In this document: one piece after another, positions 1 through 64,000 of the stretch
Position numbering within the stretch: position 1 is the stretch's first letter
Layout of the letters: every line of letters starts with the position of its first letter
Assembly: GCA_021730205.1 (NCBI GenBank)
Contig: CP072533.1
Span: 835,380-899,379, forward strand
Length of the DNA stretch: 64,000 nt
From: Candidatus Ruthia sp. Cpac_8_S14
GTDB lineage: Bacteria > Pseudomonadota > Gammaproteobacteria > PS1 > Pseudothioglobaceae
Direction: 5' to 3'
The notes under the pieces: generated by a model
Told to the model about the DNA's origin: nothing
The model's database searches: none
Seen by the model: only the letters and a program-made list of their open reading frames with translations
Position numbers and translations under genes: made by a program

Positions 1-714
1 ATTGTTTTGCATGGTCGTGGTGGTGAAGACGGGTATATTCAAAAACAACTAGAAAACCGAGGCATTCGTTATACAGGGTCTGGCTCAAATGCTAGCCATA
101 ATGGCATGGATAAAGCGCGCACTAAAATGATTTGGAAACAGCATAACCTCATACTTGCACCCTCTATTGTTGCAAGCATTAATCAATCCATTGACTCTAT
201 TGACTTTCCACTGCCTTGGGTGGTTAAGCCCACTTTAGAAGGTTCTAGTATTGGCATTAGTAAAGTTGACAATCAGATACAATTAGATGAGGCTCTAACG
301 CTTGCTTGGCAATACAACCCACATGCTTTAGTTGAGCAATGGATTGAAGGTGATGAATACACAGTAGCAATTTTGGGCAATAAAACCTTACCCGTTGTGA
401 AAATTATGGCTGACCAAGGTTTTTACGATTATGAATCAAAATATCACTTAAATAAAGCTCAATACTTATGTCCTTGTGGTTTGAGCTCGTCCCAAGAACA
501 AGCATTACAAGCCATTGCATTTGAAGCATTTTTTGCTATTAATGCTAAAGGGTGGGGGCGGGTGGATTTCATTATTAATCAACATAACAAACCTTATTTA
601 TTAGAAATTAATACCGTTCCAGGCATGACGTCACACTCATTAGTACCCATGGCAGCAAAAGCAATGGGTATAAGCTTTGATCAACTAGTCGTGGCAATTA
701 TTGATGAAATATAG
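1..714 (+). CDS. ddlB: D-alanine--D-alanine ligase (5' end outside window)
   Basis: This enzyme joins two D-alanines, using ATP, to make the D-Ala-D-Ala end of the peptidoglycan precursor in the cytoplasm. The reading frame is open from the first base, so the N-terminal part lies upstream; about 237 residues are visible. The visible part begins at the family motif LHGRGGEDG, followed by YTGSG and the MDKARTK segment, then the ATP-grasp core (WVVKPTLEGSS, EYTVAILG) and the metal-binding end (LLEINTVPGMT). Its last bases overlap the start of ftsQ, the usual ddlB-ftsQ arrangement of the dcw (division and cell wall) cluster. No lesion is visible, so the gene looks functional. Confidence 0.95.
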   Translation: MVLHGRGGEDGYIQKQLENRGIRYTGSGSNASHNGMDKARTKMIWKQHNLILAPSIVASINQSIDSIDFPLPWVVKPTLEGSSIGISKVDNQIQLDEALTLAWQYNPHALVEQWIEGDEYTVAILGNKTLPVVKIMADQGFYDYESKYHLNKAQYLCPCGLSSSQEQALQAIAFEAFFAINAKGWGRVDFIINQHNKPYLLEINTVPGMTSHSLVPMAAKAMGISFDQLVVAIIDEI

Positions 715-1453
715 GCGTAGAAATAGATACAAAAAGTCTGTTTATCAAGCTGTATCTAAACCATTATCTATTATTATTTTATTAGGGCTCATTATATGGG
801 GTGTACAAAACATCCATCCGAATGAGTTCTTAAAAGTTGATATTAGTTGGGACATTGATAAAAACTCTCCAGTCACACAGCAAACATTAAAACAACACAT
901 ACTTCCCTTAATTACTGAAACATACCAACTGGATTTACACGAAATTAAACACGAATTAGAACGCTATCCATGGGTAGCAGAGGCAGAAGTAAGACGTCTT
1001 TTTTGGAATTTTATCAATATCAAGATCAATGCGCAACAAATCAGTATGCGTTGGAAAAATAAAGACTGCCCGAATGATGCCAAAACACAAACCTGCCAAG
1101 GTTATATCTCCACCAAAGGTGAACTATTTACACCCGATAAAATCATCAAATCAGACGCCATCATCGCTACTTCAGCACATAATAAAGACATTGCAAAAAC
1201 CCTATTTGATGATTACCAAATCTATCAAGCCATTATCAAGCCAATGGTTATTATATCCATCTTTAAAACTAATATTGATACTCTTTTTATTAAGCCTAAT
1301 ATTAAAGTCGTATTAGGCTACCAAAAACAGCAGAAACGACTCAAAAATTTTGTTAAAGTCTATAAAAAATTAAGACAATCAATTGCACGCGCTAAACTCA
1401 ATCGCGCTACATTTGATATGCGCTACGCTAAAGGATTTAGCCTCAAGCTTTAA
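704..1453 (+). CDS. ftsQ: Cell division protein FtsQ
   Basis: FtsQ is a single-pass inner-membrane protein that links early and late division proteins through its periplasmic domain. The 249-residue product has a basic cytoplasmic tail (MKYRRRNRYKK), one membrane segment at about residues 20-38, and a POTRA-like domain with the typical stretch ending in YPWVAEAEVRR. I chose the ATG at 704 over the TTG at 701; either overlaps the 3' end of ddlB. In most relatives ftsA and ftsZ follow directly. Here the next gene is convergent and overlaps the ftsQ end by 11 bases, so the cluster stops at ftsQ. Confidence 0.9.
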   Translation: MKYRRRNRYKKSVYQAVSKPLSIIILLGLIIWGVQNIHPNEFLKVDISWDIDKNSPVTQQTLKQHILPLITETYQLDLHEIKHELERYPWVAEAEVRRLFWNFINIKINAQQISMRWKNKDCPNDAKTQTCQGYISTKGELFTPDKIIKSDAIIATSAHNKDIAKTLFDDYQIYQAIIKPMVIISIFKTNIDTLFIKPNIKVVLGYQKQQKRLKNFVKVYKKLRQSIARAKLNRATFDMRYAKGFSLKL

Positions 1454-2135
1454 CATTTTGTTTAACAACAAGTTGATAGCACAATGCCAAGCTAATCAAT
1501 GTCCAATAAAACACAATGGCTTTAACCGCCCACCCCAGTATGTCAGGAGGTCCAATTAGTGACACAAGGAATGAGAAAATCATATCCGCTAATGCTGGAA
1601 AAACAATCTGTAAAAAGAACAAGTTAGCTTGAGAGATGAAATTCAAATTCCATTTGTATCTTGAAGGCTGATCAATAGCAATGTTAATAAAATTCAAGGT
1701 GATTGGAATCATCAAAAAATACATAATTAACTGCAAAAAAGGAATGCCACTGATAATCACTGGCGCCGTGGTTATCAAGCCAATAAACAACGTTAAACCA
1801 ACAAAGCGAATAATTTTATTAAAATTAAGCACTGGCACAATCCCAGAAACGCTATTTTGACCCAAAATAACCAAGCGATACACATTAATTGAAAGCGTTA
1901 AATAGCCATAAAAAAACAGCAATAAATATATCATCATATTGTCGGGTAGTTGAATATCAGCAACTTCCTTATTGCTAAAAACACTGTTCATTATGCTGAA
2001 TATATCAGGCAAAATTACTAAAAAAGGAATAGAAATTAGTACTGGCAGAATAGAAACTTCTAGTATTTTTTTCCAATTCGTGAGTGCAAAAGCAACACTT
2101 GCTAGCATTATTTTATAAATCGGTAGTGCGTTCAT
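1443..2135 (-). CDS. Polytopic membrane protein, function unknown
   Basis: A 230-residue protein, mostly hydrophobic, with about five or six likely membrane segments (near residues 25-45, 70-90, 108-130, 135-155, 170-190 and 200-222) and short polar loops. I do not recognise a family motif. Its end overlaps the end of ftsQ by 11 bases, tail to tail, and its start lies 4 bases after the end of the broken mltD on the same strand, so the two may once have been co-transcribed. The frame is intact and the codon and amino-acid make-up match the neighbours, so it is probably expressed. No function is proposed. Confidence 0.7.
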   Translation of the reverse strand: MNALPIYKIMLASVAFALTNWKKILEVSILPVLISIPFLVILPDIFSIMNSVFSNKEVADIQLPDNMMIYLLLFFYGYLTLSINVYRLVILGQNSVSGIVPVLNFNKIIRFVGLTLFIGLITTAPVIISGIPFLQLIMYFLMIPITLNFINIAIDQPSRYKWNLNFISQANLFFLQIVFPALADMIFSFLVSLIGPPDILGWAVKAIVFYWTLISLALCYQLVVKQNVKA

Positions 2136-2139
2136 ATTT

Positions 2140-3539
2140 TTATTTCATATTAGAATTAACAACGTTAACAATGATGGTTAATTTTTGTTTAGGCTGTAAT
2201 GGTTTTTTAGTTGTCAATTGGTTCCATTCCCTAATCTGACTAACATGCACCCCAAATTTATGTGCAACGGTTGACAAATTATCGCCACTTTTAACGTAAT
2301 AGGTAATCTTTCTATCGAAATTTATACCCACGTTGATTAACTTTAATAGGTCTTTGGGTTTGGTTGAATTGGACTGCCATAATACCAATTTTTGCCCACT
2401 TGAAGTGGCTTAGTTTAGTAATGGTTCCACCTTACGATGTTATCCACATGAGTATTATACTGCCTGGCGATAAACCATAAACTATCGCCACTAACAACAG
2501 TATGAATGACTTTAATACCTGTTTTTTTTGCATTCATTCTTTGCGCTTCTGACAATGAATAATCCTGGGTATTTTTTTGTAGAATTGGCACGATCAAGTA
2601 CCTACCTACTTTAACCACATTGCCATGCAAATTGTTCACACTCTTAATTTGGCTTATTGTGGTGTTAAATTGATGGGCAATCTTGCTTAATTTGATGACG
2701 TACCCATTTCACTCTAGCTTCTTTAGGATGTTTAGCTAAATTTTTTTAAAGGTTGCAATTTTACCAATCGGCAATAATAATTTATAATGTCTCCCTTACT
2801 TGGCGTTGCCCAAGGTTTAACTGGATTTAAAGTATACAATTGCTCTAAATCTAACTGTGCCCATTCAGAAATTAATGCCAAATCAAAATCAAATTGCAAA
2901 TCAAGCTTAATGGCTTGCACTTGAGGTGTATTACTAACTGTTGTGATTATTTGCCCGTATCTTTTAGGATGCTTAATGAGTTGCGCCACTGCCAACAATC
3001 TTGGCACATAACCTCTAGTTTCTTTTGACAAGTCCAGATGCCAAAATCAGTTGACCTGCCTTGTTATTTATTCTTAGTAATGGCTTTTTGTACGCGTCCA
3101 GGACCTGAGTTATAAACAGCAATTGCCAATAACCAATCTCTCCCTTAAATAGTTTGTTAAGATTTTTCAAATACCTAACGGCTTGTTTAGTTGAGGCCAG
3201 CACATCACTGGGCAACAAGACGATTTTAATGGGTAGTTCAACACGTTCTACTTCTGTTTTCACTAAATACAAATAAGGCTATGCACGTTTGGATAGCATG
3301 GGTTAAGTAATCAGGATTTTTTTAAACCAGTCAATATGCAAAAACAATTCTTTTTGACTAAGTGCGCTTAACATATAGCGATTAGCAATATAGCGTCAAA
3401 GGCTTTCTTCAACAACTAAATTGCTAGTACTAATTTGAATTGGTTTTGGTGTTACTTTTACAACAATCGTTGAAACTGTCGCACCCTCACAAGCAATAAA
3501 CAGCAAAAACGAAAGATATAAAAACCGTTTAAAAAAACT
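2140..3539 (-). pseudogene. mltD: Broken membrane-bound lytic transglycosylase D (mltD)
   Basis: MltD cuts peptidoglycan strands; intact proteins have a lipoprotein signal, a transglycosylase domain and C-terminal LysM repeats. The order can be followed on this strand across several frames. A lipoprotein-like signal (FLLFIACEG) lies near 3490. Transglycosylase fragments follow (ELPIKIVLLPSDV; then KETRGYVPRLLAVAQLI at about 3020). After them come two LysM modules: one around 2440-2520 (VVSGDSLWFIARQYNTHV) and one around 2210-2310 (VKSGDNLSTVAHKFGVH). The frame changes several times, the catalytic core between about 3270 and 3430 is largely missing, and no start codon remains upstream of the signal. 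It lies directly after bolA. The identification is firm and the loss of function is clear. Confidence 0.85.
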
Positions 3540-3848
3540 TTAAGATTTTGAAGCGCCTGCACATTTAGGCGAATCTGGTGCGCTATTTCTCATCTGCCAC
3601 TCATCAGGCGTATAAATGTGCATTGCCAATGCATGAATGTGGCTCATCTCTTCTTTAAATAACTGGTTAATAAAGCGATGCCTTTCAATTAATTTAAAAT
3701 CGTTAAAATAATTACTCACGATAATTAATTTAAAATGGGATTCACTGGCAGGGCCAGAATGATTATGAGACTCATTAATGACCTCAAGATGACTTGGACT
3801 TAATGTTGTTTGTAATTGTTCGATCAAATATTGTTGCATATTATTCAT
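3540..3848 (-). CDS. bolA: BolA family protein
   Basis: BolA proteins are small cytoplasmic partners of monothiol glutaredoxins involved in iron-sulfur cluster handling and stress response. The 102-residue product has the family pattern: an NESHNHSG segment, ESHFKLIIVS, an ERHRFIN motif, and the C-terminal IHALAMHIYTPDEW. The C-terminus carries a short tail with a Cys (PKCAGASKS). Its ATG overlaps the stop of the upstream flavin reductase gene by four bases (ATGA), so the two are translationally coupled. That pairing with a 2Fe-2S reductase fits a role in iron-sulfur metabolism, but this is inference. It is intact. Confidence 0.9.
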   Translation of the reverse strand: MNNMQQYLIEQLQTTLSPSHLEVINESHNHSGPASESHFKLIIVSNYFNDFKLIERHRFINQLFKEEMSHIHALAMHIYTPDEWQMRNSAPDSPKCAGASKS

Positions 3849-4858
3849 AACGCACCACCTTCAAAGGCAAATTCAAAAGCATCAGAAAAGAAGTCTTCTT
3901 TAAACATGCCTCGTTTCACAAACGTATCTACTACGGCTTTAACCATTGCTGGCGGACCACAAGCATAAACTTCATAATTGACTAAATTCTCAAAATCAAC
4001 CAACACGTTTTCGTGTACATAACCTGTTCTTCCTTTCCAAGCACTATTCGCTTGTGATAATACAGGAATAAAACTAATATTTTCATGGCTATTAGCCCAT
4101 TGCTTAGGCAAATCGGTATACAAATCCTTCTCATCTCTTGCGCCCCAATAAATATGGATAGTTCGCTTAGATTTAGTTTCAATTGCATGTTCAACCATGG
4201 CTTTCACAGGACCAAAACCCGTGCCACCTGCCACTAAAATAATGGATTTTTCACTTTTCTCTCTAAAATAAAAATCCCCCTTTGGTCCTTCAATTTTAAG
4301 CAGTGACTTCTCTTGCAACTCATTAAAAACAAAATTGGTAAATTTACCATCTTTAATTAAACGCACATGAAGCTCAATCAAGCTAGTATTACTAGGAGCA
4401 TTGGCAATGGAAAAAGCACGGGGTTCAAAATCAGGGTGGATTAAATCAATATATTGCCCTGCCAAATATTGTAACGATTCAGAACCGGGAATTTTTAAAA
4501 ACACTTGTGCCACATTATGATTAAGATGCTTGATGCTTTGCACTTTACAAGACAAAGTTCTCACTTTAATATCTGCAACGCTGTCCAACTCGGTCACCAC
4601 CAAAGCAACATCAGATCTAGCCCTACATTGGCACAATAAAGCCATACCTTCTGCCACTTCTTCTGGGGTAATGCCAGAAGGTATTTCACCTTCGTAACCA
4701 ACTTCACCCCCAATAATAGTCGCCTTACATTTGCCACAAAAACCTTTTTGACAGCCATAAGGAAAATTTAACCCATAAGCCAACGCATCATTTAGAATAT
4801 TGTCTCTACCCTCAGTTTGAAAAACTTTACCGCTGACTTGATTTTCAATTGTAAACAT
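3845..4858 (-). CDS. 2Fe-2S ferredoxin-type NAD(P)H-flavin oxidoreductase
   Basis: A 337-residue electron-transfer protein of the type with an N-terminal plant-type ferredoxin domain fused to a ferredoxin-NAD(P)+ reductase module. The cluster ligands appear as CQKGFCGKC at about residues 36-44, with a fourth Cys in LLCQC near 75. An FAD-binding segment follows (RAFSIANAP near 148), then NAD(P)-binding signatures (VAGGTGFGPVKAM near 210 and YACGPPAMV near 300). Relatives include CDP-6-deoxyglucoseen reductase (AscD/RfbI) and phenol hydroxylase reductase subunits, so the physiological partner cannot be named from sequence. It is coupled to bolA by a four-base overlap, and its start is divergent from miaA. 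Confidence 0.85.
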   Translation of the reverse strand: MFTIENQVSGKVFQTEGRDNILNDALAYGLNFPYGCQKGFCGKCKATIIGGEVGYEGEIPSGITPEEVAEGMALLCQCRARSDVALVVTELDSVADIKVRTLSCKVQSIKHLNHNVAQVFLKIPGSESLQYLAGQYIDLIHPDFEPRAFSIANAPSNTSLIELHVRLIKDGKFTNFVFNELQEKSLLKIEGPKGDFYFREKSEKSIILVAGGTGFGPVKAMVEHAIETKSKRTIHIYWGARDEKDLYTDLPKQWANSHENISFIPVLSQANSAWKGRTGYVHENVLVDFENLVNYEVYACGPPAMVKAVVDTFVKRGMFKEDFFSDAFEFAFEGGAL

Positions 4859-4938
4859 GTGTTTGTGTCTAATAAATTTTGTGCTGACATTATAATATAG
4901 GTTGCGTTCTATTAATACCTAGTAATTAAAAGCTTTTT

Positions 4939-5871
4939 ATGCCAATTCAAACCAACAAAACCGTAATATTCTTAATGGGTCCTACCACCTCAGGCAAAAC
5001 TGATTTAGCCATTCAATTAAGTCAACAATTCAAAACTCGACTCATTAGCGTTGACTCCACCCTTATTTACAAAGGCATGGATATTGGCACTGCCAAACCA
5101 GACAAAGCAACTTTAAAGAAATACCCTCACCACCTAATTGATATTTGCAACCCAGAAGATTCATACTCGGCCTTTGACTTTACTCGCGATGCCAGTAGAC
5201 AAATCAAAATCGCTTTTGCCAATAACGAATTGCCCATTTTGGTAGGTGGCACATCATTCTATTTCCACGCATTAGAATATGGCTTATCTAAATTGCCAGA
5301 ATCAAACCCCAAATTCAAAAAAAAATTCAACCAATTACTTAAAAGTAAAGGCACAATTGCACTACACCAAGACCTTAAAAAAATCGACCCTCAAGCCGCC
5401 AACAGAATCCACCCAAATGATGCACAAAGAATCACACGTGCACTTGAAGTATTTGATATAAGTGGCAAAACACTCAGCGAACTACAAGGCAACAAAAAAC
5501 CCATTATTAAATACCCTATTAAAAAAATTATCCTTATGCCCGAACGAGGCGAGCTACACACAAGAATTGAACAACGCTTTTTATCAATGATAAAACATGG
5601 TTTTTTAGATGAAGTCAAACATCTCAAACAAAATCCAAACCTCCACGAAAATCTACCTGTCATCCGCTGTGTCGGCTACCGCCAAGCATGGCAATATTTA
5701 AACGGCAAAATAGGCAAAACAGCAATGATAGAAAAAGCCATCATTGCCACCCGACAACTGTGCAAACGCCAAAGTACTTGGCTAAATGGTGAAGAAAATG
5801 CCCTATTTTTAAAAAAATCAGACCTTGCAAAGGCGACCACATTTATCAATCTACAAGATAAATCTAAATAA
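4939..5871 (+). CDS. miaA: tRNA dimethylallyltransferase
   Basis: MiaA adds a dimethylallyl group to N6 of A37 in tRNAs that read codons starting with U, the first step toward ms2i6A. The 310-residue protein has the P-loop GPTTSGKT near residue 14, the DSTLIYKGMDIGTAKP motif that contacts the tRNA, LVGGTSFYF, and RCVGYRQAW near the C-terminus. The length is typical. It starts with ATG at 4939, divergent from the flavin reductase gene with about 80 bases between them. In many gammaproteobacteria hfq follows; here the collapsed efflux operon follows, on the other strand. Intact. Confidence 0.95.
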   Translation: MPIQTNKTVIFLMGPTTSGKTDLAIQLSQQFKTRLISVDSTLIYKGMDIGTAKPDKATLKKYPHHLIDICNPEDSYSAFDFTRDASRQIKIAFANNELPILVGGTSFYFHALEYGLSKLPESNPKFKKKFNQLLKSKGTIALHQDLKKIDPQAANRIHPNDAQRITRALEVFDISGKTLSELQGNKKPIIKYPIKKIILMPERGELHTRIEQRFLSMIKHGFLDEVKHLKQNPNLHENLPVIRCVGYRQAWQYLNGKIGKTAMIEKAIIATRQLCKRQSTWLNGEENALFLKKSDLAKATTFINLQDKSK

Positions 5872-5879
5872 AGTTTAGA

Positions 5880-6176
5880 CTCACAACAGCCTAAATACTT
5901 CAGCACTTATTAATAGTTGTTTGGAAACTTCAATACTTTGGGTGTTAACAATCCTAGAATGTTGGCTAATTGATAAACAATAACCACTTAATTTTTTTGT
6001 GCTATAGTTGATGCCACTTGAGCATCTAATAATTCTTGATCTGAATCAAGCATCTCAAGAACGGTTCGCTCACCTTGCTTTACCTTCATGTAAACACCTT
6101 GTTTAGCAACTTTAGGTGCTTCTACTTGCATTTCTCTAGCAATAATTTCCGCCTTGATTGATAGGTTTTCCACGCT
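5880..6176 (-). pseudogene. Remnant of TolC-family outer membrane efflux protein
   Basis: Only the C-terminal third of a TolC-type outer-membrane channel is left. The frame from 6173 to 5988 carries the family signature GERTVLEMLDSDQELLDAQ, and beyond a frame break the stretch IVYQLANILGLLTPKVLKF (about 5970-5910) matches the usual TolC end. The N-terminal two thirds are absent: the remnant abuts the C-terminal part of the RND pump gene at about 6176, so one deletion removed the end of the pump and the start of the channel. It is the last member of the MFP-RND-OMP operon on this strand. Confidence 0.75.
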
Positions 6177-7813
6177 GAGATAATAGCATCATAACTAGAT
6201 TTACCCAAAGCACATTCGATTCCAACCCTGTCAATAAGAACAATTACATTATTAATAATAATACCTGCTAAAGAATAAATCCAGTGTGACCAACAAAATA
6301 ATAATTAGACCAAGCGTATCTTCTCGTTCAATATGGGCATATTGATTTTATGATTCAAAACTGGCTATTTGAAATAGTGGAATATTGGTTTTTCGAGATT
6401 TTGAATAAATACCAATAAAACGAATACACTCAAGGTTAAAATTTTCAGCCTCTTCAGCTCGAAATAAAACACGGTAGCGTAACACCTAATGCAGAAATCC
6501 CTCATAACCATTATAGATTTTCTTCACCATTTGAGTGCTATTAGATCTCTCATTGTTATCTGAATTCGATTGTTTGCTTATTTTTATTTAAATAGTAACA
6601 AAGCGTCGGAGTAATGCACAACGCTAAAATCCAAGAAAGCAATAAAAGCGATTAAGATAACTAATGAAATGGGACGCGTATATTCGCCCGCAACATTCTC
6701 AGCCAACATAAGCGGTAAAAAAACAAGTACAGTAGATAGCGAAGAAATTAACAATGGAATAAAGGGTTGCCCGCTTACTGACGCAAGCACATTAAGCGGT
6801 ATGAAACAATAATTAGCGTTGTAATACACTTACTGAAACACCATATACGGTGTTGGCTACTTGTTCTGCTTGGTACGTTGCTATGTCAAGATCCATACCA
6901 ATGAGTAAACTATTTTCGATATTATTAATAGCTTTTTTTAACGTGTGGTGAGTACTCTAAAACGTTGTAACCAGATAACATAGATATAGAAATAACCGCA
7001 GGTTTGCTGTTGTAATAAGAGGATTAACGTAATGCCGATAAACACTCACCAAATCTGACAATGGAACAGCATCTTCTGAATTAGGAGCGGATATTAAAGT
7101 GCTTCCAACATCTTCAAGACTGGAAAAGTTGCCAATAGGGCTCAATGAGAAAACTTTTTTATCTGTATCAATCAATCCTCCAGATCGAATGATATTTTGT
7201 TCTTTTAATATTTGTATTAGGCTAGATGGCTCAATACCCAGTTGGACTATTTTTGCATTAGAAGCCTTAAGGTAAATACGGTCACTTTGAACGCCAAGAA
7301 TGTCAATCTTTTTAGTACCTTCAACTTTGGTATAGGACATTACGAATATGCTTGGACATATCATTCATAACAGCCATATTAAGCTCTTTACCTGTGAGTG
7401 CTAACGTGATAATAGCCCCACATCACCAAACTGATTATTAACTTGCGAAGGATGGGTGCCTTGAGGCAGTTCAGCTTGAGCTTGTAACACTTTATTACGA
7501 AATGCTTGCCAAATGGATACTAAGCTAAAGTATCGATCTTGTATTTCAACATGAATAATAGATTCTCCAGTAGAAGAAGTAGAATGGATCTCCTTAATTT
7601 CAGCAATACTACGAATGTGTTTTTCTAGCTTTTTGGCGATTAAATTTTCAACCCTTTCAGGACTCATTCCTGAATAGTGAGTAATAACCAAAGTTTCACG
7701 TATGGTAATTCCTGGATCTTCTCTTGCTGGTAAAGTAAAGTAAAGTAACTAATTGCACCATAAATTAATAACACGGTCAATATCATAAATACAATTTGCG
7801 TAGGATCTTTCAT
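6177..7813 (-). pseudogene. Broken RND-family efflux pump (AcrB type)
   Basis: RND pumps are inner-membrane proton-driven exporters of about 1030 residues. The start can be read from an ATG at 7813. At about 7731-7750 a five-base unit (GTAAA on the plus strand) occurs in three tandem copies where two would keep the frame YFTLPARED; the third shifts the frame. Further pieces are GMSPERVENLIAKKLEKH (7691-7401), a porter-domain piece (IYLKASNAKIVQLGIEPSS, 7364-6957), a membrane piece with LVFLPLMLAENVAGEYTRP (6829-6584), and IIINNVIVLIDRVGIE near 6220. At under 1.65 kb it is about half the normal gene length, so large deletions have occurred. Loss of function is certain. Confidence 0.85.
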
Positions 7814-8485
7814 TAATTGTATTCTTTTATGGTTATTTCTTTGAGTCTAACTTTTTGATTATCGTGCAAATGAGCACTGCCAGCAATGGCAATAATTTTC
7901 CCTGGTTTTAAACCAGAAGATATAATAATTTCATTGTTAATAATACTTGCAATTTTAATCGTACGTTTTTTGACAATGCGCTTGATTTTATCAAAGACAA
8001 ACACGCAATATTTTAGGTATATTTTCTAATAATAAAGTAACTGGAAAAGCGGAAGCTAAAGAGGCTTGAGTACTAATTTCTGTCACATAACCCTGTAGTG
8101 ATACTCTGGGCTCAGCTGAGAAAAATATTGAGTGTTTTTTATCTTTTCTTAGCTTGTTGATTAATGTTCTTGGCACCAACGCAGACACTTATAAACCTTG
8201 CTCCCCACATTGATAACAAAAACTATTTGAGTTGAGATTATCTATTGTGACGGCTCAATCAGCCGAGCGCTAATGGTGCCATTATAAAGCGATTTTAATA
8301 TGGTATGATCTAAGTTTCTGTCATTAGATCTCTAATTGTATTTACTGAACTCTTAACTTTATCCAAAACTGTTTTAGAAACCCAACCCTTCCTCTTGTAC
8401 AAAACTATTTTGAGCCTCTTCAAGTTCAGCTTGATTTTTGGCAGGCAAGCATTCTGCACGATAAAACTTTAACAACAATTTAACC
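7813..8485 (-). pseudogene. Broken periplasmic adaptor (membrane fusion protein) of RND pump
   Basis: The adaptor subunit of an RND system bridges pump and outer-membrane channel. The C-terminal half is readable in two frames: AEPRVSLQGYVTEISTQAS...FPVTLLLEN (8188-7991) and VKKRTIKIASIINNE...LKPGKIIAIAG (8004-7813), both typical of the beta-barrel and membrane-proximal domains. Upstream, a lipoyl-domain piece (HTILKSLYNGTISARLIEP, near 8300-8240) and a short coiled-coil piece (AELEEAQNSF, near 8440-8410) follow in other frames with stops. The stop of the adaptor overlaps the pump start by one base (TAATG), showing the old operon structure. Confidence 0.8.
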
Positions 8486-8723
8486 AAAGCAAAGTCAAAA
8501 CAAACTAAAATACTTTATTTATTAAAAGAGAAAAGGTTTTATTAATAGGGGTGTTAGTTTTAGTTAGTTTATATTTAGCCTTCGAGTCTCTAATTCCTAG
8601 TTTCCCTTTGACTGCTGGCAATATTAGTTTTTCTTCGATCATTGTTAATTGATAGATCTTTGTTTAGTTTACAAGGGGTTTTCAAAAGATAAGTAGATTA
8701 GCTTTAGAAAGTATTAATAAACT
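8486..8723. other. Non-coding stretch between dead adaptor gene and murD
   Basis: About 240 bases with no convincing reading frame on either strand. The sequence is AT-rich and probably the eroded 5' end and old promoter region of the efflux operon. I see no hairpin followed by a T-run, no repeat and no RNA gene. Confidence 0.4.
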
Positions 8724-10028
8724 TTACGATATTACCAAAACAGCATTCTTAAAAATCTGCCCACGCTGTTCAAAATTATCAAACATATCAAAACTGGTAC
8801 AAGCTGGAGATAACAAAATTGCACCACTGTCAATTAAGGCGTTGGCAATATTGACTGCCGCTTCCATAGAGTTGGCATAGGTGACTTTTGCAGTGTGGAT
8901 GTTGTTACCTAGCTCTTTAGCACTTTGTCCGATTAAAACAATATTGGGTATATTATTATCAATCAATTCAAATAAAACAGTGTAGTTTTCTTGCTTCTTG
9001 ATACCACCTGCAATAAGTACAATATTTTCATATTTATCGATTAGTGCGTTTAATGCTGTAATGGTAGCCAGGGCATTAGTGGCTTTTGAATCGTTGTAAT
9101 AATCAATGTTTTGTTTTTTTACCACCCATTCAAGTCGGTGTTCTAGTCCTTTAAAGTCTTTAATGCTTTGTATCATGGACGTTATTGGCAGTTTGATTTG
9201 GTCGCCTAGGGCAAGGGCTGCAAGTATATTTCTTGTATTGTGTTCTCCAATCAATTGCACTTCGTTAGTACTCATTAGTACATCGTCGCCTTTAAGTAGA
9301 TAGCAGGTGTCGTGGCAAGTGACTGTGCCAAAATCATCTGCTTGCTTGGGTATGTTAATACCAAAGCGCTTGGCATTTGCTTTTGTGGGTGTGAGTGGTT
9401 CGTCTAAATTAATCACTAAGTGTTGACAGTGTTGATATAAGCTTAATTTAGAATTGATATAATGTTTAAAACTTTGGTATCGATCAAGATGGTCAGGGGT
9501 GATGTTAAGCACAACACCTACTATTAAATTCAGATGATGGCTGTAATCTAACTGATAACTGGATAATTCTAATACGTAATATTCTGTTTTTTCACTTAAA
9601 CAATCCAGTGCGGGCGTACCAATATTGCCGCCCATAGCAACTTGTATGCCTGCATTAGCAATCATTTGTGTCAATAGTTGTGTGACTGTTGACTTGCCGT
9701 TAGAGCCAGTAATTCCAATAATGGGTGCTTTTGCAAATCTTGAAAATAGTTCTATATCACTAACAATGGGAATGTTTTGCTCTCTTGCCCAAATAACAAT
9801 GGATTCGTTTTGGGCAATACCAGGAGAGATAAAAATTTCATCAACTTTTTTTAATAAATCTAATGTCCAAGCCCCAAGAGTGAGGGATGATTTTAAAGAC
9901 GCACTGGAATATTTAGATAATAAAGGTGGATTGGTACGACTGTCAGCAATTTTGTAGTCAATATTTTGTTCTGATAAAAAACGAGCGATTGTAAAACCTG
10001 TTTTTCCTAAGCCTAAAATCAATTTCAT
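8724..10028 (-). CDS. murD: UDP-N-acetylmuramoyl-L-alanine--D-glutamate ligase
   Basis: MurD adds D-glutamate to UDP-MurNAc-L-Ala in the cytoplasm. The 434-residue protein shows the family landmarks in order: an N-terminal Rossmann segment (LGLGKTGFTIARFL), the ATP-binding loop GITGSNGKSTVTQLL near residue 105, LELSSYQLDY, the NITPDHLDRY motif near 178, EHRLEWV, and NDSKATNALAT. The length is typical. The gene stands alone between the dead efflux operon and a divergent Bax-inhibitor-like gene, instead of in a dcw cluster next to ftsW/murG, so the cluster has been broken up in this lineage. Intact. Confidence 0.95.
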   Translation of the reverse strand: MKLILGLGKTGFTIARFLSEQNIDYKIADSRTNPPLLSKYSSASLKSSLTLGAWTLDLLKKVDEIFISPGIAQNESIVIWAREQNIPIVSDIELFSRFAKAPIIGITGSNGKSTVTQLLTQMIANAGIQVAMGGNIGTPALDCLSEKTEYYVLELSSYQLDYSHHLNLIVGVVLNITPDHLDRYQSFKHYINSKLSLYQHCQHLVINLDEPLTPTKANAKRFGINIPKQADDFGTVTCHDTCYLLKGDDVLMSTNEVQLIGEHNTRNILAALALGDQIKLPITSMIQSIKDFKGLEHRLEWVVKKQNIDYYNDSKATNALATITALNALIDKYENIVLIAGGIKKQENYTVLFELIDNNIPNIVLIGQSAKELGNNIHTAKVTYANSMEAAVNIANALIDSGAILLSPACTSFDMFDNFEQRGQIFKNAVLVIS

Positions 10029-10087
10029 GTGTTCATTTTCGCTGTAAAATAGCTATATTTTATACTTTTAAATACGGAACATGAATC

Positions 10088-10747
10088 ATGAATACAAACG
10101 TCAGCACTCAAACGCGTAGCATTAGCATTAATAGCGTTTTAAAAAATACATACCAATTACTTTCTGCAACCTTATTATTTAGCGGGCTAATGGCTTATCT
10201 TGCCATGTCCTTAAATCTGCCACATTTTGGCCTTTTAATCACTCTTGGTGGTTATTTTGGCTTGCTATATTTAACTAATAAACTTAAGAATTCGAGTTAC
10301 GGAATTTTAGCAGTATTTGCATTAACAGGCTTTATGGGGCTCACATTAGGCCCTGTTGTTGGCGCTTATACAACTACTTTTTCAAATGGCTCTGAACTGA
10401 TTGCTATGGCAATGATAGGCACGGGTTTTATCTTTTTAGCGCTGTCTTTTTATACCATCATTTCGGGTAAAGATTTTAGTTTTTTATCTGGCTTCTTAAC
10501 AGTGGGTGTTATTGTGGCATTTTTAATAGGAATTGCTGCTTATTTCTTTACTATGCCAGCATTATCATTAACTGTATCTGCAGCATTTATTTTATTAATG
10601 AGTGGCTTGATTTTATTTGAAACTTCAAATATTATCCATGGTGGCGAGACTAATTACATTATGGCAACAGTAACACTGTTTATTTCAATTTATAACTTAT
10701 TTTTAAGTTTATTACAGTTATTAGGTATATTTTCTGGCGAAAGTTAA
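10088..10747 (+). CDS. Bax inhibitor-1/YccA family membrane protein
   Basis: A 219-residue integral membrane protein with seven likely membrane segments. It matches the BI-1/YccA (UPF0005) family: a short polar N-terminus, TYQLLSATLLFSGLMAYLA, a central GFMGLTLGPVVG, and a C-terminal helix pair around LFISIYNLFLSLLQLLGIF, the stretch used as the family signature. In E. coli, YccA modulates the FtsH protease; other bacterial members act as calcium-leak channels. Which role applies here cannot be told. It starts with ATG at 10088, divergent from murD. Intact. Confidence 0.85.
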   Translation: MNTNVSTQTRSISINSVLKNTYQLLSATLLFSGLMAYLAMSLNLPHFGLLITLGGYFGLLYLTNKLKNSSYGILAVFALTGFMGLTLGPVVGAYTTTFSNGSELIAMAMIGTGFIFLALSFYTIISGKDFSFLSGFLTVGVIVAFLIGIAAYFFTMPALSLTVSAAFILLMSGLILFETSNIIHGGETNYIMATVTLFISIYNLFLSLLQLLGIFSGES

Positions 10748-10769
10748 TCACTGACGAAAAAGTAGTATG

Positions 10770-11185
10770 ATTGATAGTGAAGGCTAGAAGTACTTGTTGA
10801 TATTGACTTTAGTGAGAGTGAGTTTGATGCAATCTTTCGAGAGCTTAATGAAGAAATTGGTTTGTCCTCTGAACATGTAAGTATTCTTGCTAAGACACCT
10901 AAATAGCTACGTTATGATTTGTCTAATTATCATATTAAACATAAACAAAAATCTGTGTGTATTGGTCAAAAACAAATTTGGTTTTTGTTGCGTTTTATCT
11001 CAGATGAAAACAACATCAAGCTAGACACACATACACAAATAGAATTTGATAATTGAGCATGGGTAGAGTGTTGACGCCCAATTGAAAATATGATTGATTT
11101 TTAAAAACAAATTTATGAAGATATGCTAAAAGCTCTCTGGCGTTTGTACTTTTTAACAATCAAATCGATATTTGCCTCTACTTAA
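10770..11185 (+). pseudogene. rppH: Dead RNA pyrophosphohydrolase (rppH/nudH)
   Basis: RppH removes pyrophosphate from the 5' end of mRNAs and so starts their decay. One frame still reads like the family: the Nudix box core RELNEEIGL (about 10830-10860), LRYDL, the hallmark VCIGQKQIWFLLRF (about 10955-10995), and IEFDN near 11045. The N-terminal 40 or so residues are gone. The frame has four stops. At 10904 (TAG), 11054 (TGA) and 11072 (TGA) the family has tryptophan, so these are G-to-A changes of TGG. The fourth, 11102 (TAA), sits where lysine is usual. Loss of function is certain; another Nudix protein elsewhere could replace it. Confidence 0.9.
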
Positions 11186-11301
11186 ATGTTCAGTGATTGT
11201 TTTAGACAAATAAACCACCGCTCCTTTAACAACTCTACAATATAGAAACATCCTATTTGGTATAATGCCCTTTTAGTTTTATATAAATAGGGATTTTACT
11301 T

Positions 11302-12579
11302 GTGAATATTGGAATTTTAGGGTTGGGTACTGTCGGTGGTGGCGTGGTGAATGTGTTAAACAAAAACCAAGCGCAAATTGCGCGCCAATCTGGCGATAGT
11401 ATTAACGTTACTCACGTAGCTGTAAGAGATATAACCCAAACACGCATTTGCCCTACTGAGCATCTTAAACTAACTCAAGATCCATTTAAGATTGTGAATG
11501 ATGATGATGTTGATGTCGTTTTAGAATTAATGGGTGGTACAGATTTGGCTAAAGATTTGGTTGAACAAGTCATTAAGAATGGCAAACATGTCGTTACTGC
11601 CAACAAAGCTTTAATTGCCATACATGGCAACGAACTGCTAGCATTGGCAAAAGATAACAATACACATCTTTTGTTTGAAGCAGCTGTTGCGGGTGGCATT
11701 CCTATTTTAAAATCTTTAGAGCAAGGCTTAAATGCCAATCAAATTGAGTTAGTTGCTGGCATTATTAATGGCACAAGCAACTTTATCCTAACTGAAATGC
11801 GCAACAAAGGTAGAGACTTTGAAGATGTTCTTAAAGAGGCACAAATATTGGGCTACGCTGAAGCTGACCCTACTTTTGATGTCGAGGGTATTGATGCGGC
11901 GCATAAATTAGCCATTCTTGCCTCAATGGCATTTGGCTGTGAATTACAATTTAATCAAGTTTCAACACAAGGTATTAGCAAAATCAGTGGTGAAGATATT
12001 GCTTTTGCAGCAGAATTGGGTTACGTTATTAAACACCTAGGTATTGCTAAAAAACTAGATGGCAAATTACAAATGCATGTACACCCAACTTTAGTGCCTA
12101 AAACTCATCTACTGTCCAATGTTGATGGTGTTATGAATAGCGTATTAGTCAGAGGCAATGCAGTTGGTGAAACGCTTTATTATGGTGCGGGTGCGGGTGC
12201 TGAGGCAACGGCAAGTAGTGTTATTGCTGATCTGATTGATATTATCAAAGGCACTGTAAATCATGATGTTTTGGGCTGGCAATCATTAATAAACATTCCA
12301 AATTGCAAAACTGATGATATTGAAAGCGTTTTCTACTTGCGTTTATTAGCCACTGACAGGTCAGGGGTTTTGGCAGATATTACAGCAATCTTAGCCAATT
12401 ATAACATTAGTGTAGAGGCTGTTATACAAAAGCAAATTGACCAGGAAAATAATGCACACATTGCCATCATTACCAATCTTATCAAAACTAGTGAACTAAA
12501 TAAGGCGGTAGCAGAAATTCAAACTCATGACTACATTCAAGAAGATGTTAAGATTATCTTTGTTGAAACACTTAATTAA
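11302..12579 (+). CDS. hom: Homoserine dehydrogenase
   Basis: This enzyme reduces aspartate semialdehyde to homoserine with NAD(P)H, feeding threonine and methionine synthesis. The 425-residue monofunctional form starts with GTG at 11302. It has the nucleotide-binding GLGTVGGGV at residues 6-14, the catalytic region GIINGTSNFILTEM near 152, and EADPTFDVEG near 190. A C-terminal ACT domain (LRLLATDRSGVLADITAIL, about residues 350-425) usually gives threonine feedback control. It is followed after nine bases by thrC, so the two form an operon. A stretch of relic sequence (rppH) lies upstream. Intact. Confidence 0.95.
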   Translation: MNIGILGLGTVGGGVVNVLNKNQAQIARQSGDSINVTHVAVRDITQTRICPTEHLKLTQDPFKIVNDDDVDVVLELMGGTDLAKDLVEQVIKNGKHVVTANKALIAIHGNELLALAKDNNTHLLFEAAVAGGIPILKSLEQGLNANQIELVAGIINGTSNFILTEMRNKGRDFEDVLKEAQILGYAEADPTFDVEGIDAAHKLAILASMAFGCELQFNQVSTQGISKISGEDIAFAAELGYVIKHLGIAKKLDGKLQMHVHPTLVPKTHLLSNVDGVMNSVLVRGNAVGETLYYGAGAGAEATASSVIADLIDIIKGTVNHDVLGWQSLINIPNCKTDDIESVFYLRLLATDRSGVLADITAILANYNISVEAVIQKQIDQENNAHIAIITNLIKTSELNKAVAEIQTHDYIQEDVKIIFVETLN

Positions 12580-12588
12580 GGAAAAAAA

Positions 12589-13653
12589 ATGAGATATATA
12601 GGCTTAATTGAACGCTATAAAGACAGGCTTCCTGTGGATGACAGCACCCGACTTATTAGTTTAGGAGAAGGAAATACGCCACTCATTCGGCTAGAAAACA
12701 TTCCTAAAGAGCTAGGCAAAGATGTTGATATTTACATCAAATACGAAGGCTTAAACCCCACAGGTTCATTTAAAGACCGCGGTATGACCATGGCGGTTAG
12801 CAAAGCGGTAGAATCTGGCTCTAAAGCAATTATTTGCGCCTCTACAGGCAATACCTCAGCATCTGCTGCGGCTTACGCTGCTCGTGCTGGCATTAAAACG
12901 TTTGTGCTGATTCCTGAAGGAAAAATTGCACTGGGTAAATTAGCGCAAGCAATGATTCATGGCGCAGTTATTATCCAAATCAAAGGTAACTTTGACGACG
13001 GTATGCGTTTGGTTAAAGAGGTTGCTGAACATACAGCGGTATCCATTGTTAATTCAATCAACCCATTTCGCCTACAAGGTCAAAAAACTGCTGCCTTTGA
13101 AATTATAGAAGAGCTTGGCTGTGCACCAGATTATCACTGCCTGCCTGTGGGCAATGCAGGGAATATTTCAGCTCATTGGATGGGGTATACAGAATATCAC
13201 AAAGAAGGTAAAGTAAACAATACACCTAAAATGGTTGGCTATCAAGCAGCAGGTTCCGCGCCTTTTATTAAAGGCGCAATGGTAAACAACCCCGAAACCA
13301 TTGCAACTGCCATTCGTATTGGCCACCCCCAAAGTTGGGACTTGGCACACAAAGTTGAAAAAGAATCAGGTGGCTGGTTTGATTCATTAACCGATAAAGA
13401 AATTCTAAGTGCACAAAAATTACTCACTGAAAAAGAAGGGATTTTTTGTGAGCCTGCATCGGCAACCTCATTAGCAGGCGCAATGCATGACATTAAGAGT
13501 GGCAAAATTTCTGAAGGCTCTAAAATCGTTTGTACTTTAACAGGTCATGGCTTAAAAGACCCTGATACAGCAATTTCACAATACACCAATCAAATGATTA
13601 ACATTAACCCAGTAATGAGTGAAGTCAAAGACGCCATTTTAAACAACATGTAA
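12589..13653 (+). CDS. thrC: Threonine synthase
   Basis: ThrC converts O-phosphohomoserine to threonine with pyridoxal phosphate (PLP). The 354-residue protein is of the short, plant/Bacillus-like type, unlike the longer E. coli form. It has the PLP-lysine motif NPTGSFKDRGM near residue 60, the STGNTSASAAAYAARAG substrate/phosphate region, and the glycine-rich phosphate clamp PVGNAGN near 185. A clear ribosome site (AAGGAAAAAA) precedes the ATG. It sits between hom and cysM on the same strand with short gaps, giving a hom-thrC-cysM unit for amino acids derived from aspartate and serine. Confidence 0.95.
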   Translation: MRYIGLIERYKDRLPVDDSTRLISLGEGNTPLIRLENIPKELGKDVDIYIKYEGLNPTGSFKDRGMTMAVSKAVESGSKAIICASTGNTSASAAAYAARAGIKTFVLIPEGKIALGKLAQAMIHGAVIIQIKGNFDDGMRLVKEVAEHTAVSIVNSINPFRLQGQKTAAFEIIEELGCAPDYHCLPVGNAGNISAHWMGYTEYHKEGKVNNTPKMVGYQAAGSAPFIKGAMVNNPETIATAIRIGHPQSWDLAHKVEKESGGWFDSLTDKEILSAQKLLTEKEGIFCEPASATSLAGAMHDIKSGKISEGSKIVCTLTGHGLKDPDTAISQYTNQMININPVMSEVKDAILNNM

Positions 13654-13666
13654 TTTTAACTAAAAA

Positions 13667-14557
13667 GTGATGACATTCAAAACTATTGAGCAGACCATTG
13701 GTAATACACCTTTAGTCAAACTTAAGCGGCTCGACCCTAATTCATCAAACACCATCTTACTCAAACTAGAAGGCAATAACCCTGGGGGCTCGGTTAAAGA
13801 TAGAGCTGCATTTAACATGGTGTTGAATAGTGAAAAACGAGATGAAATATCTCCTGGTGACACCTTAATTGAAGCCACTAGCGGCAATACTGGTATTGCA
13901 CTCGCTATGATAGCAGCCGTCAAGGGTTATAAAATGATTTTAATTATGCCTGATCATCTTTCACAAGAAAGGCGTGATGCTATGAGTGCTTATGGCGCTC
14001 AACTTATCTTAGTAACTAAAGATGAAGGCATGGAAGGCGCTAGAGATTTGGCTGATAAAATGGAAAAACAAGGCAAGGGTAAACAGCTTGACCAATTTTC
14101 TAACTCAGACAATCCAAATGCTCATATCAATACAACTGCACAAGAAATTTGGCAAGATACACAAGGATCAATCACCCATTTTGTCTCTGCCATGGGAACG
14201 ACTGGCACGATTATGGGCGTGTCAGACAGTTTGAAGGCAAAAAATCCAGCCATTCAAATTATTGGCGTACAACCCGAAGATGGCGCGCAAATTGCTGGCA
14301 TTCGCCGTTGGCCAAAAGCATACTTGCCAAAAATATTTGACCGTTCTAAGGTGGACACCATTATGGATATTTCACAAACTTCAGCAGAACTAACTACACG
14401 AGACTTGGCAACAATAGAGGGTATTTTTACTGGCATATCTTCTGGCGGTGCTATATCGGCAGCCATTGAACTGTCCAAACAAGTTAATAATGCCATTATT
14501 GTTACTATTGCTTGTGACCGAGGAGACCGTTACTTATCAACTGGATTATTTAGTTGA
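13667..14557 (+). CDS. cysM: Cysteine synthase B
   Basis: CysM makes cysteine from O-acetylserine with sulfide or thiosulfate; the B type can use thiosulfate, which fits a thiosulfate-metabolising cell. The 296-residue PLP enzyme shows NPGGSVKDRAA (PLP lysine near residue 45), the substrate loop ATSGNTGIALA, and GTTGTIMGVS for the PLP phosphate. The start is either GTG at 13667 or the next codon, ATG at 13670; the product differs by one residue. Its stop overlaps the start of the chloride-channel gene by four bases. Assignment as CysM over CysK rests on overall resemblance (short length, RRWPKAYLPKIF segment). Confidence 0.9.
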   Translation: MMTFKTIEQTIGNTPLVKLKRLDPNSSNTILLKLEGNNPGGSVKDRAAFNMVLNSEKRDEISPGDTLIEATSGNTGIALAMIAAVKGYKMILIMPDHLSQERRDAMSAYGAQLILVTKDEGMEGARDLADKMEKQGKGKQLDQFSNSDNPNAHINTTAQEIWQDTQGSITHFVSAMGTTGTIMGVSDSLKAKNPAIQIIGVQPEDGAQIAGIRRWPKAYLPKIFDRSKVDTIMDISQTSAELTTRDLATIEGIFTGISSGGAISAAIELSKQVNNAIIVTIACDRGDRYLSTGLFS

Positions 14558-15819
14558 AAAGATATCTTTCACATCAACTTCCTAGTGGGCTAAAAACTTA
14601 TATATCCTTAATACTGAGCAGTATTATTACTCTAGTTGCTATTGATTTTTTTCTTGCTTCTAGTGATTATGCTCAACACACGTTCAAGCATTTAATTGCT
14701 TCAAAGCCTTATTTAAGCCTTGCCATTACGCCTGTTGTTTTTATATTGATTGTTTATGTTGCTAAGTATTTTTGCCATTATGTTCAAGGCAGTGGCATTC
14801 CACAATTAATTGCTGCTAATGACTCTCGCAACAAATCTATACGTGAAAAACTCTTGTCATTTAGAGTTGCCATTGGAAAAATTGTACTTATTTTTATGGG
14901 TATGCTTGCTGGTGCGCCTATTGGTATTGAAGGGCCTAGTATTCATATTGGTGGTTCAATATTTTTTGGCTTTAATCAATTCATTAAATTCAAACGCAAA
15001 CTACTTATCCATTCACTTATTGCGATTGGTGGTAGTGCTGGGCTTATCGTTGCCTTTAACGCACCAATTGCGGGTTTCTTGTTTAGCTTTGAAGAGATAG
15101 GTCGTCAACTCAAAAAACAAGCACTAGTTTTAATTGCCATCACGAGTGGGTTGGTTTACTTATTGGCAGTTATGTATCGTGGCAACAATGTCTATTTAAG
15201 TGATATGTCAGCTTATTTTATTGATTTAGCACTAATTTGGCAACTACTGCCGTTGGCGATATTTTCTGGAATCTTGGGTGGTTTATTCTCAAAAACCATT
15301 CTTTACTTAATTAAGAAATTTATTGCGCACAGCAAAACCAAAGTTGTCGTGACTGCCTTAATATTAGGTTTAATTATTGCGTTATTTAACTACCTTTCTA
15401 AAGGTCAAATTGCTGGCTCTGGTCGTGAAGAAGTGTTATTAATGTTAGCCGGACATCAGCTAGGTAGTGACTTTGTTGTGATGAAATATCTATCAACGCT
15501 AAGTTCTCTAGCTTCTACCATTCCGGGTGGTTTATTCATGCCCAGTATTTCTATTGGTGCTGGTATTGGTAGTGAAGTGAGCCATTTTTATTCACAAATC
15601 AGCCCGCAAATTATTATCATTATGGCAATGATTGCCTATTTAAGTGCTGTTATTAGGGCGCCACTTACTAGTGCATTTGTTATTTTAGAGATGACAAATA
15701 CACTTAATTTACTCATTCCAGCACTGATTATTGCCTTTATCGCCAATTGGGTGTCTAAACAAATATCCATACCACCAATCTATGAGTCATTGGCTGAGAG
15801 TTACTTAAAGTTAACGTAA
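14554..15819 (+). CDS. ClC-family chloride channel/antiporter
   Basis: A 421-residue membrane protein of the ClC family, which moves chloride, often in exchange for protons. The selectivity-filter motifs are present: GSGIPQ near residue 88, GIEGPS near 128 (GREGP in E. coli ClcA; the gating glutamate is kept while Arg is replaced by Ile), and GGLFMPSISIGAGIG near 326. The membrane segments are continuous. No cytoplasmic CBS domain is present. The gene begins with TTG at 14554 inside the cysM stop (four-base overlap), so it is translated from the same mRNA. Whether it works as a channel or an exchanger is unknown. Confidence 0.88.
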   Translation: MKRYLSHQLPSGLKTYISLILSSIITLVAIDFFLASSDYAQHTFKHLIASKPYLSLAITPVVFILIVYVAKYFCHYVQGSGIPQLIAANDSRNKSIREKLLSFRVAIGKIVLIFMGMLAGAPIGIEGPSIHIGGSIFFGFNQFIKFKRKLLIHSLIAIGGSAGLIVAFNAPIAGFLFSFEEIGRQLKKQALVLIAITSGLVYLLAVMYRGNNVYLSDMSAYFIDLALIWQLLPLAIFSGILGGLFSKTILYLIKKFIAHSKTKVVVTALILGLIIALFNYLSKGQIAGSGREEVLLMLAGHQLGSDFVVMKYLSTLSSLASTIPGGLFMPSISIGAGIGSEVSHFYSQISPQIIIIMAMIAYLSAVIRAPLTSAFVILEMTNTLNLLIPALIIAFIANWVSKQISIPPIYESLAESYLKLT

Positions 15820-15825
15820 AAATAA

Positions 15826-16248
15826 CTAAAACGGCTTAACCACAACAAGAATAACAACACCCACTAATATCAGCACAGGAAACTCGTTAAACCAACGATA
15901 AAATACATCAGAGCGAGTGTTTTTATCAGCCTTAAAAACGCTTACTAAATAGCCACAATAGGAGTGATATGTAATTAACAATATTACTAATACTAACTTA
16001 ACGTATAGCCAATATTGAGTTGAATAATATGCCCAACCATCAATAGTCATCCATAATCCTAATACACTAGCTAGGATGAAACTTGGCATCATAATAGCTT
16101 TATAAAGCTTGTGCTCCATCACTTTAAAACGCTCAATGCTAGGCTTGTCTTTGCTCATTGAATGATAAACAAAAAGGCGTGGTAAATAAAACAGAGCTGT
16201 AAACCAAGTAATCACACTAATAATGTGAAAAGCCTTTATCCACAACAT
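15826..16248 (-). CDS. hemJ: Protoporphyrinogen IX oxidase HemJ
   Basis: HemJ oxidises protoporphyrinogen IX to protoporphyrin IX in the inner membrane, the penultimate step of heme synthesis. From the ATG at 16248 the product is 140 residues and begins MLWIKAFHIISVITWFTALF, the typical family start with the conserved His near residue 8. It has four membrane segments and ends VVVKPF. An upstream in-frame start at 16296 would add 16 unlikely residues; the ATG at 16248 has a better ribosome site (GTGGAG). It converges with the ClC gene, six bases apart. Intact. Confidence 0.9.
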   Translation of the reverse strand: MLWIKAFHIISVITWFTALFYLPRLFVYHSMSKDKPSIERFKVMEHKLYKAIMMPSFILASVLGLWMTIDGWAYYSTQYWLYVKLVLVILLITYHSYCGYLVSVFKADKNTRSDVFYRWFNEFPVLILVGVVILVVVKPF

Positions 16249-16351
16249 ATAAATCTCCACTTTTTTTAAAGCCCCTTCATGGTAAACATATAGCATTCAA
16301 AGCGCCCATTATAGTAAAATAAATCCACTTTAATTAACTTTCAATTTTCAA

Positions 16352-19300
16352 TTGAAACAATATCACGAAATTCCTTACAACTATACCTCTTTTTCTGACA
16401 AAGAGATTGTGTGTCGTTTTTTAGGCGCTGATGCTTGGGATTTACTAAACCAACTGTGCCAAAATCGTAATACAGGTCGAAATGCTAGAATGCTATTTGA
16501 GGTGCTTGGTGATATGTGGATGGTTAATCGGAACCCTTATTTACAAGAAGACTTAATTAAAAATAAGCGTCGTTGGCGAACACTCATACAAGCGCTATAT
16601 TCTCGTTTAGAATCAATCAAGGCGCAAACTGATAATAACGCACAAGTCATTGAGCTTCTTAATCAGGCAGATATTGCAGTGCATAGTTTTAAGCGTTGTT
16701 TGAGCGATTTTAAAAACAATAAACAACGCATTAAAAAAGCCTTACTTAAAATTACAAACAACAATAACATTCGTTTTGATGCTTTATCACGCGCCTCGCA
16801 TTCAACTGACGCGACCGATTGGCGAGTAGAGTATCCCAGCGTGGTCATCACGCCAGATACCGAACAAGAAATATTACACATTGTTAGAACCTGTATTCAT
16901 CTAAATTTAACCATCATCCCTCGTGGTGGTGGCACAGGTTATACAGGCGGTGTCATTCCACTAAATACACAAACTGCTGTTATTAATACTGAAAAACTCA
17001 GCTTTATCGATAATATAAGCACCACTAACGATATACATAGCGTTAATGTTGGTGCAGGCGTGGTTACCAAACGCGTTAGTGAATTAGCCAGTCAGCATAA
17101 CTTAGTATTTGCAGTTGATCCAACCTCTCAAGATGCTTGCACGATTGGTGGTAATGTTGCTATGAATGCAGGCGGGAAAAAAGCCCTAAGATGGGGTACA
17201 ACAATTGACAACTTATTGTCTTGGAAAATGGTCATGCCAGACGGCTCATGGTTGCAAGTAAAACGCCTGAATCACAATCAAGATAAAATCCAATTGCTTG
17301 ATAAAGTAAGTTTTGAAATACATACACTCAAAGACGATGCACAAACCGTCATCAAAACCAGAACCTTAACCATCGATACTAACCATATGCGTAAAAGTGG
17401 GTTGGGTAAAGATGTTACCAATAAATTTTTAGATGGGCTGCCGGGTATTCAAAAAGAAGGTTGCGATGGGTTTATTACTTCTGCTGAATTTATCTTGTAT
17501 CAACCTTTAGAGTATATTAACACGCTATGCTTAGAATTCTTTGGTCATGATTTAAAAGCAGCAGTATCAACCATTGTTGATATTAAAAATAGTGTTGATA
17601 GCAACACTGATGTTGATCTTATTGGCATGGAACACCTAGATGCGCGCTATATTAAAGCCGTGCATTACACCACTAAAGCCAATAAGTCGCAGTTGCCGAA
17701 AATGATATTGCTAATCGATATTAGTGCTAATAATCAGCACTCACTTGACACTCAAATCGAAAAAATTAAAATCATTACTTTGCAACGTGATGGTGAATGC
17801 TTTATTGCTAAATCACTCAACAAAAGAAAAATATTTTGGAAAGACCGCGCCAATACCGCTGCCATTGCCGCCCACACCAACGCTTTTAAAATCAATGAAG
17901 ATGTGGTTATTCCACTGGACAAACTGGCAGACTATAACGACAGTATTGAGCATATTAATATCCGCTTGTCTATTGGCAATAAAATTGATACTTTAGCTGA
18001 AATTGAAGCCTACTTTGAAAATCTCAAACCAGAAAATAATCTTATTAAAGACAAAATTATTTCTGCCTTAACACTGTTGAATCAAATTAGCAATCAATGG
18101 CTAGATTTACTTAATCGTCTTAATGAACAAAAAGTCTTCAAACAGATACAAACAGAACAGATTGTAATCTCCTACATTAATGAATTTGCTTACCCACTTG
18201 ATGATTTGCTCATGGGTGATGTCTTCATTGATATTCGCAACCAAGTCAAAATCATTCATCAGGAATATCGTGAAGTGCGTTTATTTGTTGCCACACATAT
18301 GCACGCTGGTGATGGTAATGTACATACCAACATTCCAGTACATTCTCACAATACAAAAATGCTACATAAAGCTGAATCTGTGGTGGATGAAATTATGCAT
18401 TTGGCCTCAAGTCTTGGTGGGGTTATCTCTGGCGAACACGGTATTGGCCTGACTAAATACCAATATTTATCCGACGAATTCAAGCAAGCATTTACCCAAT
18501 ATAAGGCAAAAATTGACCCAGATAATCACTTTAACAAAGGAAAATTAATACCAGGTAGTGGGTTGGATAATGCCTTTACCCCATCATTACGCCTTGTTGA
18601 ACAAGAGGCATTAATCCTTGAAAGTAGTGAAATTGGTGAAATTAATGACATGGTTAAATCATGTCTGCGTTGCGGCAAGTGCAAAGATGTTTGCACCACG
18701 CACGTACCAAAAGCCAATCTTTTATACTCACCACGCGATAAAATTATTGGCACTAACCTTATTTCTGAGGCTTTTTTATACGAGGAGCAAACCAGACGTG
18801 GTATTTCTGTTAACCATTTTGATGAATTTGATGATATTGCTGATCATTGCACTATTTGCCATAAGTGTGCAAGCCCTTGTCCAGTTAATATTGATTTTGG
18901 TGATGTCTCTATTAAGATGAGGTCTATCTTAATCAAGCAAAATAAACGTCGCACCAATATTGCCTCAAAAGCCTCAATGGCTTATCTCAACATGACCCAA
19001 CCTTGGCAGATTAAATTAACCAAAAAAGTGTTGATTGATTTTAGCTATAAAGTGCAAAATATTGCCTCAAGAATGGCGCAACCTTTTTTGTATAAAAAGC
19101 CTAATAAGACCGTGGGCAAACCTAGTTTTAAAGTTGAGCTTGTTACTTTGTTAGATAAACCGTTGCCTACAGACACTGGGCTTGCGCCTATGCGTGAACT
19201 GCTCAATATTAATGATACTAACACCGTACCCATTTTTTCACATCCAGAAAAATCCAACGCCGACTCATCTAGCGTTTTTTACTTTCCTGGTTGTGGCTCT

Positions 19301-20032
19301 GAGCGTCTTTACTCTCAAATTAGCCTAGCAACAATTGCACTACTCTATCATCAAGGTATTAAGGTGGTTTTACCGCCAAGTTATCTATGCTGTGGCTACC
19401 CTCAAAGGGCAAACGGGGATGAGGCTAAAGGCAAAGTCATTTCTACTAATAACCGTGTTTTATTCCACCGTATGGCAAATACACTTAATTATTTAGATAT
19501 TAAGCATGTTTTAACCTCTTGTGGTACTTGTATTGACCAATTACTTAGCTATGAACTTAATGATATTTTTAAAGATTCTACCTTAGCGGATATTCACGAA
19601 TACCTACTAGAACACAATGTTAAATTAAACGCAACAAATGAGCAATACCTTTACCATGCGCCTTGCCATGATCCAATCAAATCTGATGATTCTAAAAAAG
19701 TCATCTCTAAATTGGTTAATCAAAACGTTATTAGCAATGATCGTTGTTGTGGCGAAGCAGGCACGTTTGCCGTCGCACGAGCAGATATTGCCAAGCAAGT
19801 TAAATTTAAAAAAGAAACTGAGATTAAAAAAGACTTAACTGAGATTAAATTAAACAAATCTGTGAAAATACTCACCACCTGCCCTGCCTGTCGACAAGGC
19901 TTATCACGCTATAAACCCTCAACCAATATTGAGCCTATTTATCCAGTTGAACTTATTGTTGAACAAGAACTGGGTAAACATTGGCAGAAAGATTTTATAA
20001 AATCAGTGCATATTGAAAAAGTTCTTTTGTGA
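16352..20032 (+). CDS. Large FAD-linked oxidase with DUF3683, 4Fe-4S and CCG domains
   Basis: A 1226-residue multidomain oxidoreductase of the D-lactate/2-hydroxyacid dehydrogenase superfamily. Domains in order: an N-terminal DUF3683 region (about 1-120; EIPYNYTSFSDKEIV, LFEVLGDMW); a PCMH-type FAD-binding domain (about 165-310; IIPRGGGTGYTGG); the FAD-oxidase C-terminal domain (MHAGDGNVHTNIP near 655 and GEHGIGLTKY near 695); two 4Fe-4S clusters (Cys771, 774, 777, 781 and Cys833, 836, 839, 843); and two cysteine-rich CCG domains (CCGYPQR near 1015, CCGEAGTF near 1133). It probably oxidises a 2-hydroxyacid and passes electrons to quinone; the substrate is unknown. It starts with TTG at 16352. 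Standing alone as the longest gene here, it has no visible lesion. Confidence 0.85.
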   Translation: MKQYHEIPYNYTSFSDKEIVCRFLGADAWDLLNQLCQNRNTGRNARMLFEVLGDMWMVNRNPYLQEDLIKNKRRWRTLIQALYSRLESIKAQTDNNAQVIELLNQADIAVHSFKRCLSDFKNNKQRIKKALLKITNNNNIRFDALSRASHSTDATDWRVEYPSVVITPDTEQEILHIVRTCIHLNLTIIPRGGGTGYTGGVIPLNTQTAVINTEKLSFIDNISTTNDIHSVNVGAGVVTKRVSELASQHNLVFAVDPTSQDACTIGGNVAMNAGGKKALRWGTTIDNLLSWKMVMPDGSWLQVKRLNHNQDKIQLLDKVSFEIHTLKDDAQTVIKTRTLTIDTNHMRKSGLGKDVTNKFLDGLPGIQKEGCDGFITSAEFILYQPLEYINTLCLEFFGHDLKAAVSTIVDIKNSVDSNTDVDLIGMEHLDARYIKAVHYTTKANKSQLPKMILLIDISANNQHSLDTQIEKIKIITLQRDGECFIAKSLNKRKIFWKDRANTAAIAAHTNAFKINEDVVIPLDKLADYNDSIEHINIRLSIGNKIDTLAEIEAYFENLKPENNLIKDKIISALTLLNQISNQWLDLLNRLNEQKVFKQIQTEQIVISYINEFAYPLDDLLMGDVFIDIRNQVKIIHQEYREVRLFVATHMHAGDGNVHTNIPVHSHNTKMLHKAESVVDEIMHLASSLGGVISGEHGIGLTKYQYLSDEFKQAFTQYKAKIDPDNHFNKGKLIPGSGLDNAFTPSLRLVEQEALILESSEIGEINDMVKSCLRCGKCKDVCTTHVPKANLLYSPRDKIIGTNLISEAFLYEEQTRRGISVNHFDEFDDIADHCTICHKCASPCPVNIDFGDVSIKMRSILIKQNKRRTNIASKASMAYLNMTQPWQIKLTKKVLIDFSYKVQNIASRMAQPFLYKKPNKTVGKPSFKVELVTLLDKPLPTDTGLAPMRELLNINDTNTVPIFSHPEKSNADSSSVFYFPGCGSERLYSQISLATIALLYHQGIKVVLPPSYLCCGYPQRANGDEAKGKVISTNNRVLFHRMANTLNYLDIKHVLTSCGTCIDQLLSYELNDIFKDSTLADIHEYLLEHNVKLNATNEQYLYHAPCHDPIKSDDSKKVISKLVNQNVISNDRCCGEAGTFAVARADIAKQVKFKKETEIKKDLTEIKLNKSVKILTTCPACRQGLSRYKPSTNIEPIYPVELIVEQELGKHWQKDFIKSVHIEKVLL

Positions 20033-20037
20033 TACCA

Positions 20038-20440
20038 TTTCCAAAAATGGCATTTAACTCAAACCATGCCAAGCAATAATACTAATACCAAAACCTCTTA
20101 ATGGTAATAAAATATTTAAACAAGCGTATTTTTTGTTGCACAAAAGAAACTAGTGACTCTAAGATTGAAATCGCAGAAGACAAGGTAGCAATTAACAATA
20201 AGAAGAAAAAAGCAATGGCAAAAACTGCCCAAATAGCAGATTTAACAACCGCGTGTCTTTTTGCAAATAAAAATCGTATATCATCATCGCTCCCATACCT
20301 AAAGATAAGGTAAAAAAACTATATTCCAATGGGATCAAAACCCCATCAGTTGTTAATTTAGAAAAATCAGCAATAAATAAATAATCAAAAGCTTTAGAAA
20401 AACCCTCTAGTAGCAACAGTTAATAACATAAAAACACACT
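20038..20440 (-). pseudogene. Remnant of sodium:neurotransmitter-type (NSS) symporter
   Basis: Part of an NSS-family sodium-coupled amino-acid symporter. The frame 20416-20192 reads FSKAFDYLFIADFSKLTTDGVL followed by FFTLSLGMGAMMIYDFYL, the family segment around transmembrane helix 6 and the sodium site. After a frame change, SAISILESLVSFVQQK (about 20175-20130) matches the next helices. The rest of a roughly 450-residue protein is gone, and the relic ends just after the large oxidoreductase. Quoted pieces are my reading across frames. Confidence 0.7.
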
Positions 20441-20575
20441 ATGCTACAATAGTAGCGTTAGGACCGGCCAATAATTGCAGCCAGTAAAAAAAACATCTCG
20501 GTTTGATCATTGAGAATGAGCTGTTATCTTTTGCTCTTCGGTGTTAAAAAGTCCTTTCATTATTTCTAAGCCTTA

Positions 20576-20852
20576 ACATACACCAAGCATCTTGCCCAGA
20601 TTGAAACTTGCCTTTAATACTCTGATAAGCATCTACTCCATATTGATCCGATTTGAGTAACTCTGTTTGCGTTATTTCAAACACCACGCCATCAACGTAA
20701 TCACTCGCACTAGAAACAGAGCATTTATATGACATAACTGATAATCCAATAATTGGTCTGCACAATTCTCTAACACATGCCCAAATGTTTTTAATTACAC
20801 TGGTGTATTTTGCAATGTTTCATAAGAAAAAAAGTAATTCACTTGTACTCAT
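20576..20852 (-). pseudogene. Dead gamma-glutamylcyclotransferase-like (AIG2/GGCT) gene
   Basis: A small GGCT-fold protein that can be followed from an ATG at 20852 to a stop near 20576. The start reads MSTSELLF, and the glycine-rich entry (SYETLQNTPVQLKTFGHVLENC) lies in a second frame near 20820-20760. The longest open piece then carries VDGVVFEITQTELLKSDQYGVDAY and GKFQSGQDAW, the C-terminal half of the fold. At least two single-base shifts break the frame, the last close to the stop. Such proteins in bacteria are mostly of unknown function. It lies directly upstream of nothing intact and next to the M16 pair. Confidence 0.65.
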
Positions 20853-20862
20853 TACACTTTTT

Positions 20863-22152
20863 CTATTGAGCCTGCCCAACACTTAAAATAATAAATTTAT
20901 CCATATTGATTAATCGGCTAAAAGCTATTTGAATATCTTTGGCGCTAACATTCCTGATTTTATCAGTAAAACGACTTAAATAATCAGAAGGCAAATCGTA
21001 AAAACCAATGATTGATAAATACGTTAAAATATTCGCATTACTTGCTATTTTTAAAGCAAAACCGCCAATGATATTGTTCTTACCGTCTTGCAGATGCTGA
21101 TTGCTAATTGGATAATTTAGAAAATTTTCTAATGTTTTAATGGCAACCTCTTGAGCTTGATTTGCCTGTTCATTTTTGGTTTGTAATTTTACTAAGAAAA
21201 GTCCATTTGACTTCATCTTGGTAAAATAACTCACCACCGAATATGCCAAGCCTTTTTGTTCACGAATATCATCACTTAAAATAGAAGTTAATCCACTGCC
21301 ACCCAAAATATGATTGCCTAAATATAGAGAATAATAATCAGGATGTGCTCGATTAATGCCAGTTTGTCCTATTAACAAATGCGTTTGCTTAGATGGAAAT
21401 TCAATATGGATATTTTGTGATTTTTTAAGCATTTTAACAAGTGGATTGCTTGGAGCTTTCTTGCCACTATTTAAGCCGTGGGATATTTGTCTAGCAATTT
21501 GTTTGGCTTTAGTTTTGCTAATATCACCCACCAAAGCAATGGTCAAATTTTTGGCCACATAATATGTCTGATAGTGTTGAGTCAAATCAAGGGTAGAAAT
21601 ATTAGCAAGTGATGCCTTAGTGCCAATTCTCGTATGCTCGTAAGGATGTCCAGCAAAAACTGCCTTATCAAAAGCAAGTGATGCTATTGAAGCAGGCGAT
21701 TGTTTAATTGCTCTAATTGAATGCAAGGTTTGTTTCTTTTCACGGTTTAAGTATTTGTTTTTAAATACTGGTTGAGTAACAACTTCAGTGAATGTGTTTA
21801 ACGCTACTTGCAAATTATCTTGACGTGTTAACGTACGTAGCGAAACAATTGCCATATCTTTTAAAGAGTGCGTGGAAAATTGCGCGCCTACCGATTCAAA
21901 CAGCTCAATAATTTGCTCCTGTGAATGATATTTACTCGTTGTGCCCAGCAAGCTATTGGTTAAAGTTGCCAAGCCAAATTTAACACCATCTCTAGAACTG
22001 GCCGCATCAAAATTTAAGGCAATATCAAGCATGGGCAAGCCTTTGGTTTGTGCAAACAACACTTTAGCACCTTCGGGCGTTGTCCAATGCATAATATTCA
22101 ACTTAGCCTGTGTTTGAGTTGTCAATAACAACAAAATGATTAAAAATTTCAT
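20863..22152 (-). CDS. M16-family peptidase-like protein, inactive-type subunit
   Basis: A 429-residue periplasmic protein of the M16 (insulinase/PqqL) family. A cleavable signal peptide is likely (KFLIILLLLTTQTQA). The zinc motif HxxEH is absent at the expected place (FGLATLTNSLLGTTSK instead), so this is probably the non-catalytic partner that pairs with the active subunit encoded just upstream. The second half keeps the fold landmarks, for example LGGSGLTSILSDDIREQKGLAYSV near 275. Its ATG overlaps the stop of the upstream M16 gene by four bases. Such pairs form heterodimeric zinc peptidases; the substrate is unknown. Confidence 0.85.
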   Translation of the reverse strand: MKFLIILLLLTTQTQAKLNIMHWTTPEGAKVLFAQTKGLPMLDIALNFDAASSRDGVKFGLATLTNSLLGTTSKYHSQEQIIELFESVGAQFSTHSLKDMAIVSLRTLTRQDNLQVALNTFTEVVTQPVFKNKYLNREKKQTLHSIRAIKQSPASIASLAFDKAVFAGHPYEHTRIGTKASLANISTLDLTQHYQTYYVAKNLTIALVGDISKTKAKQIARQISHGLNSGKKAPSNPLVKMLKKSQNIHIEFPSKQTHLLIGQTGINRAHPDYYSLYLGNHILGGSGLTSILSDDIREQKGLAYSVVSYFTKMKSNGLFLVKLQTKNEQANQAQEVAIKTLENFLNYPISNQHLQDGKNNIIGGFALKIASNANILTYLSIIGFYDLPSDYLSRFTDKIRNVSAKDIQIAFSRLINMDKFIILSVGQAQ

Positions 22153-23483
22153 TTAATGCCTTGTGGTATTAACTCAACATAATTAAGCATATCAGGATTT
22201 AAATACTGCTTAGCCACATTAGCCACATCTTGAGTGCTTACTTGATTCATTCTAGCAACATAATTTAACAACTTATTAATCTTCAATCCTACACTAGAGA
22301 GCATGCCCAAGTAGTATGATTGAGTAGAGATCTGGTCTTGTTCAAAAATAAAATCAGCCTCCAGTTGCACCTTAGTACGCCTTAATTCAGCTTCAATTAA
22401 ATGTGGCTTTTCAATCAACTCCCTTACTTGAATCTTTATCATTTGAAGGATGTTTTGGCTATTAATTCCTTGTGCAGGAATAAAACTAATGGTAAATAAA
22501 GTATCAAATTTATCATACAATCGATAACCCACACTAATACCTGACACTATTTGTTGGTCTCTCATTAATGCTTTTGATAAACCATTGTCTAAAATATAAG
22601 CCAACATTTCTAGTTGGTACGCTTTGTTTTCACTGTCTGTTGTGGCCAAACTTGGCACGTGAAAACTTATTGCATAAAATGGTAGCTTGGCCTTAAGTTT
22701 GAGTATTCGTGATTGTTTATTAAGTGCAATAGAGGGTCTGTTTTTATTGTTATCAATGTTTGGATTGGCCTTATATCCACCAAAATACCGAGTTGCGTAT
22801 TCAATCACACGCTCTGGATCAACATCACCCACCACAACCAATGTTGCATTGTTAGGCGCATAATAGGTTTCATACCAATGGCGCAAATCAGACAAATGAT
22901 AATTTTCTATATCTGCTTGAAAACCAATAATGGGCGCATGATAAGCGCCTTTTGAGTCAAAAGAAATTAATCGCAAATTTTCATATACTTTTGCATTAGG
23001 GTTGTCCTCCACACGCAACCTACGCTCTTCAATCACCACCTGTCTTTCCTTGGTTAACTCGGCATCAGAAAAACTCAAATGACGCATTCTATCCGCCTCC
23101 ATCTTAATAGAAAGCTCTAGCTTTGATTGATGCATTTTTTGATAATAAGCAGTGTAATCTTTCGAGGTAAAAGCGTTTTCATCGCCACCATTACGTGCAA
23201 TAATACGCGAGAACTCACCTGATTTATAATCACGTGAACCCTTAAACATCATATGCTCAAGCATGTGCGAGATACCCGTTATGGGTTGAGATTCATCACT
23301 AGCGCCCACTTTATACCAAAGTTGAGAAATAAACACAGGCGCACGACGGTCAGTTTTAATAATAATTTTTAAGCCATTATCAAGCACTGCCGTGCTCACA
23401 TTTGAGCCACTCAATCCTTCAGAGAATGCCAAATGGTGAATGAATAAAGCAATATACGCTATGAATTTAATCATCTTTTCCAA
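22149..23483 (-). CDS. M16-family zinc peptidase, catalytic subunit
   Basis: A 444-residue periplasmic metallopeptidase. It has an N-terminal signal peptide (about residues 1-22) and the inverted zinc motif HMLEHMMFKG (HxxEH near residue 69), with the downstream zinc glutamate in the ERRLRVEDNP region near 132-140. The substrate-binding Arg/Tyr region typical of the second domain is recognisable near residue 310 (VSGISVGYRLYD). It is followed, with a four-base overlap, by a partner lacking the zinc motif; together they resemble the paired M16 peptidases of many proteobacteria. The start is ATG at 23483. Intact. Confidence 0.88.
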   Translation of the reverse strand: MEKMIKFIAYIALFIHHLAFSEGLSGSNVSTAVLDNGLKIIIKTDRRAPVFISQLWYKVGASDESQPITGISHMLEHMMFKGSRDYKSGEFSRIIARNGGDENAFTSKDYTAYYQKMHQSKLELSIKMEADRMRHLSFSDAELTKERQVVIEERRLRVEDNPNAKVYENLRLISFDSKGAYHAPIIGFQADIENYHLSDLRHWYETYYAPNNATLVVVGDVDPERVIEYATRYFGGYKANPNIDNNKNRPSIALNKQSRILKLKAKLPFYAISFHVPSLATTDSENKAYQLEMLAYILDNGLSKALMRDQQIVSGISVGYRLYDKFDTLFTISFIPAQGINSQNILQMIKIQVRELIEKPHLIEAELRRTKVQLEADFIFEQDQISTQSYYLGMLSSVGLKINKLLNYVARMNQVSTQDVANVAKQYLNPDMLNYVELIPQGIK

Positions 23484-23599
23484 TTAATCCTAAAACCGAG
23501 CAACAACGCAATCAAACTATAAATCATTGGTTCAATATCCATATGCCTATCAATAAAAACAACAAAATAAAGGCACTAAAGCCAATGCCTTTTGCCAAG

Positions 23600-23945
23600 A
23601 AATTATCATATACAAATTAAAAGTTCTTAACCAAATCAAGTTCTGTATATAAATGCGCGACCTCATTACTATAACCGTTAAACAATTCAGTTTTACATTT
23701 TGCTGGATCGCGCTTGCCAGTACCAAATTTATAAAGATTATTATAATTGGTAATTTCTTTGAAAGAATGTGGTGTCAGTTCCTTATCATAATCAGTTGAT
23801 ATCATCTTGTCAGACAAGCTACCACCTTGCACCCCTCTCCTTCTGTTAAACTTGAAAAAGCACTAAACATTGCTAAGCCTATACCTAAGCGTGCACTTTA
23901 TTTATATAAAGTTACGGCGATTAAGATAGTAAGTCTCATCAGTTA
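23600..23945 (-). pseudogene. msrP: Remnant of methionine-sulfoxide reductase catalytic subunit (msrP/yedY)
   Basis: MsrP is a Tat-exported molybdopterin enzyme that repairs oxidised methionine in periplasmic proteins. What remains is the N-terminal part: LNRRNFI near 23940, resembling a Tat signal, and, in a different frame, ELTPHSFKEITNYNNLYKFGTGKRDPAK (23770-23690, read in pieces). The latter matches the conserved YNNFYEFGTGKxDP region just before the cofactor domain. The cofactor-binding domain, about 200 residues, is missing. A short hydrophobic frame near 23590-23530 (LAKGIGFSAFILLFLLIGIW) follows in the same direction and may be the end of another small lost gene. Confidence 0.7.
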
Positions 23946-24068
23946 CATGGTATTCATCATTATATATTGCCAAGAGTGTTAATTTTATTATACGTCGTCA
24001 AATATGAAAAGTTTCGCCTTGATAAAAATAAAGAGTAGTAAAATTAATTTTTTTATACTTGAATTGTT

Positions 24069-25025
24069 ATGTTTAATTTTTTAAAAAAAAATCAGTCCAA
24101 ATTAGAAGGTTTAGACGCAGACAAGCCAACTTCATTAAGACAACGCCTAAATAAATCTAGACAAAAACTAGGGTCTGGCTTATCTTCTTTATTATTAGGT
24201 AAAAAAGAAATTAATGAAGATTTATTAGAGGAATTAGAAACGCTATTAATCACTGCTGATGTTGGCATTAATACCACAGATAAAATACTAGAGTCTGTAC
24301 GTAAAAATGCCTCTAGAAACATCTTAAAAGATGCTGAAAACTTGTATCAATTCTTAAAAGATGAATTGGCTAAATTACTCGTTGAAAATAACCAGCTTAA
24401 TACTAATATTAATGAGACTTTTGTTATTCTAGTCGTAGGTGTTAATGGCACTGGCAAAACCACCTTGATTGGCAAAATGGCAAAATCTTTTCAAAATCAA
24501 GGCAAGTCGGTTATGTTGGCAGCAGGCGATACCTTTCGTGCCGCTGCCGTTGAACAACTCAAAGTGTGGGGGCAACGCAATAAAACACCTGTTGTAGCAC
24601 AAACAACGGGTACCGATGCGGCTTCGGTTATCTTTGATGCCTACCAATCAGCACAAGCTAAAAATATTGATGTTCTAATTGCCGACACTGCAGGGCGATT
24701 ACATACACAAAACAACCTTATGCAAGAACTAGCTAAAATTAAGCGTGTCATTGCCAAACAAAATGCAAACGCACCGCATGAAACTATGCTGGTTATTGAC
24801 GGCGGATCAGGGCAAAATGTCATCAATCAAGCTAAAGAATTTAACAAAGCAATTACTCTAAGCGGCATTAGTATCACTAAGCTAGATGGCACCGCCAAAG
24901 GCGGGATTTTATTTACAATTGCCGATGAACTTAATTTACCCATTCGTTATATTGGTGTAGGTGAAGAGATTGACGATCTTAAAGCCTTTCAACCCAAAGA
25001 ATTCATCAACGCTTTGTTTGATTAA
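24069..25025 (+). CDS. ftsY: Signal recognition particle receptor FtsY
   Basis: FtsY receives SRP-ribosome complexes at the inner membrane so that membrane proteins are inserted co-translationally. The 318-residue protein has a short N-terminal region, then the NG GTPase domain with GVNGTGKTTLIGKMA near residue 125, AAGDTFRAAAVEQL, the DTAGR motif near 205, and TKLDGTAKGGI near 275. The acidic A domain of enteric FtsY is almost absent, as in many small genomes. It starts with ATG at 24069. In enterics it is followed by ftsE-ftsX; here a dead thioredoxin gene begins immediately after the stop. Intact. Confidence 0.95.
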   Translation: MFNFLKKNQSKLEGLDADKPTSLRQRLNKSRQKLGSGLSSLLLGKKEINEDLLEELETLLITADVGINTTDKILESVRKNASRNILKDAENLYQFLKDELAKLLVENNQLNTNINETFVILVVGVNGTGKTTLIGKMAKSFQNQGKSVMLAAGDTFRAAAVEQLKVWGQRNKTPVVAQTTGTDAASVIFDAYQSAQAKNIDVLIADTAGRLHTQNNLMQELAKIKRVIAKQNANAPHETMLVIDGGSGQNVINQAKEFNKAITLSGISITKLDGTAKGGILFTIADELNLPIRYIGVGEEIDDLKAFQPKEFINALFD

Positions 25026-25430
25026 ATGATACAACGATTGAAAGCTTGGGGCGTTTCATAAAAAAATTCTTTATTTATTGCTAATATTTATCTGCTCTTA
25101 TTCCACACATACAGCAGATGGTCATACTTTTTTTTAATCAGCTTTAATGACTATTCTGAAAATTTAGAAGATGCTATTGATACTAAAAAAAGATGGGATT
25201 TTTATTTTTTTTCACATGGAAGAATGTCCATTTTTCCAAAAAATGCGACGTAATATACTTAGGTTGGTGCGCGCGGGCACCTGTACTTGCTTTTTTTGAT
25301 TTAAATGGCAAACGCATGGTGCGTCGCACAGGGTTTGCTAATGAAAAAAAGACTTCTTATTGTTAGCAAACTATTTTGTTAAGAAGGCTTACAAAGATGG
25401 AAAAATTATACGCTACGAACACAAACATCG
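25026..25430 (+). pseudogene. Dead periplasmic thioredoxin-fold protein (SoxW-like)
   Basis: A secreted thioredoxin-like gene starting with ATG at 25026, immediately after the ftsY stop. The signal region (ILYLLLIFICSYS) is in a second frame. The body reads SFNDYSENLEDAIDTKK, then after a one-base shift in a run of seven A's (about 25185-25191) GIFIFFHMEECPFFQKMRRN. The family active site there is CPFC or CPYC, so the second Cys is also lost. Further on, FDLNGKRMVRRTGF is followed by another +1 shift in a second run of seven A's (about 25343-25349), and then DFLLLANYFVKKAYKDGK. Two slippage frameshifts plus the Cys loss mark it as dead. SoxW-type function is inferred. Confidence 0.75.
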
Positions 25431-25484
25431 GTGATTTTATTAAAAATCCACCGTCAGATAAAACCCTTAATTAATCTGTTTTTA

Positions 25485-26478
25485 ATAAAAAAAATTTGGG
25501 CAAATATACTGGAATTTTTGGGTTTTTTGTGTTACTGTCATCACCTGTTACAGCAAGCGAAACACCCAATTCACTTAGTTTAGAACAAGCACTTGAAATC
25601 GGCAAAAATCAAAACCTTGAAGTGCAAAAACAACAATCAACCATTAATACAGATTTGATTGGCTTGAAAGCCCCTAGTCCAATTTTGATTTAAAGGCCGC
25701 CAGCTTGGATTTACAGTTAGCATAAAGAGATCATTATTCTGATGCTATTGATGACTCATGTATATTTATTCACCTTGAATAACTCTATTTGAGCAAAAAA
25801 ATTTTAAGTTTAATATTAATACCACTCAACAAGCGATTGTTAGTGCAACTTGGAACCATGCTTGAACGCTTGGCAATTTCTGCCATTCAAGCAAATAATA
25901 TTCAAGATGACTTTGACATTAATAAAGCATCAGAAATGGAATTACTTGGAAAGCAAGCCATTACTCAATTAGATGTCAGTAAACGTATAAGGGTTGCCAG
26001 CTGAGCAAATCCTCAAACGAGTAAAATTAGCAGATATTTTGGGTATTAACTATGAAAACCCTCCTGACGATTTTTAACCAAGCCTAAATTAAAATATTAT
26101 CTTTCTAAACCTTTTGCATCGCTTGATGAATTAAGAAAGAACGTATTTAAAAATAACACCATACTACAAATCATGCACCGAAATTTATCTTCAATCAAGC
26201 ATCAAATTAACAGCCATAAAAACGATTATAGCGTTATCATTAAAGGCAATATTAGAATAGATGAACAAGCTCTACTTGCGAGAGCAAAATAACAAATTAA
26301 ATCAAATACTAAAAAGCACTGACTACTGAATTTGATTATCGTGATTTATGTCTTGAACACGCTAGAGCGCATTATGAAATAGGGCTGGAAAGTGACATTG
26401 GAGATGCACTCACGCAATTCACTAATACAGAATATAAATTAGCCAAAAATCAATTTGATTTTTCTATTATTTATTAGT
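25485..26478 (+). pseudogene. Remnant of TolC-family outer membrane protein
   Basis: An outer-membrane efflux-type protein. The N-terminus reads IFGFFVLLSSPVTA as a signal peptide, then SLSLEQALEIGKNQNLEVQKQQ, the typical TolC opening (about 25560-25640). Later pieces in shifting frames include QLDVSKRIR (about 25965-25990) and the C-terminal HYEIGLESDIGDALTQFTNTEYKLAKNQFDF (near 26370-26465, quoted in pieces). Several stops and shifts break it. The order TolC then adaptor, on the plus strand, shows a second lost secretion or efflux system, unrelated in position to the one at 5.9-8.5 kb. Confidence 0.7.
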
Positions 26479-26840
26479 ATAAATAGGTCAAACATTAGAA
26501 ATATGTCCGCTGCTTTCTGGCGAGGTTACCCTGATTAAATCTGTTGGAAGTTCTGTTAAACAAGATAATTTACTGATACAAATTGACAATGCGCAAGCAA
26601 AATTAGAACTGGACTACCTAAAAGCACTACAAAAAAACCTACCAGCAAGATTTTGACGACAAGCAATTGGATCTTCAACAAACACAAAAATTGTATGGCC
26701 GTTTAGTTTCTTCACATAGAGATTCAGAGATTCAGAGGTTATACAATTGATTTTTCGAAGCCAAACGTGAGTTAGGGCGTATAATGTTGAAAGCAAAATT
26801 GCTGAAATTGAGTTAAAAAATACAATGCTAATAATTTTAG
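26479..26840 (+). pseudogene. Remnant of membrane fusion (HlyD-type) adaptor
   Basis: The lipoyl-like part of a membrane fusion protein: GQTLEICPLLSGEVTLIKSVGSSVKQDNLLIQIDNAQAK (26487-26605, quoted across the motif), followed by the start of the hairpin (LELDYLKALQKN) and, in another frame, QQTQKLYGRLVSSHRDS (about 26680-26730). The remainder of the hairpin, the barrel domain and any pump gene are missing. It directly follows the TolC remnant. The next gene is convergent. Confidence 0.7.
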
Positions 26841-26856
26841 AATAATTAAGATGAGA

Positions 26857-27534
26857 CTATTTTCTGGTGTTTTGCTCAATACGTAGCATGGCCAACATCA
26901 TCACAAACATAATAAAAATTCCCAGAGCGGCAGCGGCCATGCCTAAAGCAATAAAACCTATCATTTGTTGAGTTTTAACCATGCCCATTTTTAATAGATT
27001 ACCTTGTGTTTTCTGGTTGACTTGTTGAGCAAATATCTGGTCATGCCAGTGTAATAAACCCTCAATATTAATTTGGTCATTTTCAGCATTAAGCGCTCGT
27101 TTGGTTAATTTTGCTAAAGATTGTACATAAGCCAATTGCAACGTTCTTGTATAAGGATTAGACTTAATTCTAAGTAAGGCTGTTATTCTATGCTGCATGT
27201 TTGTTTTGTTAATAACTTCATCGGGCAACTGCTGTAAATGACTAATAATCTGTTGAGTGTATTTATCAAATTCGCGTATAAAACTATTCTGTTCATCTTG
27301 CCTTAATAATTGATTAACATCTAAATAGGTCTTAATGTTGTCAGTTAGTGTACGTGAGTTTTGATATTGGTCAAAATCAATCACTAGGTTTTCAATCTAG
27401 TCGCTAACTTGTGTGTTAATCTTTTCATAACTAACCACACCTAATGCAATAACAGTTATTAATGAAACCAGTGCAAACAACAAGCCAATGCGTTGCACTA
27501 TAATAAAAAAGTTTTTCTCAATAAATCTCAACAT
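26857..27534 (-). pseudogene. Two-TM membrane protein interrupted by a single stop
   Basis: A 225-codon frame runs from ATG at 27534 to the stop at 26857 with a single interruption, TAG at 27397-27399. The N-terminus has a membrane segment (VQRIGLLFALVSLITVIAL, about residues 12-30). A helical, probably periplasmic region of about 140 residues follows, and then a second membrane segment near the end (IALGMAAAALGIFIMFVMML). The arrangement recalls sensor-type or four-helix-bundle proteins, but I do not recognise the family. A shortened product could start at the GTG at 27384 (175 residues), lacking the first membrane anchor. Otherwise the frame is perfect, so the stop is either very recent, a read-through site or a sequence error. 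Confidence 0.6.
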
Positions 27535-27552
27535 GTTTGCTTACTCATATGG

Positions 27553-27821
27553 TTAGAAAATATTACTAATTTTAGTAGCCAATTCAACATTCAATTGGGA
27601 AACTAAGTCTTCACTATGTGTGATTAAATCAACCACAACGATTTGATAAACATTTGACCAATGTGGGTATGATTCATATTTGAGGCCTCAATAGCAACTT
27701 GCGTTACAAAGTCAAAAGCCTGAGTAAAATCATTAAAAATAAAGGTTTAATGCAATTTACCATCAAGCATTATCCAACTTGATAATTTAGACAACATCTT
27801 TAAATCAGGTTGTGTGCTCAT
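27553..27821 (-). pseudogene. phhB: Dead pterin-4a-carbinolamine dehydratase (phhB)
   Basis: This small enzyme recycles the pterin cofactor of aromatic amino-acid hydroxylases. The frame begins MSTQPDLKML at ATG 27821, and WIMLDGKLH is followed by a TAA where a Lys or Arg codon is usual. TFIFNDFTQAFDFVTQVA follows. A one-base loss in the NHHP motif (read NHTH) then shifts the frame, and the new frame carries HWSNVYQIVVVDLITHSE to the end. It starts five bases after the hemC stop on the same strand, so it was the second gene of a hemC unit. The function is lost. Confidence 0.8.
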
Positions 27822-27825
27822 TACT

Positions 27826-28740
27826 TTAGCCTTTTAAAATATCTTTAGCACCTAATGATATTAGTTTGTTTGCTAATTCAACACCCAAAGCCTCTGCTTG
27901 AGAAACATGGCCTAAAATCTGCTCTTTTAATATCACACCAGTATCAACATTACCCACCAAACCTGTTAACGTTATTTGCTCATTATTAACCAAAGCAAAG
28001 CCTGCAATTGGCACCGAGCAACCACCTTCAAGGCATGCATTCATTGCTCGCTCTGCACCTATTCTATAGGTGGTTTCAACATCAATCAAGGGCTTAATTA
28101 ATTCTAGAATTTCTGTATCGTTTTCACGAATTTCAATGCCTATTGCACCTTGTCCTATGGCAGGCAGGCTTTGCTGGTCAGAAATTTGTTGCTTGATTCT
28201 ATCCTCAAACCCTAGACGAATGAGCCCTGCACAAGCAAGAATAATGCCATCAAACTCACCTTCGTCTAATTTTTTTAATCGAGTATTGACATTACCACGC
28301 AAATCTAGGATTTTTAAATCAGGTCGGATGGCTTTAAGTTGCACAATACGGCGCATTGAACAAGTGCCAATTTTAGCATTCTGTGGCAAATCATCAATAC
28401 TAGAAAAATCATTGGAAACAAAGGCATCAAAGGGATTTTCACGTTTTAAAATTGCCCCTAACTCAAACCCTTGTGGTATTTCATAAGGTATATCTTTCAT
28501 AGAATGCACGGCAATATCAGCCATGCCTTTTATCATACTAACTTCTAATTCTTTAATAAACAAACCCTTACCGCCAGTTTTTGACAAAGACAAGTTTAGA
28601 ATTTGATCGCCCTTAGTGGTCATTCCTACCAAAACAACTGTTAGATTAGGATAGAGTTTTTCTAGCCTAGTTTGAACATGTTGTGCTTGCCATAATGCCA
28701 ATGGAGATTGTCGAGTTGCAATTTTTAGGGTTTTGTTCAC
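27826..28740 (-). CDS. hemC: Porphobilinogen deaminase (hydroxymethylbilane synthase)
   Basis: HemC links four porphobilinogens into hydroxymethylbilane in the heme pathway. The 304-residue protein shows IATRQSPLALWQAQHV at the N-terminus, KGLFIKELE and HSMKDIPYEIP in the active-site region, RRIVQLKA, LDLRGNVNTRLKKLD, and the cofactor-attachment site CLEGGCSVPIAGFA, whose second Cys binds the dipyrromethane cofactor. Length is typical. It starts with ATG at 28740; a dead phhB follows on the same strand. With hemJ in this window it supports a working heme route, needed for the cytochromes SoxA and SoxX. Confidence 0.95.
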   Translation of the reverse strand: MNKTLKIATRQSPLALWQAQHVQTRLEKLYPNLTVVLVGMTTKGDQILNLSLSKTGGKGLFIKELEVSMIKGMADIAVHSMKDIPYEIPQGFELGAILKRENPFDAFVSNDFSSIDDLPQNAKIGTCSMRRIVQLKAIRPDLKILDLRGNVNTRLKKLDEGEFDGIILACAGLIRLGFEDRIKQQISDQQSLPAIGQGAIGIEIRENDTEILELIKPLIDVETTYRIGAERAMNACLEGGCSVPIAGFALVNNEQITLTGLVGNVDTGVILKEQILGHVSQAEALGVELANKLISLGAKDILKG

Positions 28741-28770
28741 GGTTAAAAGAGTTTATATTAAAATAGGTCT

Positions 28771-29206
28771 ATGTTTCGATTTTATCTATTACTACTTGTG
28801 TTTGTTCCTAATTTTGCTACGTTGCAAGGGTTACCACCATTGACAAAAAATCTCTTAGAAGATGTTCAGTTAGTACGCAAAAACGAAACACCTATTTTAT
28901 GCTTTCCATTCCTAACTGCTCTTATTGTCAAGAAATCATTGCACTAACGAATGAATTAAAACAAAGTTATCATTCGCCACGTTAATAGCTAACACACTAA
29001 AAGATATGAAGGATTTTTACAATAATGGCACCAATCATGATAGATTTGTCTTTCAAATGGCATTAATTTTTAACCCCACAATATTTCTTATGGACAATTT
29101 TAGCGAAAACTTAGGCAAAATAGTTGGCATACCTAGTATGAATTATTATTGGGATGAACTTGATAAAGTGATTGACAAATCAATCACTAAACTTAAACGA
29201 AATTAA
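28771..29206 (+). pseudogene. Dead thioredoxin-fold protein (SoxS-like)
   Basis: A secreted thioredoxin-like gene with a good signal sequence (MFRFYLLLLVFVPNF) from ATG 28771. After ENETPIL-like sequence the frame shifts and reads LSIPNCSYCQEIIALTNELK, a CxxC active site. It then stops and resumes in another frame with LIANTLKDMKDFYNN and FNPTIFLMDNFSENLGKIVGIPSMNYYWDEL. The last stretch resembles SoxS, the thiol-disulfide protein that keeps SoxYZ active in some bacteria. The SoxS label is an inference from this C-terminal pattern. It lies just upstream of argH and ends 10 bases before its start. Confidence 0.7.
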
Positions 29207-29216
29207 AGGCAGAATT

Positions 29217-30659
29217 ATGACGAGCGACACGCAACATAAACGACACACAACAGTCCTCAAAGAGGCATCTAGGCAAACAACACAAAGCAATCAATCTTGG
29301 GGCGGGCGTTTTAGCGAACCAACAGATGAGTTTGTTAAAATTTTTGGCGCGTCAATATTTTTTGACAAGATTTTAGCACCTTACGATATTCAAGGCTCAA
29401 TTGCGCACGCCACCATGTTGCAAGAAGTCGGTTTGCTCACTAACAATGAAAAGAATCAAATTATTAAAGGTCTTGAGAAAATTCTAGATGACATCAAAAC
29501 CGGTAAATTTAAGTGGTCAGTAACACTTGAAGATGTACACATGAATATTGAGGCGCGTTTGGTTAAGATGATTGGCGATGCAGGCAAGAAACTGCATACA
29601 GGACGTTCTCGCAATGACCAAGTAGCAACCGATATTCGCCTTTATTTACGTGACCAAATTGATGATATTATTAATGAAATCAAGCGTCTACAACTAGCAC
29701 TAACTAATATAGCCGAAAAAGAAACCAATACGATTATGCCTGGCTTTACTCATCTTCAAGCCGCACAACCCGTCAGTTTTGGCCATCACATGATGGCTTA
29801 TTTTGAAATGTTAGCGCGTGATGTAGAGCGTTTACTTGATTGTCGCAAACGCATCAATTCAATGCCACTAGGTTCAGCGGCATTGGCAGGCACCACTTAT
29901 CCAATTAATCGCATGCGTACCGCTGAATTATTAGACTTTGAACGCATTTGCCTTAATTCACTTGATGGCGTGAGTGATCGAGATTTTGCCATTGAATTTT
30001 TATCCGCAGCAAGTATCGTCATGATGCATCTTTCACGTTTTTCAGAAGAGCTTATTTTATGGTCAAGTGCGCAATTTAATTTTATCGAATTACCTGATAG
30101 ATTTTGCACAGGCTCATCCATCATGCCACAAAAGAAAAACCCAGACGTGCCTGAATTGGTTCGCGGAAAAACAGGCCGCGTATATGGCAATTTAACCTCA
30201 CTGCTGACGATTATGAAATCTCAACCACTGGCTTATAACAAAGACAATCAAGAAGACAAAGAGCCATTATTTGATACGGTTGACACCTTAAAAGCTTGTT
30301 TGCGTGTGTTTGCAGACATGGTGTCAACCATTCAAACCAAGCGTAACAATATGTATAACTCAGCCAAACAAGGCTACACCACAGCCACTGATTTGGCTGA
30401 CTATTTAGTTAATAAAGGGCTGCCATTTAGAGATGCACACGAAGTAGTTGGAAAATCAGTTGCTTACGGTATTGAGCACCAAAAAGATTTAAGCGAGCTT
30501 AGTTTGGAAGAATTACAAGCCTTTGATGATCAAATTGAAAATGATGTATTTGAAATACTTTCACTAGAAGGTTCATTAAATGCACGTAACCACTTAAGCG
30601 CAACCAGCCCCAACCAAGTCAAACAAGCCATCAAAATAGCAAGAGAAACTTTAAAATAA
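29217..30659 (+). CDS. argH: Argininosuccinate lyase
   Basis: ArgH splits argininosuccinate into arginine and fumarate, the last step of arginine synthesis. From the ATG at 29217 (ribosome site AAAGGCAGAA) the product is 480 residues. The fold landmarks are [25 protein letters not shown], the [12 protein letters not shown] motif, [15 protein letters not shown], and the lyase signature [12 protein letters not shown] near residue 305. The first 25 or so residues are a hydrophilic tail ([19 protein letters not shown]) that most ArgH proteins lack; a later start is possible, though no good start codon lies close to WGGRF. Its stop overlaps the fmt start (TAATG). Confidence 0.93.
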
Positions 30660-31621
30660 TGCACGCCAAAAGTACTTCTTTCAAGACGCGCATTGTCTTT
30701 GCAGGTACGCCTGAGTTTTCGGTAGACATTTTAGAAGTACTAATTAACGCCAAATATGATATTATTGGCGTATATTGTCAACCTGATCGTCCTAAAGGTC
30801 GTGGAAGAGCATTAACAGTCTGCCCTGTCAAAAAAAAAGCATTAGAACACAACTTAAACATTTTTCAACCTGAAAACTTAAAAGACAATAAAACCCAACA
30901 AATCTTAGCCAAACTCAATGCAGATGTGATGGTAGTAGTAGCTTATGGGCAAATATTACCTGCTAAAATCCTCAATATGCCTAAGTATGGCTGTCTTAAT
31001 ATCCACGGCTCATTATTACCACGTTGGCGCGGTGCAGCACCTATTCAACGTGCAATTTTGGCAGGTGATAAAACCACGGGCATCAGCGTTATGCAAATGA
31101 ATGAGGGCTTAGATACAGGCGACATCTTACTTGAAAAAATCTGTCCAGTCACACTCACCGATACGGCACAATCCTTACATGACAAGTTAGCTAAACTTGC
31201 TTCTAGTGCTATTGTTGAAGTCCTAGATAATCTTGGTAATTTATCGCCAACAGCACAAAGTAAAAACAACATCACTTACGCCAAAAAACTCAAAAAAGAG
31301 GAAGCGTGGATTGATTGGACGCAAAGTGCGGCACAAATCCATCAACAAATTAGAGCGTTTAACCCCTACCCTATCACCCAAACCTACGCATCAAGCAATA
31401 AATTTGATATTGAAGTTCTACGTATTCTATCTGCCTCTGTAATAATAGCAAATGGTAATCACCACCCAGGCAGTATTATTAAACACAATAAGGGGGAGTG
31501 TATTGTTGCTACTGGAGATGGCGTCTTAAGCTTAGAAAGCTTACAACTTTCAGGCAAGAAAGCACTTAATATCAAAGATTTTAGTAACGCCTATACACTT
31601 ACTCAACTATTTTCGGATTAA
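30659..31621 (+). CDS. fmt: Methionyl-tRNA formyltransferase
   Basis: Fmt formylates the methionine on initiator tRNA using 10-formyltetrahydrofolate. The 320-residue protein has the N-terminal Rossmann start RIVFAGTPEFSVDIL, the hallmark NIHGSLLPRWRGAAPIQRAI near residue 110, GISVMQMNEGLDTGDIL, and a C-terminal tRNA-binding domain with RAFNPYPITQTY. It begins in the argH stop codon, so the two genes are coupled. In many bacteria def and rsmB flank fmt; they are absent here. A dead polysaccharide deacetylase follows on the other strand. Intact. Confidence 0.95.
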   Translation: MHAKSTSFKTRIVFAGTPEFSVDILEVLINAKYDIIGVYCQPDRPKGRGRALTVCPVKKKALEHNLNIFQPENLKDNKTQQILAKLNADVMVVVAYGQILPAKILNMPKYGCLNIHGSLLPRWRGAAPIQRAILAGDKTTGISVMQMNEGLDTGDILLEKICPVTLTDTAQSLHDKLAKLASSAIVEVLDNLGNLSPTAQSKNNITYAKKLKKEEAWIDWTQSAAQIHQQIRAFNPYPITQTYASSNKFDIEVLRILSASVIIANGNHHPGSIIKHNKGECIVATGDGVLSLESLQLSGKKALNIKDFSNAYTLTQLFSD

Positions 31622-32510
31622 TTCACTGAATGCTGTGCCAGTAATGCCTGCCTTTTTATCCGCTGGGCATATTTGTCTGTTGGTTAAGGGATTTTTAGCA
31701 GTAACCTCAACCCTTTCATTACCTTGCCAAATCATATTCACTCCGCCACTGGCAAAATAATTAAAGTTGAGCTTGATGCTTACTCAGCACTTGGATAAAT
31801 TCTAGTGTCAATTTAGGTGGATCTTGAGTGAACACTGGGTTGATTCTTTTTGGCCTTAACAGGTAATTATCAGGTGTTCACTTTGGTTTTTTTGAAATTT
31901 GACATTTTGGCAAAATTTGTCGTCATTGGAAAGCGTGGTAGACTTTGTTTATTACTTGCAGATGAAACCACCTCCAGACTGCTATCCAAATACTATATAA
32001 TTCATACCTTAAATCTGTTTTAATATATCTAAGCTCGCTTCTCCATAAGGATAAGCGAAGGTTTTATTAGCCTTGCTCAATTCTTGATTGAATCGATTTT
32101 GTGTCCGCTGAATTTGTACTTTGTTCAAATCAAAAAAAAATGTGTATGACTGGTGCCATGATTATAAAACGTTATTACTTTTTATTTATAGTCAATTGAA
32201 TCTGTTGCTATAAAAATACTCACTGATATTTGATATCTTCGCAAAAGCGGATAAGCATTTTCTGCAATTGATTGATAAGCATCATCAGCCGTTAGAACCA
32301 GACACTTATTTGGCAAGCTATTACCATTCAAATGCTTAAGCATTGTTTTTAAGCTTAACACTTCAAAAAAACCATTAGCTTGCAGATATTGCAAGTGCTG
32401 TTCAAATAACTTAAGGACTAATACTGGTTGATTTAGGCGTGACATCAGAAAAATGATGATACAAAACAAAATCAACCAGTATTAGTCCTTACCAATGATG
32501 AAAACAACAT
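31622..32510 (-). pseudogene. Dead polysaccharide deacetylase
   Basis: A secreted NodB-type deacetylase relic, read from about 32510 downward. The start region is disrupted by an inverted repeat. It is followed by VLYHHFSDVTPKSTSISP and, after a one-base shift, KLFEQHLQYLQANGFFEVLSL, the standard opening of the PgaB/YadE-like group. Next come LPNKCLVLTADDAYQSI (the catalytic FDDGY motif now reads ADDAY) and YPLLRRYQISVSIFIAT, then in another frame KTFAYPYGEASLDIL (about 32080-32030) and LPRFPM near 31940. The C-terminal stretch ICPADKKAGITGTAFSELI lies near 31675-31622. Multiple frames and the altered catalytic motif make loss of activity certain. Confidence 0.8.
32412..32491. repeat. Perfect 23-bp inverted repeat with 34-nt spacer
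   Basis: The arms are 32412-32434 (TAAGGACTAATACTGG followed by TTGATTT) and 32469-32491, exact reverse complements with no mismatch. The spacer is 32435-32468. On the minus strand the second-read arm encodes KSTSISP of the deacetylase and the spacer encodes YHHFSDVTP, both conserved in the family, so that arm is ancestral. The first-read arm lies where the signal peptide should be and looks like an inverted copy of it. Confidence 0.9.
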
Positions 32511-32523
32511 CAATACAATAAAT

Positions 32524-32988
32524 TTAAGCGCCTTTAGTAGTCCCCTTAAAACCAATTTGGCGCCAGGCTTCATACGCCACAATAGAAGCGCAATTTGACA
32601 AATTTAAACTACGAGACCCATCTTGCATTGGCAAAGTAACACCCTTGTATTGATTTAATATGTCTTGTGGAAGCCCTCTAGTTTCTGGACCTAAAAGTAG
32701 TGAGTCGCCCGCTTGATACTTAACGTCTGTATAAATGGTTTCAACTTTTGAACTAACTGCAAATAGCCTTTTAGGTTTTGCCTTTTCCAAATAATCATCA
32801 AAATTGTCATATTCACTGACACGCATAAGTTCTTTATAATCTAGTCCTGCCCTGCGTAATTTTTTATCCTCCATTTCAAAACCGTAAGGTCTGATAAGGT
32901 GTAAATTTGCACCCATATTGGCACACAAGCGAATAATAGCGCCAGTATTGTTGGGTATTTCAGGCTCAAACAGCACTAAATTTAACAT
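32524..32988 (-). CDS. trmL: tRNA (cytidine(34)-2'-O)-methyltransferase
   Basis: TrmL methylates the ribose at the wobble base of two leucine tRNAs. The 154-residue SPOUT-family protein starts LNLVLFEPEIPNNTGAIIRLCAN, has LHLIRPYGFEMEDKKLRRAGLDY, and the C-terminal knot that binds S-adenosylmethionine: LLLGPETRGLP followed by LPMQDGSRSLNLSNCASIVAYEAWRQ (quoted by motif). Length is typical. It starts with ATG at 32988, divergent from clpB; the 77 bases between them contain the clpB promoter. Intact. Confidence 0.93.
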   Translation of the reverse strand: MLNLVLFEPEIPNNTGAIIRLCANMGANLHLIRPYGFEMEDKKLRRAGLDYKELMRVSEYDNFDDYLEKAKPKRLFAVSSKVETIYTDVKYQAGDSLLLGPETRGLPQDILNQYKGVTLPMQDGSRSLNLSNCASIVAYEAWRQIGFKGTTKGA

Positions 32989-33004
32989 AATATTTTATTT
33001 TGTA

Positions 33005-33030
33005 CTTGAAATGTATTAATCATCCCATAG
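33005..33030 (+). promoter_or_regulatory. Heat-shock (sigma-32 type) promoter of clpB
   Basis: CTTGAAA at 33005-33011 is a perfect -35 for RpoH, and CCCATAG at 33024-33030 (preceded by T) matches the CCCCATnT -10 closely, with a 12-base spacer that falls in the normal 11-15 range. It ends 35 bases before the clpB ATG, the expected distance. The match is visible directly; use by sigma-32 is inferred from the known control of clpB in proteobacteria. Confidence 0.75.
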
Positions 33031-33065
33031 ATAACCATTACACACTATAAAAGTACAACAAGCCC

Positions 33066-35624
33066 ATGAATATTGATAAAATGACCACCCAATTTCAGCA
33101 AGACTTAGGCGCTGCACAATTTATCGCTGTTACGAAAAATAACAGTGCCATAGAGGCGGTGCATGTTCTAAGTGCCATGTTGCAACATACCAATAGTAGT
33201 GTTAGTAATTTACTACTCAGCACTAATATTGATACTCAAAAACTTAAACAAGAAATTGATAAAGAAATTGATACATTAGCCACGATTAACAATCCAAATG
33301 GTGATGTTAATATTTCTCAAAATTTATTACGCCTATTAAACACAGCCGAAAAGATAGCTGCTGATAAGCACGATACATATTTATCAACCGAACTATTCTT
33401 ATTGGTCATCATTCAAGGTAATGATACAGCCACAAAACTATTAAAAGCTGCTGGTGCAAATGAGGTAAGTTTAAACCAAGCAATTGACAACCTTAGAGGA
33501 GGTGAAAACATGACTGATCAAAACGCAGAAAATAACAGAGATACACTGAATAGATATACCCAAGATTTAACTCAATTAGCCATTGAGGGCAAACTTGACC
33601 CTGTGATTGGTCGTGATAGTGAAATTCGTCGTGCTATCCAAGTATTGCAACGCCGTACTAAAAACAACCCAGTACTAATTGGCGAGCCTGGCGTGGGCAA
33701 AACTGCCATTGTTGAAGGCCTGGCACAACGCATTATTAATAACGAAGTGCCCGAAGGAATTAAAGGTAAGCGCGTTTTGTCATTAGACATGGCTGCACTG
33801 GTAGCAGGTGCTAAATATCGAGGTGAATTTGAAGAACGATTAAAAACCGTGCTCAAAGAATTAGAAGCCGAGCAAGGGCAAGTCATTCTATTTATTGATG
33901 AGTTGCACACCATGGTCGGTGCTGGCAAATCTGATGGCACTATGGACGCAGGCAATATGTTAAAGCCTGCCCTAGCTCGTGGTGATTTACACTGCATGGG
34001 TGCTACTACACTAGATGAATATCGCCAATATATTGAAAAAGACTCAGCTTTAGAACGCAGATTCCAAAAAGTATTGGTGGACGAACCAACCGAACAAGAC
34101 ACCATTGCTATTTTGCGTGGCCTTAAAGAAAAATACGAGGTGCATCATGGTGTGGAAATCACTGATCCTGCCATTATTGCTGCTGTCACCTATTCAACCA
34201 GATACATTACCGACAGACAATTACCAGATAAAGCCATTGATTTAATTGATGAAGCCGCCTCACAAATTCGCATGGAGATTGATTCAAAACCAGAATCAAT
34301 GGACAAACTTGACCGTAAATTAGTACAACTTAAAATCGAACGTATGGCGCTTAAAAAAGAAAAAGACAAAGCCTCTAAAGTGCGACTAAAAGAATTGGTT
34401 GATTTAATTAAATCACTAGAAAAAGAGTACGCTGATTTGGAAGAAATTTGGAAAAAAGAAAAATTAGTGGTTCAAGGTATACACCATCTTAAAGAAGAAC
34501 TAGAGCAAGCAAAAGCCGATTTAGAAAGCGCACATCGCAATAACGATTTAGCCAAAATGAGTGAACTTCAATACGGCATTATTCCTGGATTAGAACAAAA
34601 AATAGGTATCGCTGAAAATACTGATACGCAGCAAATGACCCTGCTTAGAAATAAAGTTACAGAGGATGAAATCGCCCACATTGTCGCTCGTTGGACGGGC
34701 ATTCCTGTGGATAAAATGATGGCAGGCGAAAAAGACAAATTACTGCAAATGGAGAACATTATTCACAAACGCTTAGTGGGTCAAGACAAAGCCGTTAAAG
34801 TGATTTCTGATGCCGTACGTCGTGCACGCAGTGGCTTGTCTGATCCTAATCGCCCCGATGGCTCATTTTTATTTATGGGTCCAACTGGCGTGGGAAAAAC
34901 CGAACTCACCAAGGCCTTGGCAGACTTTTTATTTGACACCGAACAAGCCATTGTCCGTGTTGATATGAGTGAGTTTATGGAAAAACACTCGGTTGCACGT
35001 TTAATTGGCGCACCCCCAGGCTATGTTGGCTATGAACAAGGTGGTATGTTAACTGAGGCTGTGCGTCGCAAACCTTATTCAATCATTCTACTTGATGAGA
35101 TTGAAAAAGCCCATCCAGATGTGTTTAACATTCTGTTGCAAGTACTGGATGATGGTCGTCTAACAGATGGTCAAGGTCGCACAGTTGATTTTAAAAACAC
35201 TGTTATTATTATGACTTCGAACCTAGGTTCACACCTGATTCAACAAAACCTAGGTAAGAATATATCCGCTGAACTTTCTAAAATTGTCAGCGAGTACTTT
35301 AGGCCTGAGTTTGTCAATCGTATTGATGAAATCGTGACCTTTAAAACGCTAGAAAAATCCCAAATTAAAAGCATTGCACTCAGACAAATTGAAATCTTAT
35401 CAGCGCGCTTGGCTAAACTTAACCTCAAACTAACATTGAGTGACACAGCCATCAGTATGATTGTTGACAAAAGCTATGATCCCGTATTTGGCGCTAGACC
35501 ACTCAAACGTACCATACAGCAGTTGTTAGAAAATCCTTTATCACAAAAAATTCTTGCTGGAGAATTTTTATCAGGCTCAACCATTCATAGCGATGCTAAA
35601 GATGGACAAATCGTTTTCTCTTAA
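33066..35624 (+). CDS. clpB: Disaggregase ClpB
   Basis: ClpB is a hexameric AAA+ chaperone that pulls proteins out of aggregates together with DnaK. The 852-residue protein has the N-domain, a first nucleotide-binding domain with GEPGVGKT near residue 206 and its Walker B ([15 protein letters not shown]), and a coiled-coil middle domain around 400-530. The second nucleotide-binding domain has GPTGVGKT near 605, [16 protein letters not shown], and the C-terminal [11 protein letters not shown]. Length is typical. A second start inside the gene (near [11 protein letters not shown], about residue 147) may give the shorter ClpB form known in other bacteria. A heat-shock promoter lies upstream and a terminator downstream. 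Confidence 0.96.
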
Positions 35625-35650
35625 TCAATTTTTATCTGATTAACACACAA

Positions 35651-35674
35651 GAGGGTTATACCCTCCTTTTTTTT
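35651..35674 (+). terminator. Rho-independent terminator after clpB
   Basis: The stem GAGGGT/ACCCTC with loop TAT (35651-35665) is followed by C and a run of eight T's. It lies 27 bases after the clpB stop and is the clearest terminator in the first half of the window. Confidence 0.85.
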
Positions 35675-35806
35675 ATTACAATGCTAATTAAAAAATACAC
35701 TATACTTCAATTTAACCCAACCCCACTCCTGTAAATCAACAGCCATCACAACACTCCTATTTTGTTTAAAAAAAACCACTTTGTTGGAAAATTATAGCTT
35801 TATAAA

Positions 35807-35842
35807 AAAATACGCTATGAAGTGTACTTCATAGCGTATTTT
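35807..35842. repeat. 36-nt perfect palindrome upstream of XRE gene
   Basis: AAAATACGCTATGAAG, then TGTA, then CTTCATAGCGTATTTT: two 16-base arms with no mismatch around a four-base loop. It lies 51 bases before the start of the small XRE-type regulator and 133 bases after the clpB terminator. It could be a terminator (T-rich right end), an operator for the regulator, or the relic of a repeat; the sequence alone does not decide. The remaining bases between clpB and the regulator (35675-35806) show no gene. Confidence 0.8.
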
Positions 35843-35893
35843 CAATAACTCTTCAAAATTTGATATTTTGAGATAAATTAAGTACCAATTAAA

Positions 35894-36142
35894 ATGTCAT
35901 TTGCTAAAGTACTCAAACAAAAACGAAGAACGCTCAATCTATTTCAAGAGGTTCTAACAGAAAAATCAGGGCCCTCTATACGCTCAATTCTATTATTTGA
36001 GTGTGGTAAACAAGAACCTTTGCTTTCTAGTATTTGCTGTATTGCCAAGGCATTAGAAATAAGTGCTACAGAATTAATGTGCATCATAAAAAAAGACCTA
36101 CAAAATCAAAGGCTTGTTGTCAATAAATCAACGTGTGATTAA
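35894..36142 (+). CDS. Small XRE-type helix-turn-helix regulator, possibly decaying
   Basis: An 82-residue protein made almost entirely of one Xre/Cro helix-turn-helix domain: FAKVLKQKRRTLNLFQEVLTEKSG, then SIRSILLFECGKQEPLLSSICCIAKALEIS (quoted by parts). Relative to the usual pattern (SQ.-.LA..-.G.S-....S..E.G...P), the Ser before Gln is Phe and the Leu after Gly is Pro, and a Ser in the recognition helix is Leu. These changes sit at structural positions, so the protein may be losing function although the frame is intact. A perfect palindrome lies 51 bases upstream. It precedes rnfE by 17 bases. Confidence 0.6.
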   Translation: MSFAKVLKQKRRTLNLFQEVLTEKSGPSIRSILLFECGKQEPLLSSICCIAKALEISATELMCIIKKDLQNQRLVVNKSTCD

Positions 36143-36159
36143 GTATATAATTGAGTGTC

Positions 36160-36801
36160 ATGAGTAACTATACCAAAATTATAAAAAATGGTCTATGGAA
36201 TAACAACCAAGCCTTAGTTGCACTTTTGGGTTTATGTCCTTTATTGGCAGTCACTAACAATATTGTGAATGCAGTCGGACTTGGGCTGGCAACTACTTTT
36301 GTTTTAATAGCGTCTAATGTAACCGTTTCTATTTTTCGTCATCAAATTTCAAAAGAAGTTCGTATTCCTATTTTTGTCCTACTAATTGCTTCATTTGTAA
36401 CGATTGTTGAGTTGTTGATGCGGTCATACTTTTATGATTTGTATTTGATATTGGGTATTTTTGTACCATTGATTGTAACCAACTGCGCTATTTTAGGGCG
36501 TGTTGAAGCATTTGCTAGTAAAAATACTTGGGGGAAATCTGCACTGGATGGGTTGATGATGGGTATTGGTTTTTCTATTGTGCTTATTGTATTAGGTGCA
36601 ATGCGTGAACTGATTGGCAGTGGCACTTTGTTTGAGCAATCTGCATTATTACTGGGTGATTTAGGTAACACGCTTAGTGTTACTATATTTGAAAATTATC
36701 AAGGTACTTTACTAGCCATCTTACCACCAGGGGCATTTATTGGTTTGGGGTTTATTGTGGCAATAAAAAACAAATACGATTTAAGAGGGAGAAAATCATG
36801 A
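36160..36801 (+). CDS. rnfE: Electron transport complex subunit RnfE/RsxE
   Basis: RnfE is an integral membrane subunit of the Rnf ion-motive ferredoxin:NAD oxidoreductase. The 213-residue protein (from ATG 36160, [19 protein letters not shown]) has six membrane segments and the family signatures [30 protein letters not shown], and [13 protein letters not shown]. Upstream in-frame starts would add three residues and look weaker. The other Rnf subunits are not next to it, whereas in most genomes rnfE ends an rnfABCDGE run; they must lie elsewhere or be lost. Its end overlaps the start of a dead rhodanese gene by four bases. Confidence 0.9.
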
Positions 36802-37349
36802 AAAAATTAACATTATTACTAATCAGTTTATTAACACTAAGTGCTTATGCGCAGGAAAAACCGCTAAACAAGTTCTTATTTCACCTAATGTAGTTTTTAT
36901 CTCAAAACTGCTCATGGTAAGGCTCAACCCATATACTCTTTTGCTCCACACGCTGTAGAGACGATTGGCGAGTTGGCTATGATTGACTACGTTAAACAAA
37001 AATCAACAGGTGATGAACACCATCTTAATTATTAATACACGTACGCTTAATTGGTCAACCTTTACGGGTGTTATTCCCACTGCCATTAACATTTCTTACA
37101 CGTGTTTTAAAAATAAAGAAAAAGCGCTAGAAATTATAGGAGACTTGTTAGACATTCAAATTGACGAATTACCTAATTTTTCTTATGCCAAAACTTTAGT
37201 CATGTATTGCAATGGCATCTGGTGCGGTCAAATATCAACTTCTGTAACGGCGTTGCTTAAGTATGGTTAACCCTAGCTGCTAAAATTAAATACTTTCGAG
37301 GTAGAATGCAAAATTGGAAAGCGTTGGGATTAACAACCGTTAATTTATA
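36798..37349 (+). pseudogene. Dead secreted rhodanese-domain protein
   Basis: The ATG at 36798 overlaps the rnfE stop. A signal peptide is clear ([19 protein letters not shown]). The frame then shifts, and pieces follow in other frames: YSFAPHAVETIGELAMIDYVKQKS (about 36930-37010), then ILIINTRTLNW, GVIPTAINISY, and YAKTLVMYCNGIWCGQ (37015-37235). The last piece keeps the rhodanese active-site Cys in CNGIWCGQ. After another shift the C-terminal YFRGRMQNWKALGLTTV resembles the usual end. Rhodanese-fold proteins move sulfane sulfur, so this is a lost sulfur-handling gene. The frame has at least three breaks. Confidence 0.75.
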
Positions 37350-37353
37350 AATC

Positions 37354-38139
37354 TTGGTTATCATCCAGGATTATTTAAACAGTGGCATAATTGATATTGC
37401 GCCACTATTATCTTTAGCTCTTAATAAAAGTCACGCTCAACTTATTATCCATTATGATTATCAACTCAATAATGAGGAAGAAACTCAACTCAATCAACTC
37501 ATCAAACAAAGACAATCTGGCATGCCTTTTTCTTATTTAAGTGGCACAAAAGGGTTTTATCATCTTGATTTTAAGGTTACCCCTAATACACTAATCCCCA
37601 GACCCGAAACCGAACTTTTAATCGACATTGCTTTGGGCTTGTTTGATAAAAACAAAATCTGTGAAGTGCTTGATTTAGGCACTGGTAGTGGCATTATTGC
37701 TGTTACTTTGGGCGATAAAAATCCGAAATGGCACTTAACTGCAACTGACTTTTCAATTGATGCACTTAACATTGCCCAGAAAAATGCAAAAACAGACATT
37801 AACTTTCAACTGGGCAGTTGGTTTGAAGCTACGCCTAACCAAACATTCGATTTAATTATCTCCAACCCACCTTATATCAAACAAAGCAACCCCTACCTTA
37901 ATGATTTAAGTTTTGAGCCGCAAAGTGCGCTTGTGTCTGGTAAAGATGGCTTGGATGACATTCGCACTATTATTGATAACGCACCACAATATCTTAATAA
38001 AAAAGGCTATGTTTTATTAGAACACGGCTTTGACCAACAACAAGAAATCATACAGTTATTAAGTCATGATTTTTTCAATATTCAAAAATTTAAAGACTAT
38101 AATCAACAAAATCGCGCCGTTTTGGCACAAATTAAATAA
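37354..38139 (+). CDS. prmC: Peptide chain release factor N5-glutamine methyltransferase
   Basis: PrmC methylates the GGQ glutamine of release factors RF1 and RF2. The 261-residue protein starts with TTG at 37354 and has RQSGMPFSYLSGTKGFYHLDF, LIPRPETELLID, the S-adenosylmethionine site VLDLGTGSGIIAVTLG, and the catalytic NPPYI motif near residue 171. It is slightly shorter than the usual 275-285 residues at the N-terminus. prfA, its usual neighbour, is not adjacent. The TRAP transporter genes start nine bases downstream, so they may share a transcript. Confidence 0.93.
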   Translation: MVIIQDYLNSGIIDIAPLLSLALNKSHAQLIIHYDYQLNNEEETQLNQLIKQRQSGMPFSYLSGTKGFYHLDFKVTPNTLIPRPETELLIDIALGLFDKNKICEVLDLGTGSGIIAVTLGDKNPKWHLTATDFSIDALNIAQKNAKTDINFQLGSWFEATPNQTFDLIISNPPYIKQSNPYLNDLSFEPQSALVSGKDGLDDIRTIIDNAPQYLNKKGYVLLEHGFDQQQEIIQLLSHDFFNIQKFKDYNQQNRAVLAQIK

Positions 38140-38147
38140 AGGTAATC

Positions 38148-39254
38148 ATGAAAAAAATAACACAAACACTTACCATATTAATGCTAACTGCTTTTGTCAC
38201 CGCTACTGCTGGTTGGTTTGATGATGATGACAATCAAAAGCAAATCAAGCAACAAAACTTTAAAGTTTATACCTTAAACTTGGCCGAAACTTGGCCAAGC
38301 AACTTTCCTATTTTTGGTGATACAGTTAAAAAAGCCGTTAAATTGGCATTTGACATGTCAAACGGTCGTCTGGTTATTAAAATTGACTCTAAAAACAAAC
38401 ACAAAGCCCCGCTTGGTATTTTTGACATGGTTAAGTCTGGTCAATACGACCTTGGACATTCTAGCTCGTACTATTGGAAAGGCAAAGACATCAACACTTT
38501 ATTTTTCACCTCCATGCCCTTTGGTATGACAGCAAACGAGCAACATGCCTGGTTTGAATATGGCGGCGGTCAAGAGTTAATGGATAAAGTCTACGCTAAG
38601 CATGGACTAAAGTCTATTATCGGTGGCAACACTGGCAACCAAATGGGTGGGTGGTTTCAAAAAGAAATTAACTCAATTGAAGACTTGCAGGGGTTAAAAA
38701 TGCGCATCCCTGGATTTGCAGGTGAAATCATAGCAAAGGTTGGCGCCAAACCTACCAATATTCCAGCAGGTGAGTTATACACTGCATTAGATCGTGGCAC
38801 AATTGATGCCTTAGAATGGGTAGGTCCTTCGTTGGATTTAAGAATGGGTTTCCATAAAATTGCTCCTTATTACTACACCGGTTGGCATGAACCTAACTCT
38901 GAAATGCAGTTTTTAATTAACTTGAAAAAGTTTAATACATTACCTAAAGACTTACAAGCCATCTTAATCACCTCGATGAAATTAGCTGCTTATGATATGC
39001 TGACACGCTCTAATCATGAAAGCGCTAAAAACTGGGCAAATATGAAAAAAGATTACACTAATATCAAAATCAAAACCTTTCCAAAGTCAGTATTTGATAA
39101 ACTTAGAGCTGCTAATAAAGAACTCCTTACCAAGTTAGCTGCTAACGATCCACTGTCCAAAGAAATCATTCAATCACAAAAGAATTACTTAAAAAAGGCG
39201 CGCGCTTGGACAGCAATCTCAGATCAGGCTTATTTGAACTCCCAAATGCAATAA
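38148..39254 (+). CDS. dctP: TRAP transporter periplasmic solute-binding protein
   Basis: The periplasmic receptor of a tripartite TRAP transporter, which uses ion gradients to take up carboxylates. The 368-residue protein has a signal peptide (to about residue 23), an Arg-containing ligand site (MRIPGFAGEIIAKVGAKP, with the conserved Arg near 186), and IDALEWVGPSLDLRMGF followed by YYYTGWHEPNSEM. These resemble the TakP-type binding proteins for 2-oxoacids more than the C4-dicarboxylate DctP of Rhodobacter; the ligand is uncertain. It is the first of three adjacent genes encoding a whole TRAP system. Confidence 0.88.
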   Translation: MKKITQTLTILMLTAFVTATAGWFDDDDNQKQIKQQNFKVYTLNLAETWPSNFPIFGDTVKKAVKLAFDMSNGRLVIKIDSKNKHKAPLGIFDMVKSGQYDLGHSSSYYWKGKDINTLFFTSMPFGMTANEQHAWFEYGGGQELMDKVYAKHGLKSIIGGNTGNQMGGWFQKEINSIEDLQGLKMRIPGFAGEIIAKVGAKPTNIPAGELYTALDRGTIDALEWVGPSLDLRMGFHKIAPYYYTGWHEPNSEMQFLINLKKFNTLPKDLQAILITSMKLAAYDMLTRSNHESAKNWANMKKDYTNIKIKTFPKSVFDKLRAANKELLTKLAANDPLSKEIIQSQKNYLKKARAWTAISDQAYLNSQMQ

Positions 39255-39260
39255 TTAACT

Positions 39261-39731
39261 GTGGTGGATAAATACACAAAATGGTTAGAAAATCTAACTA
39301 TTGGATTGCTTTTATTAACCATTTTTACCATTTTTACAGATGTTGTTCTAAGGTACGCCTTTAACAATTCATCAATCACCATTCAAGAAATGGGCTGGCA
39401 TTTGTTCTCAGCTATGTTTTTACTCGGCATTTCTTACACATTACAAAACGACGCCCATGTTAGGGTTGATATTTTTTATGCCAATCTTAGTGTTAAAAGA
39501 CAGGCATGGATTAACCTTATTGGCTTTGTTATCTTCATCCTACCCATTAGTGTCTTAATTATTTACAACGGCGTGGATTTTTCCTATCAAGCTTTTTTGT
39601 TAAACGAACAAAGTGGCGACCCCGGTGGTTTACCTTATCGCTTCATCATTAAAAGTGTCATCCCTCTTAGTTTCATTTTGCTAATTATATCTGGGCTTAT
39701 CTTTGTACGCAACAATCTCAAAAAAACTTAA
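39261..39731 (+). CDS. dctQ: TRAP transporter small membrane subunit
   Basis: The small four-helix membrane subunit of the TRAP system, 156 residues, GTG start at 39261 six bases after dctP. It contains the typical ENLTIGLLLLTIFTIFTDVVLRYAFNN first helix, quoted in part, the EMGWHLFSAMFLLGISYTL segment, and DAHVRVDIFYANL. It precedes dctM by three bases. The set dctP-dctQ-dctM is complete and intact, one of the few uptake systems left whole in this window. Confidence 0.88.
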   Translation: MVDKYTKWLENLTIGLLLLTIFTIFTDVVLRYAFNNSSITIQEMGWHLFSAMFLLGISYTLQNDAHVRVDIFYANLSVKRQAWINLIGFVIFILPISVLIIYNGVDFSYQAFLLNEQSGDPGGLPYRFIIKSVIPLSFILLIISGLIFVRNNLKKT

Positions 39732-39734
39732 ACT

Positions 39735-41030
39735 ATGATAGGGCTTATTATGTTTTTAATCACCCTAATGCTACTAATGGTCGGCTTTCCTGTGGCATTT
39801 ACTTTTGCAGGCGTGGCGGTTATTTTTGGCGTGTTAACCCAAGGCGTGGATTTATTTGCCTTTATGCCTTATCGCATCATGAGCGTGATGCAAAATACAA
39901 TTTTAATGGCGGTGCCTTTGTTTATTTTCATGGGCATTGTCTTGCAAAAAACCAAACTTGCCGAGCAGCTTTTAGAAGCCATGGGCGGGTTATTTGGCAA
40001 TGTGCGAGGCGGTCTTGCTGTTTCTACTATTTTAGTTGGCTCATTACTCGCCGCCTCTACAGGTGTTGTTGGTGCAAGTGTAGTAGCAATGGGGGTTATT
40101 TCACTACCCGTAATGCTCAAACACCATTACAAAAAAAATCTCGCCAGCGGTGTCATTTGTGCCTCAGGCACGCTAGGACAAATCATTCCTCCTTCAATTG
40201 TTCTAATCATCCTAGCAGATGTTCTTGGCGTGCCTGTAGGAGATTTATTCAAAGGCGCAGTGATGCCATCCTTAATACTGATAGGTAGTTATATCTTATA
40301 TGTGCTGATAATCGCCCAATTTGACAAACAAGCCGCTCCTGCCTTTAAAGGCAAAAATCATGATTTAAAAAAATCCACACAATACTTACTTGTCGCTAAA
40401 GCCATTCTCCCACCTTTATCCCTGATTATTGTCGTACTTGGCTCTATTTTTTCTGGCATTGCTACACCCACTGAATCTGCCTCAATTGGTGCAGTAGGCT
40501 CTTTGATATTAGCCACCCTTTACAAAAGACTAAACTGGGCAATGCTGCATGAAACCAGCATTGAAACCATCAAAATTACCTCAATGGTTTTTGCCATTCT
40601 AATCGGCGCAACTGCCTTTTCCATGGTGTTTACTTACAACGGTGGTGACACCCTAGTAGAAACCTTTATTATGCAACTCCCTGCTAAAGAAATGAGTTTT
40701 ATTCTACTGTCCATGCTTATCATCCTCATTCTTGGATTTTTTATCGATTTTGTAGAAATTTCACTGATTATCGTCCCCATCTTCTACCCAATGGCCCAAT
40801 CACTCGGCATTGACATGGCTTGGTTTGCCATCTTAATTGCTATGAACTTGCAAACTTCCTTTCTCACGCCACCCTTTGGTTTTAGTTTGTTTTATCTCAA
40901 AGGAGTTGCTCCTAAATCAATTCAAACAATGAATATCTATAAAGGTGTTATGCCATTTATTGCTATCCAAATCATGGTTTTAATGAGTCTTATTTTGTTT
41001 CCAACTTGGTATGGTTTTTCTGATTTTTAA
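39735..41030 (+). CDS. dctM: TRAP transporter large membrane subunit
   Basis: The large permease subunit of the TRAP transporter, 431 residues with about 12 membrane segments. Family landmarks are VGFPVAFTFAGVAVIFG, the AVPLFIFMGIVLQKTKLAEQLL segment, GASVVAMGVISLPVMLKHHY, SGTLGQIIPPSIVLIILAD, and FLTPPFGFSLFYLKGVAP. These are characteristic of the DctM/SiaM family and cover both the ion and substrate pathway. It closes the operon; no terminator hairpin is obvious in the following bases. Confidence 0.9.
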   Translation: MIGLIMFLITLMLLMVGFPVAFTFAGVAVIFGVLTQGVDLFAFMPYRIMSVMQNTILMAVPLFIFMGIVLQKTKLAEQLLEAMGGLFGNVRGGLAVSTILVGSLLAASTGVVGASVVAMGVISLPVMLKHHYKKNLASGVICASGTLGQIIPPSIVLIILADVLGVPVGDLFKGAVMPSLILIGSYILYVLIIAQFDKQAAPAFKGKNHDLKKSTQYLLVAKAILPPLSLIIVVLGSIFSGIATPTESASIGAVGSLILATLYKRLNWAMLHETSIETIKITSMVFAILIGATAFSMVFTYNGGDTLVETFIMQLPAKEMSFILLSMLIILILGFFIDFVEISLIIVPIFYPMAQSLGIDMAWFAILIAMNLQTSFLTPPFGFSLFYLKGVAPKSIQTMNIYKGVMPFIAIQIMVLMSLILFPTWYGFSDF

Positions 41031-41036
41031 AGCCTA

Positions 41037-41215
41037 TTAGTCTTCACTTTGTTGTTTATTCAATACTTGCTCAAGTTGCTTGCCATAGATTGAATCTACC
41101 TCACAGTATTTTTTCTGCTGAGTAAAATAACCCTCCTCAATCCAAGTGCTAAAGAGTGGGTAGTAAGGAGGGTATTCAGGTGCAATAGTATTATCTGCAT
41201 ACTCATTTAGCCGAT
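41037..41215 (-). pseudogene. Unidentified C-terminal gene remnant
   Basis: A readable frame of about 55 codons ends at a stop near 41037 and carries NTIAPEYPPYYPLF, then STWIEEGYFTQQKKYCEV. The frame has a stop (TGA near 41220) and no start upstream. The acidic, aromatic-rich character is protein-like, but I do not recognise the family. It sits between dctM and the RNase P RNA gene; the rest of that gap (41216-41328) shows nothing else. Confidence 0.35.
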
Positions 41216-41328
41216 ATGCTCAACAACATCACTATATAATGTTGACTGAATATTGCTTTTCACAATCAGATTGTACAACAAAACAAGTATTGTTTGATAT
41301 TCAATGTAGTAGAAAGTAAAAAAAGAAG

Positions 41329-41668
41329 AAGTTGGTCTATAAGCCGGGTTCTGTAATAGATGGTCATTCATCTACGTGTTTTGTTGCCAAAACGCTTTAG
41401 CACTCTACCCGCCAACTCCGCGAGCAACATCATCATTGGCCTATTTGAGCTTACTCCAAGTGGGGTTTACCTTGCCACATTTGTCGCCAAATGCACGGTG
41501 CGCTCTTACCGCACCTTCTCACCCTTACCTATTAAAAAAATAAGCGGTCTAAATCTCTGCAGCACTTTCCGTTACGTCACCATACCTAGCTGTTAGCTAG
41601 CACTTTGTTCTATGGAGCCCGGACTTTCCTCTGAAGAATTAATCTCCAGCGACCATCCGACCAACTTC
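41329..41668 (-). ncRNA. rnpB: RNase P RNA (bacterial class A)
   Basis: The catalytic RNA of RNase P, which removes 5' leaders from pre-tRNAs. On the minus strand it begins GAAGTTGGTCGGATGGTCGC near 41668. The universally conserved GAGGAAAGTCCGGGCTCC follows at about 41637-41610, then AACGGAAAGTGC, a GGTAAGGGTGAGAAGGTG-type stretch and AGAGCGCACC. It ends with the ACAGAACCCGGCTTATAGACC region, whose last bases pair with the 5' end (GAAGTTGGTC/GACCAACTTC). Length of about 340 bases is typical. The ends are set by this P1 pairing and could be off by a few bases. Confidence 0.95.
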
Positions 41669-41756
41669 GGCGTTATTATACGCTAAGGTTACACTTCTAA
41701 AATGCTTGAGTTGGTTCGAAAAAAAATAGTTCTATTAAAACTCTAGCGACACACAC

Positions 41757-43247
41757 TTAGTAGGTTATTTGAATATCTTGAAAAATGCTGTGAATATTAT
41801 TACCTTGAGTATCAACTGCGACTGTAACTGGCATGTCTTTAACTTCAAATTCGTAAATTGCCTCCATGCCCATCTCTTTAAATGCAATTTTTTTAGCCTT
41901 TTTAATAGACTTAGAAATTAAATAAGCCGCACCACCTACTGCAATAAGATATGTAACCTTGTGTTTTTTAATGGCTTGCATACTGGCTTCGCCACGCTCC
42001 GCCTTACCGATCATACCTAAAATATTGGTATTATCCAACAGCATATCAGTAAATTTATCCATACGCGTAGCAGTAGTAGGGCCTGCTGGACCAATGACTT
42101 CATTACCAACGGCGTCCACTGGACCAACATAATAAATAAATTTATTGTCAAAATCTACACCATCTGGCAAGCCTTCGCCATTATCAAGCATTTGCTTAAG
42201 GCGCTTATGTGCCGCATCTCGTCCGGTAATAATTGTACCTGTTAGCAATAAGGTATCGCCAATATTCCACTGAACCATTTGTTTGCGGGTTAAACTGTTT
42301 AAATCAATTTTTTTATATTGAGAATAATCCATCTCTAATTGAGGGTAGCTATCCATATCCACTTCTGGCAATTGAGTCACACCCGAGCCATCAAGTGAAA
42401 AGTGTAAATGGCGCGTTGCTGCACAATTAGGAATCATCGCCACTGCTTGAGAGGCGGCATGAGTTGGATAATCTTTAATTTTGACATCTAACACCGTTGT
42501 CAAACCACCCAAGCCTTGTGCACCAATACCTAAATGATTAATTTTATCAAATAACTCCAGACGTAGTTTTTCAAGGTTACTGGGGTTTGGTTTTTGTGCA
42601 ATATCTTGAATATCAATAGGCTCCATCAAACTTTCTTTTGCCATTAACATAACCTTTTCAACCGTACCACCAACACCAATGCCAATCATACCTGGCGGAC
42701 ACCAGCCAGCACCCATGGTTGGTATGGTTTTTAACACCCAGTCAACAATATTATCATCTGGCGCAAGTAGGCTAAATTTTGCCTTATTTTCAGAACCACA
42801 GCCTTTAGCTGCTACAATAAAATTAAGCTGATTACCTTTAACAACTTTCATGTGAATAACTGCTGGTGTATTATCTTTAGTGTTAACCCTAGTAAATAAT
42901 GGATCTTTTACAACTGAGGCTCTAAGAGGATTATCTGCATAGGTAAATGCTTGACGAACACCCTCATTAATCATACTTTCTAATGATAAATCAGCTGCCC
43001 AAGTAACCGCCATACCCACTTCAACAAATACATTAACAATACCGGTATCTTGACACATTGGGCGCTTACCCAAGGCTGCCATTTTTGAGTTAATAAGAAC
43101 TTGTGTGATGGCATTTTTTGCAGCCTTATGGGTTTCTTTTTCATAAGCATTAGTCATTGCTTGAATAAAATCAGGGCTGTGATAATAAGAGATATATTGC
43201 AAAGCATTAAAAATGCTTTCTATGACATGTTTTTGTTGAATTTTCAT
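41757..43247 (-). CDS. fumA: Class I (iron-sulfur) fumarate hydratase
   Basis: A class I fumarase interconverts fumarate and malate with an oxygen-sensitive 4Fe-4S cluster. The 496-residue fused protein has the alpha-like part with LGKRPMCQDTGIVNVFVEVG (cluster Cys near residue 63), VAAKGCGSENKAKFSLLAP, and MGAGWCPPGMIGIGVGGT. The beta-like part follows, with GRDAAHKRLKQMLDNGEGLP and YVGPVDAVGNEVIGPAGPTTATRMD. Cluster ligands C63, C178-type and C268-type are recognisable. It is divergent from mreB. The gene stands outside any TCA cluster. FumA versus FumB naming is arbitrary for a single copy. Confidence 0.92.
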   Translation of the reverse strand: MKIQQKHVIESIFNALQYISYYHSPDFIQAMTNAYEKETHKAAKNAITQVLINSKMAALGKRPMCQDTGIVNVFVEVGMAVTWAADLSLESMINEGVRQAFTYADNPLRASVVKDPLFTRVNTKDNTPAVIHMKVVKGNQLNFIVAAKGCGSENKAKFSLLAPDDNIVDWVLKTIPTMGAGWCPPGMIGIGVGGTVEKVMLMAKESLMEPIDIQDIAQKPNPSNLEKLRLELFDKINHLGIGAQGLGGLTTVLDVKIKDYPTHAASQAVAMIPNCAATRHLHFSLDGSGVTQLPEVDMDSYPQLEMDYSQYKKIDLNSLTRKQMVQWNIGDTLLLTGTIITGRDAAHKRLKQMLDNGEGLPDGVDFDNKFIYYVGPVDAVGNEVIGPAGPTTATRMDKFTDMLLDNTNILGMIGKAERGEASMQAIKKHKVTYLIAVGGAAYLISKSIKKAKKIAFKEMGMEAIYEFEVKDMPVTVAVDTQGNNIHSIFQDIQITY

Positions 43248-43266
43248 ATTTACAAGGCGTTGATTA

Positions 43267-43295
43267 TTGCTTAATTTTTACTAATTATTTATAGT
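43267..43295 (+). promoter_or_regulatory. Candidate sigma-70 promoter of mreB
   Basis: TTGCTT (43267-43272) and TATAGT (43290-43295) are separated by 17 bases, 42 bases before the mreB ATG. The -10 matches five of six consensus positions and the -35 three of six. It is the best candidate in the fum-mreB gap, but AT-rich sequence gives such matches by chance. Confidence 0.4.
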
Positions 43296-43337
43296 ATTAT
43301 ATCTCTTTGTTTTACGAATACTTAACTGGGAATCTTT

Positions 43338-44369
43338 ATGTTTGATTTTTTAAAAGGTCAAAGTCTTTCTATTGACTTAGGTACGGCTAATACACTGATT
43401 TATATGGGTGGTGCTGTAGTACTTAATGAGCCATCAGTGGTTGCTATTCATAATGACAGAGGGTCGTTAGAATCAACCGTCATTGCTGTGGGTCAAGATG
43501 CTAAAAATATGTTGGGTAGAACACCTGGCTCCATTGAAGCCATCAGACCGATGAAAGATGGTGTGATTGCTGATTTTAAAATCACTGAGAAAATGCTACA
43601 GCACTTTATTCGTAAGGTTTTGCGTTCTGGATTTTTTTCACCCAGCCCTAAAGTGCTTATTTGCGTGCCTTGCGGTGCAACTCAAGTTGAGCGTCGCGCT
43701 ATTAAAGAAAGTGCTGTTGGTGCGGGTGCACGTGATGTTTATTTAATTGAGGAACCAATGGCGGCTGCACTAGGTGCAGGTATGGCGATTGAAGAAGCTT
43801 CGGGTGCTATGGTTATTGATGTTGGCGGTGGCACAACTGAAGTTGCAATTATGTCACTAAATGGCATTGTATATTCTGACTCACTGCGCGTAGGTGGTGA
43901 TGTGTTTGATGACACGATTGTTAAATTCGTGCGCCGTGAACACAGCATTATTATTGGTTACTCTACTGCTGAACAAATCAAAGAAGAGGTTGGTTCTGCC
44001 TTTAAATCAAATGCTATTAAAGAAATGCAATTTAGGGGTCGTGATGTTACCAAAGGCATTCCAGTGAGTTTTAATATAACCAATACTGAAATTCGACAAG
44101 CCTTACAAGAACCACTTAAAATGATTCTTGGTGCTATTAGAACTGCGCTAGAGAAAACACCGCCAGAGTTAAGCTCTGACATTGCTGAAAATGGCTTAGT
44201 TCTCACAGGTGGTGGTGCACTTTTGGACGGTCTTGATAAGCTTATTGCTCAAGAAACCAATCTACCGATACGCATTGCTGACGATCCTCTCACTTGTGTT
44301 GCTCGTGGTGGTGGTGTTGCGCTTAGTATGATATCTGAACATAATGTGGGGTTCTTAGCTGCTGAGTAG
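43338..44369 (+). CDS. mreB: Rod-shape protein MreB
   Basis: MreB is the bacterial actin that guides lateral cell-wall synthesis on the inner face of the membrane. The 343-residue protein has the nucleotide-binding phosphate-1 motif [12 protein letters not shown] near residue 10, the [23 protein letters not shown] segment, [18 protein letters not shown] (phosphate-2) and [12 protein letters not shown] (adenosine). It heads mreB-mreC-mreD-mrdA, the rod-elongation operon, all intact. The cells are likely to keep a wall and rod or ovoid growth, in contrast to the missing ftsA/ftsZ next to ftsQ. Confidence 0.96.
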
Positions 44370-44404
44370 TTAAATATTGATTAACGATTTATAGGGTTAC
44401 CAAC

Positions 44405-45199
44405 ATGAAGTTTCTTAAACTTTTTATCCCTGTCATTATCGCTATACTACTTATACTCTTTGATTATAAATTCTCATATCTTAACCATCTAAGACAACCA
44501 ATTGCAACTTTAATATCACCCATCTATATGATGGTGAACCTACCTTCACAGGTTTATATTTGGATTGATGAGCAAGGTACCAGCAAAAGTCAATTAATCA
44601 GGAATAATAATAATTTACATCGCGAACTATTAAAACTCAAAGCTAAATTACAAACCTACAACGCTTTAACGCTTGAGAATAAGAAACTCCAAGCGCTTTT
44701 AGGTTCAAGTTATGCCATCAAGCAACAAAACTTTACCTTGGCAAGAATAAGCGCACTCAGCCAATCTAGACTGAAAAAACAAATTATTATTAACAAAGGT
44801 AGTAGTAGCGGTATCAAGGTTGGGCAGGTTGCCTTAAGCGCTAAAGGCATTATTGGACAAGTATCGCGAACAACACCACTATATTCAACCATATTAATGG
44901 CCAGTGACCCTACGCAATACGTACCTGTTAAAAATGAACGTAGTGGTATTCGTGGTATTAGCAGGGGTGTTGCTGAGAATAATCATCTATTAGATGTTGA
45001 ATTTATCGAGCCTAATTTGGACGTTAAAGTGGGTGATGTATTTCTAAGTAGTGCTATCGGTTCAAAATTTCCTAATGGATATCCATTAGGAACAGTAATT
45101 CGCGTAGAAGAACACCAAAACGAGCCCTTCTTGCATATCCAATTAGAACCTGCTCAAACACTAGAGCAACTAGAATTTGTCATTATTGCGACCGATTAA
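44405..45199 (+). CDS. mreC: Rod-shape protein MreC
   Basis: MreC is a bitopic membrane protein whose periplasmic beta domain organises PBP2 and the elongation complex. The 264-residue product has a membrane helix (FIPVIIAILLILF), a coiled-coil region (about residues 70-105) ending in ENKKLQALLG, and the typical beta-domain motifs INKGSSSGIKVGQVALSAKGIIGQV and DVKVGDVFLSSAIGSKFPNGYPLGTV. It lies 35 bases after mreB and three bases before mreD. Length is a little short of the enteric form, from a shorter tail. Intact. Confidence 0.93.
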   Translation: MKFLKLFIPVIIAILLILFDYKFSYLNHLRQPIATLISPIYMMVNLPSQVYIWIDEQGTSKSQLIRNNNNLHRELLKLKAKLQTYNALTLENKKLQALLGSSYAIKQQNFTLARISALSQSRLKKQIIINKGSSSGIKVGQVALSAKGIIGQVSRTTPLYSTILMASDPTQYVPVKNERSGIRGISRGVAENNHLLDVEFIEPNLDVKVGDVFLSSAIGSKFPNGYPLGTVIRVEEHQNEPFLHIQLEPAQTLEQLEFVIIATD

Positions 45200-45201
45200 C
45201 C

Positions 45202-45669
45202 ATGAACGCACAGCACCCTTACATATTTTTAACTAAAATTACTTTTTTTGCATTAATTTTAAGTGTAATACCTCTGAATGACGTGTTATTAGATGCATCT
45301 GCATTTTGGTTGTTACTTTTTTATACCTATTGGTTGGTATATTTTCCAACCAAAGCCAAATTTTTTATTGCGCTCATTCTTGGCTTACTTGTTGACGTTC
45401 TACATGGTGATATTTTAGGACAAAATGCCTTAGCGCTCATATTGAGTAGTCTATTTATTAATAATGTCAAACAATCATTTTTTGTATCCAACCTAAGTAC
45501 TCAACAAATCTATGTGTTTATATCTAGCGGTATTTATCTGGCATTTTTCTTACTAACTTTTGTATTAACACAAGGTTTTGTTATCAACTATTACTTATTT
45601 TTAGCGCCGTTTACTGGCGCATTGGTTTGGCCAATTGTTCGGTTTTTATTATCAAAATGCAAAGTATAA
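45202..45669 (+). CDS. mreD: Rod-shape protein MreD
   Basis: A 155-residue integral membrane protein with five or six membrane segments. It carries family features such as LIPL-like first helix, YWLVYFPTKAKFFIALILGLLVDVLHGDILGQNALALIL (quoted in pieces: LGLLVDVLHG and LGQNALALIL). It belongs to the elongation complex. The ATG at 45202 lies three bases after mreC, and the last 13 bases overlap the start of mrdA, so all four genes of the operon are tightly packed. MreD proteins vary a lot, so position supports the call as much as sequence. Confidence 0.88.
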   Translation: MNAQHPYIFLTKITFFALILSVIPLNDVLLDASAFWLLLFYTYWLVYFPTKAKFFIALILGLLVDVLHGDILGQNALALILSSLFINNVKQSFFVSNLSTQQIYVFISSGIYLAFFLLTFVLTQGFVINYYLFLAPFTGALVWPIVRFLLSKCKV

Positions 45670-47504
45670 ATAATACTCAATTTGAAAACAAGACACTCTT
45701 CTCTAGGCTGAAGTTGGCACTTATTTTTATGTTTTTACTAACCACTTTGTTAGTGATTAAAATTTACAATTTACAAATAGTAAATCATGAATATTACTTA
45801 GAAGAAGCTTTGGGTAACCAAATGCGCACTCTACCCATAACACCTAGTAGAGGAAGAATATTTGATCGCCATGATAATGTTTTAGCTACTAACAAGTTGG
45901 CATTTCGATTGACCTTAACACAAGAAAAAACTAAAAATATTGCTAAAACACTACAACAACTCAAACAATCTGGCTTTATCAACGATAATAACATCAAAAG
46001 CTTTAATAAAAATGCAGGGCGTTATCAAAAATTTCATAGCATCCCAATCAAATATAATCTTAATGAGGCTCAGGTTGCAAAATTCTTAATTAGTAATGCT
46101 TTTATTGGTGTAGATATAGAGCCTTATTTTCATCGGATTTATCCCAATCAAGATTCTGGCGTTCATGTCGTTGGTTATGTTTCTAGAATGACTAAGAAAG
46201 ACAAACTTTTTTACGATAAGAAAAACTATTTAGGAGCTTTGTTTGTAGGTAAAACTGGCATTGAAAAACAATACGAAACACGATTGCATGGCACTAATGG
46301 TTTGCAACAAATTGAGCGAAATGTAAGTGGCAGAGTTATTGACACCCAAGTTATTAAACCTGCTATTGCTGGTGAGAATTTATATTTAAGCATTGACCTA
46401 GATATGCAAAAAAAAGCAGAAACATTACTTCAAGGTAAACGTGGTTCAATTGTAGTTATAGATGTCAGAAATGGGGAAATATTAACGTTAGTTAGTACGC
46501 CCATCTATAATCCAAACTGGTTTGTTAATGGCATATCACATGCTAACTATAATCAGTTACAAACTTCAACAAATGCTCCTCAGCTTAACCGCGCCGTTCA
46601 AGGGCTATACCCACCAGGGTCTACAATTAAACCCATGGTGGCCCTAGCAGGTTTGGAAGAAAATGTTATTACTAATAAAAGTAGCACCTTTTGCTCAGGT
46701 TATTACAAATTACCCAACGTTAAACGAAAATTTAACGACTGGAAGAAAACAGGACATGGACACGTAAATGTCAAAGACTCAATCGCACAATCGTGTGATG
46801 TGTTTTTCTATGATTTAGCAGATAAACTGGGTATTGATAAATTACACAATAATTTAAACTTATTTAATTTTGGCCGAAAAACAGGCATTGATATTCCCGG
46901 AGAAAGTGCTGGTATTCTACCCTCTAAAACTTGGAAAAAAATTAATAAAAATGAGCCTTGGTATCGCGGAGAGACTTTAATTACAGGCATTGGTCAAGGA
47001 TTTATAGCTGTTACTCCTTTGCAGCTTGCAGTTGCCACAGCAGCGATTGCCAACAAGGGATCTTTATTTCAGCCAACCTTACTTAAGAATACGCAGGTAC
47101 CTGGCAATATAATCATTGAATCTAAGAAAGGTCGCCATATACAGATTCCAATTAAAAATATTCAAAACTGGGAAAATGTGATTGACGGCATGAAACAAGC
47201 CGTCTACGGTCCTAAAGGCACCGCTAGAAGGCTCAATAAGGGTTTAACTTATACTTTAGCTGGGAAAACTGGAACTGCACAAGTATTCGGTCTTGACGCT
47301 GAAGAGCAATATATTGCAGAAAAACTTGATGAAAAATTACGAGATCATGCTTTATTTACTGGCTTTGCCCCTGTTGAAGATCCAGAAATAGCCATCGCTA
47401 TTATTGTTGAAAATACAGGCAGTGGTAGCTCAAAAGCAGCACCAATTGCACGTCAAGTGCTTGATGTATATTTTGACAAGCAACTAAACAATACTTCTCC
47501 TTAA
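45657..47504 (+). CDS. mrdA: Penicillin-binding protein 2
   Basis: PBP2 is the transpeptidase of the elongation complex, anchored in the inner membrane with its active domain in the periplasm. From ATG 45657 the protein is 615 residues: a membrane helix near residues 16-38, a dimerisation domain with PSRGRIFDRHDNVLATN, then the transpeptidase domain with the active-site SxxK (PPGSTIKP, Ser322 and Lys325), SCD (SIAQSCDVFF) and GKTGTAQ motifs. An upstream in-frame start at 45627 lies inside mreD and looks unlikely. rodA usually follows; here the next sequence is a dead ABC transporter on the other strand. Confidence 0.95.
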   Translation: MQSINNTQFENKTLFSRLKLALIFMFLLTTLLVIKIYNLQIVNHEYYLEEALGNQMRTLPITPSRGRIFDRHDNVLATNKLAFRLTLTQEKTKNIAKTLQQLKQSGFINDNNIKSFNKNAGRYQKFHSIPIKYNLNEAQVAKFLISNAFIGVDIEPYFHRIYPNQDSGVHVVGYVSRMTKKDKLFYDKKNYLGALFVGKTGIEKQYETRLHGTNGLQQIERNVSGRVIDTQVIKPAIAGENLYLSIDLDMQKKAETLLQGKRGSIVVIDVRNGEILTLVSTPIYNPNWFVNGISHANYNQLQTSTNAPQLNRAVQGLYPPGSTIKPMVALAGLEENVITNKSSTFCSGYYKLPNVKRKFNDWKKTGHGHVNVKDSIAQSCDVFFYDLADKLGIDKLHNNLNLFNFGRKTGIDIPGESAGILPSKTWKKINKNEPWYRGETLITGIGQGFIAVTPLQLAVATAAIANKGSLFQPTLLKNTQVPGNIIIESKKGRHIQIPIKNIQNWENVIDGMKQAVYGPKGTARRLNKGLTYTLAGKTGTAQVFGLDAEEQYIAEKLDEKLRDHALFTGFAPVEDPEIAIAIIVENTGSGSSKAAPIARQVLDVYFDKQLNNTSP

Positions 47505-47529
47505 CAAATCTCGCTCAATTGGAAATATT

Positions 47530-48312
47530 AGGATTGAAATAAAGCTTTTCGTGGCGATATTTTCCTAACGAGTCATAGTTTCATTATAACGATTAACTTC
47601 AAAATCCTCTTGATTAAAATATTTAACTGTTTCATAGTTAATCAAACTGTCCGCTACATTCGTTATTGGCCTCAGGTTGCGTGTCATTCATCTGATAACG
47701 ATACTTCATCCGACAAGTTGTGATAGCCAGTGTGAATTCGACATAAAAAACCACGGTCAATAATGAAATACCAGCAAAGAAAATATCATAATTCAGACAC
47801 AAAATACTAATCACTAAACATATCTCAAAAACGAAGGAATAATGTTAAAAAAATTGACAACAGGGTAGAGAGACACTTTGAGTGCCACGATCAATATCAC
47901 GAGTAATTCCACCAATGCGGCGATCTAAATGAAAAGATAAATCCAGTTGTATGCAAGTGCTTAAACACACCAAGTGCAATCGCATAATATAACATGATAA
48001 CGGAACCCGCGCGCAAAAATCGCATCACGAAGCTCATTAAATAACAAACTAGCAAGTCTAAGTGCACCATAGGCAAAGAGCAGTTCTAATGGCAAAATCA
48101 GTAATAGGTTAGTTTGCTCTAAAGCATCAACAATTTCTTTTAAAACAACAGGCACTGCAACATTGGCAATGTTTTGCGAAAATTAAAAATATTGTTGCCA
48201 AAACAACGCACATATGCATTCTTAATAAATAAGGCAAAAGTTTCTTTAAAACCTTAAAACTTCTAGTTTTAAAATCATAGGTTTAGGTTTGTTTATCAGT
48301 ACCACGCATCAT
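47530..48312 (-). pseudogene. Dead ATM1/HMT1-type ABC exporter
   Basis: The membrane half of an ATM1-type half-transporter, a family that exports glutathione-linked or iron-sulfur-related sulfur compounds. From ATG 48312 the frames read KLLPYLLRMHMCVVLATIFLIFAK, then VVLKEIVDALEQTNLLLILPLELLFAYGALRLASLLFNELRDAIFAR (48155-47990, quoted by motif), LSFHLDRRIGGITRDIDRGT (near 47930-47870), and NYETVKYFNQEDFEVNRYN (near 47640-47580). A tryptophan usual in the next motif is TAG at 47566-47568. Several frames and stops break it, and the whole ATPase half is missing after 47530. Confidence 0.8.
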
Positions 48313-48399
48313 TTAATTGGGTGTTCAAATAAAGCCTCTATTATTCTTATTTCACTATTAGGATATTTAATATACAAAGGTGGACGCATGGTGAATAGT

Positions 48400-48846
48400 T
48401 TATTCACAACTAAATATTTGGTTAATTTGCTCAAAATCAAACCCACGTGATTGTAAAAAACGCTGTTGTTTGATTTTTTCTTTATAATTTTTAGGCAATT
48501 GCTCGCCATATTTTTTTAGTCTAACGCTTTTAGCAAGTTCAAAAAAATCAATGGTTGATAAATCAAAATCTTCAATACCTCTTTGTTTCAATTGTTGGCT
48601 GATTAATACACTACCCTTACCTTGATTAGTACGCATAAGTACAAACGCTTCAGCAAAACGTTCATCGCTTTGATAATTATTTTGTGCTAGTTGCACTAAT
48701 GCTGGCTCTATTTCTTCAATAGCATAGCCTTTAGCACTTAGTTTTTGCGTCAACTCTAAAGCAGAATGCTCACGCTGGACCAATAAACTTAAGACCTGGT
48801 GATAAGCCTGATTAATTGACGTCTTGATTGCTAACGTCCTTTTCAA
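48400..48846 (-). CDS. recX: Recombination regulator RecX
   Basis: RecX binds RecA filaments and limits their activity. The 148-residue protein is of typical size and has the helical repeats of the family, with [17 protein letters not shown] and [28 protein letters not shown]. The start is TTG at 48846, 35 bases inside the recA end, so the two are translationally linked. The sequence has no stop or shift. Its retention with recA suggests a working recombination control. Other start codons downstream would cut into the first helix. Confidence 0.9.
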
Positions 48847-49846
48847 TATCTGCTTCTTTAGTTAGTAATTTTTCACGAATTTGTATCTCGATTTTTTGAC
48901 TGAGCTTAGGGTTTGATTTTAAATATTCACGGGCGTTGTCTTTACCTTGGCCAATTCGCTCTCCTTCAACACTATACCAAGCACCTGCTTTTTCAACAAA
49001 CCCGTGTTTCACACCTAAATCAATTATTTCACTTTCAAGTGAAATGCCCTCGTTGTAAAGGATTTGAAATTCTGCTTGTTTGAAGGGTGGTGCAACTTTA
49101 TTTTTTAATACTTTAACGCGTGTTTCATTGCCTAAAGTCTCATCACCTTTTTTAATCGCACCAATACGGCGAATATCTAAGCGTACTGAGGCGTAAAATT
49201 TCAACGCGTTGCCACCAGTTGTGGTTTCAGGATTGCCAAACATAACACCAATTTTCATACGTAATTGGTTGATAAAAATCACCATGGTATTGGTTCGCTT
49301 AATGTTTGAGGTAAGTTTTCTAAGTGCTTGAGACATAAGTCGGGCTTGAAGTCCCATATGTGAAGCGCCCATTTCACCCTCTATTTCTGCCTTGGGTGCG
49401 AGTGCTGCAACAGAGTCAATCACCACAATATCCACGCCACCTGAGCGCACTAACATATCCGTAATCTCTAATGCCTGCTCACCTGTATCAGGTTGTGAAA
49501 TTAACAAATCATCCGTATTAACATCCAAACGTTTAGCGTATCTAGGATCAAGCGCATGTTCAGCATCAATAAAGGCCGCTGTACCACCTAGTTTTTGTAC
49601 CTCAGCAATCACGTGCAATGTCAGCGTTGTTTTGCCTGATGACTCAGGACCATAAATTTCGATCACTCTCCCCCTAGGCAAACCACCAATACCTAGGGCA
49701 ATGTCTAAGCTTAAACTGCCTGTAGAAACTGCCTCAATATTGCTTTGGGCTTGGTCATCGCCCAAAAACATAACTGAACCCTTGCCAAATTGTTTATCAA
49801 TTTGTGCAAGGGCTGCTTTTAAGGCTTGTTCTTTCTGTTCATTCAT
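48812..49846 (-). CDS. recA: Recombinase RecA
   Basis: RecA forms filaments on single-stranded DNA and drives homologous recombination and SOS induction. From ATG 49846 (ribosome site AGGAG) the protein is 344 residues. It has Walker A GPESSGKT at residues 66-73, the catalytic Glu region ([15 protein letters not shown]), Walker B ([21 protein letters not shown]), loop L2 with [27 protein letters not shown] (quoted by motif), and an acidic C-terminal tail. All look intact. No CTGT-N8-ACAG LexA box is visible in the 66 bases before the gene, so SOS control may be absent. It is divergent from ribD. Confidence 0.96.
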
Positions 49847-49912
49847 GTTGTTTCTCCTAGGTAAAATATTGTTAATTCTTATGCAAAATATTCTCACAAT
49901 TATATCTGAAAT

Positions 49913-50962
49913 ATGCCGGCAACTTTTTCAATAAATGACACTCAAAACATGGCAATCGCGCTCAAACTTGCCAGTCAAGGGATATACGGTGTAAAGTCTA
50001 ATCCTATGGTCGGTTGTGTGATTGTAAAACATGCAAAAATTATTGCCAAAGGCTACCACCAAACCTTTGGCAAAGCACACGGAGAAATTAACGCCTTACA
50101 ACAAATTAACCATCAAGCTCAGGGCGCCACGTTTTACGTCACTCTAGAACCTTGTTCGCACCAAGGCAAAACTCCGTCTTGCGCACAAGCCATTATTGAC
50201 TCAGGCGCTAAAAAAGTTGTTATTGCTATGCTCGACCCTAATCCACTGGTCAATGGTAAAGGTGTTGTTATGCTTGAAAATACAGATATTGAGGTTAAGA
50301 TTGGTTTGTTAGAAAATGATGCATTAATTCTTAATCAAGGATTCGTCAAACGCATGAAAACCAATCAGCCCTTTGTACGCTGCAAAATAGCCATGAGTCT
50401 TGATGGTAAAACCTCAATGAGCTCAGGTGAAAGCAAATGGATTACCTCAAAAATCGCAAGATTGGACGTGCAAAAACTACGTGCTAATCACCAAGCAATT
50501 ATGACCGGCTCAGGCACAATTATTAATGATAACCCTTTAATGACGGTACGTCTTGATGATGTCAGTTCAACGCCACTACGTGTTGTGGTTGATAGTAAAA
50601 ACCAAATAACAGATACCTCGCTTAATATATTTAACACCGATGCACCAACACTAGTCCTAAACCCAACTAACACTAAAACGCTTGACTCTGGTAAATTGAG
50701 CCTTAATGATGTCTTAATCCAATTAGGCAATCAAGATATTAACAATGTTCTACTTGAGGCGGGGCCTAAGCTGATTAGTGCTATGATTAAAAGTAACTTA
50801 ATTGATGAGTTTGTTATTTATATGGCGCCTATATTGATGGGTGGTGATGCCAATTCAATGCTTAATCTAATTATTAAAGATATGGCTCATAAAATTAAAC
50901 TGAATATTATCGATATTAGAATAGTGGGTGATGACATCAAAATAACTGCCACTTTAAAATGA
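49913..50962 (+). CDS. ribD: Bifunctional riboflavin deaminase/reductase RibD
   Basis: RibD performs the second and third steps of riboflavin synthesis: deamination of the pyrimidine and reduction of the ribose side chain. The 349-residue protein has an N-terminal zinc deaminase domain with HGEIN (His56, Glu58) and [11 protein letters not shown] (Cys81 and Cys90) as zinc ligands, then a reductase domain with [14 protein letters not shown] near 150 and [13 protein letters not shown] near 275. The next gene, coaBC, overlaps its end by four bases. ribE/ribA/ribH are not in this stretch. Its start faces recA across 66 bases. Intact. Confidence 0.94.
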
Positions 50963-52152
50963 ACAGCTTGACTAATAAAAATATCATCCTTGGCGTTACT
51001 GGTTCTATTTCGGCTTATAAAGCACCTGATATTGTACGCCGATTAAAAGATTTGGGCGCTCAGGTAAAAGTAATTCTTACTGAAGGGGGTGCTAAATTTA
51101 TTACTGAATTATCCTTACAATCAATCTCAAAAAATAAAGTTCATTACAATTTGTGGGATGAGGATGCTGAACTTAGCATGGGACATATTGAACTTGCCAA
51201 ATGGACAGATGCCATTTTAATCGCGCCTGCTAGTGCCAATACCATCGCCAATATCGCTCTAGGAAAAGCTAATGACTTATTAAGTAGTGTCATTTTAGCA
51301 AGTAATGCAGCACTACTTATTGCACCTGCTATGAACCTAAAAATGTATCAATCTCATGCACTTCAAGACAACTTATTAACGCTCATTAGTCGTCATGTAA
51401 TCATCATTAAGCCAGAATCTGGCGAACAAGCTTGTGGTGATATTGGTATAGGCAGGCTCGCAAAGCCATTAAGCATTGCAAGACAAGTGGCTAAGCAGTT
51501 CACTAGTACAAAACTCACTGGTAAAAAGGTGTTGATTACTTTAGGTGCTACTATTGAAGCCATTGACCCAGTTAGGTTTATTTCTAATCACAGTAGCGGA
51601 AAAATGGGCATGGCATTGATTAATACTTGTATTGAAATGGGCGCATCAGTGACTTGTATTTACGGCAATATCACCACAACTCTGAATGCAAAATCTAACA
51701 ATATACCCATCATTAGTGCACAACAGATGTATACCAAAGTTATGAATAACATTGTTGGTCAAGATATTTTTATTGCTTGTGCGGCTGTGAGTGATTTTTC
51801 TGTTAAAAATGCAAAAAATCAAAAAATCAAAAAAGATGGAAAAAACCTAATACTTGAGCTCACTCCAAACAAAGATATATTGGCAGATGTCTGCAAATTA
51901 GGAGAAAAACCTATTTGTATGGGTTTTGCTGCAGAAACGCAAAATACGTTAAAAAAAGCTCAAAAAAAGCTCAAAAATAAAGGCTGTGATGTCATTATTC
52001 TTAATGACGTTTCAAATACTGATTTTGGCTTCAATGTGGATGAAAATAAGGTGGTTTTTTTAAGTCAAAATTTAAACAAAAAAATAGCTAAAAATAGCAA
52101 ACAAAAAGTGGCAAAAAAAATCCTTGCAATCTTTATTAAAGAATACTTATAA
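50959..52152 (+). CDS. coaBC: Coenzyme A biosynthesis bifunctional protein CoaBC
   Basis: CoaBC joins phosphopantothenate to cysteine and then decarboxylates the product. The 397-residue protein has an N-terminal FMN decarboxylase domain (ILGVTGSISAYKAPDIVRRL; the catalytic His in MGHIELAKW near residue 75; APAMN; the substrate Cys in CGDIGIGRLA near 158). A C-terminal synthetase domain follows (VLITLGATIEAIDPVRFISNHSSGKMG, CAAVSDF, and FAAETQNTL). The ATG lies in the ribD stop (ATGA). dut, a frequent downstream neighbour, is not present; a dead comEC follows instead. Intact. Confidence 0.94.
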   Translation: MNSLTNKNIILGVTGSISAYKAPDIVRRLKDLGAQVKVILTEGGAKFITELSLQSISKNKVHYNLWDEDAELSMGHIELAKWTDAILIAPASANTIANIALGKANDLLSSVILASNAALLIAPAMNLKMYQSHALQDNLLTLISRHVIIIKPESGEQACGDIGIGRLAKPLSIARQVAKQFTSTKLTGKKVLITLGATIEAIDPVRFISNHSSGKMGMALINTCIEMGASVTCIYGNITTTLNAKSNNIPIISAQQMYTKVMNNIVGQDIFIACAAVSDFSVKNAKNQKIKKDGKNLILELTPNKDILADVCKLGEKPICMGFAAETQNTLKKAQKKLKNKGCDVIILNDVSNTDFGFNVDENKVVFLSQNLNKKIAKNSKQKVAKKILAIFIKEYL

Positions 52153-52498
52153 ATATCAAAAAAATGCTGTTAAATCAACGCCCAATAGACTTACTCACAA
52201 GAATGTGGATAAACATGTTAATATCTCATTGAAAAATACTCAGATACGTTGATATATTGCACCTTTTTATGGTTTTTTATAAGAATTAATAAGTTATAAT
52301 TTTTAATTAAAGATCAATAAGTTATAATTTTTAATTAAAGATCAATAACTGAAAAAATATCTATCAATTGATTTGAAAATACTTTAGAGGAAAACTTGGC
52401 TGGTTTCACGTGTTAACCAAGGGTTTCACGATATATTTAGTAATGATAAATCAATAATAACATACTTTACAAAAACCCTTGATTAGTGTTAACTATTT
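52153..52498. other. Gene-free stretch with short repeats between coaBC and comEC remnant
   Basis: About 345 AT-rich bases with no convincing frame. It holds a 28-base tandem duplication (52288-52343), two copies of GGTTTCACG at 52402-52410 and 52422-52430, 20 bases apart, and one DnaA-box-like TGTGGATAA at 52204. I see no RNA gene or strong terminator. Confidence 0.5.
52288..52343. repeat. 28-bp tandem duplication
   Basis: A 28-base unit beginning AATAAGTTATAATT and ending AAAGATC occurs twice in direct contact (52288-52315 and 52316-52343) without mismatch, followed by AATAA, the start of a third copy. The identity of the copies points to a recent event. Confidence 0.9.
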
Positions 52499-53217
52499 AT
52501 GCTAGTTTATAGCCTAAGCTTCTTGCTTGGTATCTTAGTATTTTCACTTAAAAATACTTTAATAATATCAAACTTTGATGGAGCTATTCTTCTGGATCTA
52601 ACATGAATGATGCAGTCGTTATTCCCTACTTGCGCTCAAAACAAATTCAATATTTGAATAAAATTATTATTTCTCATGGTGATAATAACCATATTAATGA
52701 CTTAAGTTCTGTTCTAAAAGCATTTAACGTATTAGAAATATACACTTCAGTGCCCAATAAAATTAAAACAACCACAATCTTGTACAAAAAAAAGACAGTG
52801 TTGGATTTGGGAGGATGTATTATTTGAAATATTCAATCCTGATGATAATTTCAAAGGCAATAATGCCTCATGTGTTTTGAAAATATCAACCCATTCGCAC
52901 TCAAATACTACTCAGTGACGATATTGAGAAGAAGGCTGAAAGATATTTAATTTCTAACCAAAAGAACAAACTTTCTAGCAATATACTCCATCAAGTAATG
53001 AATTCTTAGAAATGCTTTCACCCAAATGGGTTATCATTCCTAGTGGTTATAAAAATAGATTTAATCATCCTGTTAAGGTCGTTTTAGACAGATATAAAAA
53101 CCATAACATTAATATTTTAAACACCAATTGTGCTGAATAAATTGAGATTTTTCTAAATAAAGATATTACAATTAATCAATACAGGCAAGATTATGCGCAC
53201 TACTATCGGTGTCAATA
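52499..53217 (+). pseudogene. comEC: Dead and internally deleted competence protein ComEC
   Basis: ComEC forms the inner-membrane channel for DNA uptake. The relic starts with ATG 52499 (MLVYSLSFLLGILVFSL, the first membrane segment) and goes within about 100 bases to the C-terminal metallo-beta-lactamase domain: AVVIPYLRSKQIQYLNKIIISHGDNNHINDL (quoted by motif, 52612-52705). Normally about 450 residues of membrane channel lie between, so they were deleted. The hydrolase motif HxDxDH reads HGDNNH. After 52795 several frames are needed: WEDVLFEIFNPDDNFKGNNASCVLKISTHSH near 52812-52900 in part, KKAERYLISNQKNKLSSN near 52933-52985, and LSPKWVIIPSGYKNRFNHPVKVVLDRYK near 53015-53098. Natural transformation is therefore lost. 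Confidence 0.82.
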
Positions 53218-53220
53218 CAA

Positions 53221-56200
53221 CTAATGATAATGAATCTTGCTAACTTGATCTTGAGCCAAGATATTCACAGCATCAATTAACTGCTGATTAGGCGCCACCA
53301 AATAGGCTTTGTTTAGCAACATACTGCCTCTTAAATTATTAGCAATATAAGAGATTTTAACTGGGCAATTACCCTTGTGCTCAAGTAGAACTTTGACAAG
53401 TCTATCAAAAATTGACTGGTGTTTGGTGTTTAATAATACTTCGAAACCCTTGGTATAGTTCATTTTCACTTGTTCAATTTTATCAACCACCACTTGCCAC
53501 TGATTTCTAAAATCTTTATTAATTTTACCTGAAATCACCACCACTTCATCAACAATAAGTTGGTCACTCACTGAACCTAGAGTTTTGGTAAATACCACGG
53601 CATTTAATAGCTTGATACCATCTTCAACCGTAACTAGGGCAATTTGCCCACCACTCTTAGTGGCGCGATAACGCAGCTCTGAAATTAATGCCAATACGCG
53701 CACCTCTTTATTATTTCTAAAGACAACTTTAGAAGGCAGTGTTGCGCCAATATACTTTAAATCAGCCTTGTATTCATCAGTAGGATGGTCATCAAAATAA
53801 TAGCCCAGTACGCTTTTTTCTAGTTGCAATCTTTCTTTAAACGAAAAATTTGGCGCTGAAAGATAATGCACCTCATATTCACTATGTTGTTTAGTATTGG
53901 AAAACAACCCACTTTGACCACTAAAATGGTCATTTTGCTTCTGTTCTGCTTGTCTAATAGCTGTAGGGTAGGTTTTGATTAAACTTGCCCTATCTACGCC
54001 TAACACATCAAAAGCACCACTATAAATCAATGCCTCAATGGCGCGCTTGTTCAAATAACGCTTTTCAATTCTAGAGCAGAACTCAAATAAACCTTTGTAA
54101 GCGCCATTGGTATTACACTCAAATACGAGCGCATCAACCAACGCCCTACCCACGCCTTTAATTGCACCAAGACCATATACAACTGTTTTTGCATCATTAA
54201 TGCTAAATTCATAATTAGATTCACATACGTTTGGCCCATTAACCATCAAGCCCATTTGGCGCGCCTCACTAATGGTAAATGAGATTCTCTCTGTATCATC
54301 CATCATGCTAGATAAAACTGCCGCCATAAAAGGGGCAGGATAGTGAGACTTAAGCCAAGCAGTATGATAAGACACATAGGCGTATGCCACCGAGTGAGAT
54401 TTATTAAAACCATAGCCTGAAAATTTATCAATCAAATCGAAAATTTCATTAGCTTTTTTCTCGTCAATGCCTTTTTCAGCAGCACCTTTAACAAACACAC
54501 TACGCTGACGACTCATCTCGCTGGCTTTTTTCTTACCCATTGCACGCCTAAGTAAATCTGCGCCACCTAAAGAGTAGCCTGCCATTACTTGTGCTGATTT
54601 CATTACTTGTTCTTGGTACAAAAACACACCATTAGTTGGTTTAAGGATCTGCTCTAGCATCGGATGTGGGTATTTAACCTGCGCACCATGTTTTACATTA
54701 ATATAATCATCTATCATGCCTGCATCTAATGGGCCTGGGCGATACAGTGCTAACATGGCAACAATATCTTCAAAATTATCCGCTTGCAGTTTCTTTAGAT
54801 AACTACGCATACCTTCGGACTCTAATTGGAAAATACCTATTGTGTCACAACGTTGAAGCAATTCATAAACTTTTTTGTCATCCAATGGCAAAGCATCTAA
54901 ATCAATCGGCTCACCTGACAAACCTTTAGCACTAACCAGTTTAACAGCCTTGTGAATAACCGTTAAATTAGACAACCCTAAAAAGTCAAATTTAACCAAA
55001 CCAACCGCTTCAACATCATCTTTATCAAACTGAGAAACTACGCCATCATTCTCACCACAACCTTTATATACTGGACAAAAATCACTAATCTTGCTTGGTG
55101 CAATCACCACACCACCTGCATGTGTACCAACGTTTCGCACTAAGCCTTCTAACTGCTTAGAAAGATCAATTAATGCGGTCACGCTTTCTTCCGAATCATA
55201 ACGAGTTCGCAATTCCTCCGAGCCTCCTTCTTCAGGCTCACTCAAGGCTTTTTCAAGTGTCATTTTCAAATCATTAGGAATCATCTTTGATATTTTGTCA
55301 CTAAACCCATAAGGATGACCTAGAACACGCCCCGCATCACGCACCACACCTTTAGCCGCCATCGTACCGTAAGTAATAATTTGTGAAACCTTTTCATGGC
55401 CGTACTTTTTGGACACATAATCAATCACTTCATCTCGACGATCAGTGCAAAAATCAATATCAAAATCTGGCATTGAAACCCGCTCTGGATTTAAGAAACG
55501 CTCAAATAACAATTCATGCTTAATCGGATCAACATTAGTAATTCCCAAAACATAAGCCACTAAAGAACCAGCACCAGAACCACGACCAGGACCTACTGGA
55601 ATGTCATTTTCTTTTGACCATCTAATAAAATCTGCCACAATTAAGAAATAACCTGGAAATCCCATTTGAATAATAACATCAAGCTCAAATTTTAAGCGTT
55701 GGTGATAAACCTGCGCATCAGCTTTTAAATTTTGTAAGCGTTGAACCAAACCACGCTCCGACTCTTCACAAAAAAACTGCTCTATGGTTAAGCCTTCTGG
55801 CACAGGAAAATCTGGCAAATAATTCTTTTTGAATAGCTCAAAATGCACATTGCAACGTTTGGCAATTTCTAATGTATTTTCTAAAATTTCTGGCAAATCA
55901 GCAAACAGTTCATGCATTTGCTCAGATGATTTTAAAAATTGCTGGTTAGAAAAATGTCGCTCACGCCGTGCATCATCTAAGAGACCGCCCTGAGAAATAC
56001 AAATTCTGGCTTCATGTGCATCAAAATCACTTTCATTTAAGAACTGCACATCGTTTGTTGCCACAACAGCAATACCAAGCTCAAGCGCCAGCTCAACACA
56101 AAGATGTAAGTGTTTTTCATCAAACTCCCTTGAAGTTCTCTGTACACCTAAATAATAACGTTCAACAAAAACAGTCTGCCAAAATTCAGCTTTTTGCTTA

Positions 56201-56646
56201 GCCTCAATCATTTGATTCAATATTAAGTGTTTAGCTACATCGCTATAAATAGGTGTTGCAATCATAATCAAACCTTGGTTATAATCAATTAGTTGCTGCT
56301 GCGTTACACTAACACACTCAAACGATCGTCCTTGAGTGTAAGACAAAGAAATCAATTCAGAAAGATTAAGGTAGCCTTGGCGGTCTTGACACAATAATAA
56401 AACCGAATAAAACTCACCCTCTTTATCTTTGACATTAATTCTAGCACCAAATATTGGCTTGATATTGGCAGCAGTGGCCTTTTGATAAAATTTAACGGCA
56501 GAAAAAAGGTTGGACTCGTCTGTTAGTGCAATTGAATCCATGCCAATTTCTTGTGCTTTTTCAATCAATTCTGGGATACGTACCAAAGAGTTCTCAACTG
56601 AGAATTCACTTTGACAATGTAGGTGCACAAAACCAGAATTAGCCAT
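53221..56646 (-). CDS. dnaE: DNA polymerase III alpha subunit
   Basis: The catalytic subunit of the replicative DNA polymerase. The 1141-residue protein has the N-terminal PHP domain (GFVHLHCQSEFSVENS), the palm region with GRGSGAGSLVAYVLGIT and the catalytic aspartates in PDFDIDFCTDRRDEVI, a third Asp in VKFDFLGLSNL, the fingers (RAMGKKKASEM), the tandem helix-hairpin-helix segment, and the OB domain near residue 980-1060. Length is typical. The start is ATG at 56646. It stands alone; the usual lpxB/rnhB neighbours are missing. Its 3' end faces the dead comEC. Confidence 0.96.
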   Translation of the reverse strand: MANSGFVHLHCQSEFSVENSLVRIPELIEKAQEIGMDSIALTDESNLFSAVKFYQKATAANIKPIFGARINVKDKEGEFYSVLLLCQDRQGYLNLSELISLSYTQGRSFECVSVTQQQLIDYNQGLIMIATPIYSDVAKHLILNQMIEAKQKAEFWQTVFVERYYLGVQRTSREFDEKHLHLCVELALELGIAVVATNDVQFLNESDFDAHEARICISQGGLLDDARRERHFSNQQFLKSSEQMHELFADLPEILENTLEIAKRCNVHFELFKKNYLPDFPVPEGLTIEQFFCEESERGLVQRLQNLKADAQVYHQRLKFELDVIIQMGFPGYFLIVADFIRWSKENDIPVGPGRGSGAGSLVAYVLGITNVDPIKHELLFERFLNPERVSMPDFDIDFCTDRRDEVIDYVSKKYGHEKVSQIITYGTMAAKGVVRDAGRVLGHPYGFSDKISKMIPNDLKMTLEKALSEPEEGGSEELRTRYDSEESVTALIDLSKQLEGLVRNVGTHAGGVVIAPSKISDFCPVYKGCGENDGVVSQFDKDDVEAVGLVKFDFLGLSNLTVIHKAVKLVSAKGLSGEPIDLDALPLDDKKVYELLQRCDTIGIFQLESEGMRSYLKKLQADNFEDIVAMLALYRPGPLDAGMIDDYINVKHGAQVKYPHPMLEQILKPTNGVFLYQEQVMKSAQVMAGYSLGGADLLRRAMGKKKASEMSRQRSVFVKGAAEKGIDEKKANEIFDLIDKFSGYGFNKSHSVAYAYVSYHTAWLKSHYPAPFMAAVLSSMMDDTERISFTISEARQMGLMVNGPNVCESNYEFSINDAKTVVYGLGAIKGVGRALVDALVFECNTNGAYKGLFEFCSRIEKRYLNKRAIEALIYSGAFDVLGVDRASLIKTYPTAIRQAEQKQNDHFSGQSGLFSNTKQHSEYEVHYLSAPNFSFKERLQLEKSVLGYYFDDHPTDEYKADLKYIGATLPSKVVFRNNKEVRVLALISELRYRATKSGGQIALVTVEDGIKLLNAVVFTKTLGSVSDQLIVDEVVVISGKINKDFRNQWQVVVDKIEQVKMNYTKGFEVLLNTKHQSIFDRLVKVLLEHKGNCPVKISYIANNLRGSMLLNKAYLVAPNQQLIDAVNILAQDQVSKIHYH

Positions 56647-56826
56647 TAAGAGTAATTAAAATAAATTTGATGAAAAACTCATCCATTTTACAAGTTTAAA
56701 GAACTTTTTTTATTTTAAAAGTACTGAAAGTTTTTAAAATAAATGTCAGACAAAATAATTATTGAGAACTTCTTACTGTTGATTAAAAAAAATTAATACA
56801 GGCTTTTTTTACAACAAACAATAGAC
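56647..56826. other. AT-rich gap upstream of dnaE with a perfect AT inverted repeat
   Basis: No gene is visible. It contains TTATTTTAAAA and TTTTAAAATAA, perfect 11-base arms around an 11-base loop at about 56710-56742, made only of A and T. This may include the dnaE promoter, but no convincing -35/-10 pair stands out. Confidence 0.4.
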
Positions 56827-56858
56827 AAAAAAAATACCCCAGTTGGGATATTTTTTTC
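56827..56858 (-). terminator. Terminator after the sox cluster
   Basis: On the minus strand an eight-base stem with one mismatch (ATATCCCA/TGGGGTAT) is followed by a run of eight T's. It lies 20 bases after the soxK stop and would end the soxXYZAK transcript. Confidence 0.7.
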
Positions 56859-56877
56859 TAACTCACTAGGTTTATAC

Positions 56878-57198
56878 TTAAAACCTAGGTCCGGCTGTTT
56901 TTGCTAATGCAGTTTGTGCTGTTGCATTAATTGTTTGCTTATGAGCTTTATTCGCCAAAGTAATTGCTGCAGCGTTTTTACCTGCTTTATGCAATTTTCT
57001 AGCTTTTTTGATCATTTTCCCAGTATCACGCCATGCCATATTTACAGCAAGATTGGCTTTATAACCAGTCTGTGCTGCTTTAATAGCAGACTTAAATGAA
57101 TCAGAAGAGCCATTATTCCAGTTATGCGAACCATCCAAGGAATCAGCCTGAACTGTTAAAACAAATAATGTCAAAGTTGTTAATAATACTTTTTTCAT
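56878..57198 (-). CDS. soxK: SoxAX-binding protein SoxK
   Basis: SoxK (SAXB) binds the SoxAX cytochrome and helps its thiosulfate-conjugating activity. The 106-residue protein has a signal peptide (cleavage near residue 18), then an Ala/Lys-rich helical body with the typical WRDTGKMIKKARKLHKAGKN region and a tail of repeated Ala, Gln and Lys (LANKAHKQTINATAQTAL). It follows soxA by 9 bases with a good ribosome site (AGGAG). Position after soxA and the WRDT motif make the assignment good. The protein has no Cys or heme site. Intact. Confidence 0.82.
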   Translation of the reverse strand: MKKVLLTTLTLFVLTVQADSLDGSHNWNNGSSDSFKSAIKAAQTGYKANLAVNMAWRDTGKMIKKARKLHKAGKNAAAITLANKAHKQTINATAQTALAKTAGPRF

Positions 57199-57207
57199 TA
57201 GTGTCTC

Positions 57208-58023
57208 CTATTTCCTGTATCTATCAGCAGTGATTTCAAGGCCATTACTCATTGCTTGATGAAAGAATTCCATATTACGAAACGCTTCTGTCTGAGCTTT
57301 TAATGGCTTGGCACGCATGTTTTTCAAACAACCAGCATAACGACGGTGTAGTGTACCCATACCAGCCCATTTCGCACGATACATAGGTAGGTGAGTAGTA
57401 TGACCTAACGCAGGTGATAAAATATCAGCGCGCACTTTTTTGCCTGCGTTATACACATGACAATCTGCACAAGACATGTTGAACTGACCACGCTTAGCAT
57501 AAAAGAAAATCTTACCCTTCTCATAAGCCGCCTTAGCGCCAACAGACTCAACTTTTACGTTAATTTTTTGTCCAGCTGCTTGATCTGAAATCCAAGCACT
57601 AATACGAGCAATTTTGCCTTTCTTAAAGCCTAGTTTTTTACCAGTTTGTTGTTGGTAACACTTCTTAATCGCGCTTTCAAGTGTGACCACTTGCTGAGTT
57701 GCTTCATCAAAGTATGGGTGTTTAACACGAGCTGCCGCTGGATTTTTAAGTGAGTTACACTTATTAAGGCCAAACTTTAAATACTCCTTGCCGCCCTTCT
57801 CTACCGCTTCCTCATAAGGAGGAATACCGTCTAAAATTTCTTCGAATTGTTCTCTTGAACCTTGATCAACCGCATATACACCATTGGTATAGTCTGCAAA
57901 TTCAACACTCGGAAAAATTGTTTTAAAGTGCTTAATAAAAGCTTTTTGGTCAGATGCAACATCAGCTAATGCCATACCAACCAACAAGCCCAAACTGGCC
58001 GCTGTGGTTATTAGTTTTTTCAT
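57208..58023 (-). CDS. soxA: Sulfur oxidation c-type cytochrome SoxA
   Basis: SoxA is the larger subunit of the SoxAX cytochrome, which links thiosulfate to the carrier SoxYZ in the periplasm. The 271-residue protein has a signal peptide (about 1-20). It has a single heme site, CADCH at residues 185-189, and the active-site Cys that ligates this heme at 232 (RYAGCLKNMRAK). Cys89 and Cys122 remain where diheme SoxA has its first heme, so they probably form a disulfide. This is the mono-heme type, as expected for clusters that carry SoxK. It starts with ATG at 58023, ribosome site GAGGAG. Confidence 0.93.
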   Translation of the reverse strand: MKKLITTAASLGLLVGMALADVASDQKAFIKHFKTIFPSVEFADYTNGVYAVDQGSREQFEEILDGIPPYEEAVEKGGKEYLKFGLNKCNSLKNPAAARVKHPYFDEATQQVVTLESAIKKCYQQQTGKKLGFKKGKIARISAWISDQAAGQKINVKVESVGAKAAYEKGKIFFYAKRGQFNMSCADCHVYNAGKKVRADILSPALGHTTHLPMYRAKWAGMGTLHRRYAGCLKNMRAKPLKAQTEAFRNMEFFHQAMSNGLEITADRYRK

Positions 58024-58050
58024 TAATCTCTCCTCAGTAATTATAAACAG

Positions 58051-58353
58051 TTACTTAGACTTTGTAGTCGCAGAACCTGTTTTACCTTTATTGTCTTTGT
58101 ACTTAAGTTCAATTATGTCACCCTTCTTACCAGGAACGTTAAACTTAAAATAAGGGTTTTCAGAAATTGAACTACCGATATCAGCGTCTAGAACTTTGTT
58201 GCCATTATGTAATATAACCATATTTTCAATATAGTTAGCTGGTACGATTTTACCTTTTTTCTTACGTAAGCCTGTCTCCATAGGGTGCTTAATTAAACAC
58301 TTAATACCAATAACACCTTTTCTAGCCTTGGGCTTTAATTTAATACTTGCCAT
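58051..58353 (-). CDS. soxZ: Sulfur carrier complex subunit SoxZ
   Basis: SoxZ pairs with SoxY to form the periplasmic carrier on which sulfur intermediates ride. The 100-residue protein, an immunoglobulin-like fold, has IKLKPKARKGVIGIKCLIKHPMETGLRKK (quoted by motif), PANYIENMVILHNG, and SENPYFKFNVPGKKGD. It has no signal peptide of its own and is expected to be exported with SoxY. It lies 38 bases after soxY and 27 bases before soxA. Intact. Confidence 0.95.
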   Translation of the reverse strand: MASIKLKPKARKGVIGIKCLIKHPMETGLRKKKGKIVPANYIENMVILHNGNKVLDADIGSSISENPYFKFNVPGKKGDIIELKYKDNKGKTGSATTKSK

Positions 58354-58390
58354 TTTTATATTCTCCTTTTAATACCATTAGTTAATTAAC

Positions 58391-58834
58391 CTAACCGCCA
58401 CAACCGCCAATCGTTACTTTGACTTCTTGAGTTTTAGAAGTTGTTGTACCACCTGCTGTCACTAACGCTATCACTGGAGAAGTTTTACCCATCTTAACAC
58501 GAGTAGAAACATAACCCTGAGCGCCAGATAAATTAAATGAAGCTACTAAAGGGGTAGAATTACTCTTAATATAGAAAGAAATGTTTGTTACGCCTTTAAT
58601 CTTAGAAGCATCCACTGTCATCGGCACTACTGCACCATTCTCAGCAATCTTAGGTGCTTTGAATTTGAATGAACCTTGACCAGCACTTGCAACCGAAACA
58701 CTTGCTGCATCTGATTTAATCTTAAAACTTACAGAATTAGCAAAAGCCATACTTGGTGTTAGTAAGCCTGCACCTACTGCTGTGGCAACTGCAGAACCTG
58801 CCATCGCACTTTTTAGAAATAACCTTTTTTTCAT
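58391..58834 (-). CDS. soxY: Sulfur carrier subunit SoxY
   Basis: SoxY carries the sulfur substrate on the Cys of its C-terminal GGCGG arm, here Cys145 of 147. From ATG 58834 (ribosome site AAGGAG) the protein has a Tat-like signal (KKRLFLKSAMAGSAVATAVG to about residue 32) in which the twin arginines are Lys-Arg (KRLFLK). Family members usually have RRxFLK. The core is the SoxY fold (residues 33-140). An in-frame upstream start at 58879 lies inside soxX and would put extra residues before the signal. SoxY-SoxZ export through Tat is therefore likely but the KR pair is unusual. Confidence 0.93.
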   Translation of the reverse strand: MKKRLFLKSAMAGSAVATAVGAGLLTPSMAFANSVSFKIKSDAASVSVASAGQGSFKFKAPKIAENGAVVPMTVDASKIKGVTNISFYIKSNSTPLVASFNLSGAQGYVSTRVKMGKTSPVIALVTAGGTTTSKTQEVKVTIGGCGG

Positions 58835-58844
58835 CCTGCTCTCC

Positions 58845-59192
58845 TTATTTTGAATAAATGAAATCTGTAATTTGATCAATTTGCTTCTCGCTCAACACTT
58901 GCTGCTTACCAAATGGAGGCATAATTGAATCTGGATTTTTAATAGTCGCATCCCAAATTTGCTTTCTTAAATCAGCTTTATTTGGAAATCTTGCTTTCAT
59001 TGCAAGTAGTGGCGGTCCAACTGTTCCTGGTAAACTTCCACCTGGAATCATGTGGCATGATAGACAATTGCCCAACTTACGACCGAAGGTTATCTCTTCA
59101 CCCGTCATCTCTTTAGCACCTGCTTGTGTTGGTATCATAAATAATATTGCCAATGTCACGACTACTGAGATAGAAGAAATGGTTTTCTTCAT
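58845..59192 (-). CDS. soxX: Sulfur oxidation c-type cytochrome SoxX
   Basis: SoxX is the small cytochrome subunit of SoxAX and takes up electrons from thiosulfate conjugation. The 115-residue protein has a signal peptide (to about residue 26), a heme site CLSCH at residues 43-47, and the methionine ligand in IMPPFG near 91. It is the first gene of soxX-Y-Z-A-K; the gap to soxY is 10 bases. A promoter-like pair lies upstream and strong ribosome sites precede every gene in the run. soxB and soxCD are not in the cluster. Intact. Confidence 0.93.
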   Translation of the reverse strand: MKKTISSISVVVTLAILFMIPTQAGAKEMTGEEITFGRKLGNCLSCHMIPGGSLPGTVGPPLLAMKARFPNKADLRKQIWDATIKNPDSIMPPFGKQQVLSEKQIDQITDFIYSK

Positions 59193-59256
59193 GTTTCTCC
59201 CCTCTTTATATAAAAAAATAAACCCCTTAACAAGGCATTAAGCCTTGACGAAAAGA

Positions 59257-59285
59257 ATGATATAGTACTTAAAAATACTTTGCAA
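59257..59285 (-). promoter_or_regulatory. Candidate promoter of the sox cluster
   Basis: On the minus strand TTGCAA (59285-59280) and TATCAT (59262-59257) are 17 bases apart. The -10 matches five of six consensus positions and the -35 four of six. The start of soxX lies about 65 bases downstream, after a small inverted repeat (AAGGC/GCCTT) in the untranslated leader. The remaining bases up to trpE (59286-59534) hold no gene. Confidence 0.45.
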
Positions 59286-59534
59286 CTCTTTTATTAAAGC
59301 GTTATATTATAATATTCTAGATTTCTAAAAGAAATGTCGCGCAATATCCATGTTTTATGGCCTTATTTAAAGGTAACTTTTCATACCAACTACAAGCAAT
59401 GCCATTTATAAAAATCAATATTACTTGTTTGAGTCTAGAACGCATGTATTTACAGAGAAAAACTAAGTTATTCTTTAAAAAAAAGTAAAAAAATTAACCA
59501 AACAAGAAGAAATTATTTAGTTAATTTTTTCCAC

Positions 59535-60989
59535 TTAAACTTGCTGTGCAGCCTTGATAAGTGCTTGAGCTTTATGCATAGTTTCATCCCACTCTGATTG
59601 TGCTATAGAGTCATAAACAATGCCCGCTCCAGCTTGAACATAAAGCATTTGATCTTTAATCACAGCAGTGCGAATAGCAATTGCCATGTCCATACATCCA
59701 TGCCAAGATAAATAGCCAATTGCACCTGAATAAATATTGCGTTTTAAAGGCTCAATCTCATTGATAATTTCTATGGCTCGTACTTTGGGCGCGCCACTGA
59801 GTGTACCTGCTGGAAAAGTTGCTTTTAAAACATCAATTACACTCACATCGTCTTTAAGCTCACATTCAACGTTTGACACAATGTGCATCACATGCGAATA
59901 GCGCTCAACAAACATTTTATCAGTCAACTTAACTGTGCCAGTTTTTGCAATACGGCCTAAATCATTACGACCCAAATCAATCAACATTAAATGTTCTGCA
60001 ATTTCCTTCTCATCATTTAATAAGCCTTGCTCCAATGCTAAGTCTTGAGCATGGTCTTTACTGCGCGCACGAGTACCTGCCATAGGTCTAACAGTTGCAC
60101 GCCTATTACTATCCACACGAGTGAGAATTTCTGGTGAAGAGCCAATAATCATAATATCATCTAAATTAAGATAATACATATAAGGCGATGGATTGAGGCG
60201 TCTAAGTTGTCGATATAACTCAATTGGTGGTGCTTTAAATATTGCATTAAGTCTTTGTGAAGGCACCACTTGCATGACATCACCAGCCTTGATATATTGC
60301 TGAATAGTATCAACTGCAGCTTTATAGTTCTGCTCGCCAAAGCTAGAGATAAAATCTGCATTGCTAAGATGATCAGATTGATAGTCTTTTTTAATTAAAG
60401 GCTGGTTAATCTGACGCTCGATTTCACTTAACCTTAATTGCGCATCTTCAAAACTTTGCTTGCTAGGATTAATGTGTGTCATTAAGAAAGCCTTATTGGC
60501 TAAATTATCAAATACCACCAAATCATTAGACACCATCAACATAATATCTGCAATGTTAAGCTCGTCTTTCTTCTTAGCATGTTTTAATTTTAGCTCGATA
60601 TAGTGAATAATTTCATAACCAAAATAGCCCACCAAACCACCATTAAACTCTGGCAAATTTTCAATTTTTGGTACCTTATATTGCTGTTGATATCGCTCAA
60701 TCCATAACAGTGGGTCTTCTACAGTGAATGACTCAGATTGCTGTGAATTCTTCTCAATACAAACCTCATAACCAAACACCTTAATAACGGTTTGTGCACT
60801 CAAGCCAATCATTGAATAACGACCCCATTTTTCTCCACCTTGTACGGATTCAAAAAGATAAGAATAAGGCGTATCTGCCAGTTTTAAATATAAACCTAAT
60901 GCAGTATCAGTATCTAAAATCACCTCTTTAAAAACGGGAATATGATTATAGCCTTGTTCAACAAATTGATTGAAACTAGATTGATTCAT
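59535..60989 (-). CDS. trpE: Anthranilate synthase component I
   Basis: TrpE makes anthranilate from chorismate with ammonia supplied by TrpG, the first step of tryptophan synthesis. The 484-residue protein has the N-terminal tryptophan-feedback region (YLFESVQGGEKWGRYSMIG) and the chorismate-binding C-domain with VVPSQRLNAIFKAPPIELYRQLR, GSSPEILTRV, RPMAGTRARS, LMLIDLGRNDLGRIAK, and TFPAGTLSGAPKVRAIEII. Length is typical. No leader peptide or attenuator is obvious upstream. trpG and trpD are not adjacent. Starts with ATG at 60989. Intact. Confidence 0.95.
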   Translation of the reverse strand: MNQSSFNQFVEQGYNHIPVFKEVILDTDTALGLYLKLADTPYSYLFESVQGGEKWGRYSMIGLSAQTVIKVFGYEVCIEKNSQQSESFTVEDPLLWIERYQQQYKVPKIENLPEFNGGLVGYFGYEIIHYIELKLKHAKKKDELNIADIMLMVSNDLVVFDNLANKAFLMTHINPSKQSFEDAQLRLSEIERQINQPLIKKDYQSDHLSNADFISSFGEQNYKAAVDTIQQYIKAGDVMQVVPSQRLNAIFKAPPIELYRQLRRLNPSPYMYYLNLDDIMIIGSSPEILTRVDSNRRATVRPMAGTRARSKDHAQDLALEQGLLNDEKEIAEHLMLIDLGRNDLGRIAKTGTVKLTDKMFVERYSHVMHIVSNVECELKDDVSVIDVLKATFPAGTLSGAPKVRAIEIINEIEPLKRNIYSGAIGYLSWHGCMDMAIAIRTAVIKDQMLYVQAGAGIVYDSIAQSEWDETMHKAQALIKAAQQV

Positions 60990-61036
60990 ATAAACAGTAT
61001 TTATGTAGAAATTCCAAGTATTTTAAACCTTGTAAT

Positions 61037-61075
61037 AAAAAAACCGCATCAATTTTGATTAATGCGGTTTTTTTT
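61037..61075 (-). terminator. Terminator after rpoC
   Basis: A stem of AAAAAACCGCAT pairing with ATGCGGTTTTTT encloses a 12-base AT-rich loop, with T-runs on both sides, so it can act in both directions. It lies 22 bases after the rpoC stop and 48 bases before trpE on the same strand. Confidence 0.85.
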
Positions 61076-61096
61076 ATTTTTAAGCAAAAGTTAATA

Positions 61097-64000
61097 TCAT
61101 CCCTTTTGTGCTTGCTCCTTTGCTTCGTTTAATTGATCAGCCAATGCCTGCTGTGCATCAACTGTTTGCGTAATACTTGCAACATATTGAGCACGACGTT
61201 TTTGATGATGTTTAAAACCTATACCTGCTGGAATCAATCGACCCACAATCACGTTTTCTTTCAAACCTTGGAGTGTGTCCACACGTCCTGTTGTTGAAGC
61301 TTCTGTTAACACACGAGTTGTTTCTTGGAACGAAGCAGCAGAAATAAATGACTCAGTTGCCAAGGATGCTTTGGTGATACCCATTAGCAATCTTTGATAG
61401 ATGATTAAATTTTTGCCTTGTGCTTCTAATTGCTTATTGGTTTCAATCACTCGACCATATTCAGCAGTTTCACCATTAACAAATGATGAATCGCTTGCGT
61501 CAAGAACCTCAACTTTGCGTAGCATTTGTTTAACAATCACTTCAATATGTTTATCAGAAATATTAACACCTTGTAAGCGATAAACATTTTGAACTTCTCT
61601 AACAACATAGTTAGCCAACGCCTCAACACCCAATAGACGTAAGATATCATGCGGGTTAGATGGACCATCTGAAATGACATCGCCTTTTTCAATCGTTTCA
61701 CCATCAAATACGTTAATTTGACGCCATTTGTGAATCATCATTTCGATGGCTTCACCTTCTGCACTGGTAATAATTAAACGGTCTTTAGTTTTGGTAGAGT
61801 TACCAAAACTAATAACGCCAGTTGCTTCTGCAAGAATTGAATGATCTTTAGCCTTACGCGCTTCAAATAAATCAGCAACACGTGGTAGACCGCCCGTAAT
61901 ATCGCTTGTTTTAGACAAATCTTTAGGAATTTTAGCTAATACTTCACCTGCTGCAATCACTTGATTGTCGTCTAAATTAATTTTAACAGTTGATGGTAGG
62001 TAATGTGTTGATAGTACAACTTCGGAATCACTCTCCTCAACCATTTTAATTAGCGGCTTTAGTCCTTTTGCCGCTGTTGATCTCTCGGCTTCATCAATCA
62101 TCTCAAAGAAAGTTAAACCTGTCAATGGATCGGTATTTTTATTAACGGTCAAACCCTCAACAAAATCTACAAAAATCACACGACCTGCTTGTTCAGAAAT
62201 AATAGGGTGTGTATGTGGATCCCAATCAGCAATCTTATCTTTTGCTTTAACCGCACCACCTTCTTGCACATGTACAATTGCACCATAAGGAATTCTATAA
62301 CGTTCAACCTCTTGACCTTTGTTATTACGAATAGTCACCTCAGAAGAACGAGAAATGACCACTAAATCATTATTTTCATTGGTAATCGATTTTAAATTTT
62401 CAAAGTGTGTAACACCATCCGTATTAACATTGATACTGCTGACTGCAGTAGAAGCAGATGCAGCGCCACCAATATGGAAAGTACGCATGGTTAACTGCGT
62501 ACCTGGCTCACCAATGGATTGTGCTGCAATAACACCAATTGCCTCACCAACATCAATTTTATGACTACGTGCCATATCATTACCATAGCATGATGAGCAC
62601 ACGCCATAACGTGTATCGCAAGTGATAGCTGAGCGTACTTTCATCGACTCAATGCCTAATTCATTAATCTTATCTGAATCATCCAAGGAGACTAAATGAC
62701 CTTTTTCTAAAAATACATTCGTTGAACCTGGCATTAATACGGCTTTTGCTGTCACTCGACCTAATGTTGCTGTGCCCAAGGTTTGTACAATATTACCACC
62801 GTCAATCACTGCTTTCATAATCAAGCCATTATCGGTACCACAATCATCTTCAGTAATAACCAAATCTTGTCCAACATCCACCAAACGCCTGGTTAAATAA
62901 CCAGAGTTTGCTGTTTTCAGTGCTGTATCAGCCAAACCTTTACGTGCACCATGTGTAGAAATAAAATACTGCATGTTGTTCAAGCCTTCACGGAAATTTG
63001 ACGTAATTGGGGTTTCAATAATTGACCCATCTGGCTTCGCCATCAATCCGCGCATGCCTGATAACTGACGCATTTGTGCAGGAGAGCCCCTTGCACCTGA
63101 ATCAGCCATCATATAAACCGAGTTAAATGAGGCAAGTTTTTGAGTCTTGCCATCAGCGTCAATAAAATCTTCAAAACCAATCTCATCCATCATTGCTTTT
63201 GCCACTTTTTCAGAAGTACGCGACCAAATATCAATCACCTTGTTGTAGCGCTCACCATCAGTCACAATACCTTTAGAAAATTGCTCCTGAATATCTTTAA
63301 CTTGAACCTCTGCTTGTTCAATCATCATGGCTTTAGAATCTGGAATAATCATATCATTTGAGCAAAATGAAATACCTGATTTAGTTGAATATTGGAAACC
63401 CATATACATCATTTGATCAGCAAACATAACCGTTTGCTTTAATTCTTGCGTGCGGTAGCAAACATGAATTAAACTAGAAACTACTTTTTTACTAATGGCT
63501 TCATTGATTAAATCAAATGACAGGCCATTCGGCAAAATTCTTGAAAAAATCGCACGACCCACCGTGGTATCAACGATACGTTTAGTGCTAGGCTCAAATT
63601 TACCATCAATCTTTTGATAATCCTGAATACGTAATTTAACCTTTGCATGCAAGGTAACATTGCCAGACTCATAAGCGTTAAGTACTTCGGTTGCATTTGC
63701 AAAAATTAGCCCCTCACCTTTTTGATTAATCATCTCACGAGTCATATAATAAAGACCCAAAATAACATCTTGCGATGGCGCAATAATAGGCTCACCACTA
63801 GCAAGGTGTAAGACATTATTAGACGCCAACATTAAGGTTCTTGCCTCTAATTGCGCCTCCTCAGATAAAGGCACGTGTACTGCCATTTGGTCGCCATCAA
63901 AGTCAGCATTGAATGCACCACAGACAAGTGGATGTAACTGAATGGCCTTGCCTTCAATTAGTAGCGGCTCAAACGCTTGGATGCCTAAACGGTGCAATGT
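61097..64000 (-). CDS. rpoC: RNA polymerase beta' subunit (5' end outside window)
   Basis: The largest RNA polymerase subunit, with the catalytic Mg site. The frame is open to the end of the window; about 968 C-terminal residues of some 1400 are visible. The active-site loop [16 protein letters not shown] is near the beginning of the visible part, then the bridge helix and trigger loop (GGAASASTA after [10 protein letters not shown]), and a zinc-type Cys cluster with [19 protein letters not shown]. The protein ends KEQAQKG. A terminator follows. In relatives rpoB precedes it. No lesion is visible. Confidence 0.97.

Follow-up and report, generated by a model that had tools for sequence, protein, structure and literature searches.

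The inverted repeat and its setting

The 64-kb stretch of DNA analysed here, referred to as the window, belongs to genome G000, a single contig of 1,184,132 bases (99.98% complete) that, judging from its kinship and size, is presumably that of a clam symbiont. Its same-genus relatives include G009 (Ca. Ruthia sp. Plio_17_S18, CP072538.1) and G003 (Ca. Ruthturnera sp. Tsphm01, CP125320.1); two further genomes used below, G002 and G001, measure 1,160,782 and 1,022,154 bases, respectively. On the minus strand, a polysaccharide-deacetylase-like pseudogene spans approximately 31622–32540, with no open reading frame longer than 97 amino acids. Homologues with long open frames (about 335–380 aa) are found in G007, G035, G014, G024 and G031, and the gene is broken in G010, G009 and G002 as well as in G000. 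Also on the minus strand lies an intact gene (32524–32988) whose product, 95% identical to the protein of one relative, we take to be a TrmL-type RNA methyltransferase, and whose stop codon falls 32 nt before the repeat described here.

Within the pseudogene, a left arm at 32412–32434 (plus strand, TAAGGACTAATACTGGTTGATTT) and a right arm at 32469–32491 (plus strand) flank a spacer of 34 nt at 32435–32468. The arms are complementary at 23 of 23 positions in the assembled sequence, as the initial annotation had reported, and no perfect inverted repeat in the window is longer. A scan for perfect stems of at least 13 bp returned three repeats (23, 17 and 13 bp), the same three whether the spacer limit was 150 or 200 nt, and across 768 kb of sequence simulated from the window in 12 runs of a first-order Markov model, four repeats arose, all of 13 bp, which bears out the earlier statement that a 23-bp match exceeds chance. 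Folded as single-strand DNA, the repeat reaches −23.8 kcal/mol (z = −8.6). The 17-bp repeat lies elsewhere in the window, at 35807–35842, with a 2-nt loop and past a clpB-like ORF that ends at 35624.

Polarity of the two arms

The deacetylase-like product, which is read from the minus strand, has its KSTSISP encoded by the left arm and its YHHFSDVTP by the spacer, in agreement with the first reading of the locus. We aligned the locus with 14 relatives, one row of which (G024) is out of register at the left arm. The left arm is kept in the same-genus genomes that retain the locus and in most of the other relatives, the right side differs, and the flanks are collinear. The spacer, which is not inverted, is likewise collinear, with 3–8 edits in seven same-genus relatives. 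Where G000 has AAATCAACCAGTATTAGTCCTTACC, the relatives have AAACCACACAACTATTAGCACTTGCC or a sequence near it, encoding ASANSCVVLL, the end of the signal peptide and the first mature residues. Measured against the same-strand sequence of seven same-genus relatives, the right arm of G000 differs by 7–9 edits; measured against the reverse complement of their left arms, it differs by 1–4. At the level of these alignments, the comparison establishes both the collinearity of the flanks and the polarity: the left arm is the ancestral donor and the right arm a derived inverted copy within a dead gene, as had been proposed.

The details of that proposal fared less uniformly. The relatives were expected to carry one arm and a normal signal peptide, and this is what we find, except that G010, G009 and G002 have lesions of their own. 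The right arm had been placed at the position of the signal peptide; it does cover the cleavage region and the first mature residues, taking the place of the ASANSCVV stretch of the relatives and bringing in an in-frame TGA, but the start of the protein lies outside it. Loss of the start codon, which had been attributed to the copy, is instead a separate change outside the arm, from GTG in the relatives (VLKFIVL) to GCG in G000 (ALKFIVL).

Evidence for templated copying

We compared the window with its relatives in a templating scan, which asks of each cluster of differences whether nearby sequence of the relative, taken as its reverse complement, covers it with an exact match. The first 17 nt of the right arm are the exact reverse complement of the left arm of G009 (16 nt for G010), a match that spans 4–5 differences; no other tract in the window reaches 16 nt. 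We regard this core, at 32469–32485 (plus strand, AAATCAACCAGTATTAG), as diagnostic of templating, which it establishes in terms of sequence: scans with reversed or complemented sequence as controls returned no tract of at least 16 nt, and when eight random edits were applied to the ancestral arm in each of 20,000 simulations, the longest match was 14 nt and the observed 17 was never reached.

The same alignments reveal the state before the mutation. In the relatives, the two sides of the spacer already share a 7-bp seed (TATTAGC/GCTAATA) and scattered further matches. The initial annotation had envisaged a template switch that overwrote the original sequence; its templated inverted copy stands, but the replaced DNA was not unrelated to the donor. 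Since the ancestor was itself an imperfect inverted repeat, the event amounts to a quasipalindrome correction, in which the derived arm (here matching at all 23 positions within G000) comes to be fully reverse-complementary to the conserved one.

Not every base follows from a simple copy. Set against the relatives, 17 nt of the right arm are copied and the outer 7 nt are altered in both arms. These outer bases, TAAGGAC (32412–32418 in the left arm, plus strand), include an inserted base and are unlike most relatives; the left arm of G002 already has GGAC and stands one edit from that of G000. Two histories fit: a left arm already mutated that was then copied in full, or two exchanges between the arms. 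The one-base insertion before KLFEQHL, which had been tentatively linked to the same event, lies inside the matched left arm and, as far as the alignments indicate, may be older than the copy or may stem from an exchange between the arms. The copy does not account for a 2-nt T insertion just inside the right arm.

A probable template switch at a quasipalindrome

Very likely, the repeat is what a template switch during replication left behind at a quasipalindrome. Before the event, the sequences on either side of the 34-nt spacer were imperfectly complementary by virtue of the seed. During copying of the right side, the nascent strand would have taken the left arm as its template, either by folding back on itself (intramolecular) or by jumping to the other strand (intermolecular), two routes with footprints alike; 17 bases or more, perhaps all 23, would have been copied before the strand returned to its own template, leaving the imperfect repeat perfect. 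A switch with the left arm as template accounts for the polarity and the exact match, and also for the seed in the ancestor and the collinearity of the flanks. Against a single left-to-right copy stand the outer 7 bases, which require a prior mutation of the left arm or a second exchange. We infer that replication was the agent and that one event rather than two took place, with either strand a candidate for the copying one; an identical footprint is left without replication by, for example, repair synthesis on a cruciform. The event struck a gene that other lesions also broke, and the resulting hairpin is probably without function.

A hairpin 32 nt past the trmL stop that folds to −53 kcal/mol as minus-strand RNA (z = −8.1) might instead have been selected as a 3' stabiliser or terminator of the trmL transcript. 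We judge this improbable: a terminator scan finds nothing at the site, where the repeat lacks the G+C-rich stem followed by a U-run of an intrinsic terminator (the minus-strand sequence past the stem reads AGTTATTTGAACAG), searches against Rfam gave sub-threshold matches and no family at the gathering score, and trmL is present in relatives without the perfect stem, the sister genome G010 among those lacking it. An artefact of assembly or amplification is marginally less probable again. Inverted chimeras are a known product of strand-displacement amplification, but the replaced arm measures only ~23 nt between a spacer and flanks that are collinear with the relatives on both sides; moreover, a comparable 18-bp repeat (L137, below) occurs in both G000 and G010, and a comparable event is found in G002, a separate assembly.

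RecA-dependent gene conversion between the arms, in place of a polymerase template switch, seems to us quite improbable. G000 does have an intact recA (window 48872–49834, minus strand; G000:C1:884251–885213), yet the ancestral identity between the arms is the 7-bp seed, far below the lengths that efficient RecA pairing needs, and a similar scar occurs in G002, where the RecA search gives only a 36-position remnant with stops. Independent point mutations in an unconstrained gene could in principle have converged on a perfect repeat; the simulations and control scans described above, none of which reached a comparable tract, make this a most improbable origin. Equally hard to credit is an origin as the inverted repeats that bound a small mobile element: MITE-like elements with an inverted repeat of 35 bp do form a family in relatives, but within G000 the locus matches only itself, once directly and once as its reverse complement, where an element would have multiple copies. 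No second copy with a target-site duplication was seen, and the spacer is ancestral coding sequence.

Apparent recurrence in related genomes

The mutation had been presented as a rare case, a description made doubtful by five further loci, in G000, G010 and G002, that show similar events. We surveyed sampled stretches of related genomes for perfect stems of at least 18 bp with spacers of 13–200 nt, and found four in G000 (444 kb), two in G010 (438 kb), three in G002 (432 kb) and two in G001 (340 kb), with none in the stretches sampled from G009 (72 kb), G003 (360 kb) or G012 (380 kb). Two of the three repeats in G002 belong to a single MITE-like element, one being its 35-bp terminal inverted repeat and the other, of 19 bp, lying within it. 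We rejected this 35-bp repeat (L209, 3301–3460) as a template-switch case, the element being ~160 bp long and MITE-like, with 37 query matches in G007.

With the element removed, nine repeats remain in 1.65 Mb of the first four genomes, against none in 0.74 Mb of G003 and G012. Were the repeats to fall evenly, all nine would lie in the first set with a probability of ~0.04, or ~0.05 for an independent count of eight, in which an 18-bp repeat common to G000 and G010 is counted once; both values belong to a four-versus-two grouping that was set after the counts had been seen and that omits G009, whose genome is likewise small and of clam type and whose short sample gave no repeat. The apparent excess of repeats in the first four genomes is suggestive only, coming from few genomes whose composition and lineage are uncorrected.

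The five other long-spacer perfect repeats that we compared, in G000, G010 and G002, are all derived, through homogenisation of the arms, a newly written arm or inversion of the spacer; having been picked as the longest repeats, they indicate that long repeats tend to be derived and not how frequent the process is. At L129 in G000 (18648–18774; G000:C1:258648–258774), a 28-bp repeat with a 71-nt spacer inside a 132-aa ORF, the left arm is missing 12 nt that form an in-frame bulge in the aligned relatives. At L137 (8966–9016 in G000; 18 bp), three substitutions in the right arm, all towards pairing and common to G010, arose in the ancestor of G000 and G010. In the same ancestor an arm was inserted at the 18-bp repeat found at 7074–7123 in G000 (L135) and near 14848 in G010 (L189); compared between these genomes, its loop scores 45.5 in inverted and 30 in direct orientation and so appears to have been inverted. 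The right arm of L197 in G010 (12236–12320; 30 bp) is newly written and absent from the nine relatives aligned, and the region is shorter than theirs. L208 in G002 (7729–7852; 27 bp) combines homogenised arms with a 70-nt spacer that is inverted relative to G010, G006, G003 and G011. The two survey repeats of G001, both of 27 bp, lie outside these five loci. A hairpin loop also looks inverted between L130 in G000 (15181–15233) and L194 in G010 (10231–10278), with a 51-nt inverted match at 88%.

Comparison of G000 with G010 over 227 kb of aligned sequence gave four clusters, each templated over at least 13 nt and derived in G000, and none in either control. The repeat in the deacetylase-like pseudogene seems to be one case of a process that recurs in this lineage. 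We put forward only tentatively, and with more doubt than belief, the wider proposition that hairpin-templated mutation is recurrent in reduced clam-symbiont genomes, that it gives rise there to complex lesions, leaving long and perfect inverted repeats not only in pseudogenes and spacers but in at least one intact gene, and that it is commoner in them than in larger-genome relatives.

Relation to known systems

The class of mutation, in which the polymerase switches template as it replicates DNA, commonly with a strand bias, is already known, and what is new here is a well-polarised example. Template-switch mutations at quasipalindromes, described by the Ripley model, have been characterised at a hotspot in E. 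coli thyA and in lacZ reporters (PMC7202029). As there, copying between the arms turns an imperfect repeat into a perfect one and leaves the flanks unchanged; the present case differs in being a natural event in a relative of clam symbionts, with a 34-nt spacer and a 23-bp arm as against the 18-bp quasipalindrome of the reporters (PMC7202029). In genes of S. cerevisiae, inverted repeats undergo both arm homogenisation and spacer inversion (PMC8604942). Multinucleotide changes in one arm perfect the repeat in yeast as they do here, and the spacer inversions have their likeness in L135 and L208, whereas our cases come from another domain of life, lie in a pseudogene, in other DNA and in one intact ORF, and are polarised by related species rather than by strains (PMC8604942). 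Earlier work, as cited there, suggests repeated template switching in non-coding proteobacterial repeats (PMC8604942). Template switching also creates and maintains RNA hairpins in rRNA genes, with the same footprint of compensatory stem changes and loop inversion (PMC8794818); by contrast, the present hairpin lies in a pseudogene and gives no sign of function. For endosymbionts, the literature searched contained nothing relevant on this class of mutation, which is weak evidence given the partial coverage of that search.

A mutation usually studied in reporter genes can here be read in nature, with donor, recipient and pre-mutation state all legible from the relatives. Templated events look like many substitutions that arose independently, and they thereby distort estimates of divergence, of selection and of when genes died in reducing genomes. 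Should the apparent excess in this lineage be real, these genomes would offer a natural place to ask which losses of repair release hairpin-templated mutation.

Repair genes

In the 12 genomes of the genus, no match to SbcD exceeds the cut-off, while 13 of 14 control genomes have a match (8 of them over the cut-off). Loss of SbcD alone does not explain the pattern, because G003 is also without SbcD yet has no long-spacer repeat of at least 18 bp in the 360 kb sampled. We considered the loss of hairpin-suppressing nucleases as a cause and rejected it for G000, in which ExoI and ExoVII are intact. The gene for the large subunit of ExoVII, xseA, has no match in G008 and, in G009, lies in three pieces (G009:C1:842520–843766), two of them with an internal TGA.
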